Shown: piece by piece, positions 1 through 64,000 of the stretch
Layout: each line of letters begins with the position of its first letter
How positions within the stretch are numbered: the stretch's first letter is position 1
NCBI GenBank assembly: GCA_903910445.1
Contig: CAIVZR010000060.1
Location: 1 to 64,000 of the forward strand
Length of the DNA stretch: 64,000 nt
Source: an uncultured Bacteroidota bacterium
GTDB lineage: Bacteria; Bacteroidota; Bacteroidia; UKL13-3
Reading direction: 5' to 3'
Notes under the pieces: model-generated
Seen by the model: the letters and a program-made list of their open reading frames with translations, nothing else
The model's database searches: none
Told to the model about the DNA's origin: nothing
Position numbers and translations under genes: made by a program

Positions 1-505
1 ATAGTCCTGCACAAATAATCTCACCTTTTATAAAAACTTTTCGACCTAGCCTTTGGCTGCGCCCTGGCTCCGCGGCTCCGCGAAGTCTCTGACTTCGTGG
101 AACCGTAAGCAAATCTTAGATTTGCAATAGTCCTGCGCAAATAATCTAACTTTTATAAAAAACTTTCGACCTAGCCTTTGGCTGCGCCCTGGCTCCGCGG
201 CTCCGCAAAGTCTCTGACTTCGTGGAAGTGTTAGCAAATCTTAGATTTGCAATATATCTGCACAGATAATTTCACCTATTATAAAAACTCTTCAACCTAG
301 CCTTTGGCCACGCCCTGGCTCCGCGGCTCCGCGAAGTCTCTGACTTCGTGGAACCGTAAGCAAATCTTAGATTTGCAATATATCTGCACAAAAAATCTCA
401 CCTACTATAAAAACTCTTCGACCTAGCCTTTGGCCGCGCCCTGGCTCCGCGGCTCCGCGAAGTCTCTGACTTCGTGGAACCGTAAGCAAATCTCTGATTT
501 GCATT
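1..505 (+). repeat. Tandem array of four ~126-bp palindrome-rich REP-like units
   Basis: Four direct copies begin near 1, 127, 253 and 379. Each holds several hairpins: CGAAGTC-TCT-GACTTCG (81-97, 458-474; the second copy has a degenerate left arm), GCAAATC-TTA-GATTTGC (109-125), CGCGG-CT-CCGCG and AGCC-TTT-GGCT. The array may continue past the left edge. The same hairpins recur in inverted orientation at 1195-1462, on the other side of a RAYT transposase gene, so these are most likely the REP/REPIN elements of that transposase. Short ORFs crossing the array are repeat artefacts. Confidence 0.9.
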
Positions 506-546
506 TTAAACAAAAGCAAACATCAGTAACCAATCGTCATCAAGCC

Positions 547-1095
547 TTACCAAATCATATCAATTTCAATAACGGATGGCTTATTTGCATAATTCGATGC
601 ACTGCAATATACATAGTCTTCTGGATTCAATACTATTCCAGCTCGAACAGGATTTTGATGTATATAGTTCATTTTTTGTTTGATAACTGGCATAGAAAAC
701 AATTCTATCGGATGATTTTCGTGTGTCCAAATTTGAAAATTACTATTTCTCGTATGCCTCGCTGCAGCAAATTCAAACCTTTTAAGCATCCAATCTTTGC
801 GGCTTTCAGCATCACCATGCATATCTTTTAATAATTGGTGTGCAGTAAACTTTTTAAAATCTCTAATCGTATCAGACAAATTATATCCTGATTTCGTTCC
901 AGCAATCAAATGTAGATGATTGGTCATAATCACATAAGCATATAGTTGAAGTCCTTTCTGTTTTCTGCAGAATTCAAAACTACTAGTGATTATTTGTTTG
1001 TAATGTGGTCGGGTGAAAATGTCCACCCATTCGACTACCTGAAAGGTCATATAATACGTAGCCGATTGATCATGGATTTGATAACCGTTATTCAT
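547..1095 (-). CDS. REP-associated tyrosine transposase (RAYT), Y1/HUH superfamily
   Basis: 182 residues. A single-strand DNA endonuclease/transposase of the Y1 (IS200-like) superfamily that in known systems recognises REP hairpins. The sequence shows the HUH metal-binding motif in YVIMTNHLHLI (about residues 54-64) and a candidate catalytic tyrosine in the late conserved motif YIHQNPVRAGIV (about 144-155), the usual RAYT arrangement. Length fits the family. The gene stands alone with no accessory gene and no IS-type ends; instead it is flanked on both sides by hairpin repeats in opposite orientation, which is the hallmark of a RAYT locus. The frame looks intact. RAYTs are normally single-copy domesticated genes, so it is probably not a mobile IS200/IS605 element. 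Confidence 0.92.
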   Translation of the reverse strand: MNNGYQIHDQSATYYMTFQVVEWVDIFTRPHYKQIITSSFEFCRKQKGLQLYAYVIMTNHLHLIAGTKSGYNLSDTIRDFKKFTAHQLLKDMHGDAESRKDWMLKRFEFAAARHTRNSNFQIWTHENHPIELFSMPVIKQKMNYIHQNPVRAGIVLNPEDYVYCSASNYANKPSVIEIDMIW

Positions 1096-1194
1096 AAGTT
1101 TATTAAATTTTATTAGAACAAAAATAATGAATTTCTAATTTAAATTGTTGCGTTGTTTGATATTTTGAATTCATTGAAGTGTTTTAGAATGCAG

Positions 1195-1462
1195 GCTTGC
1201 AAATCGGAGATTTGTTTACGCTTCCACGAAGTCAGAGACTTCGCGGAGCGGTGCTACTTGACTAGCGATTAATCAAACAACCATGCAAATCAGAGATTTG
1301 CTAACGCTTCCACGAAGTCGGAGACTTCGCGGAGCAGGCCGTAATTTTATTTTAGAATAGGCAGCGTTATCTGTTCAGCATTATTGCAAATCAAAGATTT
1401 GCTTACGGTTCCACGAAGTCAGAGACTTCGCGGAGCGGCGGAGCCGCGGAGCCACGGAGCCT
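1195..1462 (-). repeat. Inverted partial REP-like repeats upstream of the RAYT gene
   Basis: Three partial copies of the left-array hairpins, read on the opposite strand: GCAAATC/GATTTG arms at 1199-1214, 1285-1301 and 1386-1402, each followed after about 11 bp by CGAAGTC/GACTTCG arms (1227-1243, 1313-1329, 1414-1430). The third copy runs on into GC-rich GGAGCCGCGGAGCC sequence. They lie upstream of the transposase and mirror the array at 1-505. Between 1096 and 1190 there is only AT-rich sequence with no clear signal. Confidence 0.88.
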
Positions 1463-1546
1463 CTAAGCAGCAAAAGCCAAAGTGGTTGGGTTTTACGAAC
1501 TCATCGCGGGCGTTTCAGGAAAATTCAGTTTATTTGAAATGGCAAG

Positions 1547-1996
1547 ATGCGCACGATAATATTACTTTTTATCTTATTTATTGGCTCGATGGGTTATTCT
1601 CAATCGGATAGCTTAATGCGCAGTGATTCTTTGCCTAATCCCGTTACTGTTACTATTCAAAATAGCTTTTCAGATACCGATTCTGTCTGCAGTACCATGT
1701 ATTGCATCTCTGGCATCGGTTCGTATTATGGCAAGCAGTTTCAGGGGCGCTATACCAGCAGTGGAGAGCGCTTCGATATGTATAAACTCACGGCAGCACA
1801 TAAAACCTTACCCCTGGGCACCTATGTGGTGGTGACGAATTTGAGCAATGGCAAATCGGTGGTGGTGAAAATAAATGATCGTATGCCCAAATCGAACCAT
1901 CGTGAGATCGACTTATCGTATGCCGCTGCCAAGGAGCTCAATTATATCGCCGCCGGACTGGCCAAGGTGCAAATCGAAATTTATAAACCCAAATAA
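1547..1996 (+). CDS. RlpA-like double-psi beta-barrel protein
   Basis: 149 residues. An N-terminal signal peptide (MRTIILLFILFIGSMGYSQ) is followed by a linker and a double-psi beta-barrel domain at about 55-148. RlpA-family hallmarks are visible: GIGSYYGKQFQGRYTSSGERF, LTAAHKTLPLGTYVVVTN and VVKINDRMPKSNHREIDLS. Family members act in the periplasm or outer membrane and bind or cleave denuded peptidoglycan glycan strands; some are septal lytic transglycosylases. There is no SPOR domain and no lipobox cysteine, so it is a minimal secreted version and enzymatic activity is uncertain. The start lies about 85 bp after the REP array; an upstream TTTATTTG resembles a weak -7 box. Confidence 0.85.
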   Translation: MRTIILLFILFIGSMGYSQSDSLMRSDSLPNPVTVTIQNSFSDTDSVCSTMYCISGIGSYYGKQFQGRYTSSGERFDMYKLTAAHKTLPLGTYVVVTNLSNGKSVVVKINDRMPKSNHREIDLSYAAAKELNYIAAGLAKVQIEIYKPK

Positions 1997-2021
1997 TATC
2001 ATATATTAAATAATTCATCCC

Positions 2022-2795
2022 ATGAACTACCAATACATACTCACCGAGATCAGCGAGAAGATACTTACTATCAGCATCAATAGAGCAGATAAAATGAATG
2101 CCTTAAACCGCGATTTGCTCCAAGAAATAAAACACGCCGTGATGAATGCCCAGTCGAATGAGGCCGTTGCAGGAATCATCATCACCGGCACTGGCGTGAA
2201 AGCCTTTGCTGCAGGCGCCGATATTGCTGAGTTTGCAAGCTATTCGGTAGAAGAAGGTACCAATTTGGCCAGCGCCGGTCATTTGGTGATGTACGAAATA
2301 GAAAACTCTTCAAAGCCCGTCATCGCTGCTGTGAACGGCTTTGCACTGGGCGGCGGATGTGAGCTGGCCATGGCCTGCCATATACGTATTGCAAGCACCA
2401 ATGCGAAGTTTGGACAACCTGAAGTAAACCTCGGAGTGATACCTGGATATGGAGGCACGCAGCGACTTACCCGATATATTGGAAAGGCACAGGCTCTGGA
2501 ACTTTTATTAACTGCAGATATGATTAATGCAGAGAAGGCTTTGACCTTGGGATTGGTAAACGAAGTGGTGCCTATTGAAGAATTGATTCAACGTAGCCGC
2601 GCTATCTTATTGAAGACTCAAACCAAATCGCCGCTTACCATTGCACAAATATTAAAGCTATCTAATGATTATGATAACGGAATTGGTTTCGAAGAAGAGA
2701 TCAAGGAATTTGGCAACTGCTTTGGCACAGAGGATTTCAAGGAAGGTACCGACGCTTTCTTAAATAAGCGCGCGGCAGCGTTCACTGGCAAGTAA
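2022..2795 (+). CDS. Enoyl-CoA hydratase/isomerase family protein
   Basis: 257 residues, full length for a crotonase. It likely hydrates 2-trans-enoyl-CoA in cytoplasmic fatty acid or amino acid breakdown. The oxyanion-hole segment AFAAGADIAEF is at about 61-71. The two catalytic glutamates of true hydratases are both in place: E114 in GGGCELAMACH and E134 in GQPEVNLGVIPGYGG. The C-terminal helix typical of the family is present. It follows the RlpA-like gene by 25 bp with no visible terminator and may be co-transcribed, although the functions are unrelated. Substrate specificity cannot be read from sequence; other crotonase activities are possible but less likely with both glutamates intact. 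Confidence 0.9.
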   Translation: MNYQYILTEISEKILTISINRADKMNALNRDLLQEIKHAVMNAQSNEAVAGIIITGTGVKAFAAGADIAEFASYSVEEGTNLASAGHLVMYEIENSSKPVIAAVNGFALGGGCELAMACHIRIASTNAKFGQPEVNLGVIPGYGGTQRLTRYIGKAQALELLLTADMINAEKALTLGLVNEVVPIEELIQRSRAILLKTQTKSPLTIAQILKLSNDYDNGIGFEEEIKEFGNCFGTEDFKEGTDAFLNKRAAAFTGK

Positions 2796-2819
2796 AATCA
2801 AACAATTAGATTCGAATAA

Positions 2820-3524
2820 TTAATCTCTGAACTCATACCCTACCCCACGGTGAGATATAAAGTGTACGGGATTGTGCGAATCTTCTTCGAAGCAACGACG
2901 GAAGGCCAGGATGAAGTTATCGATGGTACGGGTGATGGGCGCCACTTTATAGCCCCATACGCTATGTAAAATGGTTTCGCGACTAATCACAATCCCTTTG
3001 TTTTCGATAAGGAGTTTCAACAACATCATTTCGCGTTTGGTGAGTTTCACCTTTTCTTTTACCCCTTCGGCATCGTAGGTTTCGAAGTTGATGAAGTTCT
3101 TTTTGCCGAATTTATAAATGCTATTTACTTTTTGAGAAGCCACCGCGCGGTCGTCTTTGGCGATGAGGTTTTGAATTCTAAGGAGCAATTCCTCGAGGTT
3201 GAAAGGTTTGGTCACATAATCGTCGCCCCCCTTTTTCAATCCAAGCACCTTGTCTTCGCTGGTATTTTTAGCCGAAAGGAAAAGCACAGGCATGGTGGCA
3301 TTATGAATTCGGATGTTCTCGCAAAGACGAATGCCATCCATATCGGGAAGCATGACATCGAGCAAGGCCAGATTATAATTGCCGTTATCTTTAAATAATT
3401 TAAGAGCAGAGGCCGCATCACCCACGGCATCAACAGTGTATCCATCCATTTCCAGATTGAGTTTCAAGGCCTCTTGGAGGTGAAGCTCATCTTCAACTAA
3501 TAGGATTCTTTTATTTATTGCCAT
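2820..3524 (-). CDS. OmpR-family response regulator
   Basis: 234 residues: an N-terminal receiver domain (about 6-120) with the acidic pair ED at 11-12, phospho-acceptor D56 in LALLDVMLP, and the switch lysine in DDYVTKPFN; then a winged-helix DNA-binding domain (about 135-233) with the recognition region RTIDNFILAFRRCFEEDS. It is the cognate partner of the sensor kinase encoded just upstream on the same strand, with a 64-bp gap. The organisation resembles RprY-type Bacteroidota regulators, but I cannot assign the stimulus or regulon. Confidence 0.93.
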   Translation of the reverse strand: MAINKRILLVEDELHLQEALKLNLEMDGYTVDAVGDAASALKLFKDNGNYNLALLDVMLPDMDGIRLCENIRIHNATMPVLFLSAKNTSEDKVLGLKKGGDDYVTKPFNLEELLLRIQNLIAKDDRAVASQKVNSIYKFGKKNFINFETYDAEGVKEKVKLTKREMMLLKLLIENKGIVISRETILHSVWGYKVAPITRTIDNFILAFRRCFEEDSHNPVHFISHRGVGYEFRD

Positions 3525-3588
3525 GTATAATAATAATTAGATGTATGTACTTATGTTCTTGTATGTTCTCAGTATTAACGCAGTACGA

Positions 3589-4728
3589 CTACGAAAATTC
3601 TATTTCAAAAATACTTCCTTTAGGCTTATTATCAGCTATCCTCACCTTGGCATTGTGCTTTTTTGACACTTCTTTTACAATGTACAAACCCAGGCCTGTT
3701 CCCTTAGTACGTCGCGTATTCTCATTCCCTACACGAAAAAATTTATCAAACACTGCCTCCTTATCATCATCACTGATGCCTATACCTTGGTCGGCAACAC
3801 TCAATTTGGTTGCACCATCATTAAATAGCGCAATTTTTACGGTGCTTTGGGGTTCAGAATATTTGCAGGCATTCTCAATAAGATTGCTTACTACTAATAA
3901 GAGTGTAAATCGATCCCCATTTACTTGAATATTCGGCGCAATCTGGCTCTCTATATTATATTGACCTTGTTTGGCGTGTTTGAATTTATCTACTTCCTCT
4001 TCAATCAGTTCGCTCAGGTTCAAGTTATCGAAGATGTACTGATAGCCGCTGCTTTCAATCTTGGTAGCAACCAGCACATTTTCGGAGAGTTCATTAAGGC
4101 GCTCTATATCTTTTAAGGAGTTGGTAATCATCTTATCTATTTGCTCCTTGGTTAGTACACGTTTTTGTATGGTTTGCAGATAGAGCTTAATAGAAGCGAT
4201 GGGCGTTTTAAACTCATGGGTAACGGAGAGCAGGAAATTGCGCTGTTGCCTTTCGGTAGCAATTACCTTCCTGTTGCTTTGAATCACATAGTATATACCT
4301 AATATGAGAACTACAAAGAAGGTAATCCCTTCGGCAATCCACATACGTTCTATACGTCCAAACTTGTTTTTTAGATTAGAGAAGTTGGTTTCCATGTTTG
4401 AAAACCGTAGTACCGAATCCAGATTATCAGAATTGGTAAGATAAATAGGCTCCTTGGGATAGGTTTTAGCATAGTATTCTTTCACCTTGGGTTCACTAAT
4501 ATTCAATGGTACGCCCCAACGAACGAAATCGCGCCCTGCTTCGCCCTTGAATACATTTTGAAATGCCTGATGATAGAAATCTTTGCGAAGATCCTCGTAA
4601 TGGTTTTCGAGCAGGGACTTATCCGATTTATAATTCGATTTACTCAATTCGAATAAAGAATAGAACCACCAGCTGAAGGCTATTAGGATAAAAACGGCTA
4701 AGAAGTAGACTAAATTGTTGGATTTCAT
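3589..4728 (-). CDS. Membrane sensor histidine kinase
   Basis: 379 residues. A transmembrane helix at about 6-26, a periplasmic sensor segment of about 100 residues with no recognisable fold, and a second helix at about 131-150. The HisKA domain carries phospho-acceptor H171 in SVTHEFKTPI, and the HATPase domain has the N box (SNLIENACKYS), G1 (VADQGIGIS) and G2 (GTGLGLYIV). There is no HAMP domain. It phosphorylates the OmpR-type regulator encoded immediately downstream. The start is fixed by a perfect TACCTTTG box only 6 nt upstream of the ATG. Confidence 0.93.
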   Translation of the reverse strand: MKSNNLVYFLAVFILIAFSWWFYSLFELSKSNYKSDKSLLENHYEDLRKDFYHQAFQNVFKGEAGRDFVRWGVPLNISEPKVKEYYAKTYPKEPIYLTNSDNLDSVLRFSNMETNFSNLKNKFGRIERMWIAEGITFFVVLILGIYYVIQSNRKVIATERQQRNFLLSVTHEFKTPIASIKLYLQTIQKRVLTKEQIDKMITNSLKDIERLNELSENVLVATKIESSGYQYIFDNLNLSELIEEEVDKFKHAKQGQYNIESQIAPNIQVNGDRFTLLLVVSNLIENACKYSEPQSTVKIALFNDGATKLSVADQGIGISDDDKEAVFDKFFRVGNENTRRTKGTGLGLYIVKEVSKKHNAKVRIADNKPKGSIFEIEFS

Positions 4729-4734
4729 GTTTCA

Positions 4735-4742
4735 CAAAGGTA
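4735..4742 (-). promoter_or_regulatory. -7 box TACCTTTG of the two-component operon
   Basis: Read on the minus strand, TACCTTTG matches the Bacteroidota TAnnTTTG consensus exactly and is followed after 6 nt by the kinase ATG. The transcript would be almost leaderless. No good -33 TTTG was seen. Confidence 0.6.
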
Positions 4743-5045
4743 TCAAATAGGCAGTCATTTGGAAATTTGGAAAATAAATCGGGGCGGAAAAGGGTGTTTT
4801 TGGGCCTTTTTTGAAAAATAAACAGACTTTATTTTTAGGACACTATTTTAAAAAAAAGGTTATTTATAGAATCAAAAATTTTGATGTACTAAAAAATGTA
4901 CTTTATAAAATGCAGATAAAATCCAATCTGATTTCATTTGTTAAATTTTCGCCTCCTGTGCAAACACCGTGCCAAATAAAAACCTTGATTTCATTGGTTT
5001 TGGTAGTGTAATTTAAATGTCGGAATCTTGTACAGTGATTCAATT

Positions 5046-5203
5046 ATAACATCCGAGAGAGGAAATAAATATGACAACTATTTTAAACTATCAAGACGAG
5101 ACTAGCCCTTTAACTATGGGGTATTTATTACTGTGAGAATGTAACGAAACTGTGGACACTGCTATGAAAACAAACGTATTTAGTTCCTCTCCACGGATGT
5201 TAT
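5046..5203 (+). other. Long-stemmed structured element (candidate ncRNA, leader or MITE)
   Basis: The ends pair over 24 bp: ATAACATCCG (5046-5055) with CGGATGTTAT (5194-5203), GAGAGGAA (5057-5064) with TTCCTCTC (5184-5191), and TAAATA (5066-5071) with TATTTA (5177-5182). Only an A/CA internal loop and one A/G mismatch interrupt the stem. About 105 nt lie inside. No target-site duplication is obvious at the borders. It sits in a gene-free gap (4729-5349), about 150 bp upstream of a large secreted-protein gene in the same direction. It could be a structured 5' leader, a stand-alone RNA or a small inverted-repeat element. The rest of the gap, 4743-5045, is AT-rich with no clear signal. Confidence 0.6.
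5071..5136 (+). CDS. Possible 21-codon leader ORF inside the structured element
   Basis: ATG at 5071 opens a short frame encoding MTTILNYQDETSPLTMGYLL plus one more leucine, then TGA. An SD-like GAGAGG (5057-5062) lies 8 nt upstream, unusual for this phylum, and is base-paired in the long stem. A second short frame (5164-5208, 13 codons) overlaps the right arm. There is no independent evidence of translation; the ORF could be coincidental. Confidence 0.25.
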   Translation: MTTILNYQDETSPLTMGYLLL

Positions 5204-5349
5204 CTTAAAAAGAAAGAAGGATTTAGCCTAAGAAAAGAGAAAGAGAAGCCATTAGGGCACGATTGAAGAGAAAGAAAAGCCATCGGGGCAAGAATGAGGA
5301 GGATACCAAAACCAAGAAAACCAATTTACTATTTCAAATCTATCAGGCA

Positions 5350-8300
5350 ATGAAATCAACTTTATTCGATTTTGATCCCACAAAATCGAAAACAATCAAA
5401 ACCGGGGACAAAAGCACTATTCAGAAAGCAAAACTATTTTTCTTCTTGTTTTCTATTATACTGTTTAATACGCTTAACGCACAACAACCATTTTGTTCGT
5501 TAGTAGCTAATGGTGCCTTTGTAAGTACCCAATACAATCATACCGATCCGTTTAAGAGTGGAAAGGTTACTGGTTGGATAGCTAGCCATGGAGCTCCACA
5601 ATTCAATTTCAATAGCCCCCTTAGCGATTCGGCTTCTCCACAGATAGAAGCAGCTTATAATACCTTCACTGGTAATATCGGAAGTGGTATTCGTACCGCC
5701 AACAAGATTGCTTTCTATCAAGGCTTAAAATATTATATCGTATTTAACTACCGTAATGATAATGGTGTTGATGCCAAAGAACTTAATATTGCTTTAGTAG
5801 CTGACGCCGTTTGGGGAACCCCAGGAAATACCTTGCCTATTGGAGGATTGGGGAGTTTCACTCAAATTGGAACGAGTATTCAGGTACCCGGAACCAATTC
5901 ATCATGGACCAAAAAGATTGTTTGCTTTACCGCTCCTTATAGTAATGCCGATTTATGGTTTTATGCTAAAGTTGCAGCAGGAACTTCAACTTCAGCTCAA
6001 ATTGGGATAGAGAATATTGAAATTTATCAAGACTTTGACTTTGCAGGCTCACCTAAGGTTCGTTACCTATGCGATGAAACAGCAGTTTTAGGACTTCAAT
6101 CAACTAGCTGTACTCCACTTAACACCCTTCCTACCCATGCTTGGTATATCTCTGGATCGAACGCAGTAATTGCCAATACCCAAAGTATTTCAGTTTTACC
6201 TTCAGTTACCACAACCTACGTATTGGCTCGCGATAATGGAGCTTGTATCACTTTTGATACCGTGAAGGTAATGGCAGCTCACAAACCATATTTTACTTTA
6301 GGACCTGATACCACTATTTGTCAATGCGAGCCTTATACATTAGATCCAGGCATCCGTAATAATTGCTATAGCTATGTATGGAACGATGGATATGTTGGAG
6401 TGCCACGTATCATTAAAGAAAATTCAAAAACTGCCCCAGGTAAGTTAAGTCAAATTTATACCCTTACAGTAACTGATAATTGCTCAGGATGTAGCATTAC
6501 ACAAAGTGTTACCATCAATTTCAAACCAGTACCTAATTGCAAACCACGTTCAAAAGTATTTTGTGAAGGTGAGTTTCCACAATCAATAACCACCAAAGGA
6601 ATTGGAACCAGTTATAGCTGGAGCTGGAATGCAGCAGTTGCACCTAGTGCACCTTACGATGGCGCATCATTGGTAGTAAACAGTATTGGAACTTATGTAT
6701 GTAAAGTAACCGATGCTAATGGTGCATGTACTTATGGTTATGATACCATCACCGTTAATCCTTGGGATAGCATGCAATTTGATATTGTTGCCAACCAATC
6801 ATATAGCCCTTGCGATCGTAAAGGATTGTATTTGGTAAATACCTACGAACAAGAAACCCCAATCAAATGGTATAAAGATGGTGTTTATGTTCATACTGGC
6901 ATTGCATTATATACTTCTGAGAATGGATTGTATACTGGAGAGTTGGTTTCACCATTCGGATTTTGTACTAAAACAGATACTTATAAATTAACCTTTATCG
7001 ATCCACCCATCGTAAATTTATCTTCACTTTATGGCAGCTATTGCCGTAATGGAAGCGATACCGTATTGGATTTCACTTATTGCGATACTTGTACCAAAGA
7101 TATGGGACATGTAACCAGCATCAAATGGAGTGGAAACGGAGTGATTTTCTCTAACAACAAATATTACTACTCACCTAGTCGCGCATTATGTGGTAATAAC
7201 TTATTAACTGCTACCATCGTTTATACCAAATATGATATTATCTGTACCACCTATGTAAATACCAATGCTTACAAAATTTGTCCTTTGGTACTCGATAGCG
7301 TATTACCATTATGTGCTGGCGATGGCGATGTGTTTTTATACAATCAAGGCGCTTTAATTGCCAATGCCAATATTTATGGCAACGGAGTTTATCAGGAAAA
7401 CGGAACTAAATTATACAAATTCAGCCCGAAACAAGCAGGTGCTGGCTTACATACCATTCGTTATTACTATAGTGATAGCGCAGGTTGCAATGGATGGGAC
7501 AGTATCAAAGTAAAAGTATTAGGAAAACCAACCATCAAATTATGGGCTGGCGATTGTAATAATGGCGCACCTACATGGAATGTATTGGTTTATGCTGCAC
7601 AAGCCGAAGGCGATATGTACACCTTAGAATCAAGCGAATGGAATGGTGCAAGTCATTATGGAATTGGATACAATAAGAATTTTGCTACCACATCATTCTG
7701 GGGAAGTACTAAAGGAAACTCAATGTCAGGACATACCTATTGGTTCAAAGTAACCAACAGTATTGGTTGTTATGATAGCATGAGCTTAACCATTGGTAAA
7801 GAAAAACCTATCCATTTAACTTATGACCCTACAGCTTGTATTAGCAAAGGTGTTCCACTTACAGCATACTATAATAATACCTTAATTGATGGAAATTCAT
7901 ATCCAGGAAATATCGCTTATATCTGGGATAATGATGATACCAGCTTTATCAGTACTTTGACTGGAGCTGATAACGATTATGCCAATATGATGAGTCAAGT
8001 AAAAACTCATCCGGTATATGGTTCTAAGCATATTGAAAATTCAGCCATTGCAAAACACAAAGTATTTACTATTGGATGGCACCGCGTAAGAGTATTAACC
8101 TTTGGAGGTTGCGAATACACTGATAGTATTTTTGTACCATTCGAATGTGGTAACTGTAAAACTGATGTTGAAAATATCGTGATCACTACTTCAGTAAAAT
8201 GGAGTTCAGAAGAAAGAGTGATTAATGGCAATCTTATAATTGAAGCAGGTGGTAACTTAGAAATTAACAATTGTAATATTCACTTCACCAATAATAGCAG

Positions 8301-9147
8301 AGTCATTGTAAAGAACAATTACGGTTCTAGTAAATATTCTGGTACACTTACCATCATCAATAGTACCTTGGATGGTTGCAGCAACTGGAAAGGAATTGAA
8401 GTTTGGGGTACCACCGATTTATATGATTATAATGGAACCAATATTAATTTAGGTGATGATCCAAGAACAAAATTGCAAGGAAACAATATGCGTCAAAGCA
8501 ATAATATCAATACCACACATAGCTGGGCTTGGGTATATGCTGTTAACAGCGTAATTAAAGATGCTGATATTGCAATCTTCGTAGGGAAATATGATGATAC
8601 TGACGACAAAAATTATTCAATGGAAGTAATTTCAGGAGGAATGGCCTTTGTGGACAATTGTACCTTCAAGAATAATTATGTAGATGTAGTATTCACGCCA
8701 CGCCCAGGAGCAGAATTGATAAGCGGTAAAAATGCTTGGAATGCTAGTTATATCGTAAGCTGTACCTTCGATTCGTTGCGTAAATCAGCTCCAACCGGAA
8801 CAAAAATGTACTGGTGCGATCAAAATGGAGCTACCAATCCATTGGGCAAAACCATTATCAATCAAAGTGCCACTTGCCATATTGTTGATTTGACCGAGAC
8901 CTTATTCCAAGATCAAAATTCACCCATGATATATTGGGCTTTTACTGGAAATGGCTTTGGAAAAGTTGATGGAGGTATGAATTTGGTAAAAACAACATTA
9001 AAGAGAGATGCACGTATTCCATATACGATGCCACATGCAGAATATAGTTCAAATCCTATGACCCAACACTTGGGAATTTATAGTATGAATCAAATAAAAT
9101 CAAAGTTCCAAAACACGATTAAAGACAGTAATTGTAATGATTGGTAA
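5350..9147 (+). CDS. Very large secreted protein with Ig/PKD-like repeats and a beta-helix-like C-terminus
   Basis: 1265 residues from the ATG at 5350. The frame stays open upstream to a stop at 5224 but offers only a TTG (5263) and encodes a very basic stretch; the ATG gives an N-terminus with a hydrophobic segment (KLFFFLFSIILFNTLNAQQ), a plausible signal peptide with a long n-region. The middle consists of Cys-containing Ig/PKD-like modules (for example YVWNDGYVGVPRIIK and TVTDNCSGCSITQSV). From about residue 970, short strand-turn repeats (LIIEAGGNLEINNCNIHF, LTIINSTLDGCSNWKGIEV) resemble a right-handed beta-helix. It is probably a cell-surface or extracellular adhesin-like protein. Unlike its neighbours it has no recognisable T9SS C-terminal domain and ends abruptly at KDSNCNDW. 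No specific function can be assigned. Confidence 0.8.
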   Translation: MKSTLFDFDPTKSKTIKTGDKSTIQKAKLFFFLFSIILFNTLNAQQPFCSLVANGAFVSTQYNHTDPFKSGKVTGWIASHGAPQFNFNSPLSDSASPQIEAAYNTFTGNIGSGIRTANKIAFYQGLKYYIVFNYRNDNGVDAKELNIALVADAVWGTPGNTLPIGGLGSFTQIGTSIQVPGTNSSWTKKIVCFTAPYSNADLWFYAKVAAGTSTSAQIGIENIEIYQDFDFAGSPKVRYLCDETAVLGLQSTSCTPLNTLPTHAWYISGSNAVIANTQSISVLPSVTTTYVLARDNGACITFDTVKVMAAHKPYFTLGPDTTICQCEPYTLDPGIRNNCYSYVWNDGYVGVPRIIKENSKTAPGKLSQIYTLTVTDNCSGCSITQSVTINFKPVPNCKPRSKVFCEGEFPQSITTKGIGTSYSWSWNAAVAPSAPYDGASLVVNSIGTYVCKVTDANGACTYGYDTITVNPWDSMQFDIVANQSYSPCDRKGLYLVNTYEQETPIKWYKDGVYVHTGIALYTSENGLYTGELVSPFGFCTKTDTYKLTFIDPPIVNLSSLYGSYCRNGSDTVLDFTYCDTCTKDMGHVTSIKWSGNGVIFSNNKYYYSPSRALCGNNLLTATIVYTKYDIICTTYVNTNAYKICPLVLDSVLPLCAGDGDVFLYNQGALIANANIYGNGVYQENGTKLYKFSPKQAGAGLHTIRYYYSDSAGCNGWDSIKVKVLGKPTIKLWAGDCNNGAPTWNVLVYAAQAEGDMYTLESSEWNGASHYGIGYNKNFATTSFWGSTKGNSMSGHTYWFKVTNSIGCYDSMSLTIGKEKPIHLTYDPTACISKGVPLTAYYNNTLIDGNSYPGNIAYIWDNDDTSFISTLTGADNDYANMMSQVKTHPVYGSKHIENSAIAKHKVFTIGWHRVRVLTFGGCEYTDSIFVPFECGNCKTDVENIVITTSVKWSSEERVINGNLIIEAGGNLEINNCNIHFTNNSRVIVKNNYGSSKYSGTLTIINSTLDGCSNWKGIEVWGTTDLYDYNGTNINLGDDPRTKLQGNNMRQSNNINTTHSWAWVYAVNSVIKDADIAIFVGKYDDTDDKNYSMEVISGGMAFVDNCTFKNNYVDVVFTPRPGAELISGKNAWNASYIVSCTFDSLRKSAPTGTKMYWCDQNGATNPLGKTIINQSATCHIVDLTETLFQDQNSPMIYWAFTGNGFGKVDGGMNLVKTTLKRDARIPYTMPHAEYSSNPMTQHLGIYSMNQIKSKFQNTIKDSNCNDW

Positions 9148-9189
9148 GTAAGATTTTTAATTAGATAAATTGGTTTTTTTTCTTGTAAG

Positions 9190-9214
9190 AGCCGGCTTGA
9201 TCGCCGGCTTTTTC
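9190..9214 (+). terminator. Rho-independent terminator after the large secreted-protein gene
   Basis: Stem AGCCGGC (9190-9196), loop TTGATC, stem GCCGGCT (9203-9209), then a short T run. It lies 43 bp after the stop codon, which argues that the gene really ends at 9147. Confidence 0.85.
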
Positions 9215-9368
9215 GCGTTATATACTTTTCGGATATATCATGAATTATACATCGAGTTCCGAATTCCTTCCATTTTCATTTCTTTCCTGGGCTGGTAATT
9301 TTTAAAAAGCACCCAGAATTACCCCTTAAATTTTACTTTTCGATGCTTCCGTGTCAATTGGCCTCAAA

Positions 9369-9470
9369 GCCTTGATGACAGGGGCTTGCAAGGCGACTCA
9401 AAGCATATTCACATAAAGTATTGATTTTCAATGCTTTAAACAAGGCAATTCCATGCCTCAAAAACCCCTG
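9369..9470 (+). other. Cluster of hairpins in the 9148-9598 gap
   Basis: Several stems lie close together: GCCTTG/CAAGGC (9369-9394), AAGTATTGA/TCAATGCTT (9416-9436, one G-U pair), AGGCA/TGCCT (9443-9458), and CAGGGG (9379-9384) that could pair with CCCCTG (9465-9470) around the inner two. It may be a structured RNA or regulatory region; evidence is only the complementarity. The rest of the gap holds a terminator and the promoter of the next gene. Confidence 0.3.
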
Positions 9471-9521
9471 AAATCCAAGTGTAGCTTATTGTTGACACAT
9501 TTAAAAATAATCAAAAATAAA

Positions 9522-9554
9522 TTTGTTTTTATCGGACGAAATTCTTTATATTTG
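9522..9554 (+). promoter_or_regulatory. Bacteroidota-type promoter, TTTG -33 and TATATTTG -7
   Basis: TTTG at 9522-9525 and TATATTTG at 9547-9554 are separated by 21 bp, matching the Bacteroidota -33/-7 consensus. The ATG follows about 44 nt later. Confidence 0.65.
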
Positions 9555-9598
9555 AACTTTATTAGACAGAAAACAAAAATCATTTAAACAAGTATCGT

Positions 9599-10897
9599 AT
9601 GAAAGCAATCAAACTCCTCCTAATTCTCCTACTGGCTTCTGCCGGGGTGAATGCGCAGTTCACGCTTTTAGATAATACCGTTACCAATACTGTAATTAAA
9701 AACAGTAATACTGATGCCTATCTTTTTTCATTTAAGCCAGATGAACTCATCAAGTTTAAATTTGAGAATAATGCATTACAATCAGAGTCACTAAATATCC
9801 CTCAAAATAGCGCCACACAAGAACTTAACGACCTAAGAGTTATTACTAAAGATGTTCTTTATTTGCGCATCGCAGAATTACAAAACAACCATATCAGTAA
9901 TTTCTATTATTTGAGTACTGATGGATCGAAGACCTGGAATAAAATAACCACCCCCGACAAGAAGCTACCATTATATAGTTATGCCGACGAAGTGAAAGGT
10001 ATCATCTACTTTAGCAAGTCGGATTTAACTGGCTACTATACCTACGAATACGCTACCAATCGTTGGGATTTTATTAATTTCCAAAGCACCCCTTTCGATA
10101 TCATTAAAATGAAGGGTGGCATTGGTTACTTGCAGTTATTCACCAATAATGGCGATCGTATTGCTTATACCACTGATGGAGGTAAGTCATACGTTATACA
10201 AAACCAAATAAACTATAATTCAGCCCCATTTAGTAGTGCCAATCAAGGTATTTTGCAAAAAATAACTATGGTTACTGATCAACACTGGTATGCACAATAC
10301 CAATTTGTAGAAGCTGGCACACAAAAGAATCAAGTATTAGTAACTACCGACCAAGGAGCAACCTGGAAGGTAATCATGAATACCTTTGTAGATTTAATTC
10401 AACCAGCCAGCGATAATACCGTATATATATACAAGCAAGATGGTTCAAAAGGACTATTATACCTAGTAAGCGATTATGGAAACAAGGTTTGCCCTACCCT
10501 ATTTACAGGAAGAGTGCAGTCGATGAATTTCATGAATCCTAGTTCAGGTATCATTTTCGCTCAAAGCCCTGAAACTTTAACCTACGGGGTATGGTTATTA
10601 ACGAATAGTGGAGGTGCTGCATGTGGCGCTGCCAATGGTATTGCAAGCAAATCAAAAACAGCTGCCAAAAACAAGATCAGTGTATATCCTAATCCTGCCA
10701 GCTCACAAATAACAATATCACATGCTGCCGCAACGCACCAAGCAGCTTATAGCATTCAATCGATAACAGGGCAAGTAGCTATGACTGGCGAATTGCAAGA
10801 AGGTAGCACGAGTACTGAAATCAATATCTCAGGATTATCTGCTGGTGTTTACTTGATTAGAACCGATTCAGGTGTTTCTAAATTTGTGAAGGAGTAA
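9599..10897 (+). CDS. Secreted BNR/Asp-box repeat protein with T9SS type A domain
   Basis: 432 residues. The signal peptide is MKAIKLLLILLLASAGVNAQF. The body contains Asp-box-like motifs typical of sialidase-type beta-propellers: STDGSKTWNKI, TTDGGKSYVI and TTDQGATWKVI. The last ~75 residues form a T9SS type A sorting domain: ISVYPNPASSQITIS, the TGQV turn, and a terminal LSAGVYLIR...KFVKE. It is probably exported by Sec, passed through the T9SS and anchored or released at the surface. Asp-boxes alone do not prove sialidase activity; the catalytic arginine triad is not evident, so enzymatic function is open. It has its own promoter. Confidence 0.85.
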   Translation: MKAIKLLLILLLASAGVNAQFTLLDNTVTNTVIKNSNTDAYLFSFKPDELIKFKFENNALQSESLNIPQNSATQELNDLRVITKDVLYLRIAELQNNHISNFYYLSTDGSKTWNKITTPDKKLPLYSYADEVKGIIYFSKSDLTGYYTYEYATNRWDFINFQSTPFDIIKMKGGIGYLQLFTNNGDRIAYTTDGGKSYVIQNQINYNSAPFSSANQGILQKITMVTDQHWYAQYQFVEAGTQKNQVLVTTDQGATWKVIMNTFVDLIQPASDNTVYIYKQDGSKGLLYLVSDYGNKVCPTLFTGRVQSMNFMNPSSGIIFAQSPETLTYGVWLLTNSGGAACGAANGIASKSKTAAKNKISVYPNPASSQITISHAAATHQAAYSIQSITGQVAMTGELQEGSTSTEINISGLSAGVYLIRTDSGVSKFVKE

Positions 10898-10989
10898 AAT
10901 ATCCTTTCTCTTTTCTACATTTCAATTCGATTAAACATTCGATAATCGGATATTTTAAAGTATTCCTTTTTTATCTCAAACGAAATAAT

Positions 10990-10997
10990 TACCTTCG
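10990..10997 (+). promoter_or_regulatory. Probable -7 box TACCTTCG of rpsP
   Basis: TACCTTCG differs from TAnnTTTG by one base and lies 47 nt before the rpsP ATG in an otherwise AT-rich gap. Confidence 0.45.
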
Positions 10998-11044
10998 CGC
11001 TCTTTTAAAATTATTCACCCATAACAATTATTCATTAATTACCC

Positions 11045-11602
11045 ATGGCAACCAAAATCAGACTTCAACGTTTCGGACGTAAAAACAAAGCATACTACCA
11101 TGTAGTTATTGCTGACTCTCACTCACCTCGTGATGGAAAATTCATTGAGCGTATTGGCAACTACAATCCTAACACAAACCCTGCAATTATCGAATTAAAC
11201 TTCGATCGCGCAATGTATTGGATTGGTAATGGAGCTATTCCTTCTGATACTGCAAACGCAATACTTTCTTATAAAGGAGTTTTATATAAAAACCACTTAT
11301 TAAAAGGTGTAAAGAAAAATGCTTTGACGCTAGAACAAGCTGAAGAAAAATTCAAGACTTGGGTAGAAGCTAAAGAATCAAAAGTTGAAGCTAAGAAAAC
11401 CAATCTCGTTGAATCAAAAGTAGCTTCACGTAAATCGGCTATCGAAGCAGAAACAAAAGTAAATATTGCCCGTACTGAGAAATTTGCTGCGAAACGTAAA
11501 GCTGAATTAGAAGCTTTAACAGCAACAGCAGAAACAGAAACAGTAGAAGAAACTCCAACAATCGAAGAAACTCCAGCAGAGGAAACTCCAGCAGCAGAGT
11601 AA
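11045..11602 (+). CDS. rpsP: 30S ribosomal protein S16
   Basis: 185 residues. The first ~80 are canonical S16: MATKIRLQRFGRKNKAYYHV, ADSHSPRDGKFIERIGNYNPN, and FDRAMYWIGNGAIPSDTANAIL. S16 binds 16S rRNA early in small-subunit assembly. The protein is about twice the minimal S16 length, with a Lys/Glu-rich helical extension from about 95 and a repetitive acidic end built from EETP units; long acidic tails are common in Bacteroidota S16. It is not followed here by rimM, trmD or rplS, the partners of the classic operon; a strong terminator isolates it. Confidence 0.97.
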   Translation: MATKIRLQRFGRKNKAYYHVVIADSHSPRDGKFIERIGNYNPNTNPAIIELNFDRAMYWIGNGAIPSDTANAILSYKGVLYKNHLLKGVKKNALTLEQAEEKFKTWVEAKESKVEAKKTNLVESKVASRKSAIEAETKVNIARTEKFAAKRKAELEALTATAETETVEETPTIEETPAEETPAAE

Positions 11603-11618
11603 TTTGCAATTCAAATAT

Positions 11619-11650
11619 AAAAGCCGTTCATACACTGAGCGGCTTTTTTT
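11619..11650 (+). terminator. Terminator of rpsP
   Basis: Stem GCCGTTCA/TGAGCGGC (11623-11630 and 11636-11643, one G-U pair) around TACAC, followed by seven T. Confidence 0.9.
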
Positions 11651-11704
11651 ATTTATAGCTGTTTTTAAAAAGCACCGAAGTATACTTTGCCTAATACGAT
11701 TGCT

Positions 11705-11712
11705 TATCTTTG
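11705..11712 (+). promoter_or_regulatory. -7 box TATCTTTG of the NDH-2/TerC operon
   Basis: A perfect TAnnTTTG whose last base is 6 nt before the ATG at 11719. The TTG inside this box (11710) is in frame with the gene but should not be taken as its start. A TTTG at 11686-11689 is a possible but closely spaced -33. Confidence 0.65.
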
Positions 11713-11718
11713 CATCCC

Positions 11719-13002
11719 ATGGAATTCATAGCACATATCCCACCCGCCAAATATAAGAGAGTAGTAGTTATTGGCGCCGGATTTGGAGGCTTGAAAATAG
11801 CGCAGAAACTCAAGGGCAGCGACTATCAAGTGGTACTCATCGATAAGAACAATTACCATCAGTTTCAACCCTTATTTTATCAGGTAGCTACTTCTGGATT
11901 AGAACCCAGTTCCATTTGTTTCCCACTGAGGAAAATATTTCAAAATGCAACACAAACATATATTCGTGTTGCCGAGGTGCAATCTATACACTCCGAAAGA
12001 AATACGGTAAGCACTAGTATTGGCGCCATTACCTACGATTATTTAATTATTGCCACAGGCTGCGACACCAACTTTTTTGGAAATAAAAATGTGATTGAAC
12101 ATGCGCTTGGGATGAAAAGTGTGGGAGAAGCCCTGGCCTTAAGAAATCATATACTCCAGAACTTCGAAAATCGAACCAACGACGATGAAGACAATGAGAA
12201 ATACTTGAATATCGTCATTGTAGGTGGAGGACCTACCGGTGTTGAGATTGCTGGCACTTTGGCCGAAATGCGTAATCATATCCTGCCCAAAGACTATCCA
12301 GAGATCGATTTCACTAAATTAAAAATTTCAATACTCGATAATGGGGAGCGTTTGTTAAGCAGCTTCTCCCCTCGCTCCTCAGAGAAGGCAAAGCAATACC
12401 TCGAAGATATTGGAGTTACCATCCGATTGAAAACGCTGGTAAAGGATTTTGATGGCAATACAGCCATTTTGGGTGATGGATCAACCATTATATCGAATAC
12501 TGTTATTTGGGCTGCAGGAATTACCGGGAATAGCATCCCAGGGATTTCTAATAACTCTATCGTAAGAGGCAACCGCTACCGAGTGAATGAGTTCAATATC
12601 GTGGAAGGTTATAATAATATTTTTGCAATAGGGGATATCTGTTATCAAGTAGATAAGGAGTTTCCTGATGGGCACCCACAAGTTGCCCAAGTGGCCATGC
12701 AACAAGGCCGGAACCTGGCCAAAAACCTCAAAAATTTAATTGATAAGAAAACTATGGAACCTGTTACCTATGTCGACCTGGGAAGCATGGCTACCATCGG
12801 TAGAAATAAGGCGGTGGTAGAAATTCGTTCGTTTAAATTGTATGGTATCGCGGCATGGTTCATCTGGATGTTTGTGCACCTTATGTCGCTGGTGGGCGTA
12901 AAAAATAAGATTCTGATTTTCATTAATTGGTTTTGGAATTATATAACCTACGATCAGAGTTTACGATTAATCATCAAGCAAAAAAACAATACAAAAAGAT
13001 AA
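11719..13002 (+). CDS. Type II NADH dehydrogenase (NDH-2)
   Basis: 427 residues. A single-subunit, non-proton-pumping NADH:quinone oxidoreductase on the inner face of the cytoplasmic membrane. Two Rossmann motifs are seen: FAD-binding VVVIGAGFGGLKIAQKL (about 15-31) and NADH-binding IVIVGGGPTGVEIAGTLAEM. A second FAD contact is in NNIFAIGDICY. The C-terminal 70 residues are hydrophobic and amphipathic (WFIWMFVHLMSLVGVKNKIL), typical of membrane-bound NDH-2. The start is placed at ATG 11719 because the longer frame would begin inside the promoter. Only one base separates it from the following TerC gene, so they form an operon. Confidence 0.92.
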   Translation: MEFIAHIPPAKYKRVVVIGAGFGGLKIAQKLKGSDYQVVLIDKNNYHQFQPLFYQVATSGLEPSSICFPLRKIFQNATQTYIRVAEVQSIHSERNTVSTSIGAITYDYLIIATGCDTNFFGNKNVIEHALGMKSVGEALALRNHILQNFENRTNDDEDNEKYLNIVIVGGGPTGVEIAGTLAEMRNHILPKDYPEIDFTKLKISILDNGERLLSSFSPRSSEKAKQYLEDIGVTIRLKTLVKDFDGNTAILGDGSTIISNTVIWAAGITGNSIPGISNNSIVRGNRYRVNEFNIVEGYNNIFAIGDICYQVDKEFPDGHPQVAQVAMQQGRNLAKNLKNLIDKKTMEPVTYVDLGSMATIGRNKAVVEIRSFKLYGIAAWFIWMFVHLMSLVGVKNKILIFINWFWNYITYDQSLRLIIKQKNNTKR

Positions 13003-13003
13003 G

Positions 13004-13768
13004 ATGTTTCAGGAGTTATTGCAAAATATATTGGGGAGTGATTTGCATGCAGCAGGGATCATTATTTTAAATCTGATTTTAATTGAAAGCCTGCTAAGCA
13101 TTGATAATGCTGCTGTTCTTGCCACCATGGTGATGGATTTGCCCCCGGCACAACGCTCCAAAGCATTACGAATTGGGATTATTTTCGCCTATATCTTCAG
13201 AGGACTTGCCTTACTCTTTGCATCCATACTCATTAAGATTACCTGGTTGAAATTAATTGGAGCCATCTATTTAATATATATGAGTTTTAGTTTTTTCTTT
13301 TCAAAGAAGGACGAAGAAAATCATGACGTAAACATCAACGACAATCGATTGTTTAGATATCTGAAACCCATACTTGGTGCATTTTGGAGCACTGTAGTGA
13401 TGGTAGAGCTCATGGATTTGGTATTCTCAATTGATAATGTATTTGCGGCAGTTGTTTATGCAAAAGATAATATTTACCTCATTTGGATTGGTGTATTCAT
13501 AGGCATTATCACCATGCGATTGGTAGCAGTTTTATTTGTAAAGCTTATGGAGAAATTTCCACTTTTGCATCAAGCAGCCTTCGTGGTGATTGGCTTATTA
13601 GGAATTAAACTGTTCTTGTCGTTCTGCTGTGGAGCACTCAATATTGAATGGATTTGCGAATTAGAACATAATAAAGAAGCTGATTTTACATTCTCCTTAG
13701 TTACGCTACTCATTTTCGTGATTCCACTCTTATTTGCTAGGCGAAACGCTAGAAAGGAGAATCAGTAA
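13004..13768 (+). CDS. TerC-family integral membrane protein
   Basis: 254 residues with about seven transmembrane segments. It carries the two acidic TerC signatures: ESLLSIDNAAVLATMV near the N-terminus and VELMDLVFSIDNVFAAVVYA mid-protein. TerC/Alx proteins are linked to metal export, notably manganese, and to tellurite or pH stress; no yybP/ykoY-type riboswitch can precede it because it starts one base after the NDH-2 stop. Co-transcription with a respiratory dehydrogenase could supply metal homeostasis to membrane enzymes, but that is inference. Confidence 0.88.
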   Translation: MFQELLQNILGSDLHAAGIIILNLILIESLLSIDNAAVLATMVMDLPPAQRSKALRIGIIFAYIFRGLALLFASILIKITWLKLIGAIYLIYMSFSFFFSKKDEENHDVNINDNRLFRYLKPILGAFWSTVVMVELMDLVFSIDNVFAAVVYAKDNIYLIWIGVFIGIITMRLVAVLFVKLMEKFPLLHQAAFVVIGLLGIKLFLSFCCGALNIEWICELEHNKEADFTFSLVTLLIFVIPLLFARRNARKENQ

Positions 13769-13776
13769 GGCTTTGT

Positions 13777-15429
13777 TTAGAATAATCGAATAAATGTTTG
13801 GTGAGCATCGTTCTCTAAAACAAATCCATACCCCTTAGCCGATTTTGGGAGTTCCAATTCGTCGATATAGAAATGACGAAACTTCTTACCAATACATTGT
13901 TGTGTACCCGTTTTTAATATATTTCCATTTTCATCAATGATTTTAAAACCCATGATTTGCGTGGTGGCGCTATAGATCGTGAAGCCAAGTAGTTTATCAT
14001 CGCTGGTATAAGATACATTGATAAGCTGATCGTTCTTTAAATTAAAAGTACTGTCACCCAGAATCAAATGGGCTAAATAAAAATCAGGGATACCCATTCC
14101 ATAAATCGTGTCAGCAATCTCTGCCCGATCTCCACTTTCTCTTACCGCATCGGCAATTTGTTGTGGGGTACTTTGCGGATGCGCTTGCATGAGGCAAGCC
14201 ACCATTCCTGCCGTGATGGGCGCAGAGAAGGAAGTCCCATCAGAATGATTGATATCGTCGAAGGGCGACTCCACCGTTGCCGATACACCCAATGCGCTAA
14301 CATCTGGTTTAATATGGCCATCGATGGTTGGACCTTGAGAGCTGAAGTATGCGATATGTCGGTTCTTATCCACGGCACCCACCGTGATGGCGTGCTTGGC
14401 ATCGGCAGGGAAACCAATATGTCGCCATGGATTTCCACCTTCGTTGCCGGCGCTACATACCACAACAATTCCTTTACTAAAAGCCATTTCGGCAGCGCGC
14501 GTTACATAGGCAGTATTGCCATCTATATGAGCATAGGTATGGCTCGTTTTGGTGTCGTCGAATAAATTGTAACCCAAAGAAGAAGTTATCAAATCAACCC
14601 CAGCACTATCGGCATATTCGGCAGCCACTGCCCAATTAATTTCTTCAACGAGCTGCTCTGTCTCTGCATCTTCACTTCTTAATAATAAATATTTAGCTCT
14701 GGGGGCTGTTCCTATAAAAGTACCGGTATCGCCAGTTGCCATGCAGCTTAACACCTCGAGTCCGTGCGGGTTGCCATCAAACACATAGGAATCGTTATCT
14801 ACGAAATCCTTGCATACTACAATTTGATTATTCTGACGAAGGCGTGCGAACCATGGTAATTTATTGGCATTCAAAAATCCTGCATCCAATACACCAATCG
14901 TAACTCCTTCACCGTTATAATTCATTTGATGCAGCATAATACCTTGAAGCATTTTTATCTGATCAAATCCTTCCCCATATATATTTTGAATATCTCCACT
15001 CGGCACTGGGTTCGAATAGGTTGGGACTTCTTCAGTTACTTCATTTCCTGGTTTCTTCAAAAAATCGTAGTAGGCCACCTGAACAGTTGCTGCGACAAAC
15101 TCGCGCTTGGCAATTTCGCGTATTACATCTGTATCGGTAATTTCGATGAGGATACCATTCAACCACTTGCTTGCACTTTTAAATTTAACGCGCTTATTGC
15201 AGATGGTATTAATATAATTTTGGTTCACCGGTAAATCCGATTCGTCAATTTTTATTTGATATTTAGCACGGCGTTGTAAAGCCTTTTCGGAAAGAAATTC
15301 CTGTGGCTTTTTAATACTAAATGTAGAATTATTTTTATCCTTAAATGCTACAAAGTAGATATAGGTATGCTTTTGCGCCTTAGCAGCAATCGCTAAAAAG
15401 ACGATTAGATAGGTGAATATTTTTTTCAT
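13777..15429 (-). CDS. Secreted subtilisin-like serine protease (S8)
   Basis: 550 residues from ATG 15429; a longer frame from 15441 is possible but the signal peptide MKKIFTYLIVFLAIAAKAQ fits this start. A propeptide-like region covers about 20-155. The catalytic triad is complete: D182 in IGVLDAGF, H222 in NPHGLEV and S400 in SDGTSFSAP, with the oxyanion Asn in AGNEGG. After the catalytic domain come about 90 residues of beta-rich sequence that lacks the usual T9SS end motifs. The start codon overlaps the stop of the upstream lipoprotein gene (TAATG), so the two are translationally coupled. Confidence 0.9.
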   Translation of the reverse strand: MKKIFTYLIVFLAIAAKAQKHTYIYFVAFKDKNNSTFSIKKPQEFLSEKALQRRAKYQIKIDESDLPVNQNYINTICNKRVKFKSASKWLNGILIEITDTDVIREIAKREFVAATVQVAYYDFLKKPGNEVTEEVPTYSNPVPSGDIQNIYGEGFDQIKMLQGIMLHQMNYNGEGVTIGVLDAGFLNANKLPWFARLRQNNQIVVCKDFVDNDSYVFDGNPHGLEVLSCMATGDTGTFIGTAPRAKYLLLRSEDAETEQLVEEINWAVAAEYADSAGVDLITSSLGYNLFDDTKTSHTYAHIDGNTAYVTRAAEMAFSKGIVVVCSAGNEGGNPWRHIGFPADAKHAITVGAVDKNRHIAYFSSQGPTIDGHIKPDVSALGVSATVESPFDDINHSDGTSFSAPITAGMVACLMQAHPQSTPQQIADAVRESGDRAEIADTIYGMGIPDFYLAHLILGDSTFNLKNDQLINVSYTSDDKLLGFTIYSATTQIMGFKIIDENGNILKTGTQQCIGKKFRHFYIDELELPKSAKGYGFVLENDAHQTFIRLF

Positions 15430-16106
15430 TATTTGCTCCAATCAATGGCGGTTTGACGATAGTATAAACCTTTCTTTATAAAGTTTTGAATTTCCAAGGT
15501 ATCAAGTTGCTTGTAAACCATTCCAATATTTTCCGCATAAACTTCTTTAGCAAATCGTTTCTCAATAAAGTTATCATCGGCGCTATCTTTTTGAAGTACG
15601 GTGATGGTATTGGAGAATGTAAAGCCATTAAGTGTTATTGGGGTTTTGACATTACGATAAGAATATTCCCAAGGCTCAAATGTATTAAATTGATTGCCTG
15701 CCCAAAATTTAGAAGATGAAACTGGGAATGATAATTTCACATAGCGAATATTCTCTTCTACCTTTTCAACACTTGAAGAAAGCAAGTTGCTTGTCCAGAT
15801 ATTATTAATGACCCAGGGGAGGGTATCATTGTTTCTTTTATACCTTTCTATTCGGTTGGTTTCATTGCCCGATGCATTGACAAACTTTTCACTAATCACC
15901 TCTTTGATTTGATATCTAAAAGTATCTATGCCTTGAAGTGGTGCATGAAAGTCGTTGAATACAATAGAATCTACCTTATAGATAATCCAGCTGCCTAATT
16001 TATTATTAAAATATTCGGGGCCAGTTTGTCGAGGCGTGGTATCCGTTTCCGTTTTACAGGAAGCGATTACAATTATTATTAGCAGGAGGAGCCCGTTTGA
16101 TTTCAT
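15429..16106 (-). CDS. Lipoprotein of unknown function, coupled to the subtilase
   Basis: 225 residues. The N-terminus MKSNGLLLLIIIVIASCKTE is a lipoprotein signal with lipobox IASC. I do not recognise the rest: a beta-rich body with phrases such as GSWIIYKVDSIVFNDF that describe a Bacteroidota outer-membrane lipoprotein type, ending in RQTAIDWSK. The stop overlaps the start of the subtilase (TAATG), suggesting a shared role such as a partner or inhibitor of the protease, which is inference. An ORF start further upstream (TTG at 16127) would overlap the -7 box. Confidence 0.82.
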   Translation of the reverse strand: MKSNGLLLLIIIVIASCKTETDTTPRQTGPEYFNNKLGSWIIYKVDSIVFNDFHAPLQGIDTFRYQIKEVISEKFVNASGNETNRIERYKRNNDTLPWVINNIWTSNLLSSSVEKVEENIRYVKLSFPVSSSKFWAGNQFNTFEPWEYSYRNVKTPITLNGFTFSNTITVLQKDSADDNFIEKRFAKEVYAENIGMVYKQLDTLEIQNFIKKGLYYRQTAIDWSK

Positions 16107-16124
16107 TTTTTTGGAGAGTATATG

Positions 16125-16132
16125 CAAACTTA
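16125..16132 (-). promoter_or_regulatory. -7 box TAAGTTTG of the lipoprotein/subtilase operon
   Basis: Read on the minus strand, TAAGTTTG matches TAnnTTTG; the lipoprotein ATG follows after 18 nt. Confidence 0.55.
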
Positions 16133-16226
16133 ACGAATCAAATCGTTACAGGCAATTATCTGTCAACAGAATTATGTGGGGAAGGCGTTAGTTGATGGCC
16201 ACAATAGACGATTTTCAGGGAAAGGC

Positions 16227-16257
16227 GTAAATAGTAAATAGTAAATAGTAAATAGTA
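16227..16257. repeat. Heptamer tandem repeat (GTAAATA)x4
   Basis: Four perfect GTAAATA units plus GTA, in the 247-bp gap between two minus-strand genes, about 95-125 bp upstream of the -7 box at 16125. Such runs are prone to slippage; no effect is evident. Confidence 0.85.
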
Positions 16258-16374
16258 CGCGTTAAGTGATACGTAGTATGTATAGACAATATTCAAAGAA
16301 TACTAATGTCTACCTAGAAAATTAACCCCAAATTTTGTTTCAATTTCAATGAAGTTAAAGTTCAACTAACCGAA

Positions 16375-16830
16375 CTACTTGGTTAGCTTTATCAACTCAT
16401 CATAAGCCGCTTTTACTTCCAACGGTAATTGTGTTTGATCGTTCCAAATTAGTTTCTGTTCGTTATTCCCCGCCTTTGCAGCGATGAAATAATATAGATT
16501 TCCGGGGTCGTTCAGTTTGGTTTTGGTGAAATTTATTTTCTTAAAAAGACCAAGAATCATCTTCATGGTTTTGGGATCAACCTTCTTTTTCATTTCATCA
16601 CCTTGCATCAACGTACCATCCTTGGCTAATCGGTATTCATCAACCATTCCTGTGAATCCACCACCCCATCCAAAAACCATTTCGGTCATGCTTTTAAAAT
16701 CAACTGGCTTGGTAGACGTTGCCGAAGTCCCCCTTTCTTTTTTATCACCTTTTTTCAAGATACTACATGCACTGAAAGTGATGGATAAAAAAAGCAGAAA
16801 TAGTACAGAATTTAATTTAATTGGTTTCAT
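16375..16830 (-). CDS. Small lipoprotein of unknown function
   Basis: 151 residues. Signal peptide and lipobox: MKPIKLNSVLFLLFLSITFSAC with SAC as the lipid-attachment site. The mature part has a Lys-rich linker and then a compact domain with FGWGGGFTGMVDEYRLAKDG and a C-terminal helix (LPLEVKAAYDELIKL). I do not recognise a named family. It is the third gene of a probable operon: dapA, a 3-nt gap, the MlaF-like ATPase, a 14-nt gap, this gene. Confidence 0.8.
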   Translation of the reverse strand: MKPIKLNSVLFLLFLSITFSACSILKKGDKKERGTSATSTKPVDFKSMTEMVFGWGGGFTGMVDEYRLAKDGTLMQGDEMKKKVDPKTMKMILGLFKKINFTKTKLNDPGNLYYFIAAKAGNNEQKLIWNDQTQLPLEVKAAYDELIKLTK

Positions 16831-16844
16831 GATGATCTAAATTT

Positions 16845-17570
16845 TTAAAGTGACGCAGCAACAAATTCACGCAACTCAGGGTTTGTATTAATTTTAATTT
16901 CGGCGCGAGATCCTTCCCACCACTTATATCCGTTATTTATATAAAAAACATTATCACCCATATCATACACACTCTTCATATCATGGGTATTGATGATGGT
17001 TGTTGTTTTAAACTCTTCGGTAATATCTTGAATCAAATTATCGATGACACGCGATGTCAAAGGGTCGAGTCCGGAGTTGGGTTCATCGCAAAATAAATAA
17101 CGTGGATTGAGTGCAATCGCGCGTGCTATACCAACCCGCTTTTTCATACCTCCACTCAGCTCACTTGGGTATTTATGATTTTGGTTTTCCAGTTTCACAT
17201 GTTGCAAACAGAAATTAATTCGATCTAATTGTTCAGCTTTCGACATCTTACTAAACATCTTTAAAGGAAAGCCTACATTCTCTTCCACCGTTAATGAATC
17301 GAAGAGTGCTGAACTTTGAAAGAGCATTCCTATTTGGCGACGGATATCAATTTTACCATCATAATCCATATTGGTAAAATCTTTCCCATCGAAAAATATA
17401 TTTCCTTGATCGGGTACTTCCAGGCCCACCATAATTTTCATCAACACACTCTTGCCGCTACCGCTTGCACCAATGACCATATTACATTTTCCAGGAAGGA
17501 AAGTCATATTGATATCGGTTAATACGTGCTTATCTCCGAAGGTTTTCGATATATCTTTTATCTCTATCAT
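16845..17570 (-). CDS. ABC transporter ATP-binding protein, MlaF-like
   Basis: 241 residues, a single ABC ATPase domain: Walker A GASGSGKS (34-41), Q-loop in GMLFQSSALFDSLTV, signature LSGGMKKR (138-145), Walker B YLFCDEP (158-164), then NSGLDP and the switch His in NTHDM. The FQSSALFDSLTVxENV and SGGMKKRVGIARAIAL segments are typical of the MlaF/Ttg2A branch, which powers phospholipid transport between the two membranes with MlaE permease and an MCE protein. Neither partner is next to it here. Instead it sits 3 nt behind dapA and 14 nt ahead of a small lipoprotein gene. Confidence 0.85.
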   Translation of the reverse strand: MIEIKDISKTFGDKHVLTDINMTFLPGKCNMVIGASGSGKSVLMKIMVGLEVPDQGNIFFDGKDFTNMDYDGKIDIRRQIGMLFQSSALFDSLTVEENVGFPLKMFSKMSKAEQLDRINFCLQHVKLENQNHKYPSELSGGMKKRVGIARAIALNPRYLFCDEPNSGLDPLTSRVIDNLIQDITEEFKTTTIINTHDMKSVYDMGDNVFYINNGYKWWEGSRAEIKINTNPELREFVAASL

Positions 17571-17573
17571 TTT

Positions 17574-18461
17574 TTATTTGCTCAACCGTTCGAAATCAGA
17601 TTTAATTTTTGTGCGTGTTGCATCTCCCACAATTTCCAAAGGTTCGCGCACCTCCTCTTCACATAATTCCATCAGGTTTAAATATGCTTTCACGCCACCT
17701 GGGCTTCCATCTGAAAACATATTTTTGATGGTATTAAGTAATTCATAATGCAATGGTCGCGCGGCAGCAAAATCGCCTTTTAAGCAACTTCGTACCATAT
17801 TAGCATAGGTTCTAGGATAAGCATTGGCAACCACCGAAATAACCCCACTCATGCCCAAGGCAATAAAAGGAAGCGTAAGTGGATCATCGCCACTAATCAC
17901 CATGAAATCACTGGGCTTGCCTTTGATGATATCCATGCATTGATCCATATTTCCAGAGGCTTCCTTGATTCCAAAAATATTGGGATGCTGGGCCAATCGA
18001 AGTGTGGTATCGGCTGTCATATTAGCACCTGTTCTACCAGGTACATTATAAAGCAATACCGGCAATGGAGAAGCATCTGCAACCTTTAAATAGTGCTTAT
18101 AAATGCCTTCCTGATTGGGTTTATTATAATAGGGGCTCACCGATAAGATTGCCTGAAAGCCAGTAGTGTCAATTTGTTTAAGGTCGGCAACCAACGAAGC
18201 AGTATTATTGCCCCCTGCACCGAGCATCATGGGAACGCGTTGGTTATTGGCTTTTACAACAGAAGCCATCAGTTGCTTTTTTTCTTCTAATGAAAGCGTT
18301 ACACTTTCCCCAGTTGTTCCAAGAACTACCAAGTATTCGCATCCACCTTCAATTATATGATTGACAATAGCAGTGAGCGCATTAAAATCAACAGCTCCGC
18401 TTTTATTAAATGGGGTTACAATTGCTACCCCTGTGCCTGTAAATTGGTCAATTAAATTCAT
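17574..18461 (-). CDS. dapA: 4-hydroxy-tetrahydrodipicolinate synthase
   Basis: 295 residues. It condenses pyruvate with aspartate semialdehyde in lysine and diaminopimelate synthesis (cytoplasm). The TIM barrel has the Schiff-base lysine K166 in FGIKEASGN, Y138 in LLYNVPGRTG, and the LGTTGES loop (48-52 and following) that completes the catalytic triad. The start at 18461 is chosen because the alternative TTG four codons upstream falls in the promoter box. It heads an operon with an ABC ATPase and a lipoprotein gene. Confidence 0.95.
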   Translation of the reverse strand: MNLIDQFTGTGVAIVTPFNKSGAVDFNALTAIVNHIIEGGCEYLVVLGTTGESVTLSLEEKKQLMASVVKANNQRVPMMLGAGGNNTASLVADLKQIDTTGFQAILSVSPYYNKPNQEGIYKHYLKVADASPLPVLLYNVPGRTGANMTADTTLRLAQHPNIFGIKEASGNMDQCMDIIKGKPSDFMVISGDDPLTLPFIALGMSGVISVVANAYPRTYANMVRSCLKGDFAAARPLHYELLNTIKNMFSDGSPGGVKAYLNLMELCEEEVREPLEIVGDATRTKIKSDFERLSK

Positions 18462-18470
18462 TGTGAATCG

Positions 18471-18478
18471 CAAAAGTA
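18471..18478 (-). promoter_or_regulatory. -7 box TACTTTTG of the dapA operon
   Basis: Minus-strand TACTTTTG matches TAnnTTTG and ends 9 nt before the dapA ATG, leaving almost no leader. Confidence 0.6.
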
Positions 18479-18558
18479 AGAAAAAGAAGGCTTATAAAAA
18501 TTTAAATTACCGAGAATAAAAGCCCAGGAAATGAAAATAAATTCTAAAAGAAAAAACC

Positions 18559-21500
18559 TTACCGGATGAGTTGGAATGCCCCTTTGAGTGAAATGATTTT
18601 CTCTACGGTTTTATCGAGATAACAGGTGGCTTGCACCTCGTATATATAGGTACCCACCGGTACTTCCACCCCTTCGAATTTGCCATCCCAGCCAGGGTGT
18701 GTATCATCTGTCTGGAAAAGCTTTTCACCCCATCGATTATAAATACTCATTGTATAACTTTTCACACCCAATCCCTTAGGGAAGAGCAATTCGTTGATGC
18801 CGTCGTTATTGGGAGAGAAGGCATTAGGCATCCATACTTGAGGTACGGTATAGAGGTACACCTTATTGCTCACCGAAGCGGCTAAGTTGCCATTCAACTC
18901 AATGGCTTCAACATAGAATATATATTCAGAAAGAGAATCTTCCGGCTTCACCAAAAGGGTAAAATTGGTATCTATAGTAGTCGAAATTATTTGCCATGAA
19001 TTGGATAGAACATTGAATCGGCATATATTGTAGTAATCAATCCCATTTAGCCAATTGATATAACGGTTCCATTTCAAGTTGATTACTTTCGAATCAACCA
19101 TTTTGCCAGAGAGCAAGAGGGTATTGTGAACTAAACTCGGTTGATTAATGAAATTACATGAATCGATTACCGAAATTCGATATTCGTAAATTTCTGATTG
19201 TGGAACTTTTTGATAATAAAATGTATCGATAAGTAGCTGGTTTACTTGGAATTTCGATTCCACTTTATACCATAACGCCTTAGGGTAGGCATGCCATTGC
19301 AATAAAACGGTGCTATCATTATCCCATGTTGCTCTTATAATTTCGGCTGGCACTAGGGTTGGTTTCGGTGCTTGCCCTACGAATATTTTGCGCTGTTGAA
19401 TACAGTTATTGCTATCCTTAATTCGAACAGTATAAGTTCGCGATTTAAGTCCATATTGAACTGTATCGGTAGTATAGTTTCCTCCATCGAATGAATACAA
19501 ATACGGAGGCGTGCCACCTATTACATGAAAATGCAAACTGCCATCACTGCCTTCAAAGCACGAGGCATCGATAACGCCGTATGTAAATGTAATGGAGTCG
19601 GGTTGGGTGATGATAATGGTGGTATCGCGAATACAGCCCAGGTTATCGCGGGCATAAACTTTATAGGTATTGGGAACCAGGTTATAATATTTGGCATTGG
19701 GACTAAAAAGCCCAGTTCCTAATGCATAAGTAAATGGTGGCACTCCACCTGTTGCCGACATTTCGATATAGCCATTGCCTGCATTATAACATTGTACATT
19801 GATGGAGGTTGCTTTCACAAATACCTGTGGTGGCTGAGTAAGCGTTACTGTGGTATCTTTAATACAATTGAAAGTATCTTTTGTTTGAATATTGTAGGTG
19901 CCGATTGGCAAATTCGTGAAGAGGCTAATCGTATCGAAGGCGCCACCTCGGAAAGAATATTTATATGGCTTACTTCCACCAGTAGCAACAACCCTAATGG
20001 TTCCATCGTTGGAATTAAAGCAAGAAACATTTTTCACAATGAGCCCGTTGGTAATAAACGTAGACTGGTAAACCGTTACCGTGGTATCGTAGGTGCAGTT
20101 CTTACTATCTTTAATAAAGTATTTGTATTTGCCTGCAATGAGATTATTAAACACAAATACATTACTATAATTAATACTATCTGTTGAGCATTGATATGGA
20201 CCAGTGCCACCGCCAGGAGTGATGGTTAACTTACCATCATTGCCATTATAGCAAGTGATATTTTTTACCAATGAATTGGTAATTATTTTTGATGGCTGCG
20301 AAATAATTAATGATGTATCGACCACGCAATTATTTCCATCGCGGGTATGAACGATATAGGTTCCTGCTTTTAAATTTACAAAAACGGAATCGTTTGTATA
20401 CCCAGCGGTATCAAGGGCAAATTCGTATGGAGGGGTACCGCCAAAAGGCCTTATTTTAAAAAATCCATCATTCCCTTTGAAGCAGTTTACATTGCTAATA
20501 AATAACTGAGAGCCAATTCGTGGTGGTTGTGTGATGGTAATGGTGGTATCGAAGGTACAACCATTGGAATCGAGCACTGTGATATTATAATTTCCTGCCG
20601 TGAGATTTGGGTGAGACGTTGCAGATAAAAATGCACCTATATTGACACGGTAAGTATATGGTGACTTCCCTCCTACTCCAATGGTATTGAGCGATCCGTT
20701 ATTACCATTAAAACAAGATACATGAGAAACCCCAATATTCATTTTCAAAATTGGTGGTTGTGTAATGGTAACGGTGGTATCATAAATACAACCATTGGCA
20801 TCTTTTAAATGAACGGAATAAGTTCCAATAATTTTTTTCTTGAAACTATTATTGAAAGAGAAAGTATCATTCTCAAATGCGTATTTGTAGGGCTTGGTTC
20901 CACCATTGGCGCCCATGGTTATTTCCCCACTCGAATCGCCAAAGCAGTAAACATTTTTGATTCCGATATTAAACGTGACCAGTGCCGGCTGCGTTACGAT
21001 GGCGAAAGTATCGAATATACAGCCTTTGGCATCTTTGATAGACACTTGATAGGTATCGGCTTTTATATTGGTAAATGAATCGATTGTTGTGAATCCAATA
21101 TTTTCGAAGGAGTAAAAATAAGGTGGTGTGCCGCCACCAGCAATCACTTTAATAGTTCCATTGGTACCTCCAAAACAAGACGCTCCTTTGAGCTGGAGGG
21201 TAGCAACAATTTTAGGAGGACTGATGATTATAACATTTGAATCGCGTATGCATCCTTTCGAATCTTTGATACGCACAAAATAGCTTCCTACTGCCAGCGT
21301 ATCATATGTATTTCGAGTGGTAAAGCCACTGCCATTGAATGAATATTGATAAGGACTATTCCCTCCAAAGCCAGTAAAGACGAACTTCCCATCGGATGAG
21401 TTCCAGCAACTGGTATTCGTTTTCGTTACAAAGAAATTAAGCGGAAATGGCTGCGTGATTATTACCGTCGTGTCTTTAATGCATAAGTTATAATCGCGCA

Positions 21501-23829
21501 ATCGAAGGTTGTAGGTTCCCGAAATTAAGTTTGAGAAAACATTATTATTACCCAAAGTGCCGCCATTAATACTATACATGTAAGGAGGCACACCACCGGT
21601 GGCATTGATAGTGATTTGTCCGTTATTGCCATTATAGCAACTCACATTGGTAAGCGTCGGATTGAACTTTAGTGGAGGTGGCTGACCGATAGGAAGGACG
21701 GTATCTACAGAGCAACCTCGTGCATCTTTGATAGTCACGGTCATGGTACCTGCGCCCAAACCGGTACGTGTATTTACTGATGAGAAGGAGCCTCCACCAA
21801 ATGAGAACGAATAGGGAGGAACACCGCCCAATCCAGTAATTACAATGGATGCTGTATTTGTATTGAAGCAACTTGCATTTATTACATAACCATTCACATA
21901 AAGATGTGCGAGCGGCAATACATTCACTACCGAGTCGATGCCGCAACCAAAAGTATCTCGAATAGAAATAAAATAGCCCCCTTCGGCCAGTCCGCCGAAA
22001 TAGTTGGAGCTTCGATATGTGCCGTAATTGATTGAATAGCGGTAGGGAGGATTGCCTCCGCTGGCATTCACTGTGATACTTCCATCGGGAGTGCCTCCGA
22101 AGCAGCCAGAAGCTTTCACCATGGAATACGTTGCAGCCAATTTCCTACTAACAAATGGGGCGTACAGGGCAGTATCATAAATACAACCCGAGGCATTTTT
22201 AATGCTGATATTATGCGTTCCCCCTTTTACATTATTGAAAATGGTATCGGTTTTATAGGCTCCAGTATCCATCTTGAAAGTATATGGGCCATCAAAATTT
22301 CTGATATCGAAAACCAATGCCCCCATACTATCTAAGCCACAGGTATTTCGTTGAATAATATTTATTCCAGGCCTCGAAAGGGTGATGAGCGTATCGAATT
22401 CGCATCCTATGGAATCTTTAATTTTCACATGATAACTGCCATAGGTGAGGCTGTCAAAAATATTATTGGTGCTATAACTTTTATTCCCAATTTTATATAG
22501 GATGGTGCCTTTTCCTCCTGAGCCATTTACTTTGAGGTGGCCTAATGACTGAGGCAAACAGCCATACGCTCGGCTACTGTCTAAAAATACTTTTTCACTT
22601 CTTACATCAAAACGCAAGGAATCGAAATAACAGTTGGACGTATCTGTTACTTTGGAGCAATAGTAAATTCCCTCCTTAGCAACATTTAAAAAACGGTTTC
22701 TGCTTCCCGTATTCCAGCGGTAAGCGATGCCACCCGAGCCAGCATCCAATACATTGAAGTAGGAGCTACACTTTACAGTATCGTTCACATTAACCACGTT
22801 GGCAATACTCGACGAACCTTTAACATTCAAATAAACGGAGTCGCTCACAGTTACTGGTTGAGCAATGCCACAATACGGAGCAATGGTTAGTTCGCAGCGA
22901 TACCAACCACTCGCAGGTGGGCATACCGTTTGAAGATAATTCGAACCTAATACGCTGGCACCTTGATACCATTTGAGCGTATAACCGTTGGTAGCTCCAT
23001 TGGGAGTATAACGTTTTGCATCGTTATTGGCACTCCATTGACTACAATTGCGGCCCGTGGTAGCATAGCCAATAATTCCATTTTCATCCTGAATCCCTTG
23101 AACCGCTTTCCCTCCATTCCAAGATGTACAAACCGTTTTCTTTTTGATATAAATTTCAATGATATTGGTTGTTTCGTAAAGCACCATTTTCATATCCAAT
23201 TCATTGGCTGGATATGCACATGAACCTCCTTCATACGCACAATGGTTATATTTTACAATAAACACTCGATAGGGTGCTGTACCAATAGTTTGGGTTGTGA
23301 TTTCCCCATTCAAGGTTACCTGTAAATCCATACAACAACCCATAATGGCATTGAGGTAATCGATGGTACCGTTGGTAGGAACTCCTGGGAAGGTAGATAA
23401 ATCATACTTTGAAGAATTTCCTGCTAAGGTTGTATCGAACGACATATATCCATTATCGGAAATTACACATTTCGAATAGGTATTTCCAAAAAAACAGAAA
23501 TTGAAACCCATATCAACTACAGGAGAATGCACATTGGTAGGCTGGGAAAATCCATTGGGTATGGCACCATAACCTTCACAGGGCAAGGAATCGATAAAGG
23601 GAATATTGGAAATTGCGTAGGAACTTGTTTGCCTTAGCGGAGGAACCTTTGCGAATAAATCGAGGCAAGAGCGAAAGCAAACGGTGGTGTCGTTACGTTT
23701 TTGGTTGAGCGAATCGGGGAAAACTTGAAACTTAGTGATGCTGCATATTTGAGCCATGCCCAGTTGAAAAGGCAGAACCGAAATAAGCAGAAAAATAAGT
23801 TTTAAGTAATTGGTAAATTTTAACCCCAT
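18559..23829 (-). CDS. Giant SprB-repeat adhesin with T9SS type B domain
   Basis: 1756 residues from ATG 23829. The signal peptide lies in MGLKFTNYLKLIFLLISVLPFQLGMAQ. About 50-300 is a unique globular region; then some 14 tandem SprB-type repeats of ~76 residues run from about 415 to 1486, each with NVSCFNGNDG, a GGTPPYxYS core, a GTYxVxIKDxxGC strand and an IxQP end. After about 175 residues of Fn3-like sequence the C-terminus (about 1661-1756) is a type B sorting domain: VWMPNAFSPNNDGINE, YNRWGEKLFQTDD, GWDGK and PVGTYIYEV. SprB is the mobile gliding adhesin of flavobacteria; this is a family member rather than a proven orthologue. No PorP/SprF-type partner gene is adjacent, which is unusual for type B cargo. 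Confidence 0.92.
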   Translation of the reverse strand: MGLKFTNYLKLIFLLISVLPFQLGMAQICSITKFQVFPDSLNQKRNDTTVCFRSCLDLFAKVPPLRQTSSYAISNIPFIDSLPCEGYGAIPNGFSQPTNVHSPVVDMGFNFCFFGNTYSKCVISDNGYMSFDTTLAGNSSKYDLSTFPGVPTNGTIDYLNAIMGCCMDLQVTLNGEITTQTIGTAPYRVFIVKYNHCAYEGGSCAYPANELDMKMVLYETTNIIEIYIKKKTVCTSWNGGKAVQGIQDENGIIGYATTGRNCSQWSANNDAKRYTPNGATNGYTLKWYQGASVLGSNYLQTVCPPASGWYRCELTIAPYCGIAQPVTVSDSVYLNVKGSSSIANVVNVNDTVKCSSYFNVLDAGSGGIAYRWNTGSRNRFLNVAKEGIYYCSKVTDTSNCYFDSLRFDVRSEKVFLDSSRAYGCLPQSLGHLKVNGSGGKGTILYKIGNKSYSTNNIFDSLTYGSYHVKIKDSIGCEFDTLITLSRPGINIIQRNTCGLDSMGALVFDIRNFDGPYTFKMDTGAYKTDTIFNNVKGGTHNISIKNASGCIYDTALYAPFVSRKLAATYSMVKASGCFGGTPDGSITVNASGGNPPYRYSINYGTYRSSNYFGGLAEGGYFISIRDTFGCGIDSVVNVLPLAHLYVNGYVINASCFNTNTASIVITGLGGVPPYSFSFGGGSFSSVNTRTGLGAGTMTVTIKDARGCSVDTVLPIGQPPPLKFNPTLTNVSCYNGNNGQITINATGGVPPYMYSINGGTLGNNNVFSNLISGTYNLRLRDYNLCIKDTTVIITQPFPLNFFVTKTNTSCWNSSDGKFVFTGFGGNSPYQYSFNGSGFTTRNTYDTLAVGSYFVRIKDSKGCIRDSNVIIISPPKIVATLQLKGASCFGGTNGTIKVIAGGGTPPYFYSFENIGFTTIDSFTNIKADTYQVSIKDAKGCIFDTFAIVTQPALVTFNIGIKNVYCFGDSSGEITMGANGGTKPYKYAFENDTFSFNNSFKKKIIGTYSVHLKDANGCIYDTTVTITQPPILKMNIGVSHVSCFNGNNGSLNTIGVGGKSPYTYRVNIGAFLSATSHPNLTAGNYNITVLDSNGCTFDTTITITQPPRIGSQLFISNVNCFKGNDGFFKIRPFGGTPPYEFALDTAGYTNDSVFVNLKAGTYIVHTRDGNNCVVDTSLIISQPSKIITNSLVKNITCYNGNDGKLTITPGGGTGPYQCSTDSINYSNVFVFNNLIAGKYKYFIKDSKNCTYDTTVTVYQSTFITNGLIVKNVSCFNSNDGTIRVVATGGSKPYKYSFRGGAFDTISLFTNLPIGTYNIQTKDTFNCIKDTTVTLTQPPQVFVKATSINVQCYNAGNGYIEMSATGGVPPFTYALGTGLFSPNAKYYNLVPNTYKVYARDNLGCIRDTTIIITQPDSITFTYGVIDASCFEGSDGSLHFHVIGGTPPYLYSFDGGNYTTDTVQYGLKSRTYTVRIKDSNNCIQQRKIFVGQAPKPTLVPAEIIRATWDNDSTVLLQWHAYPKALWYKVESKFQVNQLLIDTFYYQKVPQSEIYEYRISVIDSCNFINQPSLVHNTLLLSGKMVDSKVINLKWNRYINWLNGIDYYNICRFNVLSNSWQIISTTIDTNFTLLVKPEDSLSEYIFYVEAIELNGNLAASVSNKVYLYTVPQVWMPNAFSPNNDGINELLFPKGLGVKSYTMSIYNRWGEKLFQTDDTHPGWDGKFEGVEVPVGTYIYEVQATCYLDKTVEKIISLKGAFQLIR

Positions 23830-23952
23830 AGAAGACGGTTTTCGCAATTGCCAAATCTAACCAAAATCTTGAGATTTTCAAGTCATATGGCTATAAAATT
23901 ACAATTTTATGGCATCAAAATGCATAAATCGGTGGGTTAAGAATTCAACTAT

Positions 23953-23960
23953 TACCTTTG
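23953..23960 (+). promoter_or_regulatory. -7 box TACCTTTG of the methyltransferase gene
   Basis: A perfect TAnnTTTG that ends 6 nt before the ATG at 23967; the in-frame TTG at 23958 lies within it and is not a credible start. Confidence 0.6.
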
Positions 23961-23966
23961 CCCAAA

Positions 23967-24839
23967 ATGCTATTACTTACACCTCAACATTTCACCAACT
24001 ATGAATTACTCGATTGCGGTAATTTTGAGAAGTTGGAACGCTTCGGCGATTATATCACATCACGACCTGAACCACAGGCTGTATGGCAAAAGAAATGGAG
24101 CGATGCCGAATGGAAAAGCCAGGCCCATGCTATCTTTGAACAGCGTGGCAGTCATAAAGGCGAATGGCTCACCAAGAAGGACATGCCCGATAATTGGAAA
24201 ATCAACTACCATCACGAGGGGCTTGATATTACATTGAAACTGGCGCTCACACAATTTAAGCATATAGGAATTTTTCCAGAGCAGGCTGCCAATTGGGATT
24301 ATATATATGAATCGGTGAAAGGCTTAAAAACCTCCAATCCAAAGGTACTGAACCTATTCGCATATACTGGCGGTGCTACATTAGCGGCCAAGGCTGCGGG
24401 TGCCGATGTGGTGCATGTTGATAGCATCAAGCAAGTTGTAAACTGGGCCAATGAAAATATGGTACTCAGTAAATTGCATGATGTAAGATGGACCATTGAA
24501 GATGCAGGAAAATATGTACAAAGAGAAGTACGTCGATTGAAAAAATACCAGGGTATTATGCTCGACCCTCCTGCTTATGGCTTGGGTACAAAGGGAGAGC
24601 GCTGGAAATTGGAAGATATGATTGATGAGATGCTTGCCGACTGTAAAAAGATATTGGATCCTGAGGATCATTTTTTCATCTTGAATACCTACTCATTAGG
24701 GTTCTCCTCATTGATTATTGAGAATCTTTTGAACCATCATTTCCCAAAAGCTAATAATTTAAAATACGGAGAACTTTATTTGCATGCAACCACAGGAAGT
24801 AAGCTCCCGCTGGGGGTTTTCGGCCGATTCAGAAGTTAG
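23967..24839 (+). CDS. Class I SAM-dependent RNA methyltransferase, RlmI/RlmK-like
   Basis: 290 residues. The Rossmann methyltransferase domain has motif I VLNLFAYTGGATLAAKAAGA with the acidic residue of motif II in VVHVDSIKQ, and motif IV GIMLDPPAYG, followed by a long C-terminal strand-helix unit. This matches the Methyltrans_SAM group related to RlmI and the C-terminal half of RlmL, which methylate 23S rRNA cytosine or guanine. There is no PUA domain at the N-terminus; instead about 90 residues (with QAVWQKKWSDAEW) precede the catalytic part, as in many Bacteroidota versions. The exact target base is not predictable. Confidence 0.85.
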   Translation: MLLLTPQHFTNYELLDCGNFEKLERFGDYITSRPEPQAVWQKKWSDAEWKSQAHAIFEQRGSHKGEWLTKKDMPDNWKINYHHEGLDITLKLALTQFKHIGIFPEQAANWDYIYESVKGLKTSNPKVLNLFAYTGGATLAAKAAGADVVHVDSIKQVVNWANENMVLSKLHDVRWTIEDAGKYVQREVRRLKKYQGIMLDPPAYGLGTKGERWKLEDMIDEMLADCKKILDPEDHFFILNTYSLGFSSLIIENLLNHHFPKANNLKYGELYLHATTGSKLPLGVFGRFRS

Positions 24840-24878
24840 TACTAAGCAATGCCATTTTGCCAAAATCATATCAAACAA

Positions 24879-24900
24879 AAAGCGGGCAATAGCCCGCTTT
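24879..24900 (-). terminator. Terminator between convergent genes
   Basis: Perfect 9-bp stem AAAGCGGGC/GCCCGCTTT around AATA. The better T run is on the minus strand, ending the GIN-domain gene; it may also serve the plus-strand methyltransferase gene. Confidence 0.85.
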
Positions 24901-24935
24901 AAGAATCAAATATTATATGAAGAAGAATTAGCAGT

Positions 24936-26324
24936 TTAAAACTCAAGGATATTTACCCCAACTGCTATAGGGTGAACTTCTGGTCCTTGATTTTTCTTGA
25001 AGAGGCTATTCAAGCTATAGGTAGCCCAAATATTTGCCCATTTATATTTTAGTCTTATCATCACATCGTAACGCACTTGGTCGGTATTATACAATGCGAA
25101 AGTTTTACTATGTTGTTTGCCATCTTTGGTGTCGGAAACGGTCTTCACCATTCCTCCCATTCTAACACCGACTACCACACCGGCGGCTAAATGAAATGCT
25201 TTATTGCTATTTTGGCTTGTATTGAATCCAAGTAATACAGGTACATTGAAGTATGAAACTCTTAATTTATTAACGCTTAGGTTATTAACGGTATCCTTCA
25301 AAGCGGCAAGAATGGGTTGGTGTGGTTGCAATACATTTTGAGTTGAGAATTTGTAATTGTTCCAGCTAAATCCGGCACCAACCATTCCCATCACATAGTG
25401 CTTGTAGATATTAAAATCTTTCTCGAATAAGTTTAAACCAATTTGTATTGAGCTGGCATTATTCATTTCTAAGAAATCGTATCCTACAGGAGCTTTCAAT
25501 GTATTGCTGGTATTAAGTAAACCATTGAATCCGAGATTCAATCCTGACCAATTAAAACCAGCATCGGAATTATACCAGTTGGTATGAGTTTCAGTATGTG
25601 TTTCGCTGTCGGTATTGTCATTAATAACCACTTTAGTATCAATTTGGATTGTGGTATCGCGCGATTCGTTTCCTTCATATATTTTACCCAAGCCTGAGCG
25701 AGAGGCAACGTATACTTCAGGAATATTTTTAAGATATATTTTAGATGCACCTGTAGCTTCTGTTTTCAAATCAGTGGTTACCGAATCGATATTACATTGT
25801 GAGGCACCATTGGCTTCCACCTTACATTTTCCGAAGATGCATTTTTGAGCAAACACTTTTGATGCTCCATTAATTTCCAATTCACCATTGGCACAGTTGC
25901 CTTGCATTTCTATTTGAGATGCACCATCGGCTTCCATCATTAAATTATTTACAGACAATTTCAAGAAAGCTTTGGAAGCCCCGTTGAAATTGAGTTTCAA
26001 CTCATCGGAGGTAATGGCATTTTCGAAATTTACCCGAGTAACCCCATCAATAGTTAATCCTTTCAATTCCTTGATGGTAACATTTGCCACTGCATCCTTA
26101 TAATTCCCACCTTCAATATGTAAGGTATTATTATATACTTCGAAAACTATTTTATTCGGGTTATCCGAATTGGAATCGCGATTGGTGGAATAGCTGCAGG
26201 AGTCGCCTTGTTTTATATTAAGGGTAATGCTGCTGCCGCAGGTAATTCTGGAAAAATTGGTTTGAGCTATGGTGAGCTGAAACACAAAAAGCAAGGCGAT
26301 GGAAAGATGAAAAGCGAGTCTCAT
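24936..26324 (-). CDS. GIN-domain (DUF2807) solenoid fused to an outer-membrane beta-barrel
   Basis: 462 residues. The signal peptide is MRLAFHLSIALLFVFQLTIAQ. Residues ~25-205 form a head-GIN/DUF2807 solenoid with a recurring turn every ~20 residues: DGVTRV, NGASKAF, DGASQIE, NGASKVF, NGASQCN, TGASKIY. A Thr/His/Glu-rich linker (about 225-250) leads to a C-terminal region (about 255-462) of alternating hydrophobic strands (INLKYKWANIW-type patterns, ending VGVNILEF) that looks like a small outer-membrane barrel. The solenoid would face the periplasm or the surface depending on the topology of the barrel. Function unknown; adhesion is only the family name's suggestion. Confidence 0.82.
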   Translation of the reverse strand: MRLAFHLSIALLFVFQLTIAQTNFSRITCGSSITLNIKQGDSCSYSTNRDSNSDNPNKIVFEVYNNTLHIEGGNYKDAVANVTIKELKGLTIDGVTRVNFENAITSDELKLNFNGASKAFLKLSVNNLMMEADGASQIEMQGNCANGELEINGASKVFAQKCIFGKCKVEANGASQCNIDSVTTDLKTEATGASKIYLKNIPEVYVASRSGLGKIYEGNESRDTTIQIDTKVVINDNTDSETHTETHTNWYNSDAGFNWSGLNLGFNGLLNTSNTLKAPVGYDFLEMNNASSIQIGLNLFEKDFNIYKHYVMGMVGAGFSWNNYKFSTQNVLQPHQPILAALKDTVNNLSVNKLRVSYFNVPVLLGFNTSQNSNKAFHLAAGVVVGVRMGGMVKTVSDTKDGKQHSKTFALYNTDQVRYDVMIRLKYKWANIWATYSLNSLFKKNQGPEVHPIAVGVNILEF

Positions 26325-26440
26325 AATAAATCAGATATTGGTGATATATAATGTTCCTACGCATACCTCCAATTGAAAGTTACAGCCTTTCCATAAAAAG
26401 TCTAATGAAGTTTACACAATCTATGAAACCCCTTATTGAA

Positions 26441-27322
26441 TCAAGGTTTCAAGAAACTGTTTAAAATTTCTTCAATCCCCGTTTGGATGGTTTTTTCGGG
26501 GTTTGCCGAAAATTCATCGGTGATGCGATTGGCCAAGATGGCACTTAAGGAGATGGCATGATGGCCCAGGAGTGAAGCGAGCAAATAGATACCCGCTGTT
26601 TCCATTTCTATATTAGTAAATGCCTTCTCATCGAATTTCTGGCTACTCAAGAAAGCAATCAAATCGTCGGCATAACGAGGCTGGGCGCGCAAGTGACGAC
26701 CTTGAGGTGCATAGAAACCAGGCATGGTAACGGTGATACCAAATTTAATAGATAAAGGCAACTGGGATAATAATTGAGGAGACGCGCTACTGAAGTATGG
26801 TCGACTTTCCATGCCTGTAACTGTAGAAAGCTTATATAGCAAGGCATTAGTAGCATCTATACAGTTTTTATTCTCTGATGTTGGATAGTACCCTCCCAAG
26901 GCATCGAAGCCAAAGGCATGTTCGCTGGCAACCCAGGTATCGATAGGCAGAGTGGACTGAATGGCACCACTGGTTCCGATACGAATAAATTTCAGCACAG
27001 TGAGTTTTTCTTTGATACGATAGGTTTTGAAATCGATATTAAACAAAGCATCAATTTCATTGAGTACGATATCGATATTGTCGGTTCCAATACCCGTGCT
27101 AATTACAGAGGCTCTAACACCATCTTTAATACCGGTATGAATTACGAATTCGCGGTTTTGTTTTTTAATTTCGATAGTGTCAAAATGCTTTGAAACGAAT
27201 GGAACTCGTTCGGGATCACCTACTAAAAAGATGGTTTCGGCAATTTCGCCAGGCAGGGCATGGAGGTGATAAATACTGCCATCGGCATTTAAAATTAATT
27301 CGGTTTTCTTTATCGTTTTCAT
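26441..27322 (-). CDS. Nucleoside phosphorylase (uridine phosphorylase-like)
   Basis: 293 residues, PNP_UDP_1 fold. It likely cleaves nucleosides with phosphate in cytoplasmic salvage. Visible family signatures are ETIFLVGDPERVPFVSKHF (phosphate loop), FIRIGTSGAIQ and the ribose-binding NIEMETAGIYLLASLLGH. The N-terminal LNADGSIYHLHALPGEIA matches the uridine phosphorylase-like subgroup common in Bacteroidota. Its start directly abuts the stop of the upstream DUF4139 gene (TAG then ATG), so the two are co-transcribed, although no functional link is obvious. Base preference cannot be told from this. Confidence 0.9.
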   Translation of the reverse strand: MKTIKKTELILNADGSIYHLHALPGEIAETIFLVGDPERVPFVSKHFDTIEIKKQNREFVIHTGIKDGVRASVISTGIGTDNIDIVLNEIDALFNIDFKTYRIKEKLTVLKFIRIGTSGAIQSTLPIDTWVASEHAFGFDALGGYYPTSENKNCIDATNALLYKLSTVTGMESRPYFSSASPQLLSQLPLSIKFGITVTMPGFYAPQGRHLRAQPRYADDLIAFLSSQKFDEKAFTNIEMETAGIYLLASLLGHHAISLSAILANRITDEFSANPEKTIQTGIEEILNSFLKP

Positions 27323-28867
27323 CTAGTTCAAATACACTAAAACTTCATATTCATAATCTAAGAAAAGTGTTTCGTTGGGTTTAATTATTTTCTCCCAGCG
27401 AACTACATTAATATCGTTCACATTATTGTAATTGGCGTTGCGATTGGGTAAAATGGTGATGGTTCCGGCATTGCCATTGGTGATTTTACCGTTAATTGTT
27501 TTACTAATTGCAATATTTATTTGCTTGGCTTGGTAATTCACCAGCTTGATTTTCCCTTTAATTTTCACCGTTTCATAATCCCTTTTATTAAGTCTTACTT
27601 TATTGGCATCTTTCGATACAATTTCTTCATCATCGCAAGTTTGCACATCGATTGCTTTCGATAATTTAATTTTAGTTTTAGCACCGATGGGTGTATATTT
27701 TAATTCATCTTGTGCCAGTGGTTTGCCATTTTCATCGGTAACAAAAATAGGGCCTGTTGAAAGTGGTGTATTGGTAGTATTTTCAATTTTCAAGACATGC
27801 CATGTTTCATAAGTAGCATTGGGGTCGATACCGGCCACATGTGTATACCAAAAATTCGCTTTATCCTCGATATCTAGTTCATATAAATCTTTGTATTCAA
27901 TCTCTTTTGAACCCAACATTACAATAACCTTGGCATCCTTATCCAAACTCATATTCCCTAAATTATAATAATACAAATCATTGCTTTTCTCCCCACTAAC
28001 TTCTGTTGTATTGTCGGAAGCACTCTCCGCATTGCCGTCGTAGGAACCTGACATATTCGAATAGATAGATTTTTGAGTATAGTTGTCATTTCCACCACCA
28101 TTACTTGCAATAAGGCTACTCATCATATCCAGTTGTTTACCATAGTACATCTGGGGGTTCCCAACCACCAAACTAACGGGTACATCAGTAAAGTTTTCGC
28201 TTGTGTTTTCAATCGATGCTTTTATATCCAATGTCGCCGTTTTCGCATCTTTAAGTTGTATAAAATAAGAAGGCACCCAACTGATTCCTGTTTGCATACA
28301 AAGGGTGCTGAATTTCGAATTACTTATTTCTTTCTCCAATTGCACTTTGGCAAGCCTTACGATACTGTCACTTACAAATGAACTCTTTGCATTTGAAGCC
28401 AAGTTGATATCCGAAATACTATTCACATTGATGAGCTTGAGGCTGCCATCATTGAGTTTTAAGACTACCATTCGGGCGTCGGTATAGTAATTGGAAATAA
28501 TTCCTTTTACTGTACTTGTGTTTGTACCATAAAGTAATGTCAAGGTTACTTCTGTATTTATATTACTCGCTAAGTACTCGCCAAAAGAATTAGCTGTTTT
28601 GGTTACTTGTGTGGGTGCATCCATTATTTGTATGGCTTGAATTTTTCCCTCTTTCAGGGCATACCAAAAAGTACCATTGAGGGCAGTTGCAGGAGGCGTA
28701 AAATAAAACACCTTTGATTTGGAAGTTGCCGCCCCTTCTTTGGCTACATAGTAGGTGCCATTTTTAAAGATGGCAATTTTAGTGGCCTTCAATGGCGTAA
28801 TACTCTTAGATTGGCTCATTACATGGGTGGTAATAAGCAATGCTAGCAGACTTAATAATTTGTTCAT
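27323..28867 (-). CDS. Secreted DUF4139-type protein
   Basis: 514 residues. The signal peptide is MNKLLSLLALLITTHVMSQ. The body fits the DUF4139 architecture of all-beta domains: an N-terminal sandwich, an arm with repeated short strands, and the core GISWVPSYFIQLKDAKTATLDIKASIENTSENFTDVPVSLVVG that is the family hallmark. The C-terminal third has beta-sandwich repeats (VKIKGKIKLVNYQAKQINIAISKTI). DUF4139 proteins include the uncharacterised mucoidy-inhibitor MuiA group. Predicted periplasmic or outer membrane. The role is unknown. Confidence 0.75.
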   Translation of the reverse strand: MNKLLSLLALLITTHVMSQSKSITPLKATKIAIFKNGTYYVAKEGAATSKSKVFYFTPPATALNGTFWYALKEGKIQAIQIMDAPTQVTKTANSFGEYLASNINTEVTLTLLYGTNTSTVKGIISNYYTDARMVVLKLNDGSLKLINVNSISDINLASNAKSSFVSDSIVRLAKVQLEKEISNSKFSTLCMQTGISWVPSYFIQLKDAKTATLDIKASIENTSENFTDVPVSLVVGNPQMYYGKQLDMMSSLIASNGGGNDNYTQKSIYSNMSGSYDGNAESASDNTTEVSGEKSNDLYYYNLGNMSLDKDAKVIVMLGSKEIEYKDLYELDIEDKANFWYTHVAGIDPNATYETWHVLKIENTTNTPLSTGPIFVTDENGKPLAQDELKYTPIGAKTKIKLSKAIDVQTCDDEEIVSKDANKVRLNKRDYETVKIKGKIKLVNYQAKQINIAISKTINGKITNGNAGTITILPNRNANYNNVNDINVVRWEKIIKPNETLFLDYEYEVLVYLN

Positions 28868-28965
28868 TGGGTAATTTGTATTTTAATTAGAAGAACGATA
28901 AATTTCTGTTTATATTGAGAGAGAAGAAAATTAAGTTTCTTATTGTATCCCGCCGAGTAAAATGT

Positions 28966-28973
28966 TACCTTTG
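28966..28973 (+). promoter_or_regulatory. -7 box TACCTTTG of the universal stress protein gene
   Basis: Perfect TAnnTTTG, 22 nt before the ATG; a TTG at 28943-28945 lies about 20 bp upstream as a weak -33. Confidence 0.6.
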
Positions 28974-28995
28974 CATTGCAAATTAACCCTACAAA

Positions 28996-29871
28996 ATGGA
29001 TATTACAAAAAAGAATATGATGCTTGTACCTACCGACTTCTCGGAGGTTGCTGACTTGGCGCTTGAACATGCCATTATGATCGCTAAAACTTTTGATAAT
29101 GATATTGCCTTGATGGCAATCTATGATACAGGAAATCTTATCACTTCTATCTTCTCAAAAAATGCTACTGAAGAGATGGTTGAAAAGAGTTTACAAACAA
29201 AACTAGATCAAATAAAAAACGAAGTAAAAGCAAAACATAATATCGATATCACTACCGTAGTTAGATCGGCTCATAGTATTTACAAGACGATTGTTGAGAC
29301 TGCTGAAGAATTGAACTGCGACAGTATTGTAATGGGTACTCATGGAGCGAGTGGCTTGAAGAAAATTATGGGTAGCAATGCGCAACGTGTGATTAGCCAG
29401 GCCGATGTTCCTGTTATTGTGATCAAGGAAAAACATTTTGGAGATGGTTATAAAAATATTGTATTCCCTATCGACTTAAGTTTTGAAACACGTCAGAAAG
29501 TAAAATGGGCAATACATCTTGCACAGAAATTTAATTCAACAATTCATATCCTTTCATTCCGCGAGGATGATGAATTCTTAGGGCATAAAATCAATGCCAA
29601 TATCAATAATGTAGAAGCACAGTTTCGCGATGCTGGTGTTCAATTTACTTCCTACTTTTTAAGTGATAAAGCTGGACTAGCGAAGGAAACAATCAACTAC
29701 GCTGAAAATATTAATGCCGACTTAATCATGATTATGACACAGCAGGATGAAGGATTAAGTGAAATAATTATTGGCAGTTATGCTCAGCAAATTGTAAATA
29801 ATGCAACCACTCCGGTAATGACTGTTACCCCAACAACCAAAGGAATTACTGAGGTTGTAAGAGCACTCTAA
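28996..29871 (+). CDS. Tandem-domain universal stress protein
   Basis: 291 residues made of two UspA-like domains (about 5-148 and 152-283). Domain 1 opens with MLVPTDFSEVADLALEHA and carries an ATP-binding motif close to the GxxG-x9-GS consensus, GTHGASGLKKIMGS. In domain 2 this motif has decayed (EGLSEIIIGSYAQQIV), so only the first probably binds nucleotide. UspA proteins are cytoplasmic stress-response and persistence factors. The next gene follows after 13 bp and is probably co-transcribed. Confidence 0.92.
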   Translation: MDITKKNMMLVPTDFSEVADLALEHAIMIAKTFDNDIALMAIYDTGNLITSIFSKNATEEMVEKSLQTKLDQIKNEVKAKHNIDITTVVRSAHSIYKTIVETAEELNCDSIVMGTHGASGLKKIMGSNAQRVISQADVPVIVIKEKHFGDGYKNIVFPIDLSFETRQKVKWAIHLAQKFNSTIHILSFREDDEFLGHKINANINNVEAQFRDAGVQFTSYFLSDKAGLAKETINYAENINADLIMIMTQQDEGLSEIIIGSYAQQIVNNATTPVMTVTPTTKGITEVVRAL

Positions 29872-29884
29872 GTTATTTTTCTTT

Positions 29885-31066
29885 ATGCAAAAAATCAAAG
29901 AATGGGTTCTTAATTTTCGATTCCTGTTTGCGATTTTTGTCCTAGCAACTATACTGGTAAGTATGCAACGATACTTTCCAGCTCACAATTTCTTGGGAAA
30001 ATTTTCTCACTACAATAATTATATTTTATTCAAGCAATCGATATTGCATCTCCTCAATAATCAGGATATGTATATTGGATACGAGCAAGATGGCGCCTAC
30101 GATTTGTATAAATACAGTCCCACATTTGCAGTATTCATGCTTCCTTATGCCTATCTCCCCGACCTACTTGGGTTGATTTTATGGAATCTTACCAATACTT
30201 TACTGATATTTTGTGCCATTCGTAACCTACCCAAATTAAGCGATCGAAATAAGCAATTGATGATGTGGTTTGTTTTGCCAGAGCTCATTCTATCAGCACA
30301 GAGTTGCCAAAGCAATGCATTGATTGCGGCTTTGTTTGTGCTAACTTTCATGGCATTTGAACGCAAAAATGTTTTGATGGCTGCCATTTTTATTGGCATT
30401 GCAACAATTATAAAACCTTATGCTGCAGTAGCTGGAGTACTCTTCTTATTTTATCCTGAAAAATTGAAATTCATTTTAATGGCCATAATAACCGGGATTG
30501 TGCTTATTGCATTACCTTTAATACTCGTTTCCTTTAATAGCCTCCAAATTCAATATGAGAGCTGGTTTCGGATGTTGGCCAACGACTACTCCAACTCTAC
30601 AGGCATATCGGTGATGGCCTTGGTGAATGACATTACTCAATCCTCGATTGATAAGATGTTGGTGATTGCAATAGGCACCTTATTAACATTTTCCACCTTG
30701 CTTTATTTCAAACGTTATCAAGATTTTCATTTCCGAACCCAGCTTTTGGCTTTGGTAATGATTTGGGTAGTAATTTTCAATCACAAATCGGAGTCGCCCA
30801 CATTCATTATTCCTGTGCTTGGTGTGGCACTTTGGTATTTTTATGATTCCTATTCGAAATTCAATTTTATCCTGTTGATGATTGTTTTGATTTTCACACA
30901 ACTCTCCCCTTCCGATATCTTCCCGCCTTATATTCGTCATGAGATTTTTGAAAAAATACACATGAAAGTAATCCCTTGTTTCATAGTATGGGCAACGATT
31001 CTAGCTATCGTGTTCCTTCGTAAAAACCAGCAAAGCAAATTCAGTATCGAGGATTCAATCACCTAG
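29885..31066 (+). CDS. Polytopic membrane glycosyltransferase, GT87-like (DUF2029)
   Basis: 393 residues with about ten hydrophobic segments. The first extracytoplasmic loop ends in YKYSPTFAVFMLPYAYLPDLLG, the best-known GT87/DUF2029 signature. This family (GT-C fold) transfers sugars, often mannose or arabinose, from polyprenyl-phosphate donors to envelope glycans on the periplasmic side. The catalytic Asp expected in the first loop could be the one in EQDGAYD, but I cannot be sure. It lies 13 bp behind the universal stress protein gene. Acceptor and donor are unknown. Confidence 0.72.
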   Translation: MQKIKEWVLNFRFLFAIFVLATILVSMQRYFPAHNFLGKFSHYNNYILFKQSILHLLNNQDMYIGYEQDGAYDLYKYSPTFAVFMLPYAYLPDLLGLILWNLTNTLLIFCAIRNLPKLSDRNKQLMMWFVLPELILSAQSCQSNALIAALFVLTFMAFERKNVLMAAIFIGIATIIKPYAAVAGVLFLFYPEKLKFILMAIITGIVLIALPLILVSFNSLQIQYESWFRMLANDYSNSTGISVMALVNDITQSSIDKMLVIAIGTLLTFSTLLYFKRYQDFHFRTQLLALVMIWVVIFNHKSESPTFIIPVLGVALWYFYDSYSKFNFILLMIVLIFTQLSPSDIFPPYIRHEIFEKIHMKVIPCFIVWATILAIVFLRKNQQSKFSIEDSIT

Positions 31067-31134
31067 TAATTTTTTTTTAACTTGACTTGATTGTCATTCT
31101 CTTTGAGAAGTCGCTTTTTGGTGATTAATTTTCA

Positions 31135-31142
31135 TACATTTG
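31135..31142 (+). promoter_or_regulatory. -7 box TACATTTG of the CotH/lamin-tail gene
   Basis: Perfect TAnnTTTG ending just 4 nt before the ATG at 31147, the closest spacing in the window. Confidence 0.6.
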
Positions 31143-31146
31143 AAAT

Positions 31147-34100
31147 ATGAAAATTAAAGTACTTGTCATTTCATTTCTCAGTTTTATTTTCCTACAGAGC
31201 TCCGCACAAATTAGTCTGAATGAATATTGCTGTAGCAACCTATCAACTTCCTTAGATAATTATAACGAGTATAACGATTGGATTGAGCTAGTGAATGCAA
31301 GTGCTATCCCTGTTGATATTGGGGGATACTATGTAAGTGACGATGTAAAAGATACACGCAAATGGAAGATCCCTAATGGCGTTGTCATTCAAGCCAACGG
31401 GTTCAAAATAATTTGGGCCGATGGCAGGAACGAAAATGCAGGTGGTTATTTGCATGCCTCATTTAAACTCACACAATCGAAGAAAAACCCCGATTGGATT
31501 TTGCTTAGCGATGCGAATGGAAATTTATTAGAACGAGTTCTAATTCGTCGTCATCAAAAAGGCCATTCGATAGGCAAGATTGGTAGCAACTGGCAAATTT
31601 TCACTTCACCCACACCAGAAGCAACAAATACTGGAGTGTATAAATCCGCTTATGCTTCTTCGGCTATCTTCAGTAAGTCGCCCGGATTTTATGCAGCCTC
31701 CTTCCGAGTATTTCTCACCAATCCCGAACCCAATTCACGCATTTATTATACTACCGATGGCACCGACCCATTGGCTGGTGGTACACAGTATAATTCATCA
31801 GGAATATTAATTGATAGTACCAAGGTTATTAAAGCGGTTACTTACAGCTACAATACAAGCATACTTCCTAGCTTCTTCACTTTTGGCACCTTCTTCATCA
31901 ACGTAAATCATACCATGCCTGTCATCTCAATTGCAGGTACCGACTTGAACACTTTGGCCAATGGCAATCAGAGTTTCAAACCTGATGGATCCTTTGAATT
32001 TTTTGACAAGAACAAAGTATTGATTGAAACTGCCTATGGAAATTTCAATTCGCATGGGCAAGATTCATGGGCCAACGATCAACGTAGCCTCGACTATAAA
32101 ACCCGAGATGAGATGGGATATAACGATGCCATCCACGTGAAATTATTTGCCCTGAGCGAAAGGAATGATTTTCAAGGAATCATTTTACGTGCTGCAGGCG
32201 ATGACAATTACCCTGCCTCCCATCATAGCTCCAACGCAGGCAGCGCGCATATACGCGATGCCTATGTGCAAAATTTGGCCATCCAGGGAAAGCTTGATGT
32301 AGATGCAAGAACGGGTGAAAAAGCCATCGTGTATTTGAATGGGAAATACTGGGGTGTATATGATATGCGTGAGCGAGCCGACGAGCAAGACTATACCAAG
32401 TTTTATTATAATCAAGACAAATATCATTTACAATATATCGAAACGTGGGGAAGCACCTGGTCGCAATATGGAGGCAGTCAGGCAATTACCGACTGGAGTG
32501 CAATACGCTCGTTTGTAATGAATAATAATATGGCCGACTCGGCAAACTACGCATTGGTGGTAGCCAATATCGATTTGAAAAGTTTGGTGGATTATGCCAT
32601 TGTAAATTCGGTTTCAGTTTGCACCGATTGGCTGAATTATAATACTGGCTGGTGGAGAGGTACCGACCCCAAAGGCGGACATAAAAAATGGGGCTATACC
32701 TTATGGGACAATGATGCGGTATTTGGATTTTATATCAACTATACAGGCGTACCCACCAATGCCTATACAGCATTGCCTTGTAATATTGAGAGCAGCAGCT
32801 TAAGTGACCCCGAAGGACATATCGATTTATTAATAAAACTTCGACAAAACCCTACCTTCAATCAGTTTTATATTTCACGTTATATCGATTTGTTCAATAC
32901 TACTTTTAGCAGTACAAACATGTTGTATAATTTAGATAGCATCATCAGCTTGCTCGATCCAGAAATGACCAAGCACGCCAATCGATGGTTTGGCACCTAT
33001 AACGAATGGAATGATAATGCTACTACTTTGCGTAATTATGTGGCGAATAGATGCTCGGTAATGAGCAGCGGACTAAATACATGTTATAATTTATCGGGGC
33101 CTTATGCCACCACCTTCAAAACTATTCCAGCAGGAAGTGGCCAGATTCAAGTGAATTCATTGGCCTTCGCCAACCTTCCATATACTGGAAAGTATCATGG
33201 AAAAATCGATGTATTATTAAAAGCCATTCCTACCAAAGATTATATTTTCGATTATTGGACTGCTGGCATCGACACCTTTAAAACATCCGCTGCACTTGCC
33301 GATGCAAGGATTCGAATTGCGGGCATTGACACCATCGTAGCACATTTCACAGCAAGAACTACATTGCCTAAACTCAATTTCACCGAAATTAGTTATGCCC
33401 CCGAAGCCACCTGGAATGCAGGATCGTGGGTTGAACTTACCAACCACGGAAGCACTTCAATTAATATCAGCGGATGGAAAATAAAACAAGGAACCTGGAG
33501 AGAATATACCTTCCCTCAAGGAAGCACCATTGCTGCAGGCGCTCATTGGGTATTGGCGAGCGACAGTATTCGATTTAATAGTCTTTATGCCGGTAATAGC
33601 TTCACCAAAAAATATTTAGCCTTTGATTTATCTACCAATAATGAGGCTCTTTTATTGGTGGATGCAGCAGGGACTGAATTTTTGAATGTACGATACGACA
33701 ACAAACAACCATGGCCTATTGCCGCCGATGGTGCAGGACGAAATATGGAATTGATTAATGATACCATCAACGCAAGTATTGCAAGCAACTGGCGCAATGG
33801 CTGTGTTGGCGGGTCACCTGGGGCATCCTTCCAAAATTGCAATGAGAAAATTATTGTAAGCGAAATAAATTACAACGCTGGGCAAGTGATTGATGCAGGT
33901 ACCTGGTTTGAGTTATTGAATACCACCAGCCAAAGTATTAATTTAAGTGGCTATAGCATTCGCAATAAAAATTTCGAGAACCGTTTTCTGATAGGATCTG
34001 GAACCATTGCAGCCAATGGCCGATTGGTTGTATGTAATGATATTGCTAAGTATAGTAAGTACTTTCCAACACAAAATGTAATTACATTACCACTCTTTGG

Positions 34101-37100
34101 ACTGGCTAATAATGGAGATGAAATTAAGTTGTATAACACCGCGGACACCCTCGTGTTTTCGGTAGTTTACGATGATACGCTGGCCTTTACCAAACAAGGC
34201 AATGGAACAGGTTATACTTTAGATTACAATGCAACTACCAACGATTATTCAAATGGAATTAATTGGGAGATTGGTTGTATTGGAGGTTCACCCAACGGCA
34301 CCAAAGGTAATTGTACCACAGGGATTTTATTTACTGAAATTAATTATAAATCGGCTCCCTTTAATGATGCTGGCGATTGGTTCGAAATAAAGAATAAGAG
34401 CAACGTGAGTTACCATATGAAGGGTTGGCAATTTACGGATAGCACTTCGGGAGGATTTGTTATTGTCAATGATTACGTGCTAGCGCCCAATGCATACTTG
34501 GTGTTAGCAGCCGACACTGTAAAATTTAAAAAGATGTACCCGCAAGTACCGTATGTTATAGGAAATTTGAATTTTAATTTAAGCAGTTTGGGAGAACGAA
34601 TCATTATCTATGATTCCGTGGGAACACATATCTCACTCATTGACTATAACGACTCATTACCATGGCCTTCCTATATCGATAACCGAGGATACACCATGCA
34701 ATTGCGTTATGATACCAGCGATTTTCATTTAGGAAATAAATGGCTCAGAGGTTGCTTGGGAGGCAGTCCTGGACAAGCTTACAATCCTTGCAGTGACAGC
34801 ATTATCATTAGCGAATTTAATTTTAGTTCGCACCCAAAAGCCGATGCAGGCGATTGGGTAGAACTTTGGAATAAAGGAAACGCTTCAGTGAACATTTCAA
34901 ACTGGCTATTTCAAGATAATGATTTGAAAGATACCTTCCTGATTCCAAACAATACAATACTCAATGCTGGTGAGCGATTGGTAATTGTAAACGATAGTAC
35001 TAAATTTAAAAATATCTTTCCTAATGTGAAAGGCTTCGTTGGGAATTTCTCATTCGGACTCTCTAGCATCGCCGATCAATTGGTATTGAGAAATACCAAC
35101 TCCAAACTTAAATTTGGTATGGCATATACTATCGACAGTACCTGGGATGCACTCGCCAGTGGGCAAGGTTATACCCTAGAATTAATTAAAGATAGCTTCG
35201 ATCGGAGTGTGAGTACTTATTGGGCAAGTAAATGCCCTGCAGGCTCACCCGGGAAAGCCTCAGGTACTTGTTTCGAATCTTTGGTGCTTACCGAAATAAA
35301 TTATAAGAGTGATGTAGTATTCAATACCGGCGATTGGTTTGAGGTGATGAATAATAGCAATATTCCAGTGAATTTAAGTAGTCATTATTTAGCCAATAAA
35401 GACAGTTCTCAAAAGGCTGTAACACCGATTGTACCAACTTTACTTTTTGCCAATGAGTATATATTGTTTGCTAACGACACCATTGCCATTAACAAATATT
35501 TCCCAGGAATCAAAAACAAAATGGTGCTACCCTACCTATTGCGCGATACTGGGGATGCCATTAATCTATACGATAAAAACAAAAATCCAATTATTAAAAT
35601 TGCATTCAGTGCTCAAGGTAATTGGCCTGTAATGCCCGCTGGAAAAGGGTTTACCTTAGAATCAAAAAACTATTTAGGAAATGCATCCGATCCTAATAAC
35701 TGGGATATTGGTTGCTTCGGAGGTTCGCCAGGTGGCGCCAAACAAAATTGCAAAATCAATACTGTTATCTCTGAAATTAATTATAACCCAAAAAGCACGG
35801 AGAATGATGGAAGCTGGATGGAAATTAGAAATGTATCCTTAACCGATACCTTGAATTTGCAGTCCATGTCGGTTTATACAAAATCGTTAGGCATTAAAAA
35901 CACATTGAATAGCACGATGCGTCTAGCACCCAATCAGTATTGCGTCATTGCATCTGATAGTGTAAAATTCAATTCCATACAAACGGCTCCTTCTAAAATT
36001 ATTTATGTGCCTGGATTTAGAATCAGCACGGTTGCTGATGAAATAGGATTGTATGATGCCAATGATCGCAAATTATATATAGCGAGCTATGCAGCCAGCG
36101 AAGCAGGCTTGGGAGCAGCCAATGGCAAGGGTTTTACATTAAACTATATTGATACTGCTAAAGCATTTTACACCACAAATAATTGGACCTTGGCATGCCG
36201 TCATGGCTCACCAGGATTTGCTCCAGGCAATTGCACTGCGCCATTATTAATCTCGGAAATAAATTATAAGAGTCACCCTAGCTTTGATATGGGCTCATGG
36301 ATTGAAATAAAAAACCAAGGTAACTATTCGATTGATTTAAGTGGATGGCAATTAAAAACCAATACCAATACTTATACGCTTAGCAACGGATTGCTTTTGA
36401 AACCAAATCAGTATTTCATTGCTGGCAGCAAATTGCAGTCGTTAAAAAATCAATACAATTTCAGCAATGTAATTACTGATAGTATTGCTCTTGTTTTGAG
36501 TGCCAGTGAAACCATTTCAATCTTCACGAATGATAGTATTAAGATTGCGGAGGCAAGCTATAACAATGGCGCGAATCATGCCATAGCCGATGCCAATGGT
36601 TATACCCTGGAATATAGCGATACTGCTTCCTTCCTTTACATCAATGGATGTCCTGGAGGATCGCCTGGTACGGCATTGCAGCCTTGTTCGGGCAACATAG
36701 AAATTACGGAGATCAATTATAATTCACATCAAAAAAATAAGTCTAACGATTGGATTGAAATAAAAAGTAAGAGCACAATTCCGGTAGCATTAAGCAATTT
36801 TGATTTGGGGATAGAGAATAACAGAAGCCGCATCAGCTCAGATAAATTTTACTTGGTGTTTAATGAGGAGCGAAAAGTAATTGCACGATCGATGAGCGAC
36901 TTTACCAAATTGCATTCAAATTCAAATGCCATCGAAAACAGTGCACTAAATTTACCAGATACCCAGGCCACCTTGAGAATTTTCAATATTGAAAATACAA
37001 TGATCGATTCAGTTTCCTATGGAAAAGGAAGTGGATGGACCACCGATGCGTTCAATACTGGAAGGACTTTGGAGTATCTTGGAGCTGACCGGAATAATCC

Positions 37101-37887
37101 ATCGAATTGGGTTGGGGGTTGTTTGAGTGGCAGTCCAACGCTCTCTTATAATTCAAATTGCGCCTATCCTGTGCTCTTCTCTGAAATTAATTTCCATCCT
37201 GTAAGTGGCTTTAATGGCGGAGTATGGTTAGAATTACATAACCCAACTTCTTCACAAAAAGTCATCAGCAATATGACGATAAAGAGCAATCAATCGAGTA
37301 TTACCCTTCCTGCTCCCACTACCATTGCTGCGAATGAATATTTAGTACTCGTTCAAAACAAGAGTTTCTTCTCGGCATTGTTTCCATCGGTGACGAATAT
37401 TTTGGAAGTTCCAACTTTACAATTATCCAACCGAGACAAGGTTGAAATTTACAATTTGGAAGGCAATATTATTCACTACGTAAGTTATGATACTATAGCG
37501 CCATGGCCTACTCAAACCGTCTTGGGATACACATTCGAATATGCTGATACTGCGCACAATCCATGGCTTGCACAAAACTGGTTTAGGGGTTGCTTTGCAG
37601 GCACACCAGGAAGAGGATATAGTCTGCCTTGTGGTATCAATGGCATCGCAGAGAAGCAACAAGAAATAAGTTTTGAAGTATATCCAAATCCAAACCAAGG
37701 TAGTTTTAATTTATGGAGTTCGATGGAAGGAACGCTCTCAATTTATAATGTAGATGGCAAATTGATTGAATCGAAAACCATTGGTGATGGCACCACACAT
37801 TTTGATTTACAGTTAATCAAAGGAATATATTTTATCACGCTAAGACATGAGAATCAAATCATGCATAAAAAAGTGGTGATACAATAA
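31147..37887 (+). CDS. Giant CotH and lamin-tail-domain protein with T9SS type A domain
   Basis: 2246 residues. Signal peptide MKIKVLVISFLSFIFLQSSAQ; one lamin-tail domain (about 21-160); a chitobiase-like domain (about 170-245) with IYYTTDGTDPLAGGTQY; a CotH kinase-like region (about 255-640) with GDDNYPASHHSS, GVYDMRERADEQ and LWDNDAVFG; then a beta domain and nine further lamin-tail domains (about 740-2160), each of the form ISEINYNxxxxxDxGxWxEIxN ... NWxxGCxGGSPG. The end, FEVYPNPNQGSFNLW to MHKKVVIQ, is a type A sorting domain. It is therefore Sec-exported, T9SS-secreted and probably surface-bound. CotH proteins are secreted kinase-like enzymes or invasins; the target here is unknown. 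It stands alone with a nearly leaderless promoter. Confidence 0.9.
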   Translation: MKIKVLVISFLSFIFLQSSAQISLNEYCCSNLSTSLDNYNEYNDWIELVNASAIPVDIGGYYVSDDVKDTRKWKIPNGVVIQANGFKIIWADGRNENAGGYLHASFKLTQSKKNPDWILLSDANGNLLERVLIRRHQKGHSIGKIGSNWQIFTSPTPEATNTGVYKSAYASSAIFSKSPGFYAASFRVFLTNPEPNSRIYYTTDGTDPLAGGTQYNSSGILIDSTKVIKAVTYSYNTSILPSFFTFGTFFINVNHTMPVISIAGTDLNTLANGNQSFKPDGSFEFFDKNKVLIETAYGNFNSHGQDSWANDQRSLDYKTRDEMGYNDAIHVKLFALSERNDFQGIILRAAGDDNYPASHHSSNAGSAHIRDAYVQNLAIQGKLDVDARTGEKAIVYLNGKYWGVYDMRERADEQDYTKFYYNQDKYHLQYIETWGSTWSQYGGSQAITDWSAIRSFVMNNNMADSANYALVVANIDLKSLVDYAIVNSVSVCTDWLNYNTGWWRGTDPKGGHKKWGYTLWDNDAVFGFYINYTGVPTNAYTALPCNIESSSLSDPEGHIDLLIKLRQNPTFNQFYISRYIDLFNTTFSSTNMLYNLDSIISLLDPEMTKHANRWFGTYNEWNDNATTLRNYVANRCSVMSSGLNTCYNLSGPYATTFKTIPAGSGQIQVNSLAFANLPYTGKYHGKIDVLLKAIPTKDYIFDYWTAGIDTFKTSAALADARIRIAGIDTIVAHFTARTTLPKLNFTEISYAPEATWNAGSWVELTNHGSTSINISGWKIKQGTWREYTFPQGSTIAAGAHWVLASDSIRFNSLYAGNSFTKKYLAFDLSTNNEALLLVDAAGTEFLNVRYDNKQPWPIAADGAGRNMELINDTINASIASNWRNGCVGGSPGASFQNCNEKIIVSEINYNAGQVIDAGTWFELLNTTSQSINLSGYSIRNKNFENRFLIGSGTIAANGRLVVCNDIAKYSKYFPTQNVITLPLFGLANNGDEIKLYNTADTLVFSVVYDDTLAFTKQGNGTGYTLDYNATTNDYSNGINWEIGCIGGSPNGTKGNCTTGILFTEINYKSAPFNDAGDWFEIKNKSNVSYHMKGWQFTDSTSGGFVIVNDYVLAPNAYLVLAADTVKFKKMYPQVPYVIGNLNFNLSSLGERIIIYDSVGTHISLIDYNDSLPWPSYIDNRGYTMQLRYDTSDFHLGNKWLRGCLGGSPGQAYNPCSDSIIISEFNFSSHPKADAGDWVELWNKGNASVNISNWLFQDNDLKDTFLIPNNTILNAGERLVIVNDSTKFKNIFPNVKGFVGNFSFGLSSIADQLVLRNTNSKLKFGMAYTIDSTWDALASGQGYTLELIKDSFDRSVSTYWASKCPAGSPGKASGTCFESLVLTEINYKSDVVFNTGDWFEVMNNSNIPVNLSSHYLANKDSSQKAVTPIVPTLLFANEYILFANDTIAINKYFPGIKNKMVLPYLLRDTGDAINLYDKNKNPIIKIAFSAQGNWPVMPAGKGFTLESKNYLGNASDPNNWDIGCFGGSPGGAKQNCKINTVISEINYNPKSTENDGSWMEIRNVSLTDTLNLQSMSVYTKSLGIKNTLNSTMRLAPNQYCVIASDSVKFNSIQTAPSKIIYVPGFRISTVADEIGLYDANDRKLYIASYAASEAGLGAANGKGFTLNYIDTAKAFYTTNNWTLACRHGSPGFAPGNCTAPLLISEINYKSHPSFDMGSWIEIKNQGNYSIDLSGWQLKTNTNTYTLSNGLLLKPNQYFIAGSKLQSLKNQYNFSNVITDSIALVLSASETISIFTNDSIKIAEASYNNGANHAIADANGYTLEYSDTASFLYINGCPGGSPGTALQPCSGNIEITEINYNSHQKNKSNDWIEIKSKSTIPVALSNFDLGIENNRSRISSDKFYLVFNEERKVIARSMSDFTKLHSNSNAIENSALNLPDTQATLRIFNIENTMIDSVSYGKGSGWTTDAFNTGRTLEYLGADRNNPSNWVGGCLSGSPTLSYNSNCAYPVLFSEINFHPVSGFNGGVWLELHNPTSSQKVISNMTIKSNQSSITLPAPTTIAANEYLVLVQNKSFFSALFPSVTNILEVPTLQLSNRDKVEIYNLEGNIIHYVSYDTIAPWPTQTVLGYTFEYADTAHNPWLAQNWFRGCFAGTPGRGYSLPCGINGIAEKQQEISFEVYPNPNQGSFNLWSSMEGTLSIYNVDGKLIESKTIGDGTTHFDLQLIKGIYFITLRHENQIMHKKVVIQ

Positions 37888-37903
37888 TTATTGAAGCGTA
37901 ATC

Positions 37904-40597
37904 TTAGTAGTAACGTGCGTCGAATCGTCGTGTCACTTTTAAGTCTTGTAAGAGCGATGATTTCGCTTGTAGTCCGAAATTGAATCCTCTTCTTTCTCCA
38001 AAAGGAATGATATTGATACGCATATCCCAGCAATGTAAATTACGATAGAGATCGAGTGATACATATTGTAATTCCATTTTTGAAGGATCCATCACCATGC
38101 TACCTGCGATTTTCCAATTGGCAGTAACACTAAAATCGCCATTCATGCTGATGCTGTGTCGCTCGCGCACTAAACTCGAATTCTGCACCAATTGTGGTGC
38201 GGCAGTATAATCGAAGTTATAATTGAAATTCAAATTCCATGGGATATTGAAATCGATATAGTTGGTAGGATGATTATTTACATCATTCAATTCTTGGGCA
38301 CTTCCTTTGGTGCTTGTTTTTTTCTTGAGTGATTCGGAATTCAAACTAAACACCATTCCCGCGTGTAATGTTTGCATACGTGCTAGCTTATGTCCGGGCG
38401 CCGTCACCAAATACTTATCAATACTATGTTCTATATTACCACTGCTATCAACCATATATGGATTAAAGCTGCTGCTAATATTGATATTTATTTTCTTTAG
38501 AATATTTGTCCCCGCTGAAAAGCTAATATTTCCAAGCTTCATAGAGTCGGCCAAGAAATTATAACCAGTACTAAAATTAAAGAAATCAATAAGCATTAAT
38601 TTTTTAGTTCCTGTAACTGTATCCTTTTTATTTTTCCATTTACTCTCTAAATTATTTCCCAAGCTAATTCCTATTGCAGCCGATTTACCCAATGCTGGCG
38701 AGCCATACACGCCTTGTTCAAAGAGGCTATAACTTGTAGAGAGCTTTCGGGTAGTATCGTTGAGCACACCCACATTACGATAATATCCATATTTTGATTC
38801 ACTATAATCGGGGTGATAACCAAATCCAATAGCGGGCGTGATGACGTGACGAATGGCAATGAGTTTGGTATGATAGAAGTTGAACTTCCCAAAAATACGA
38901 GTACTCATGCCTAAGTTAAAACTGTAATCGATGGGGGCTTTCAAACCATAGTTCGTGTTTACTTGAATACTATCTCCAGTTTGATTATAGTTTCCTTTCT
39001 GAATTAATGTCTTCTCGATACTATTAAAATAAAAGCGTTGGTTGAATGTTACACTCGGCGATACATTCAAGTACTTCAATACATTCACCGACGTTCCTAA
39101 TGGGATGCTGTGCATGAATCCATTTTTTAAATACTTGCGCAAGGTATCCGGTTGATATTGAGCTTTTGTATAAAATACGGAGTCGTTCGTGGCTAATGAA
39201 TTAGTGAATTGCAAATTATAATTCGTGCTAATTCTCTCGTACCAGCGCAGTCCGCCGATATGTTCATTAAAACGAAAAGGGTAAATATTATTTACGTAGA
39301 ACTGCCCCGAAGGCAAGGTCATATTCACCAAATGAGTTAAAGTATTTTGTGAATGATTGGCAGTTAAAGAGAGGAGCATCTTACCTTTCAGAAACGATTT
39401 GGAGTAACTAATATTTGAACGTACCTCATTATTTAAGAAGTCGCTGCTATTGGTAGTATTTCTTCTAAGGTAGTTGCCCGCCACACCCCCACTCGATAAA
39501 TTCACATTGGCAGAGAAGGTAGTTCCAGGATGGGTGGTGGTATTGATATTGTGATTCCAGGTTAGAAAAAACTGTTTGCTTGTAGTTTGCTCATCCGTTT
39601 TTGGCTCCCCATATTTGTTTACCGAGTAATTGAAATTTATGCCTCCATTAAACCGATATCGTTTGGTGTAGGATGATGCCACACTTCCTATCCAACTTCC
39701 TTTACTAAAGATACTCCCAGTTACGCGCATATCTGCATACTCTTTAATATGGAAATAATAGCCACCATCGAGTAATCCAAAACCACGGCCATTGGGCGAT
39801 TCTTCATTAGCGAAACGTGGAATTACGATTCCATTTCTTTGTCCTTTAGTAATTGGAAAAAAACCAAAAGGAATCACCAATGGGGTGGGTACATCGCCAA
39901 TCACCAGATAGGCTGGACCTGTAACTATTTGTTTGTTAGGAATTAATTTTACTTTGCTTATATCGATTTGAAAATGCGGGTGTTCGGCATCGCAGGTGGT
40001 ATACCATCCATGTTTCAGGAAGATGGTTTCGTCGGTATTTCTCTTCACCGTTTCGCCATATAGATAACCTTCCCCTTGCTTGGTTCGCACACTCTTCATC
40101 TTTCCCTTCTTGCTATTGAAATCGTAGATAAGGGTATCGGAAGTGTAGGGCTCATTGGCGATGGTAAGGATAGGGCGACCTAAAATTGAATCGGTGAATG
40201 TATCGAGGATACCATAGGCATACAATTGGTTCTTTTTCCAATCCATCATGATGTATGCAGCCTCTACTTTCAAGTTCTCATATTCCATCACTGCATTCGT
40301 CACCAAGTATAGCTTGCGGTTTTTGATATCAAAATAACAACTATCGGTAGCATGATATGTGATTTTTGATTTCGGCGCGTCCTTAGAAATTTTAATTTTA
40401 AGAGAATCTTTTTTGATACTACTATCTATCTTGATTGAATCGAGTGGTGCAGAAAAGTGAGTAGTATGATGAATTGAAGTTGTTGCGGAAAAAACGTACA
40501 ATACAACAAACATTAACAACGCAAAGGGGATAAGTCGGGCTATTGCACGTAAGTTATCGAGGTATTTTGTGTTAACTTTGATGTTTATAAAACGCAT
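37904..40597 (-). CDS. lptD: LPS-assembly protein LptD
   Basis: 897 residues. A hydrophobic N-terminal segment (about 21-40) serves as signal. An OstA/LptA-like N-terminal domain (about 75-260) has LYLVTNAVMEYENLKVEAAYIMMDW and the TCDAEHPHFQIDISKVKLIP/YLVIGDVPTPLVIPFGFFP block typical of Bacteroidota LptD; the rest (about 270-897) is a large beta-barrel of alternating strands. LptD with LptE inserts lipopolysaccharide into the outer leaflet. It is transcribed divergently from the amidase gene; only 5 bp separate the two start codons, so its 5' end overlaps the amidase promoter. The start ATG at 40597 is retained because no better one precedes the signal segment. Confidence 0.88.
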   Translation of the reverse strand: MRFINIKVNTKYLDNLRAIARLIPFALLMFVVLYVFSATTSIHHTTHFSAPLDSIKIDSSIKKDSLKIKISKDAPKSKITYHATDSCYFDIKNRKLYLVTNAVMEYENLKVEAAYIMMDWKKNQLYAYGILDTFTDSILGRPILTIANEPYTSDTLIYDFNSKKGKMKSVRTKQGEGYLYGETVKRNTDETIFLKHGWYTTCDAEHPHFQIDISKVKLIPNKQIVTGPAYLVIGDVPTPLVIPFGFFPITKGQRNGIVIPRFANEESPNGRGFGLLDGGYYFHIKEYADMRVTGSIFSKGSWIGSVASSYTKRYRFNGGINFNYSVNKYGEPKTDEQTTSKQFFLTWNHNINTTTHPGTTFSANVNLSSGGVAGNYLRRNTTNSSDFLNNEVRSNISYSKSFLKGKMLLSLTANHSQNTLTHLVNMTLPSGQFYVNNIYPFRFNEHIGGLRWYERISTNYNLQFTNSLATNDSVFYTKAQYQPDTLRKYLKNGFMHSIPLGTSVNVLKYLNVSPSVTFNQRFYFNSIEKTLIQKGNYNQTGDSIQVNTNYGLKAPIDYSFNLGMSTRIFGKFNFYHTKLIAIRHVITPAIGFGYHPDYSESKYGYYRNVGVLNDTTRKLSTSYSLFEQGVYGSPALGKSAAIGISLGNNLESKWKNKKDTVTGTKKLMLIDFFNFSTGYNFLADSMKLGNISFSAGTNILKKININISSSFNPYMVDSSGNIEHSIDKYLVTAPGHKLARMQTLHAGMVFSLNSESLKKKTSTKGSAQELNDVNNHPTNYIDFNIPWNLNFNYNFDYTAAPQLVQNSSLVRERHSISMNGDFSVTANWKIAGSMVMDPSKMELQYVSLDLYRNLHCWDMRINIIPFGERRGFNFGLQAKSSLLQDLKVTRRFDARYY
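40573..40580 (+). promoter_or_regulatory. -7 box TAACTTTG of the amidase gene, inside the lptD 5' end
   Basis: Perfect TAnnTTTG, 22 nt before the GTG start at 40603, within codons 6-9 of the divergent lptD gene. Confidence 0.6.
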
Positions 40598-40602
40598 CCC
40601 TG

Positions 40603-41412
40603 GTGGTTCAATTTCAGATTCGATATTTTCCTTTAAAAGCCTTACTAATTATAGGTTTTGCAGCTGCATGCACCCTGCTGGTTTCTTCCTTCCGCTCGCT
40701 ACCAAAACCGTACAAATATACATTGAAAACAATTGTAATTGATCCCGGTCATGGAGGCACCGATCCTGGATGCATTACAACCAATGCTCAGGAGAAGACG
40801 ATTGCATTGCAAGTGTCGTTGAAATTAGGGAAAATTTTGATGGATAGTTTACCTGGGATGAATGTAATCTTCACTCGTAAAACCGACAAATTTGTTGATT
40901 TGAATGAACGTGCCGTGATGGCCAATAAAGCCAAGGCCGATTTATTTCTTTGTATCCATGTAAACACCAGTGGAAGTACTTCTGCCTATGGCACCGAATC
41001 GTATGCCATGGGGTTGCATAAAACAGAAGGAAATTTGGCAGTTGCCAAACGTGAGAATGAAGTAATTTTATTAGAAAAAGATTACAAAGAAAAATACGAA
41101 GGCTTCGACCCCAATTCTCCTGAGAGCAATATTATCTTCACCATGAATCAGAATGCGTTTCTGAACCAGAGCTTGAATTTGGCGGCCAAGATTGAAAATG
41201 AGTTTAAGAAATCAAAACGATTCAGCCGGGGTGTGAAACAAGCGGGGTTTTTGGTTTTATGGAAATGCAGTATGCCAAGCGTTCTTTGTGAAACAGGCTT
41301 TATAAGCAACCCTACCGAACGGGCATATATCACCAACGACTCCTGCCAAAACATCATTGCACAAAATCTTTATAGAGCCATTAAAAACTATAAGATTAGC
41401 GTAGAGAAATAA
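40603..41412 (+). CDS. N-acetylmuramoyl-L-alanine amidase (AmiC type)
   Basis: 269 residues. A zinc amidase (Amidase_3) that cuts the bond between MurNAc and the stem peptide. It has an N-terminal hydrophobic segment (about 11-30), so it is membrane-anchored or exported. Zinc ligands and catalytic residues are all visible: H50 in VIDPGHGG, E64 in NAQEKT, H119 in LCIHVNTS and catalytic E230 in SVLCETGF. No SPOR or LysM domain. The start is a GTG at 40603; no in-frame ATG is available upstream. It lies head to head with lptD, putting two envelope functions on one shared intergenic point. Confidence 0.92.
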   Translation: MVQFQIRYFPLKALLIIGFAAACTLLVSSFRSLPKPYKYTLKTIVIDPGHGGTDPGCITTNAQEKTIALQVSLKLGKILMDSLPGMNVIFTRKTDKFVDLNERAVMANKAKADLFLCIHVNTSGSTSAYGTESYAMGLHKTEGNLAVAKRENEVILLEKDYKEKYEGFDPNSPESNIIFTMNQNAFLNQSLNLAAKIENEFKKSKRFSRGVKQAGFLVLWKCSMPSVLCETGFISNPTERAYITNDSCQNIIAQNLYRAIKNYKISVEK

Positions 41413-41500
41413 TTTTATTCCCTCCACCCCAAAATAATTTCCAATCCTTCATTTGGATTTTAGAATTTGATTTTCAATAATAAATTCACAAAAAACCACA

Positions 41501-41545
41501 GCGTAGTTTAATTATAATAGCTATAAGTGAAACATTTGTTTAACT
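41501..41545 (+). repeat. Degenerate copy of the second palindromic cassette
   Basis: GCGTAGTTTAATTATAATAG followed by a decayed hairpin aligns with the well-formed copy at 41636-41718; the trailing sequence to about 41590 aligns with that copy's second hairpin. Confidence 0.6.
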
Positions 41546-41635
41546 TTGGATTATATTCCTAACCCTTACGTTTGTGGAAGGATTCTACAACCAAATTTAT
41601 GGATCGTAGAAAATAATTCGATTGAAAATTGTATT

Positions 41636-41718
41636 AACTACGGAGTAGTTCAACAATAATAGCCATAGGTGAAACCTATGGTTAAATGATGTACTCTATT
41701 CCCAACCCCAACGGGGTT
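41636..41718 (+). repeat. Palindromic cassette, direct copy
   Basis: Three hairpins in series: AACTAC-GGA-GTAGTT (41636-41650), CCATAGGT-GAA-ACCTATGG (41663-41681) and AACCCC-AAC-GGGGTT (41704-41718). The 41413-42093 gap has no gene; besides the cassettes and the htpG promoter it is plain AT-rich sequence. Confidence 0.88.
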
Positions 41719-41798
41719 GAACTATAAAAGATATTTGTCAATTCAAATATTCCTGTATTAACTCACTTATTCAATTTTAATTGCATTTGAGAAATGTT

Positions 41799-41884
41799 GA
41801 ACCCTTCCAGGGTTCTGTTCTTGGGTGCATTCGTCTACCATAGGTTTCACCTATGGCTATTGTTGTTCAACTGCTTCGCAGTTG
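41799..41884 (-). repeat. Palindromic cassette, inverted copy
   Basis: The same three-hairpin order on the opposite strand: GAACCC/GGGTTC (41799-41815), CCATAGGT-TTC-ACCTATGG (41838-41856) and CAACTGC-TTC-GCAGTTG (41868-41884). It forms a large imperfect inverted repeat with the copy at 41636-41718. Confidence 0.88.
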
Positions 41885-42035
41885 TGAAGTAATAACCAAA
41901 TCGCAAATTTGAAAGCATCACCTTTTACTATCAAGGAATACTCCTATTTATTATATTCATAGTTTATAAATTTAATAGCTCATAAAATATTTTTATTGCC
42001 TGATTTCCCCAACTTAAATTATTCATTTTATAATC

Positions 42036-42067
42036 TTGACATTTTAGGCTGTTTCGACGTATCTTTG
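42036..42067 (+). promoter_or_regulatory. htpG promoter
   Basis: TATCTTTG (42060-42067) matches the -7 consensus; TTGAC (42036-42040) supplies a -33 with about 21 bp spacing. The ATG follows 26 nt later. No CIRCE-type inverted repeat was seen. Confidence 0.65.
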
Positions 42068-42093
42068 CGCCTCAAAATTTAAGTTTATAAATC

Positions 42094-43902
42094 ATGATTC
42101 AACAAGGCAATATTTCGGTAAGTACCGAGAACATTTTTCCAATTATAAAGAAGTTTTTATATAGTGATCACGATATTTTCTTGCGTGAGTTAATTAGTAA
42201 TGCTGTTGATGCCACTCAAAAATTACAGACCTTGAGTCGTATTGGGGATGTAAGTGGTGAATTGGGCGATCTTAAAATTGAAATCGTATTGGATGAAGCG
42301 GCAGGAACGATTACGGTGAAGGATAAAGGTTTGGGAATGACGGCTGAGGAAATCAATAAATACATCAATCAGGTAGCATTCTCTGGAGCCAAGGAGTTTG
42401 TTGAAAAGTATAACGATAAGCTGGAGCAAAATCAAATCATTGGTCATTTCGGATTGGGATTTTACAGTGCGTTTATGGTTTCTTCGAAAGTGGAAATTGT
42501 AACGAAAAGCTTTAAAACTGATGATGCAGCAAAATGGTCATGCGATGGAAGCACCACCTATACCATCGAAGAAGATTCACGTACCGAAAGAGGAACAGAT
42601 ATCATCCTTTATATCAACGATGAGAGCAAGGAGTTTCTTGAAAAATCGAGAATACAAACTATCCTAAGCAAATTTTGTAAATTCTTACCTGTAGAAATTG
42701 AATTTGATGGCAAGGTGGTAAACAATCCAAACCCAATATGGAAAAAGAAACCAGCCGATTTAAAAACCGAAGACTACGAAAATTTTTATAGTGAACTTTA
42801 TCCATTTAGTGAAGCCCCATTATTTTGGATTCATTTAAATGTAGAGGTGCCTTTCACTTTGAATGGTATCTTATATTTCCCAAAAGTAAAACCCGATGTA
42901 GAGCCACAACGAAATAAAATACAGCTTTACAGCAACCAGGTATTTGTAACAGACGACGTGAAAGATGTGGTACCTGAATTCTTAATGCTATTGCATGGTG
43001 TTATTGATAGTCCGGATATCCCGCTCAATGTAAGTCGCAGCTACTTACAAGGGGATGCACGCGTAAAGCAAGTGAACCAGTACATCACACGTAAGGTAGC
43101 TGATAAATTAGATGAGATGTTCCGCAACGAACGCGAAGTATATGAGAACAAATGGGAAAGCATTAATCTCTTCGTGAAATACGGAATGATCAGTGAAGAG
43201 AAATTCGCTGAGAAAGCCCGTAAATTTTGCCTTCTTACCGATATCGATAATGTAAACTATACCATAGATGAGTATATCGAAAAAATCAAACCACTTCAAA
43301 CCGATAAGGATCAAAAATTAGTATTGCTTTATACTACAGATAGCACCAAGCAACACACTTATATTGCCAATGTTCAACGCAAAGGCTATAGTGTATTGAA
43401 CTTAAACGGTATGCTCGATAATCATTTTGTACAGCATCTCGAAACAAAGGTGGAGAATATCATCTTGAAACGTGTAGATGCTGATACCATTGATAAACTG
43501 GTGGATAAAGATGAGAAGCCGGTAAGTATCCTGAGTGAAGAGGAGGAAAAACAATTAAAGGTACTGTTAGACGCGAAGGTTGCTGGTACGGCTTATACTG
43601 TTGAAACCAAGGCATTGAGCAGCGACGATGATTTTATTACCATCACCAAGCCAGAGTTCGAGCAACGTATGAAAACCATGAGTCAGATGGGCGGTATGAA
43701 TTTCTTTGGCGCTTTGCCAGATACATATAAGGTGCAAGTGAATACCAACCATCCACTGGCTAATAAAGTGATTCATGAAACCAATACCGACCTGCAATCG
43801 AAAATTATTATGCAGAGCATCGATTTGGCTAAGTTATCGCAAGGAACATTGCAGGGAGAAGAATTGACTAACTTCATCAAGAGAAGTTCTGAGATGATGT
43901 AA
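42094..43902 (+). CDS. htpG: Molecular chaperone HtpG (Hsp90)
   Basis: 602 residues, full length for the shorter Bacteroidota Hsp90. The N-terminal GHKL ATPase domain has FLRELISNAVDATQKL (catalytic Glu and Mg-binding Asn), the DKGLGMT lid motif, and the IGHFGLGFYSAFMVS glycine-rich loop; the middle domain carries NVSRSYLQGDARVKQV with the conserved Arg; the C-terminal dimerisation domain follows from about 500. It folds client proteins in the cytoplasm. It stands alone with its own promoter and converges on the type B secreted protein gene. Confidence 0.97.
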   Translation: MIQQGNISVSTENIFPIIKKFLYSDHDIFLRELISNAVDATQKLQTLSRIGDVSGELGDLKIEIVLDEAAGTITVKDKGLGMTAEEINKYINQVAFSGAKEFVEKYNDKLEQNQIIGHFGLGFYSAFMVSSKVEIVTKSFKTDDAAKWSCDGSTTYTIEEDSRTERGTDIILYINDESKEFLEKSRIQTILSKFCKFLPVEIEFDGKVVNNPNPIWKKKPADLKTEDYENFYSELYPFSEAPLFWIHLNVEVPFTLNGILYFPKVKPDVEPQRNKIQLYSNQVFVTDDVKDVVPEFLMLLHGVIDSPDIPLNVSRSYLQGDARVKQVNQYITRKVADKLDEMFRNEREVYENKWESINLFVKYGMISEEKFAEKARKFCLLTDIDNVNYTIDEYIEKIKPLQTDKDQKLVLLYTTDSTKQHTYIANVQRKGYSVLNLNGMLDNHFVQHLETKVENIILKRVDADTIDKLVDKDEKPVSILSEEEEKQLKVLLDAKVAGTAYTVETKALSSDDDFITITKPEFEQRMKTMSQMGGMNFFGALPDTYKVQVNTNHPLANKVIHETNTDLQSKIIMQSIDLAKLSQGTLQGEELTNFIKRSSEMM

Positions 43903-43927
43903 TCGAATGAATTTGATTTGATGAATA

Positions 43928-46900
43928 TTAGTTGAGGATAGTGAGTGTACCTTTTTTATAGTATACTCTATTATCCCATCCTGTATAGGTTACAATCCAG
44001 ATGAGGACCTCGTCGAAGGCTGTGCGATCTTTATAGTCGCCATTCCAGTCTTTCTTTTTATCGTCTGTTTCAAATACAATTTGTCCCCAGCGATTATACA
44101 CTTTCATATTATATTCTTTAACGAATACGGGCACAATGCCCCAGGTATCGTTGATGCCATCGTTATTGCTACTAAAGGCATTGGGCACCCATAGCAAAGG
44201 CGGCTGATAGAGGTATACTGTATTTGATTGTGAAGTAGCATTATAGGTCACTGCATTTTGATGTGCAATAACATAGTACCAGTAACCTCCCCAGTCGTAA
44301 TCTAAATTCTGATCTGAGTAAACTCTAACCAGGTCGGAGGTATTCGCTTCATTGGTAACAAACCTACGATCGTCGTATCGGAATAATTCATAGTGATTTA
44401 CTCCGTCTAACCAATCTTTATAGCTGGTCCAGTTCAAATCGTGCTGAAAAGGAACGGCATTGCCCTGCAGGATGATATTACATCCCTCATTGGCAAAATG
44501 ACTTATATGTCCGCAGTTATCGGTTACCTTAATATTATAACAATACTCGACATTTTGAACGTCAACATTTTCATCGATAAAGGTGGTATCGTTTCTGTCC
44601 GTAATTGTTTTATACAATACAAATGGTTTTACTTTACCAATTACTGCTTGCTTCCTATAAATCTGGTAAGAAGCAAAATCTTCTTCTTTTGATCTGAGCC
44701 AAACGACTTTTAAATTTTTATTATCCACCACCGTCACCGTATACATATAGGTTGAGTCGATTGGGATATTGTATTCACGCAGGCTGCATACATCATAGCT
44801 TGCAGGTCCAGGCTCATTACAAATATTGTATCCAATAATTTTGAAGCATATATTTTTTGTATCATAGTTGAATGCTGCGCTATCGTAGTATTCAGGAATA
44901 CCATTCACACGAAAAGTATCCACCACCTTGGTACCCAAATCAGTCGTCTTGTAGAGTAAATAATATTTAAAATATCTATCCACGGTGAACGAATCCCACT
45001 TAATTTTTACGGTATGATTGTTCACGAAAGTCATGCACATAACCTTGGGTGGCTTGGGAACTGTAGGAGGCAATACTTTAATTTTGATGGTTGCTGTATC
45101 ATTTTTAATTCCCGGGCAACCACCATCATGCACAAATACACGAATATAGAACGAATCATTTTTTTGATTGCAGTTGGCAAAGAATTTAAATTTAGCAAGA
45201 TTACTTCCAATCCCTTTTGCGATTTGTCCGCCAGAAATTGGCATCATTACCTTACCTGAAAGCGAAGTGGGTACCGAGAAGGAAGTGAACAATGAATCGT
45301 CGAAATCGGGATCAAAAGAGCGATAGCTAAAACTAAGTGTATCAAGAAAATTCACTGTATAAGAAGAATCTTCTACATCGGGGGCTCGATTTAAATTTTC
45401 AAAATCGATTTTAAACAACGCATTATTACAATTATACGATTTATTGGTTCGGCTCCAGGCGCCAGGGGTTGTAGGAAACTGACTCTTCATGCCACAACCA
45501 CCACATACCGATTGATAGATGATTCCTTCTTTATCGAACCGACTGGTACCTCCATCCACGTGCTCTTCAATTCCATCGCCTCCAAAATAGGTGGCAAAGA
45601 GCAATACATTAATATTTTTAGAGAACACTGCGATGTAGAAATCACTGCCATCTGTTACCTTTTGAAATGCATCGGGGGTGGTTGGCAATCCTTTTACATT
45701 ACCCCCTGGTCCTCCAAAATCACCTTGATTATCACTCCCTCCCCAGCCGCTAATAAATACATGGTTACATTTATCTACTAAGAAAGCCGACAAGGCCATT
45801 TTAACAGTTCGTCCGTTACCAAACGACATGCTTCGTTGTAATACTGTTAAATCGTTACTATATACCTGAATGAACTGGTTGGTATTTGGAATATTATAAA
45901 TCGTGGAGGGTATAATTGGGAACGACCCTTCTGTTTGGCCCGCCACATATACATTTCCGGCCGAATCGGTTTGCACAAAATAGGTTGCATCAAATTTAGG
46001 AGTTCCAACATATGTTGACCCAATAAGATTGCCATTGTTTCCATCCAATCTCAAAATATATCCATCAGCTCGTCCGCCAGTATAACTTGTTTTCGCACCG
46101 GTTACATTAAAGAACATGGCACTGCTATTGGTTCCGCCTACCACAAAAACATGATTATTCCGATCGATACAAAGCGCGTAAGAGGCATCATGAATATCAC
46201 CACCCACATAGGTACTCCATAAAATGGTGGAAAGATTAGCAGTTAATTTCACTACACAACCATCTTGCAAGCCACCACCAAATACAGGCTGAAATGCATT
46301 TACAATAGGGAATCCGGAACCTTGGCCTGATTCGGTGCAAGAAGCGAAGTACACATTATCATTTCCATCTACATTGATTTCACCCCGAAATAAATCTCCG
46401 TAATTATAGTAGATGGCACTGGGGTTATTGCCAAAGCCGTTGTCGATATTGCCATTCAAGCCATCGCGTTCTTTTCCTCCTATAAAAGTACTCGCTAATA
46501 GCTGGGTACCATCGGAACTAAATTTCACCACATAAATATCAGATTTACCATTGAGTGTATTATCAAAACCACCCGTTGTCATTGGGAAGTTGGTGCTCCA
46601 GGTGGTTCCTAAAATGAGTAAATCGCCTTTGCTATTTACCACCATACTATGAGGTTGTTCGTTATGATTGCCTCCGAGGTAAGTACAAAACAAGAGTTGC
46701 TTACCATCGGAACTATACTTTAGAATTCCAGCATCGCGGGCTAATTCACCCACCAATCCATTCACATCAATTCCATTTTTAAATGTGGTTTGGTATGCAC
46801 CAAAAGTAATCGGAAAACCAAAATCATAAACGGTTCCTCCGCTGTAACCATTGCCCGAATTATCGTAGGTGCCGGTGAATCCCCAGTTATCGGCGGTACT

Positions 46901-47623
46901 CCCTGAAAAGGTACTAAACACCACTTTGGGATCGATAATTAAGGTTTTGTTTTTATTGTATTCAGATACACTAAATCCAAGGGTATTATTGCGAAGTATA
47001 AATTTGCAGGCAATGGTGGCTTTATCCTGAAGCGTAATGGGAGCTTGCTCTACCATGGTTCCCAGGGAAGTAGGAATATTCAAATTTCCGCCTTTCAAAT
47101 TTAATCCTTCAATACCTTCATAACGCAATTTAATGAGGCTGATATCGGCACCTGGGCGTGCGATGAAATTGTATTTTAAAAATTGTCCCTGAGTACTAAA
47201 TATTTCCAAATCGATATTTGGATATACATTATGTAAGGTAATTTTATGAGCGCCATATACCCTGGAAGCCCAGCGTGCGGGGTCGTTACCGAGGAAATAG
47301 TTATAATATTCAGAAGTAGGTTGTTCGGTAGATGTGGTCGATTGATCACTGCTTCCATCAAACCATACCTTGAATGCATGGCATTGAATTTTTATTGTTG
47401 GATCGTAGGTATCATGATATTTTTTAAAGGCTTCCGATTCGTAGAGAGAATAGGTTAAACCGTTGCGTTCAACGAAGATGACCCCACCTGGAATTTGTGC
47501 TTTGAATAAAATATTGGATTCGAACTGACCTTTATTGGGCATAAAGGTAATTTCCTGGGCAGCCGATTGCATCCAAAAAAGTAGGATTGCAATAAAGGAA
47601 ATGCGTTGCGCGGCTGTTATCAT
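43928..47623 (-). CDS. SBBP beta-propeller protein with T9SS type B domain
   Basis: 1231 residues from ATG 47623. The N-terminal hydrophobic signal (ISFIAILLFWMQSAAQ) is followed by a DUF7948-like domain (about 25-245; FMPNKGQFESNILFKAQIP, FVERNGLTYSL), then SBBP-type propeller repeats (about 250-690) of the form CTYLGGxxxE, SKGDLLILGTTWSTNFP, DIYVVKFSSDGTQLLASTFIGG. Then come Fn3-like modules and a type B sorting domain (about 1141-1231): LLWVPNAFSSNNDGINDTW, VYNRWGQIVFETDD and DWNGDYK. It is a T9SS-secreted surface protein, likely an adhesin; no PorP/SprF partner lies nearby. The earlier TTG start is rejected because it overlaps the -7 box. Confidence 0.9.
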   Translation of the reverse strand: MITAAQRISFIAILLFWMQSAAQEITFMPNKGQFESNILFKAQIPGGVIFVERNGLTYSLYESEAFKKYHDTYDPTIKIQCHAFKVWFDGSSDQSTTSTEQPTSEYYNYFLGNDPARWASRVYGAHKITLHNVYPNIDLEIFSTQGQFLKYNFIARPGADISLIKLRYEGIEGLNLKGGNLNIPTSLGTMVEQAPITLQDKATIACKFILRNNTLGFSVSEYNKNKTLIIDPKVVFSTFSGSTADNWGFTGTYDNSGNGYSGGTVYDFGFPITFGAYQTTFKNGIDVNGLVGELARDAGILKYSSDGKQLLFCTYLGGNHNEQPHSMVVNSKGDLLILGTTWSTNFPMTTGGFDNTLNGKSDIYVVKFSSDGTQLLASTFIGGKERDGLNGNIDNGFGNNPSAIYYNYGDLFRGEINVDGNDNVYFASCTESGQGSGFPIVNAFQPVFGGGLQDGCVVKLTANLSTILWSTYVGGDIHDASYALCIDRNNHVFVVGGTNSSAMFFNVTGAKTSYTGGRADGYILRLDGNNGNLIGSTYVGTPKFDATYFVQTDSAGNVYVAGQTEGSFPIIPSTIYNIPNTNQFIQVYSNDLTVLQRSMSFGNGRTVKMALSAFLVDKCNHVFISGWGGSDNQGDFGGPGGNVKGLPTTPDAFQKVTDGSDFYIAVFSKNINVLLFATYFGGDGIEEHVDGGTSRFDKEGIIYQSVCGGCGMKSQFPTTPGAWSRTNKSYNCNNALFKIDFENLNRAPDVEDSSYTVNFLDTLSFSYRSFDPDFDDSLFTSFSVPTSLSGKVMMPISGGQIAKGIGSNLAKFKFFANCNQKNDSFYIRVFVHDGGCPGIKNDTATIKIKVLPPTVPKPPKVMCMTFVNNHTVKIKWDSFTVDRYFKYYLLYKTTDLGTKVVDTFRVNGIPEYYDSAAFNYDTKNICFKIIGYNICNEPGPASYDVCSLREYNIPIDSTYMYTVTVVDNKNLKVVWLRSKEEDFASYQIYRKQAVIGKVKPFVLYKTITDRNDTTFIDENVDVQNVEYCYNIKVTDNCGHISHFANEGCNIILQGNAVPFQHDLNWTSYKDWLDGVNHYELFRYDDRRFVTNEANTSDLVRVYSDQNLDYDWGGYWYYVIAHQNAVTYNATSQSNTVYLYQPPLLWVPNAFSSNNDGINDTWGIVPVFVKEYNMKVYNRWGQIVFETDDKKKDWNGDYKDRTAFDEVLIWIVTYTGWDNRVYYKKGTLTILN

Positions 47624-47635
47624 TGTTCGATTATT

Positions 47636-47643
47636 CAAATGTA
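47636..47643 (-). promoter_or_regulatory. -7 box TACATTTG of the SBBP/type B gene
   Basis: Minus-strand TACATTTG matches TAnnTTTG; the ATG follows after 12 nt. Confidence 0.6.
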
Positions 47644-47764
47644 AGGAATATTGGGTATTATTCTAACTATATAGACGAAGAATTTACACAAAAGGTTGCC
47701 ATACAGTCAAATCCTTTATTTAAGGGTATTGGCGGCAAACTTTACTATTGAAAAATCGAAAGAA

Positions 47765-48478
47765 TTAGAAGTTTGGCGAGATGGTGTATTTCAGGTAGAA
47801 ATCCTTGATTACCGTCACCGCAGCATCGGCAGTATCAACAATATGAACCAGACTTAAATCACCTGCATTAATATTGTTTTCTTGCTCGAGCATCACTTCT
47901 TTAATCCATTTGAATAAACCTTCCCAATATTTTGTACCGATGAGTACGATAGGAAATTCAGCAATCTTCTCGGTTTGAATCAAGGTAAGTGCTTCAAACA
48001 ATTCATCGAGGGTACCGAAGCCACCTGGCAATACAATGAAGCCTTGGGCGTAACGCATGAACATTACTTTTCGAACGAAGAAATAATCGAAGGAAATGAG
48101 TTTATCCTGATCGATATATGGATTATGATTTTGTTCGAAGGGCAAATTGATATTGAGCCCCACCGAAGTTCCACCATTTTCTTTTGCTCCTCTATTACCT
48201 GCCTCCATGATTCCGGGTCCACCTCCAGTGATGACACCAAAACCAGCAGCAGAAAGCAATTTGGCAGCCTCTACAGCAATCTTGTAATATTCATTATCGG
48301 AGGAAGTACGAGCACTTCCAAAGATGGAAACACAAGGACCGAGGCGTCGCATGGTTTCGAAACCATCGACGAACTCACTCATAATTTTAAATACGCTCCA
48401 TGAATCAGAAAATTTACTTTCTCTCCAATTTCGTTTTTGTAATGCACGCTTTATACGTTTCTCATTTTTCTCTGGCAT
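47765..48478 (-). CDS. LOG-family (TIGR00730) Rossmann-fold protein
   Basis: 237 residues. It has the two LOG hallmarks: GGGPGIMEAGNRGA (85-98) and PGGFGTLDE (151-159). Family members hydrolyse nucleoside monophosphates to ribose phosphate and base, as in LOG cytokinin activation or nucleotide salvage. The N-terminal ~45 residues are a Lys/Arg-rich helical extension. Cytoplasmic. The 126-bp stretch between it and the SBBP gene holds only that gene's promoter. Confidence 0.9.
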   Translation of the reverse strand: MPEKNEKRIKRALQKRNWRESKFSDSWSVFKIMSEFVDGFETMRRLGPCVSIFGSARTSSDNEYYKIAVEAAKLLSAAGFGVITGGGPGIMEAGNRGAKENGGTSVGLNINLPFEQNHNPYIDQDKLISFDYFFVRKVMFMRYAQGFIVLPGGFGTLDELFEALTLIQTEKIAEFPIVLIGTKYWEGLFKWIKEVMLEQENNINAGDLSLVHIVDTADAAVTVIKDFYLKYTISPNF

Positions 48479-48552
48479 AATATTAGCTTTAATCGTAAAA
48501 ATTCAAAAGTGAATAATTTTAATGGGAAAATGAAATTTATATTATGCACGCA

Positions 48553-48584
48553 CATAAAAAAACCCGAAGGGTTACTTCGGGTTT
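48553..48584 (-). terminator. Terminator of the Calx-beta gene
   Basis: Perfect 10-bp stem AAACCCGAAG/CTTCGGGTTT (48560-48584) around GGTTA; on the minus strand a run of T follows. It is 17 bp after the stop of the Calx-beta gene. Confidence 0.9.
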
Positions 48585-48601
48585 ATAAAAATTCATTTTA
48601 A

Positions 48602-51600
48602 TTATTCAATAGTCACCTTGGTATTAAACACCCCTTCAGCATTGGTAATTTGAAGAGTATAAAATCCTTTCGCGATATGTTCTGTATTAATGGTATTTCC
48701 TTTTCCTTCGGCAACCAATTTTCCTTGTGCATCAATCAAACGAATTTGATCGATGTCTATGTCGCACTGAATATGAAAACATGAGCTACCTGGATTTGGA
48801 TACACTCTAAATTTATTTATAGGTAAAGAATGATTAATTCCATTTCCAACGCCATCGTTATAACGAATTACTAAAGTATGAACAAACGGAGTAGCAGTAA
48901 CCGCGCTATTGCTAGGGCCAAGTATACTTAGATTCACTGTCTCATCAATCTCTGGCGCCGTATCATCAATTACCAATACACCCACCTTTTGTTTACTACT
49001 TATTGCAAATCCACCAGGATAAGAAACAGTAACCGAGGTGAAATTAAAATCTTGTCCGAACGTAGCTGAGCCCCCTGTAAATGCTACGGTTGCGGAGGTT
49101 GCTGTACGAGGCACCCATTGCAAATTCACTTCAATTGAATCGAGACCAACACTTTCAGCGACTGTATCGGAAGCAGTGACAAACGAAAATTTAGGATAGA
49201 CTGTTTGATAATTTTGCAAACTTAATGGCACCAAAAAGTAAAGTGAATCCCAGCTTATCGTAGCATCATTTTGAGCAAGAATACCTGTTAGGTGAAACCA
49301 GTAAGGTGTTGGTTGCGTACTATCAATATCTGTTTGTCGATAGATTTGAGTCTGGAAATTTTTCCCATTTTGATCAACGACTGTAACAACGGCATTGGCT
49401 GCACCAGTTGGCCATTGAACGGTATTTAACAAGTGGCAATATTGCAATGTAACATAGTTGCCTTCATTGGTTTCTGAGTAACTTGTTATTACTGTTGGAT
49501 TGATATAACTACCTGTACCTACTTTATAAACGGTATCTAGATTAGTGAATTGCAATTGACCGTTGGTTTGCTGAATACTTCCCTGGACTACAATGCTATC
49601 TTTATCTTGTGGGTTGTAGCCTGCGAAGAGTCCATTGACTCTCAATACTTGAATACCCCCAGTACGGTCATTCATAAAAAACTGGTATCCGTTGGGTCTA
49701 ATATTAGGACCATAAACAACGCCATGTAATTCGCATTTCACGCCAGTACTATCGGCCACACCCAAGCCATCATTTTTATTTATTTGAGAGATGGTATAAT
49801 ATACTAAATCATTATCGGTGATATCAATTGAATCATATTCGTTAATAAAAGTAACGCTATTTGTTGGATTGGTTAATCGAAGTACAATGGACTCTAATCC
49901 TTCTACTAAATTATCATCTGTTATAGGAAAAGTAAACGATTGAGTTCCTGCAGTATTGGCAGCGAAAGTGAGGGTATTTGAAGCGAGTGTATAATCGAGT
50001 CCGCTGGTAGCATTGCCCCCAAAAGCCGAAACATCAATACTTGTCGGAGTAATTGTTGGATTCGTAAGTTGTACTTTAACTGTAACAGTTCCTACATTTT
50101 CTTTTACGGTTATAAATGTAGGTTTTACAAATGATAGTAAAGGAACAATATCATCATTCTTAATGGTATAGGTAAAAGTACTTGTCCCAAGCATGGCGCC
50201 ATTTGTTGCCGATGATAAAGTAAAGATGATGGTTTCATCTGCTTCAAGAATTGCATCATTGATAATTGTTAAAGGCACTTGAATTGGAGATGAAGAACTT
50301 CCAGGGAAGGTGAGTGTTTGATTAGAAAAGGTGAAATCGGTACCCAAGGTGGCGGTACCACCAGTAACAGCAATATTTACAGCGGTTGCCGTTGATTTTG
50401 GGAATTGAATATTCACTGGAATATTTACTGAAGTATTGTTCTCATAACCATTCGCTGTTGCAGATGCAAAAGTGATATAAGGAACATCATCATCAACAAT
50501 AGTTATAGAATCGTATGCTGGTGATCCTGCACCTGAACCATTGGTAAAATTATTCATTCCCAATACCAGTGACTCAGGTGATTCGGCAATGGCATCATTC
50601 ACTAAATTAATTGTAATTGATTGTGTTGCCGTTGTATTAGCAGGGAATGTAATCGTTTGAGTAGTATGGGTATAATCGTTGGTTGCAGTAGCGGTTCCTC
50701 CTTTAATAATAATATCTACAGAGGTTGCATTGGCACTAGGAAATTTCAGTCCCACACCAATTGTTACAGTGCCTGCATTTTCAGTTGTGCTTGTCTGTGC
50801 ATTGGTGAAAAATAATTTCGGAGGCACATTAATAAGGGGCGCATCATCCGTTGCAATGGATAGTGCTGCAAGGCCTGAAGAAGCGTTGATCGTATTCACT
50901 GAACCAATATCCCAAACTCCGTCAGCATCTGTATTTGCCCAGGCAATAGTACCATCTGTAAGTTTGCAACGTTCGATTCGTAATAACCCAGCAGGCAATT
51001 TATTAGGGATAAAAGATCCCCATGCAGCATTGATGGTATCGACATTATTTCTGTAATAATTGGGATAGGATGTGGCATTAGGAGACCCACCAGCACCTGT
51101 TCCTGATTTAAAATTCAATCCATCGGTTTCAATAAAAGTACCACTTAATGGTCGGCCATTGCCTGCAGTATTATCATACAAATACACTAAGTCTTTCGAA
51201 GGAGCCAAGCTGGTGCTATATACCCCTGTTGCGTTATTAGTTCCAACATCAAGTTTAATATTTAAGATGGAATCGGTAACTGTTGCTACAACACCACCTC
51301 CAGGTCCACCACCAGCATTGGGTTGCAGGAATATCCGTGCATGAATATAATTCCCTTCGGTAAAACGTGCAGTGCCTCCACGAGTCGGCTCAAAAGCGAA
51401 CCATCCAGTTGCATCACCTGTTGCATTTGAACGAATGGTATCATAAGAACCAGCGACAAAAAAGCTAGGATTAGTAACATAAGTATAATTCCCATTTTGT
51501 TTTATAAAAATGGCAGCGCCACCACCTGCATTGGCAGCATCAACGGTTAAGTTAGCAGCACGAGCATAAAAGCGATACAATGTATTCGCGGTAAGTCCAG

Positions 51601-51751
51601 AAACCTTTGCTCGAAATACATAGGGCAACCTGCCTCCAGTGGTGGTATCGGTGCTGTATTGCGGATAAATAAGAGGTGTGGCGGTAACTTGAGCCATGGA
51701 ATTCATGGTCATCAAACACAACAATAAAACAAGAGTGTAAAAATTCTTCAT
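48602..51751 (-). CDS. Calx-beta-repeat secreted protein with T9SS type A domain
   Basis: 1049 residues from ATG 51751, chosen because MKNFYTLVLLLCLMTMNSMAQ is a clean signal peptide (the longer frame begins with TTG). A unique N-terminal domain (about 22-300) is followed by three Calx-beta domains (about 312-640), an OB-fold-like region (about 645-840; LHGVVYGPNIRPNGYQFFMND) and a fourth Calx-beta domain (about 850-960). Calx-beta units end in acidic DDD/NDD calcium-binding-like loops. The final ~70 residues, FRVYPNPGSSCFHIQ to NTKVTIE, are a type A sorting domain. It is the last gene of the DUF1800/DUF1501 block but is separated from it by a terminator. Function unknown; calcium-stabilised surface adhesion is plausible. 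Confidence 0.88.
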   Translation of the reverse strand: MKNFYTLVLLLCLMTMNSMAQVTATPLIYPQYSTDTTTGGRLPYVFRAKVSGLTANTLYRFYARAANLTVDAANAGGGAAIFIKQNGNYTYVTNPSFFVAGSYDTIRSNATGDATGWFAFEPTRGGTARFTEGNYIHARIFLQPNAGGGPGGGVVATVTDSILNIKLDVGTNNATGVYSTSLAPSKDLVYLYDNTAGNGRPLSGTFIETDGLNFKSGTGAGGSPNATSYPNYYRNNVDTINAAWGSFIPNKLPAGLLRIERCKLTDGTIAWANTDADGVWDIGSVNTINASSGLAALSIATDDAPLINVPPKLFFTNAQTSTTENAGTVTIGVGLKFPSANATSVDIIIKGGTATATNDYTHTTQTITFPANTTATQSITINLVNDAIAESPESLVLGMNNFTNGSGAGSPAYDSITIVDDDVPYITFASATANGYENNTSVNIPVNIQFPKSTATAVNIAVTGGTATLGTDFTFSNQTLTFPGSSSSPIQVPLTIINDAILEADETIIFTLSSATNGAMLGTSTFTYTIKNDDIVPLLSFVKPTFITVKENVGTVTVKVQLTNPTITPTSIDVSAFGGNATSGLDYTLASNTLTFAANTAGTQSFTFPITDDNLVEGLESIVLRLTNPTNSVTFINEYDSIDITDNDLVYYTISQINKNDGLGVADSTGVKCELHGVVYGPNIRPNGYQFFMNDRTGGIQVLRVNGLFAGYNPQDKDSIVVQGSIQQTNGQLQFTNLDTVYKVGTGSYINPTVITSYSETNEGNYVTLQYCHLLNTVQWPTGAANAVVTVVDQNGKNFQTQIYRQTDIDSTQPTPYWFHLTGILAQNDATISWDSLYFLVPLSLQNYQTVYPKFSFVTASDTVAESVGLDSIEVNLQWVPRTATSATVAFTGGSATFGQDFNFTSVTVSYPGGFAISSKQKVGVLVIDDTAPEIDETVNLSILGPSNSAVTATPFVHTLVIRYNDGVGNGINHSLPINKFRVYPNPGSSCFHIQCDIDIDQIRLIDAQGKLVAEGKGNTINTEHIAKGFYTLQITNAEGVFNTKVTIE

Positions 51752-51833
51752 ATAGGGAAATGTACTAAATAGTATATGGGTCGAAGATATAAAAAATGGT
51801 TGCAATTTGACCTTGTATTAACATTACATTCAC

Positions 51834-51868
51834 AAAAAAAGGGCTGAAGAATCAACTTCACCCCTTTT
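51834..51868 (-). terminator. Terminator of the DUF1501 gene
   Basis: Stem AAAAGGG-TGAAG paired with CTTCA-CCCTTTT with one mismatch, loop of six, then seven T on the minus strand, 18 bp after the DUF1501 stop. Confidence 0.85.
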
Positions 51869-51886
51869 ATAATAATATCCAATTTA

Positions 51887-53479
51887 TTAACGAACGATCG
51901 ACATATTGCGAACTTGCTGATTAAATCCATTTTGCAAGCGCGCATAATAATTTCCAGGAGCCAAGCCAGTCGCATCAAACCAGGCAGTATAGGTTCCGGC
52001 TTCGTATTCACGATTTACCAAAGTGGTAATTTCTCTTCCCATCATATCGAATATTTGAACCATAGTATGTCCGCCTTCTGTAGTAAACGTGATGGTGGTG
52101 CTCGATACAAATGGATTCGGATAGTTAGAGATGAGATTGATACCCGCCTTTTGATTGGCCTCATGTATACCAGTAGGCATGCAGGATGCACTGCTTTGAA
52201 TCAATCCTAAATCCTGGAAGTTTTTCAACATGATGGTATTTAGGTCGGAAGGTTTCACACATAACCAGTGTGATAATATGGTTGAGTAAACCGATCGGAA
52301 ATCGTATTGCATCGGCACATTATCATTAACCGAAACAGTCCCTGCAATTGTTGGGTTATTACCCACTATTTTTCCTCCATCAACTTTATTTCCAAACACA
52401 AAAAGCGGTGCAGCCGATCCGTGGTCGGTACCACCCGATGCATTTGATTTGATACGACGACCAAATTCAGAGAAGGTCATTCCCACCACACGATCACCAA
52501 CACCTAGGTTCTGACAATCGTCGGTAAATGCTTTGATGGCATCACTGAGTTGAAGCATCAAGTTAGCATGTGCTCCTTTGGTGAAATCGGTTGCATCCAC
52601 TTGTGCCGAGTGCGTATCGAAACCGCCGATACTAACTAAATACATGCGGGTTTTTAATCCCCCTTTGATGAGTTGTGCTACAATTTTTAATTGATCGGCC
52701 AAGCGATTATTCGCAGGATAGGTAAGTTGCCCAGTTACACTTTGTGCAGCTGTTTTAATAACACTAAGATATGCTTGTGTTTGTTTGGCTACGGTACGTA
52801 CATAAGATAATTCTTTACCCCAAGGCTTTGATAAATCTGCCGTATCCTGCACATTATTTACAATATTGTAAAATGAATTGGGATTGCTAATAGCCATTCC
52901 CATACTCACTGCAGGGCCCATGAATGCTGGAGAAACCGATGATCCAATTTGAATTGCCAATGGATCGGGCATGGTAGCATTGGGATAACCTGAAGGGAAG
53001 TTAGGATATTCCGTTCCCAAATAACGGCCCATCCAACCGGTATTTAACGATTGGTTAGAATCGGAGGCAGAGGTCCAGATATCGGTGGCTCGAAAGTGAG
53101 AGAAGCTTGGAGATGGATAACTTACCCCTTGAACAATTTTCACTTTCCCATTATTATACATGGATTGTAAACCCGTCATGGAAGGGTGCAAACCAGTGGC
53201 TGTAGTGCCTGTAAGCGATAACACTTTATTGGAAGGTATTAAAATATTGCTACGCGCATTGGCCAGGTTACCGTATTGATCCAGTGGAATCACCATATTC
53301 AATCCATCATTTCCTCCGCTTAGTTGAATCATTACCACCACATGATCGGTATTGGCAGTAGCGGCAGTAAGTGCATCTAAAAAAGGTGAAGCACCAAACG
53401 CTTTTACTGTATAACCATTTAATAATGCAGGGGCGGCAATTACCGGAGCTGCGTTGCGTATAAAATCTCTACGTTTCAT
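51887..53479 (-). CDS. DUF1501 protein with Tat-like signal and T9SS type A domain
   Basis: 530 residues. The N-terminus MKRRDFIRNAAPVIAAPALL is a twin-arginine-type signal (RRDFIR plus a weakly hydrophobic stretch). The DUF1501 domain (about 40-440) belongs to the alkaline-phosphatase/sulfatase-like superfamily and shows VVVMIQLSGGNDGLNMVIP, SFSHFRATDIWTS, IGGFDTHSAQ and FSEFGRRIKSN with GGTDHGSAAPLF, which carry candidate metal ligands. The last ~75 residues (NLISNYPNPFVSSTTITF to VRNMSIVR) are a type A sorting domain. It lies 53 bp behind a DUF1800 gene; DUF1501 and DUF1800 genes are frequent neighbours in several phyla but have no established function. Confidence 0.88.
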   Translation of the reverse strand: MKRRDFIRNAAPVIAAPALLNGYTVKAFGASPFLDALTAATANTDHVVVMIQLSGGNDGLNMVIPLDQYGNLANARSNILIPSNKVLSLTGTTATGLHPSMTGLQSMYNNGKVKIVQGVSYPSPSFSHFRATDIWTSASDSNQSLNTGWMGRYLGTEYPNFPSGYPNATMPDPLAIQIGSSVSPAFMGPAVSMGMAISNPNSFYNIVNNVQDTADLSKPWGKELSYVRTVAKQTQAYLSVIKTAAQSVTGQLTYPANNRLADQLKIVAQLIKGGLKTRMYLVSIGGFDTHSAQVDATDFTKGAHANLMLQLSDAIKAFTDDCQNLGVGDRVVGMTFSEFGRRIKSNASGGTDHGSAAPLFVFGNKVDGGKIVGNNPTIAGTVSVNDNVPMQYDFRSVYSTILSHWLCVKPSDLNTIMLKNFQDLGLIQSSASCMPTGIHEANQKAGINLISNYPNPFVSSTTITFTTEGGHTMVQIFDMMGREITTLVNREYEAGTYTAWFDATGLAPGNYYARLQNGFNQQVRNMSIVR

Positions 53480-53532
53480 GATAGATAGAATTTTTTGAGT
53501 TGTTAGTTGATTAGGGTGTTTGGGTAATTAAG

Positions 53533-55218
53533 TTATGCAATTTGATATTCGGCTAGGTCAATGATATATTTAATCATTTGTTGTAGTCGCGATTTCACCA
53601 CGTTTTTATTGATGGTATTGGTTCGGTCTACATTAAATAAGTTCCAAGCCTGGGTCCAATAAATATCGTTGGTTTGTCCGGTTAATAAATAAGTGGTCTT
53701 GATATAGTCACGATTCACTTGGGAAATATCTATTCGCAATAAATATTTTAAGGTATCGCTCACCATCGCGTTGGGGTCGGCAGGATTACTTAACGCGTCG
53801 GCGAAGGCAATGACATCAAAAGCAGGAATCAATCCGTAATTATTCGTCACCAACGTATCCATGACTTGTGATCGTTTGGGAAGCGTATCGGTATTCACCC
53901 AAATCTCATTGTACTGAGGTGCCTGATAGTATGCTGGCCATCCTGCCACATTGGGTGGATCGCCAATGGCTTGCTGGAAGGCTACCATCAAAGCATATAC
54001 TGTATACCATGTATCATAATTCACTGCGATATCTGCATTTTGAATTACAGTATTGAATTCACGCAATGCTCCAATGGTATAATCGACAGGGCTTTTTATT
54101 TGGCAACCAAAATTAAGAATATCATAAAAATGTTCCGACTTCAATAATAATTTCAATGGTGCGGTGATATCCCAATTGGCCGAATAAAAGGCTTGTGCCA
54201 TTGGAGCAATAATATTTGTTTCGGTGGTTGCATCAATATCATAATACACAAACCAACGATACAATTTGCGGCTGATAAAATAGGCGGCCTCTGGAAGCGC
54301 TTGTCCGTTAGACTTTCCAGCGAATAACATTAAAATGAGTGAATCTAATTCATTGATACCGGCAGCTCCAGTCTGACCAGTGATGACTGTATTATTATAA
54401 AACGGCGAGAAGGTTTTATTCGCAGTATCGTGATTGGCAGAAATGAAATTATAGGTAACTGTAGTATTATTAATATTAATACCAGTAAGTACTTTTGCGG
54501 CGGCCTTCACATCATCTTCGGTGTATTGGCTATTGGGGCCTTTACCACAAACAAATAGTTCTTGTAGTTCGCGACCATAATTTTCATCGGGTGCATTCTT
54601 CGTGTTTACAAATCCATTCAAATATCTCAACATCATGGGGTCGAGGGAAATGGCTTTCACAAAGGCTTTGAAATCACCTAATGCATATTGACGAATGGTA
54701 GCCAAATATTTAAAATTATACCTTACGTCATTGTATGAATTTATTTCAGTAGAAAAATGATTATGCCAGAAGAGCACCATTTTCTCAGTTACACTTCTTC
54801 CTTGATTGAGCATCAAACTCACCCACCAGCTCTTCATAGAATTCTCGCGAAAACCATTGGCGTCGTTATTATACGGGGCATTCACCCAGGTGGCTCCTTT
54901 TGCAATTCCATCAGGGTCAACAAACGGATTACCATTAAATGTTTTCCCTTCGTAATTATTTACTGGTGGCGAAGGAGCTGCCAGTGGAGTTACCAATTCA
55001 TCAACACATTGCGACATGGTCTTGGTTTTAAAATAAGCGATATCACTTATTTTAGCTCCAAAGGTTGCACGCTTCAGCAATTGAATAATCTGTGTTTCAC
55101 CCCAAACACCCGCATACGGTGTAATGGTACTATTGGTGCGCGCAGTCTTATTTAATTGCTTTATTCCATTGGGTTTTGCCTGTGCGGCCTGTGCAGTAAG
55201 AAATGATTTTCTGTCCAT
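53533..55218 (-). CDS. DUF1800 protein, second paralogue
   Basis: 561 residues from ATG 55218. The DUF1800 domain covers most of the protein, with LKRATFGAKISDI near the N-terminus, FWHNHFSTE, the signature ELQELFVCGKGPNSQYTEDD, and PPNVAGWPAYYQ near the C-terminus. It opens with MDRKSFLTAQ, almost the same as its paralogue upstream, which recalls a Tat motif but is not followed by a hydrophobic stretch, so no signal peptide is predicted. It lies between the other DUF1800 gene and the DUF1501 gene. Enzymatic role unknown. Confidence 0.88.
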   Translation of the reverse strand: MDRKSFLTAQAAQAKPNGIKQLNKTARTNSTITPYAGVWGETQIIQLLKRATFGAKISDIAYFKTKTMSQCVDELVTPLAAPSPPVNNYEGKTFNGNPFVDPDGIAKGATWVNAPYNNDANGFRENSMKSWWVSLMLNQGRSVTEKMVLFWHNHFSTEINSYNDVRYNFKYLATIRQYALGDFKAFVKAISLDPMMLRYLNGFVNTKNAPDENYGRELQELFVCGKGPNSQYTEDDVKAAAKVLTGININNTTVTYNFISANHDTANKTFSPFYNNTVITGQTGAAGINELDSLILMLFAGKSNGQALPEAAYFISRKLYRWFVYYDIDATTETNIIAPMAQAFYSANWDITAPLKLLLKSEHFYDILNFGCQIKSPVDYTIGALREFNTVIQNADIAVNYDTWYTVYALMVAFQQAIGDPPNVAGWPAYYQAPQYNEIWVNTDTLPKRSQVMDTLVTNNYGLIPAFDVIAFADALSNPADPNAMVSDTLKYLLRIDISQVNRDYIKTTYLLTGQTNDIYWTQAWNLFNVDRTNTINKNVVKSRLQQMIKYIIDLAEYQIA

Positions 55219-55340
55219 ATAATTTACGATTAATGACTTAAACAAATAATATTAAAGGTGGTTTGACACCTCAAAGTGAAATGGTTTACTCTTATTTGTT
55301 TGGTCGTACTCTTTTTCATTTGTTGCACTTAATAATGCTA

Positions 55341-57050
55341 TTAACTTAATTGATACTCGGCAAGCGACATGATATAGTAAAAGAAAACTTGCAAGCGCTG
55401 CTTCACCACATTTTTATTAATTGCATTGGTGGTATCGGCCTTGTAAAGATTCCATGCTTGTGTCCAATAAATATCGTTGGTTAAATTACCCAAGAGGGTT
55501 GATGTTTTAATAAAATCACGATTCACCTGAGAGATATCAATCTTAATCAGGATATCTAAAGTTTCACTTACAATAATATTCGGATCGGAAGGATTACTAA
55601 GAGTTTCAACGAATCCAATCACATCAATGGCTGGAATTAATCCATAGCCATAAAGGATGAGTGCATTGGTAAAATCGCCTCGCTTAGGTAAGGTATCTGT
55701 ATTAATCCAAGTTTCGTAATACACCGGCTCCTGATAGTAGGCAGGCCATCCAGCAACATTGGGTGGTTCGCCCACTGGCTGCTGTATATTGATGAGTTCA
55801 TACTGAACATAGGTCCAGGTATCATATTGCTTTGTTATATCTGGATCTTGCATCACCACCTTCATCTCTCTCAATAATCCAAGTGTAAAGTCAATACCTC
55901 CTTTTATCTGACAACCCATATTTAATACATCATAAAAATGTTCGCTCTTTAATAAGAGTTTCAATGGCACAGTGATATCCCAGTTTGCAGAGAAAAATAC
56001 TTGTGCCATGGGTGCAATCACATTGGTTTCGGTGGCTGCATCTATATTATAGTAAACAAACCAGCGATACAATTTCCTGCAAATAAAATACGCCGCCTCT
56101 GGTAATGCTTGTCCGGTAGGCTTCGCTGCAAAAATCATATTGATTAATGCATCCAGTTCATTAATACCATTGGCACCTGTTTGCCCCGTGATAATGGTAT
56201 TACTATAAAATCCGGAGAACGTTTTATTAGAAGTATCGTGGTTGTTAGGATTGAACACATAGTTTACGTCCCAACTACTTTTCGTTACATTATAATTCAA
56301 ACCAATACCGGTGAGTACTTTTGCAAATGCTTTCACATCGTCTTCGGTATACTGACTATTGGGGCCTTTACCGCATACAAATAGCTCTTGCAACTCGCGG
56401 GCTAAATTTTCATCCGGAGCAAATTTTGTGTTTACAAAATTATTAAGGTAGATAAGCATCATGGGATCGAGCACAATGGCTTTGGCTAAGGCTTTGAAAT
56501 TCCCTAATGCATACGAACGAAGAAGTGCATTATTCTTATAGGCAAAACGTGCATCACCCACCACTTCCATTTGCGTTGGAAAATGATTGTGCCAAAAAAG
56601 CGTCATCTTCTCGGTGATGTTTCTTCCCTGATTATGCATCAAGCCAATCCACCACGACTTCAAAGAATACTCACGATAGAAATTGGTGGTACCATCTCCA
56701 TAATCGGCATTCACCCAGGTTTGGCCTTTGAGTATCCCTGTAGGGTCTACTAAGGGTTGTCCGGAGCCATTGTCTTTCCCTTGATAATGATTTAATGGAG
56801 GAGCAGGAGCTGTGAGTGGAGTACATAGTTCATCTACAGCCTGACTCATGGTTTTTGTTTTGAAATATTGAATATCTGCTCGAGTAGAACCAAACATCGT
56901 ACGCTTCAATAAATGGGTAATTTGTGAATTCCCCCAAGTACCTGTATACGGTGCAACACCGCTATTGATGCGGGCAGTCTTATTTATCGATTGAATGTTA
57001 AGAGGTTTCTTATATTCAGTTTTTGCGGTGAGGAAGGATTTACGATTCAT
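55341..57050 (-). CDS. DUF1800 protein, first paralogue
   Basis: 569 residues. Collinear with the downstream DUF1800 protein over its whole length, sharing MxRKSFLTA, FWHNHFxT, ELQELFVCGKGPNSQYTEDD, KLYRWFVYYxID, LLKSEHFYDxLNxGCQIK, PPNVAGWPAYYQ and the end LAEYQ. The pair is a tandem duplication. It also lacks a clear signal peptide. It is the first gene of the minus-strand block. A TACATTCG (57057-57064, minus) 6 nt before the ATG is a near-consensus -7 box. The gap 57051-57365 is otherwise AT-rich with no visible signal. Confidence 0.88.
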   Translation of the reverse strand: MNRKSFLTAKTEYKKPLNIQSINKTARINSGVAPYTGTWGNSQITHLLKRTMFGSTRADIQYFKTKTMSQAVDELCTPLTAPAPPLNHYQGKDNGSGQPLVDPTGILKGQTWVNADYGDGTTNFYREYSLKSWWIGLMHNQGRNITEKMTLFWHNHFPTQMEVVGDARFAYKNNALLRSYALGNFKALAKAIVLDPMMLIYLNNFVNTKFAPDENLARELQELFVCGKGPNSQYTEDDVKAFAKVLTGIGLNYNVTKSSWDVNYVFNPNNHDTSNKTFSGFYSNTIITGQTGANGINELDALINMIFAAKPTGQALPEAAYFICRKLYRWFVYYNIDAATETNVIAPMAQVFFSANWDITVPLKLLLKSEHFYDVLNMGCQIKGGIDFTLGLLREMKVVMQDPDITKQYDTWTYVQYELINIQQPVGEPPNVAGWPAYYQEPVYYETWINTDTLPKRGDFTNALILYGYGLIPAIDVIGFVETLSNPSDPNIIVSETLDILIKIDISQVNRDFIKTSTLLGNLTNDIYWTQAWNLYKADTTNAINKNVVKQRLQVFFYYIMSLAEYQLS

Positions 57051-57056
57051 ATATTA

Positions 57057-57064
57057 CGAATGTA
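57057..57064 (-). promoter_or_regulatory. Probable -7 box TACATTCG of the DUF1800 block
   Basis: One mismatch to TAnnTTTG and again 6 nt from the ATG, as seen for other genes here. Confidence 0.4.
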
Positions 57065-57365
57065 TTTTTACAAGTGTAACAAATAAAATCAAAAATCCAT
57101 GTTAATATTTGGTTTAGTTTTTATTGTGCAAAAATGCCTGAAGTGTCCATTGTTTCATGCACCAAAAAAAATTAGAGTTTAATAGCTTAGAATAAAATTT
57201 CATTGAAATTCAATTACAATGTACTAATACCTGAAAGGTATTTTAAAAACAACTTGAATATGAATATGATAGAAATAATTTAAAGATTTGCTTCAAATAA
57301 ATATTCAAGCAGATCAATTAATTTAAACCTACAATGAAATTCATTGGTAACAATTACTACTTAAA

Positions 57366-59702
57366 TTAATACTTCAATGTAATGATATCGAAGCTATGCG
57401 CTGGTATTATTACGTTCAACTGATTATTAGCAAACGTAGCGGTACTTCCGAAATGAGTTGCAATTTGTGCTTGCTTTAAATTGAGATCCACTGTTTGAGG
57501 CATATCCGATTTATTGAAGACTATCACAGATACTTCATTGAAGTACCTGCGTAAATAACAATAAACAGCTTCATTGCATTGCAAATCCTGATAAGTTCCA
57601 TACATCAAACTCATTTCGCTTTTGCGTAAGGCGCAAAGTTTAGATGCTATGTCTTTTGTTTCGATTTGAAAATGACTCAAGGTATCAAAAATCATGGGGC
57701 GACGGTTGTCGGGATCATTGGCGCCGGTCATTCCAATCTCATCTCCATAATAAATTACAGGCGTACCGGGGATTGTCATAATGAATGCCGTCATCATTTG
57801 TAGTTTGCGATAACCTAAGGTATCAACAATCTTTAAATCGCGCTGCCAGCCTGTTTCACGGTCGTTATCGCTAAAGCTCATGCCCTTACTTGCATAGGCC
57901 ATGAAGCGAGTAATATCATGGTTGCCTGTAATATTTCCCATCAAATGGTGGTATCCAAAATAATTTAAAGAAGCATTCACTGCATCTTTCGCTTTATCAA
58001 AACTTACATTGTCTTCGATGAAGGCACTGCGCGCATCGAAGTAAACATTGAAATCGAATTGCGCATCGAGCTGACCACTACCAATATAGCTATTCATCAA
58101 AGAACGGCTTCCAAATGTTTCGCCAATTTGAATCAAATGTCTCTGTTGTGGAATTTCAATTTCCTTTTTCAATTTGTATGTGAGTGTCCTCCAAAATATT
58201 TGAGGCACATGTTTCACGGCATCATGACGGAAGCCATCCAAGTCAAATCGCTTAATCCAGCCTACGGCGCTATCGGTGAACATTTGCAATGGCGCTTCCT
58301 TAGAATAATCTATATCAGCTAAAAATTCATCGAACCAAGTGGTTAAATCATACTCATTCCAGCGACGTAAGTTCTTGGTTCCATCAGGCAAATAAATGCT
58401 ATTGAACCATTCATCTTTATGTTGCTGATAGATGGGATTCTCCATATGAATATGGTTACTTACAAAATCGAGGATCACATTAATTTTATTTTTGTGAGCT
58501 TCGGCCACCAATTCTTTCAATTCGGCTTCGGTTCCCAGACGATGATCTACATTGCTGATGCTCACCACCCAATAGCCATGATAGCCACTATACTTGCGTT
58601 GCGGGGCAATGTATTCGTGGTAGGCTCCTTCAGGATTTTGATTTAGTGGAGATACCCAAATTGTATTTATCCCAACAGAAGAAAAATATCCGTCTTTAAT
58701 TTTTTGAGTGATACCGGCAAGGTCTCCACCATAATAATTAGCACGGTCGGCCAAGCTATCGGCAATTACTTTTTGAGTATTATCTTTATTTCCATCCAAG
58801 AAACGATCCACCATCATGAAATAATAAATATTCCCTTCCTTATCGAGGCGGGTAATATTTGCGGCTGAGGTAATTACTTTCCCATTTTCAATGGGAATCA
58901 ATATATCGTTGGAGGAGCCAAAATTGTTATATGAGTATACGCGCACATAGCTGCGATTCATTTTAGCAGCCGCTTTTGGAATGGTTATTTTATTATCTTT
59001 TATTTCTATCGATTGATTTTGCCAGTATGCAATTACCTTATCTGCTCCATCAGATAAAATTTCAATCACTCCTTCTTTTACAGAGATGGTATTTAATTTA
59101 GGCAAATTCGAATTGTATAATGCCACTTTCAAAACCGAATTGTATCCACCGTTGCCATTGCTAGTTTTATCGGATGCATTACTATCCAATTGATCTTTAC
59201 CATCAGTATTCAGGAGGTATTGATAAACGCCAGGTTCCATGAGTTTGGTCAAGGTCCAAGTACCATTTTCATTCGAAAAAGTATCGGATGTATTACTCCA
59301 CGAATTCATATCGCCACGAATGGCAACTCGTTTCACAGTATTTGTAGGATCGGTGTACTTGAACGTAACCAACTCATTCAGGTTCTTTTTTACTAGAATA
59401 GCGTAAATGCCTTTATTTGTTTGGATATTTAGGTTACTTAAAAAGGGAGCTTCCTTTGCATTCGCCCATATCTTTAGAATCTTTTTATCGGCACTTAGAG
59501 CGAATGACAAACTCGAATCAACAGAAATTTTCTGAATCACGTTGACGTCCATAAAGTAATCATTGAGAATTACGGTGGTGGTATCGGTAGAAAGGTTCAC
59601 TACCGAAGCCAGTCCGAAAATTTCTTCATCTTCAAAAAAATGTTCATTGGTACATGATATTATACAGAGACTTAAGCAAAGTGTGAGAAACAAATTTTTC
59701 AT
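57366..59702 (-). CDS. GH13 alpha-amylase family lipoprotein
   Basis: 778 residues from ATG 59702; a longer frame lacks an ATG. Lipobox IISC places Cys17 as the lipid anchor, so it is outer-membrane attached. Beta-rich N-terminal domains include a CBM48/E-set-like module (about 110-200; VAIRGDMNSWSNTSDTF, MEPGVYQYLLN). The GH13 barrel (about 290-700) has all four conserved regions: DFVSNH, GFRHDAVKH (nucleophile D494), IGETFG (acid/base E528) and GNHDITR (D596); then a C-terminal beta domain. It is similar to SusG-like or neopullulanase-like enzymes that degrade starch or glycogen at the surface. No SusCD pair is nearby, so it is not in a classic polysaccharide-utilisation locus. Confidence 0.93.
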   Translation of the reverse strand: MKNLFLTLCLSLCIISCTNEHFFEDEEIFGLASVVNLSTDTTTVILNDYFMDVNVIQKISVDSSLSFALSADKKILKIWANAKEAPFLSNLNIQTNKGIYAILVKKNLNELVTFKYTDPTNTVKRVAIRGDMNSWSNTSDTFSNENGTWTLTKLMEPGVYQYLLNTDGKDQLDSNASDKTSNGNGGYNSVLKVALYNSNLPKLNTISVKEGVIEILSDGADKVIAYWQNQSIEIKDNKITIPKAAAKMNRSYVRVYSYNNFGSSNDILIPIENGKVITSAANITRLDKEGNIYYFMMVDRFLDGNKDNTQKVIADSLADRANYYGGDLAGITQKIKDGYFSSVGINTIWVSPLNQNPEGAYHEYIAPQRKYSGYHGYWVVSISNVDHRLGTEAELKELVAEAHKNKINVILDFVSNHIHMENPIYQQHKDEWFNSIYLPDGTKNLRRWNEYDLTTWFDEFLADIDYSKEAPLQMFTDSAVGWIKRFDLDGFRHDAVKHVPQIFWRTLTYKLKKEIEIPQQRHLIQIGETFGSRSLMNSYIGSGQLDAQFDFNVYFDARSAFIEDNVSFDKAKDAVNASLNYFGYHHLMGNITGNHDITRFMAYASKGMSFSDNDRETGWQRDLKIVDTLGYRKLQMMTAFIMTIPGTPVIYYGDEIGMTGANDPDNRRPMIFDTLSHFQIETKDIASKLCALRKSEMSLMYGTYQDLQCNEAVYCYLRRYFNEVSVIVFNKSDMPQTVDLNLKQAQIATHFGSTATFANNQLNVIIPAHSFDIITLKY

Positions 59703-59809
59703 GGGGTAAATATAGTAATTGTGAATACCATGAAGAAATGAAAATACCAAGGAGTTTTCTCAAAACACGAGAAGAAAGAATAGGCCGTAAAGCCCGTTCT
59801 TATTATTAT

Positions 59810-61705
59810 TTACGCCAATTCAAAATCGGCTTGGCGCTTGATGGGATCGGCGGCAATTACCTTGATTTGAATTTTATCACCAATCTTATAGGACTTTTTC
59901 GATCGCTTACCAATGACCATAAAATGTTGTTCATCGTATATATAATTATCATCTTCCATGGTGGTGAGCCTTATCATTCCCTCGCATTTATTGGCAATGA
60001 TTTCGGCATACATTCCCCACTCGGTGGTGCCACTTATTATCGCATCGTGCACCGAGCCAATCAACTTTTGCAAGAATTCCATTTGCTTGTACTTCTTACT
60101 TGCTCTTTCAGCATCGGAGGCTCCAATCTCTTTTTCGGTACTATGCTTACATAATTTTTCGAGCGCTTCTGCATCGGGGCTTTTTTGCTTTTGTAAATAG
60201 GCTTGTAATAAGCGATGCGTCATCATATCGGGGTAGCGACGAATAGGAGAAGTAAAGTGTGAGTAGTGCGTATAACCCAAACCATAGTGTCCCGTTTTCT
60301 TCGTTGAATAATAGGCCTTGGGCATACTACGAATCGCAAAATGTGAGATGATATGTTGTTCGGGTTTGCCTTCACTATCTTTCAACATGGCATTGATACT
60401 CGCGGCAATGGTGCGATCGCTTTTGGCATTAATTTCATATCCAAATCGTTTGGCAAAGCTGGTGAGTGTACTGAGTTTGCTATCCTCTGGGGCATCATGC
60501 ACACGATTTACTGAAGTGAATTTATGATTATTTAATACCTCTGCCACCTTCTTATTGGCTAGTAGCATCAGCTCTTCAATCAGCTTATGTGCATCCTTCC
60601 GTTGGCATTGATAAATTTCAATCGGTTCATTTTTATCGTTCAGCTTGATTTTAATTTCATCCGAATCGAAGTTGATGGCACCATGCTTAAAACGTTCTGC
60701 CTGCAATTGTTTGGCAAGTTTGTTTACCGTGAGAATTTCTTTGCAATGCGGTCCAATTTCAGTATCTAAAATGAGTTGCACCTCATCGTAAGTGAAGCGT
60801 TTGTCAGAATGGATAATGGTTTTTCCATACCAGGTATCTACCACCTTTCCTTCGGGAGTTAACTCGAGTACGGTTGAAAAAGTAAGCTTGTCTTCATTGG
60901 GACGAAGAGAGCACAGTACATTACTTATTTTTTCGGGAAGCATGGGCACTACCCTATCTACCAAATATACAGAGGTAGCACGTTCCATAGCAGTGCGTTC
61001 GAGTGCAGTATTGGGTACCACATAATGTGTTACATCGGCGATATGCACACCTATCTCATAGTTTCCATTGGAGAGTTCAAGATAGGATATGGCATCATCA
61101 AAATCTTTGGCATCGTCGGGGTCGATGGTAAATGTGAGTACCTTACGGAAGTCGCGGCGCAGCTTGATTTCGTCAGCGCTGATACGATCGATAATTTGTT
61201 CCGACTCAATCAAGGTTTCTTCGTTGAACTCCTGGGCAATATTAAATTCGTAAAGGATACTATCAATTTCTGTATGGTGTTCTCCAGGTTTGCCGAGAAC
61301 TTTAATCACTTCACCAATAGGTAACTCATCGCGTTCCACCCAGCGAGAGAATTTTACCACCACTTTTTCATCGTCTTGTGCATCATTTAGTTTGCCAAAT
61401 GGAATCACAAAATAGTAGGGGATTTTTTTGTTGTCGGCAGCAAAGATGGCACGTTCGCGATCGATATCAATGATGCCGGTATATTCGTGTGTTGCGCGTT
61501 TTACAATATTTGTTACTTCTCCGGTCATCTTATTCTGTCGGCTTTTGGAGGGAGTGATACGAAAAAGCACTTCATCGCCATGAAGGGCTCTGTAGGTGTA
61601 TCGGCGGGGTATAAAGACATCCTTTTTGAATTCATCACTGATCACATAGGCATTCCCATCCGATAACATATCGATGGTACCTTTATATAATTTCTGTTTG
61701 GTCAT
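59810..61705 (-). CDS. rnr: Ribonuclease R (RNB-family exoribonuclease)
   Basis: 631 residues. A 3'-to-5' exoribonuclease that degrades structured RNA. Seen: a cold-shock/OB domain at the N-terminus (KGTIDMLSDGNAYV, DVFIPRR), the RNB catalytic domain (about 180-510) with its acidic cluster DPDDAKDFDD (195-204), the YTHYSHFTSPIRRYPD signature, and a C-terminal S1 domain (about 545-630). It lacks the ~80-residue helical N-terminus and the basic tail of enterobacterial RNase R, so it is shorter than usual. The only genes around it are unrelated. Confidence 0.93.
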   Translation of the reverse strand: MTKQKLYKGTIDMLSDGNAYVISDEFKKDVFIPRRYTYRALHGDEVLFRITPSKSRQNKMTGEVTNIVKRATHEYTGIIDIDRERAIFAADNKKIPYYFVIPFGKLNDAQDDEKVVVKFSRWVERDELPIGEVIKVLGKPGEHHTEIDSILYEFNIAQEFNEETLIESEQIIDRISADEIKLRRDFRKVLTFTIDPDDAKDFDDAISYLELSNGNYEIGVHIADVTHYVVPNTALERTAMERATSVYLVDRVVPMLPEKISNVLCSLRPNEDKLTFSTVLELTPEGKVVDTWYGKTIIHSDKRFTYDEVQLILDTEIGPHCKEILTVNKLAKQLQAERFKHGAINFDSDEIKIKLNDKNEPIEIYQCQRKDAHKLIEELMLLANKKVAEVLNNHKFTSVNRVHDAPEDSKLSTLTSFAKRFGYEINAKSDRTIAASINAMLKDSEGKPEQHIISHFAIRSMPKAYYSTKKTGHYGLGYTHYSHFTSPIRRYPDMMTHRLLQAYLQKQKSPDAEALEKLCKHSTEKEIGASDAERASKKYKQMEFLQKLIGSVHDAIISGTTEWGMYAEIIANKCEGMIRLTTMEDDNYIYDEQHFMVIGKRSKKSYKIGDKIQIKVIAADPIKRQADFELA

Positions 61706-61788
61706 TTTTCAATAAAATTAAGAGTTAAATAAATTTAGAATAGCATAAAAACAAATAACGGAATCCTCGTTAGAGGCTTAAACCGTTT

Positions 61789-63171
61789 TTAATATCCTAA
61801 GATTTTTATCATGCTTTCAGCTTTCTGTTCCGAGCTGAATACGGTAGTGTTCTGGGCTTCGTCAATTAAAATATGTTTGGGAGCAGGGAGCAGGCAATGC
61901 TGCAAGCCACCATATCCACCGATGCTTTCCTGATAAGCACCCGTATGAAAGAAGCCCAAATATAATTTTTCACCGGGGTTGATTTTTGGCATGAATACCT
62001 GATTTTCCTGCACTTCACTATTATAGTAATCCATGCCATCACAGGTAATTCCACCCAAATTAACGCGTTGGTAAGGACGATCCCAATGGTTCAATGCAAG
62101 TAGAATAAATTTCTGTCCGATGCCCCAGGTATCGGGCAAGGTATTGATAAAGGAGCTATCAATCATGTACCACAATTCGTTATCGTTTTGTTGTTTGATA
62201 CCGATTACTGAATACAAAGCACCGCCGCTTTCTCCTACGGTAAAAGAGCCAAACTCTGTGAATATATTGGGTACAGGTACTCCCCTATCATCACAAATAT
62301 TTTTAATGGTATAAATAATTTGATCAACTAAATATTCGTAATCGATTTCAACTCCTAGTGTATTGTAAATTGGTAGTCCTCCACCGATATCGAGACTATC
62401 GAGTTCCGGACAAACTAATTTCAATTCACAATATTTCTCTACCTGACGAGCCAGTTCGCTCCAATAATAAGAAGTGTCTTTGATCCCTGTATTGATGAAG
62501 AAATGCAACATCTTCAATTCAAACTGCGGATTGGATTGTATATATTCCTTGTAGAAGCTTATAATCTCGTCGTAACGAATTCCCAATCGGGAGTTATACA
62601 ATAAGAAGTTAGGATCTTCATTGGTAGCCAGTCGCAAACCTATTTTTGCTTTCTTAATGCCAGTTGACCCAAGCTGAGCTAATTCTTCTTTATTATCTAA
62701 AATACAAATTACATTTTCATAACCATCTTTAGATAGTTCGGCGATTTTCTGGATATAATCCATGGTTTTAAAACCATTATGTAATAGGAAAGTAGATTTA
62801 TAAATTTTCCCTTCACTGGCCAGTTTGCGAATGATATCGATATCGAAAGCACTGCTCGTTTCGATATGAATATCATTTTTTAAGGCTTCGTCGAGTACGA
62901 ATTTAAAGTGGGAACTTTTTGTGCAATAGCAATATGTATAAGAACCTGAATAATTATTTTTTTCGATAGCATTCTGGAACCATCGTTTTGCATTTTGAAT
63001 CTGTGTCGAAATTTTAGGTAGGTAAGAAAACTTCAGAGGTGATTCATACTTCTCAGTGAGGTCCATCAGTCGGATATCCTGATAATATAGTTCGTTATTA
63101 CGCTCCTCGAATCCGTGACGTGGGAAGAAAAAAGTCTGGTTGATCAGATCTTTATATCTGTTTTTTAACAT
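61789..63171 (-). CDS. PLP-dependent arginine decarboxylase-like (fold III)
   Basis: 460 residues, an alanine-racemase-fold decarboxylase. The PLP lysine is K85 in YCTKSSHFKFVLDEAL; the glycine-rich phosphate loop is SLDIGGGLPIYN; the EFGSFTVGESGG and GGITCDGMDYYN segments match the ornithine/arginine/diaminopimelate decarboxylase group, with the catalytic Cys and its Asp partner. It fits the shorter Bacteroidota proteins annotated as arginine decarboxylase, which start polyamine synthesis. Substrate is inferred, not proven. The promoter region has a perfect palindrome. Confidence 0.8.
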   Translation of the reverse strand: MLKNRYKDLINQTFFFPRHGFEERNNELYYQDIRLMDLTEKYESPLKFSYLPKISTQIQNAKRWFQNAIEKNNYSGSYTYCYCTKSSHFKFVLDEALKNDIHIETSSAFDIDIIRKLASEGKIYKSTFLLHNGFKTMDYIQKIAELSKDGYENVICILDNKEELAQLGSTGIKKAKIGLRLATNEDPNFLLYNSRLGIRYDEIISFYKEYIQSNPQFELKMLHFFINTGIKDTSYYWSELARQVEKYCELKLVCPELDSLDIGGGLPIYNTLGVEIDYEYLVDQIIYTIKNICDDRGVPVPNIFTEFGSFTVGESGGALYSVIGIKQQNDNELWYMIDSSFINTLPDTWGIGQKFILLALNHWDRPYQRVNLGGITCDGMDYYNSEVQENQVFMPKINPGEKLYLGFFHTGAYQESIGGYGGLQHCLLPAPKHILIDEAQNTTVFSSEQKAESMIKILGY

Positions 63172-63186
63172 GGTGACTTAAAAGTG

Positions 63187-63194
63187 CAAAATTA
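63187..63194 (-). promoter_or_regulatory. -7 box TAATTTTG of the decarboxylase gene
   Basis: Minus-strand TAATTTTG matches TAnnTTTG, 15 nt before the ATG. Confidence 0.5.
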
Positions 63195-63211
63195 GTGAAA
63201 AAGGAACAGAA

Positions 63212-63226
63212 CAAGGTTGAACCTTG
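63212..63226. promoter_or_regulatory. Palindrome CAAGGTTGAACCTTG, candidate operator
   Basis: A perfect 7-1-7 palindrome about 17-31 bp upstream of the -7 box, so it would overlap the -33 region of the decarboxylase promoter. Confidence 0.35.
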
Positions 63227-63301
63227 CAGATAGGATTAAATTTAAAATGAATGATTGTTTTCAATTCAAAAAATATACTTGTGATGGCGCTGTTAATAGG
63301 G

Positions 63302-64000
63302 CTATAAGCCAGGCTCATTATCGATTTTACGTAATAGGGCCTCGGCTTTAATTTTAATTTTCTTAAAAATTTGGTGTCGCTGTTTTTCGTTCACTCCACT
63401 AATGATGGATGATTTCTTAACCAGGTTTTTCATCCAAGCATCCACTTCACCGCTCAAAATTTCATTAGAGGTCGATAAATTATTGAAGGTATTAAAACTA
63501 ATAAATGTTGTATTCTCTCCATCTAAAATTACTTGAACTGCATTGGTGCCCACCATTACATCGCTATAATACATTTGGAAATTATTACTGGTAATCCCAT
63601 CCTTGGTCGATCTCATGGCCATCTGTTCAATATGCTCCATGAGCAGAATGATTTGTTTGGCAATGATGAGTCCTTGTTCCTTATTCACGATGCCACTTTC
63701 AATATAGTATTCTAGTTGCTTAACGGTACTATCGAGGGTTGCTTCCGTCCATATTTCATGAGAAGGAATGCTTGTATATAATTTATACGTTTCACGAGCG
63801 ATGCTGATGAGTTTCTTATTAATCATATTAAAATCGAAATTCACATTGCTCAGCATCTGTTCATCAAGTAAGGTTTTGCGCCAGTAAAATATTTTGAAGG
63901 CAGTGAGTTCATCATACTTGAAATGGTGAAACACCGGCACATCATCGGCAGCATAAATGATGAGCTTGTCTTTAAATTGCGAAATATGTTTCAGGTGGTT
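63302..64000 (-). CDS. Partial gene of unknown function, 5' end beyond the right edge
   Basis: The frame is open from the stop at 63302 to the window edge (232 codons visible, no stop), so the true start lies outside; an internal GTG at 63940 is not a reliable start. The protein is mostly helical and cytoplasmic-looking, with KLIIYAADDVPVFHHF, DELTAFKIFYWRKTL and a Lys-rich C-terminus ending in EALLRKIDNEPGL. I do not recognise a family. It is followed by the arginine decarboxylase-like gene after a 130-bp gap with that gene's promoter. Confidence 0.8.
   Translation of the reverse strand, partial: NHLKHISQFKDKLIIYAADDVPVFHHFKYDELTAFKIFYWRKTLLDEQMLSNVNFDFNMINKKLISIARETYKLYTSIPSHEIWTEATLDSTVKQLEYYIESGIVNKEQGLIIAKQIILLMEHIEQMAMRSTKDGITSNNFQMYYSDVMVGTNAVQVILDGENTTFISFNTFNNLSTSNEILSGEVDAWMKNLVKKSSIISGVNEKQRHQIFKKIKIKAEALLRKIDNEPGL

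Follow-up and report, generated by a model that had tools for sequence, protein, structure and literature searches.

Among the systems described so far, the closest to the element analysed here are structured leaders, 6S RNAs and invertible promoters. In F. psychrophilum, 64 structured 5' regions were found and the median 5' UTR is 24 nt (PMC9723704). These structured 5' UTRs are similar to our element in that they have no Rfam match and lie ahead of diverse Bacteroidota genes; nevertheless, they were identified by RNA-seq in another family, whereas the present element precedes a giant secreted-protein gene and is known from sequence alone. The stabilising stem-loops of ompA and papA in E. coli and of the aprE leader in B. 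subtilis, as they are cited in PMC3997798, share with it a strong stem near the 5'-end of an mRNA for a secreted or surface protein, the 5'-end being a predicted one in our case. Compared with those stems as cited there, the loop of the element exceeds 100 nt and contains motifs that are both conserved and unpaired, and its stem is predicted to be preceded by 6-13 unpaired nt.

The 6S (RF00013) and 6S-Flavo (RF01685) RNAs have a similar length of about 160 nt, a long closing stem and an open centre, but the element has no match to either model and is confined to genomes that carry the giant gene. Finally, the invertible promoters of Bacteroidales (PMC8748976) also consist of inverted repeats upstream of a surface-related gene; here, in contrast, the arms are imperfect, no promoter lies between them and the orientation is constant.

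The locus within the genus

The window, that is, the whole stretch of DNA analysed, comprises positions 1-64,000 (forward strand) of contig CAIVZR010000060.1, from an uncultured Bacteroidota bacterium (UKL13-3, GCA_903910445.1). Its own genome (G000) was compared with four others of the same genus (G001-G004), and 64 genomes of the family were covered in all. The records of the genus are MAGs labelled Bacteroidetes bacterium, presumably of lake origin to judge from the isolate names. Around the element, which lies at 5046-5203, we distinguish the following features:

547-1095, reverse strand: REP-associated tyrosine transposase gene (NCBIfam NF047646, E 3.8e-27)
3589-4728, reverse strand: histidine-kinase gene
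4820-4843, forward strand: 24-bp block AAACAGACTTTATTTTTAGGACAC, near-identical in the four giant-gene genomes (one change in G004) and absent from G001
5000-5031, forward strand: predicted sigma-A promoter, from its consensus match (TTTG -33 box, 20-nt spacer, degenerate -7 box GAATCTTG)
5036-5349, forward strand: putative 5' untranslated leader, with a start site predicted from the promoter
5350-9147, forward strand: giant secreted-protein gene (1265 aa, ATG at 5350, signal-peptide-like N-terminus)

The initial annotation had described a gene-free gap upstream of a giant secreted-protein gene, and both statements hold: the element contains a single ORF of 21 codons, which is not conserved, and the giant gene follows as listed. 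The giant protein has no Pfam or NCBIfam family, its full-length relatives were found only within the same genus, where there are also several large paralogues, and no relative was found on viral contigs. The giant proteins of the G002 and G004 homologues show 65-66% identity.

In four of the five genus genomes (G000, G002, G003 and G004), the kinase gene and the giant gene have the element between them. The G003 copy matches the window element at 99% and is split across two contig ends, whereas G002 and G004 carry a diverged version in the same intergenic region. All four genomes possessing the giant gene have the element upstream of it, in G003 over the two contig ends. In G001 the kinase gene directly adjoins the rpsP region; the element, the giant gene and the 24-bp block are all missing there, and the rest of that genome contained no match to the element or to the block. 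The element, the conserved upstream block and the giant gene are jointly present in four genomes and jointly absent in the fifth. A distant paralogue of the giant gene in G001 (L093) has no comparable element upstream, its best duplex (-21.9) being inside the shuffle range.

Regarding the G003 assembly, the break falls inside the 3' arm of the element, between the end of L028 (G003:C149) and the start of L029 (G003:C140), which overlap by 28 bases; it may stem from the strong hairpin or from a population variant.

Other parts of the window deserve a short description. The 24-bp block is single-copy, precedes the predicted start site by about 200 bp and is possibly a regulator site. The -7 box of the kinase gene (TACCTTTG, window 4735-4742) is found a few bases before the start codon in three species, so near that the kinase mRNA may be nearly leaderless. 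The transposase gene is flanked by REP arrays at 7-541 and 1197-1438 in opposite orientation (GCTCCGCGAAGTCTCTGACTTCGTGGAA...GCAAATC..AGATTTGC), and together they make up a Bacteroidota RAYT/REP locus. A second intergenic inverted repeat at 41631-41880 (AATAGCCATAGGTGAAACCTATGGTT ... CTACCATAGGTTTCACCTATGGCTATT), with nested palindromes and a duplex of -44 kcal/mol, looks like a different REP-like repeat.

Fold, conservation and searches

The element itself can be divided into five parts:

5046-5073, forward strand: 5' arm of the closing stem, from the fold (homologous arms L025 2345-2366 in G002 and L026 2238-2253 in G004)
5074-5100, forward strand: conserved 5' internal loop (ACTATTTTAAACTATCAAGACGAG...), from alignments, predicted mostly unpaired by unpaired probabilities
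5105-5122, forward strand: internal hairpin (GCCCU/GGGGU in the window), from pair probabilities; its sequence varies but it is present in three species
5154-5173, forward strand: conserved 3' internal loop (GGACACTGCTATGAAAACAA), from block identity, the best conserved part of the element
5173-5203, forward strand: 3' arm of the closing stem, from the fold, with compensatory changes to the 5' arm across species

The stem had been annotated as 24 bp with one small internal loop and one mismatch, and folding of 5046-5203 recovers it with 24-26 pairs. Its outermost part, ATAACATCCG/CGGATGTTAT, comprises 10 bp and is followed by a 1x2 internal loop (A opposite CA); then come a second block of 8 bp, GAGAGGAA/TTCCTCTC, an A-G mismatch and an innermost block of 6 bp, TAAATA/TATTTA, with two further possible pairs (U-G and G-C). 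The closing stem is retained when the complete leader is folded. The pair probability of the internal hairpin is 0.77-0.89 in the window, 0.94-0.99 in G002 and 0.85-0.99 in G004.

The element has a predicted energy of -39.9 kcal/mol, whereas its dinucleotide shuffles average -25.0 (z = -4.3) and none of 200 was as good; the opposite strand gives a nearly equal value (z = -4.2), as one would expect of an inverted repeat. At their actual spacing the two arms form a duplex of -32.5 kcal/mol; when the intergenic region was shuffled 300 times, the best duplex averaged -18.5 and never went beyond -30.0. The claim that the pairing is beyond chance is thus borne out against shuffled sequence. However, similar duplex energies occur elsewhere in the 64-kb window, namely in a few coding stretches, in the REP cluster at the window start and in the intergenic palindrome at about 41.66-41.86 kb, and therefore the fold is strong without being unique in the 64 kb. 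What convinces us about the element is its conservation rather than the pairing alone.

In both G002 and G004 the homologous place is the strongest duplex of its intergenic region, and the elements there (L025:2345-2494 and L026:2228-2388) fold with z = -7.4 and z = -4.8, respectively, so that these strongly diverged homologues lie still farther from chance than the window copy. The aligned arms are AACATCCGAGAGAGGAA/TTCCTCTCCACGGATGTT in G000, AACCCCTAAGAGCGG/CCGCTCTTAGGTCGTT in G002 and AACACCTAGGAGAGAAA/TTTCTCTCCTAGGTAGTT in G004. The G000 arms pair throughout, with the 1x2 internal loop displaced by a few positions relative to the other species. Compensatory changes in the arms, named in the initial annotation as the feature to look for among homologues, are present, although the set contains only three distinct sequences (G000, G002 and G004): in this alignment three pairs are changed on both sides (A-U/G-C, A-U/C-G and G-C/A-U). 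As 37 of 500 column shuffles equalled this number and only three sequences are available, the compensatory count alone is weak support. Paired cells made up 92.9% of the model-fitted alignment and 42-59% when the partners were slid by 1-3 columns; since the alignment was fitted to the stem, these pairing counts are biased in its favour. Taken within these three distinct sequences, homologues with compensatory arm changes support a structured RNA. The element is real, and its structure is conserved in three diverged species.

The two conserved loops are A-rich. The block 5149-5173 shows 64% identity across the three species (80% between G002 and G004), whereas identity is 0-48% in the remaining blocks between 5049 and the start codon. 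The 3' loop motif ACAC..CTA.GAAAACAA occurs once per genome. The loop motif was clearly repeated in direct orientation (AACTA..AAAACAAGAC) only in G002 and not in G000 or G004, and the two-site model was given up.

A covariance model based on the G000, G002 and G004 sequences (R2) matched four copies among the 64 family genomes, with E between 1.6e-14 and 1e-25; in the other 59 family genomes, outside the genus, it gave no match at E up to 0.05. An earlier model built from G002 and G004 only (R1) had given weak matches outside the genus (L058-L067 and others), and the examples inspected had a poor loop match or several broken pairs. Since R2, which includes the window copy, leaves no match outside the genus, we took these R1 matches as chance.

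The initial annotation did not relate the element to any known RNA family, and this agrees with Rfam 15 (4227 models), where no match was found within 5046-5203 at E up to 10. In the genus, RF00013 had no match at E up to 10 and RF01685 none at E up to 1; a 6S RNA is therefore unrecognised by either model in G000-G004. Further copies in the genome, which had been proposed as a sign of a MITE, were found neither for the element nor for the 3' arm alone with three mismatches allowed.

Transcription signals and competing explanations

The Bacteroidota -7 consensus is TAnnTTTG (PMC9723704), and the promoter consensus has been given as TTTG/TANNTTTGY (PMC8748976). A promoter-like site of this kind ends 10-14 bp before the stem. 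It reads TTTG-N20-TAAACTTG in both G002 and G004; the window has TTTG-N20-GAATCTTG, a weaker form with two mismatches in the -7 box. In G004 no other match lies on the forward strand, and G002 has a second one farther upstream. The predicted start site would lie about 6-13 nt ahead of the stem, giving a leader of about 314 nt in G000, 276 nt in G002 and 262 nt in G004; a leader of some 300 nt is long compared with the 24-nt median of F. psychrophilum (PMC9723704). The distance from the element to the start codon is about 150 nt in the window and 100-120 nt in the relatives, and no consensus match with up to one mismatch was found on the forward strand of this interval in G000, G002 or G004.

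This interval contains in the window two tandem 31-nt copies (AAGAGAAAGAGAAGCCATTAGGGCACGATTG) at 5235-5296, 84% alike, each carrying a small GCC/GGC hairpin; the repeats are not kept in G002 and G004, which have other hairpins there. Complementarity of the promoter block to the start-codon region was also considered and is not retained in the relatives. A short ORF across the 3' arm (ATGAAAACAAACG...) is not conserved, nor is the 21-codon ORF, and therefore leader-peptide attenuation was dropped; furthermore, we saw no conserved alternative fold involving a terminator or the start codon. An intrinsic terminator was rejected, the loop being longer than 100 nt and no T run following the stem in G000 or G002.

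A structured leader, a free-standing RNA and a MITE had been put forward at the outset. A structured RNA is supported and the promoter-like site favours its being a leader, whereas the MITE reading fails for a single-copy, syntenic element. We favour a leader because the element has a fixed position before one gene, is gained or lost with that gene and has a promoter-like site ahead of it, and because nothing recognisable ends or restarts transcription between element and gene.

The same promoter-like site, right before the stem, would also suit a small RNA of about 160 nt that has this promoter to itself, acts in trans and lies ahead of the giant gene by chance. The compact closed fold, with conserved unpaired loops able to pair with targets, is compatible with it, the size is near that of independent RNAs in F. 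psychrophilum, whose median is 176 bp (PMC9723704), and the G004 stem is followed by a run of seven T. However, G000 and G002 have no such run and the window has no terminator-like hairpin downstream of the element. The giant gene would moreover require a second promoter, for which the interval before its start codon offers no candidate in three species, and the element occurs only where the giant gene does. We consider such a small RNA the main rival of the leader, possible but less probable.

A role at the DNA level, as an invertible switch (a phase-variable promoter), a cruciform or a protein-binding site before a surface-protein gene, appears improbable. Bacteroidota invertible promoters are indeed laid out with inverted repeats that enclose a short segment ahead of a surface- or secreted-protein gene (PMC8748976), and the G003 assembly break within the 3' arm, with its overlapping contigs, could be read in the same way. 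Nevertheless, neither strand of the element contains a promoter-like match with up to one mismatch in the three species, all four assemblies show one orientation, the arms are imperfect, with comparable 1x2 internal loops from species to species, and no recombinase was found among the 15 window proteins scanned.

A diverged 6S RNA is very improbable. Its length, long closing stem, open centre and promoter-like site would be right and the genus has no recognised 6S, but an RNA present in only four of 64 family genomes, all of one genus, and absent from G001 is unlike a housekeeping RNA, and neither 6S model matches it. A MITE or other mobile repeat, suggested by the terminal inverted repeats and by the RAYT transposase gene about 4 kb upstream, has next to nothing left in its favour: element and arm are single-copy, there is no obvious target-site duplication, the element is unlike the REP repeats beside the RAYT gene, and it is syntenic and in the same orientation in species whose giant proteins have diverged to the identity given above.

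A candidate leader of the giant-gene mRNA

On balance, it is somewhat more probable than not that the element serves as a structured 5' leader in the mRNA of the giant gene. We infer from the sequence that it is transcribed, that it shares its transcript with the giant gene and that it has a regulatory effect. Transcription would begin shortly before the stem, and the nascent RNA would fold into a domain closed by the long stem and containing the small hairpin and the two single-stranded loops. These loops would most likely be shown to a trans-acting factor, which may be an RNA-binding protein, another RNA or a ligand. Either the binding of this factor or the 5'-proximal stem itself would then set the stability or the translation of the long mRNA. 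The conservation of the loops points to a binding partner; by analogy, the 5'-proximal stem points to protection of the mRNA as in ompA-type leaders, although the unpaired nt predicted at the 5'-end make such protection less certain.

More tentatively, the element may represent a new class of regulatory leader restricted to the genus, in which two loops held by a fast-evolving stem would bind one particular factor and so determine how much of the giant protein is made. As a candidate leader RNA it is new, whereas its general kind is a known one; it is so far confined to one genus and one gene, and the claim is modest, concerning a single gene family in a single genus and based on sequence evidence. 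Giant secreted proteins are recurrent in environmental Bacteroidota, and little is known about how their costly expression is controlled. A leader tied to one giant gene would thus be a concrete and testable case of control after transcription start, and a structured RNA restricted to one lineage can be recognised from just three or four genomes.
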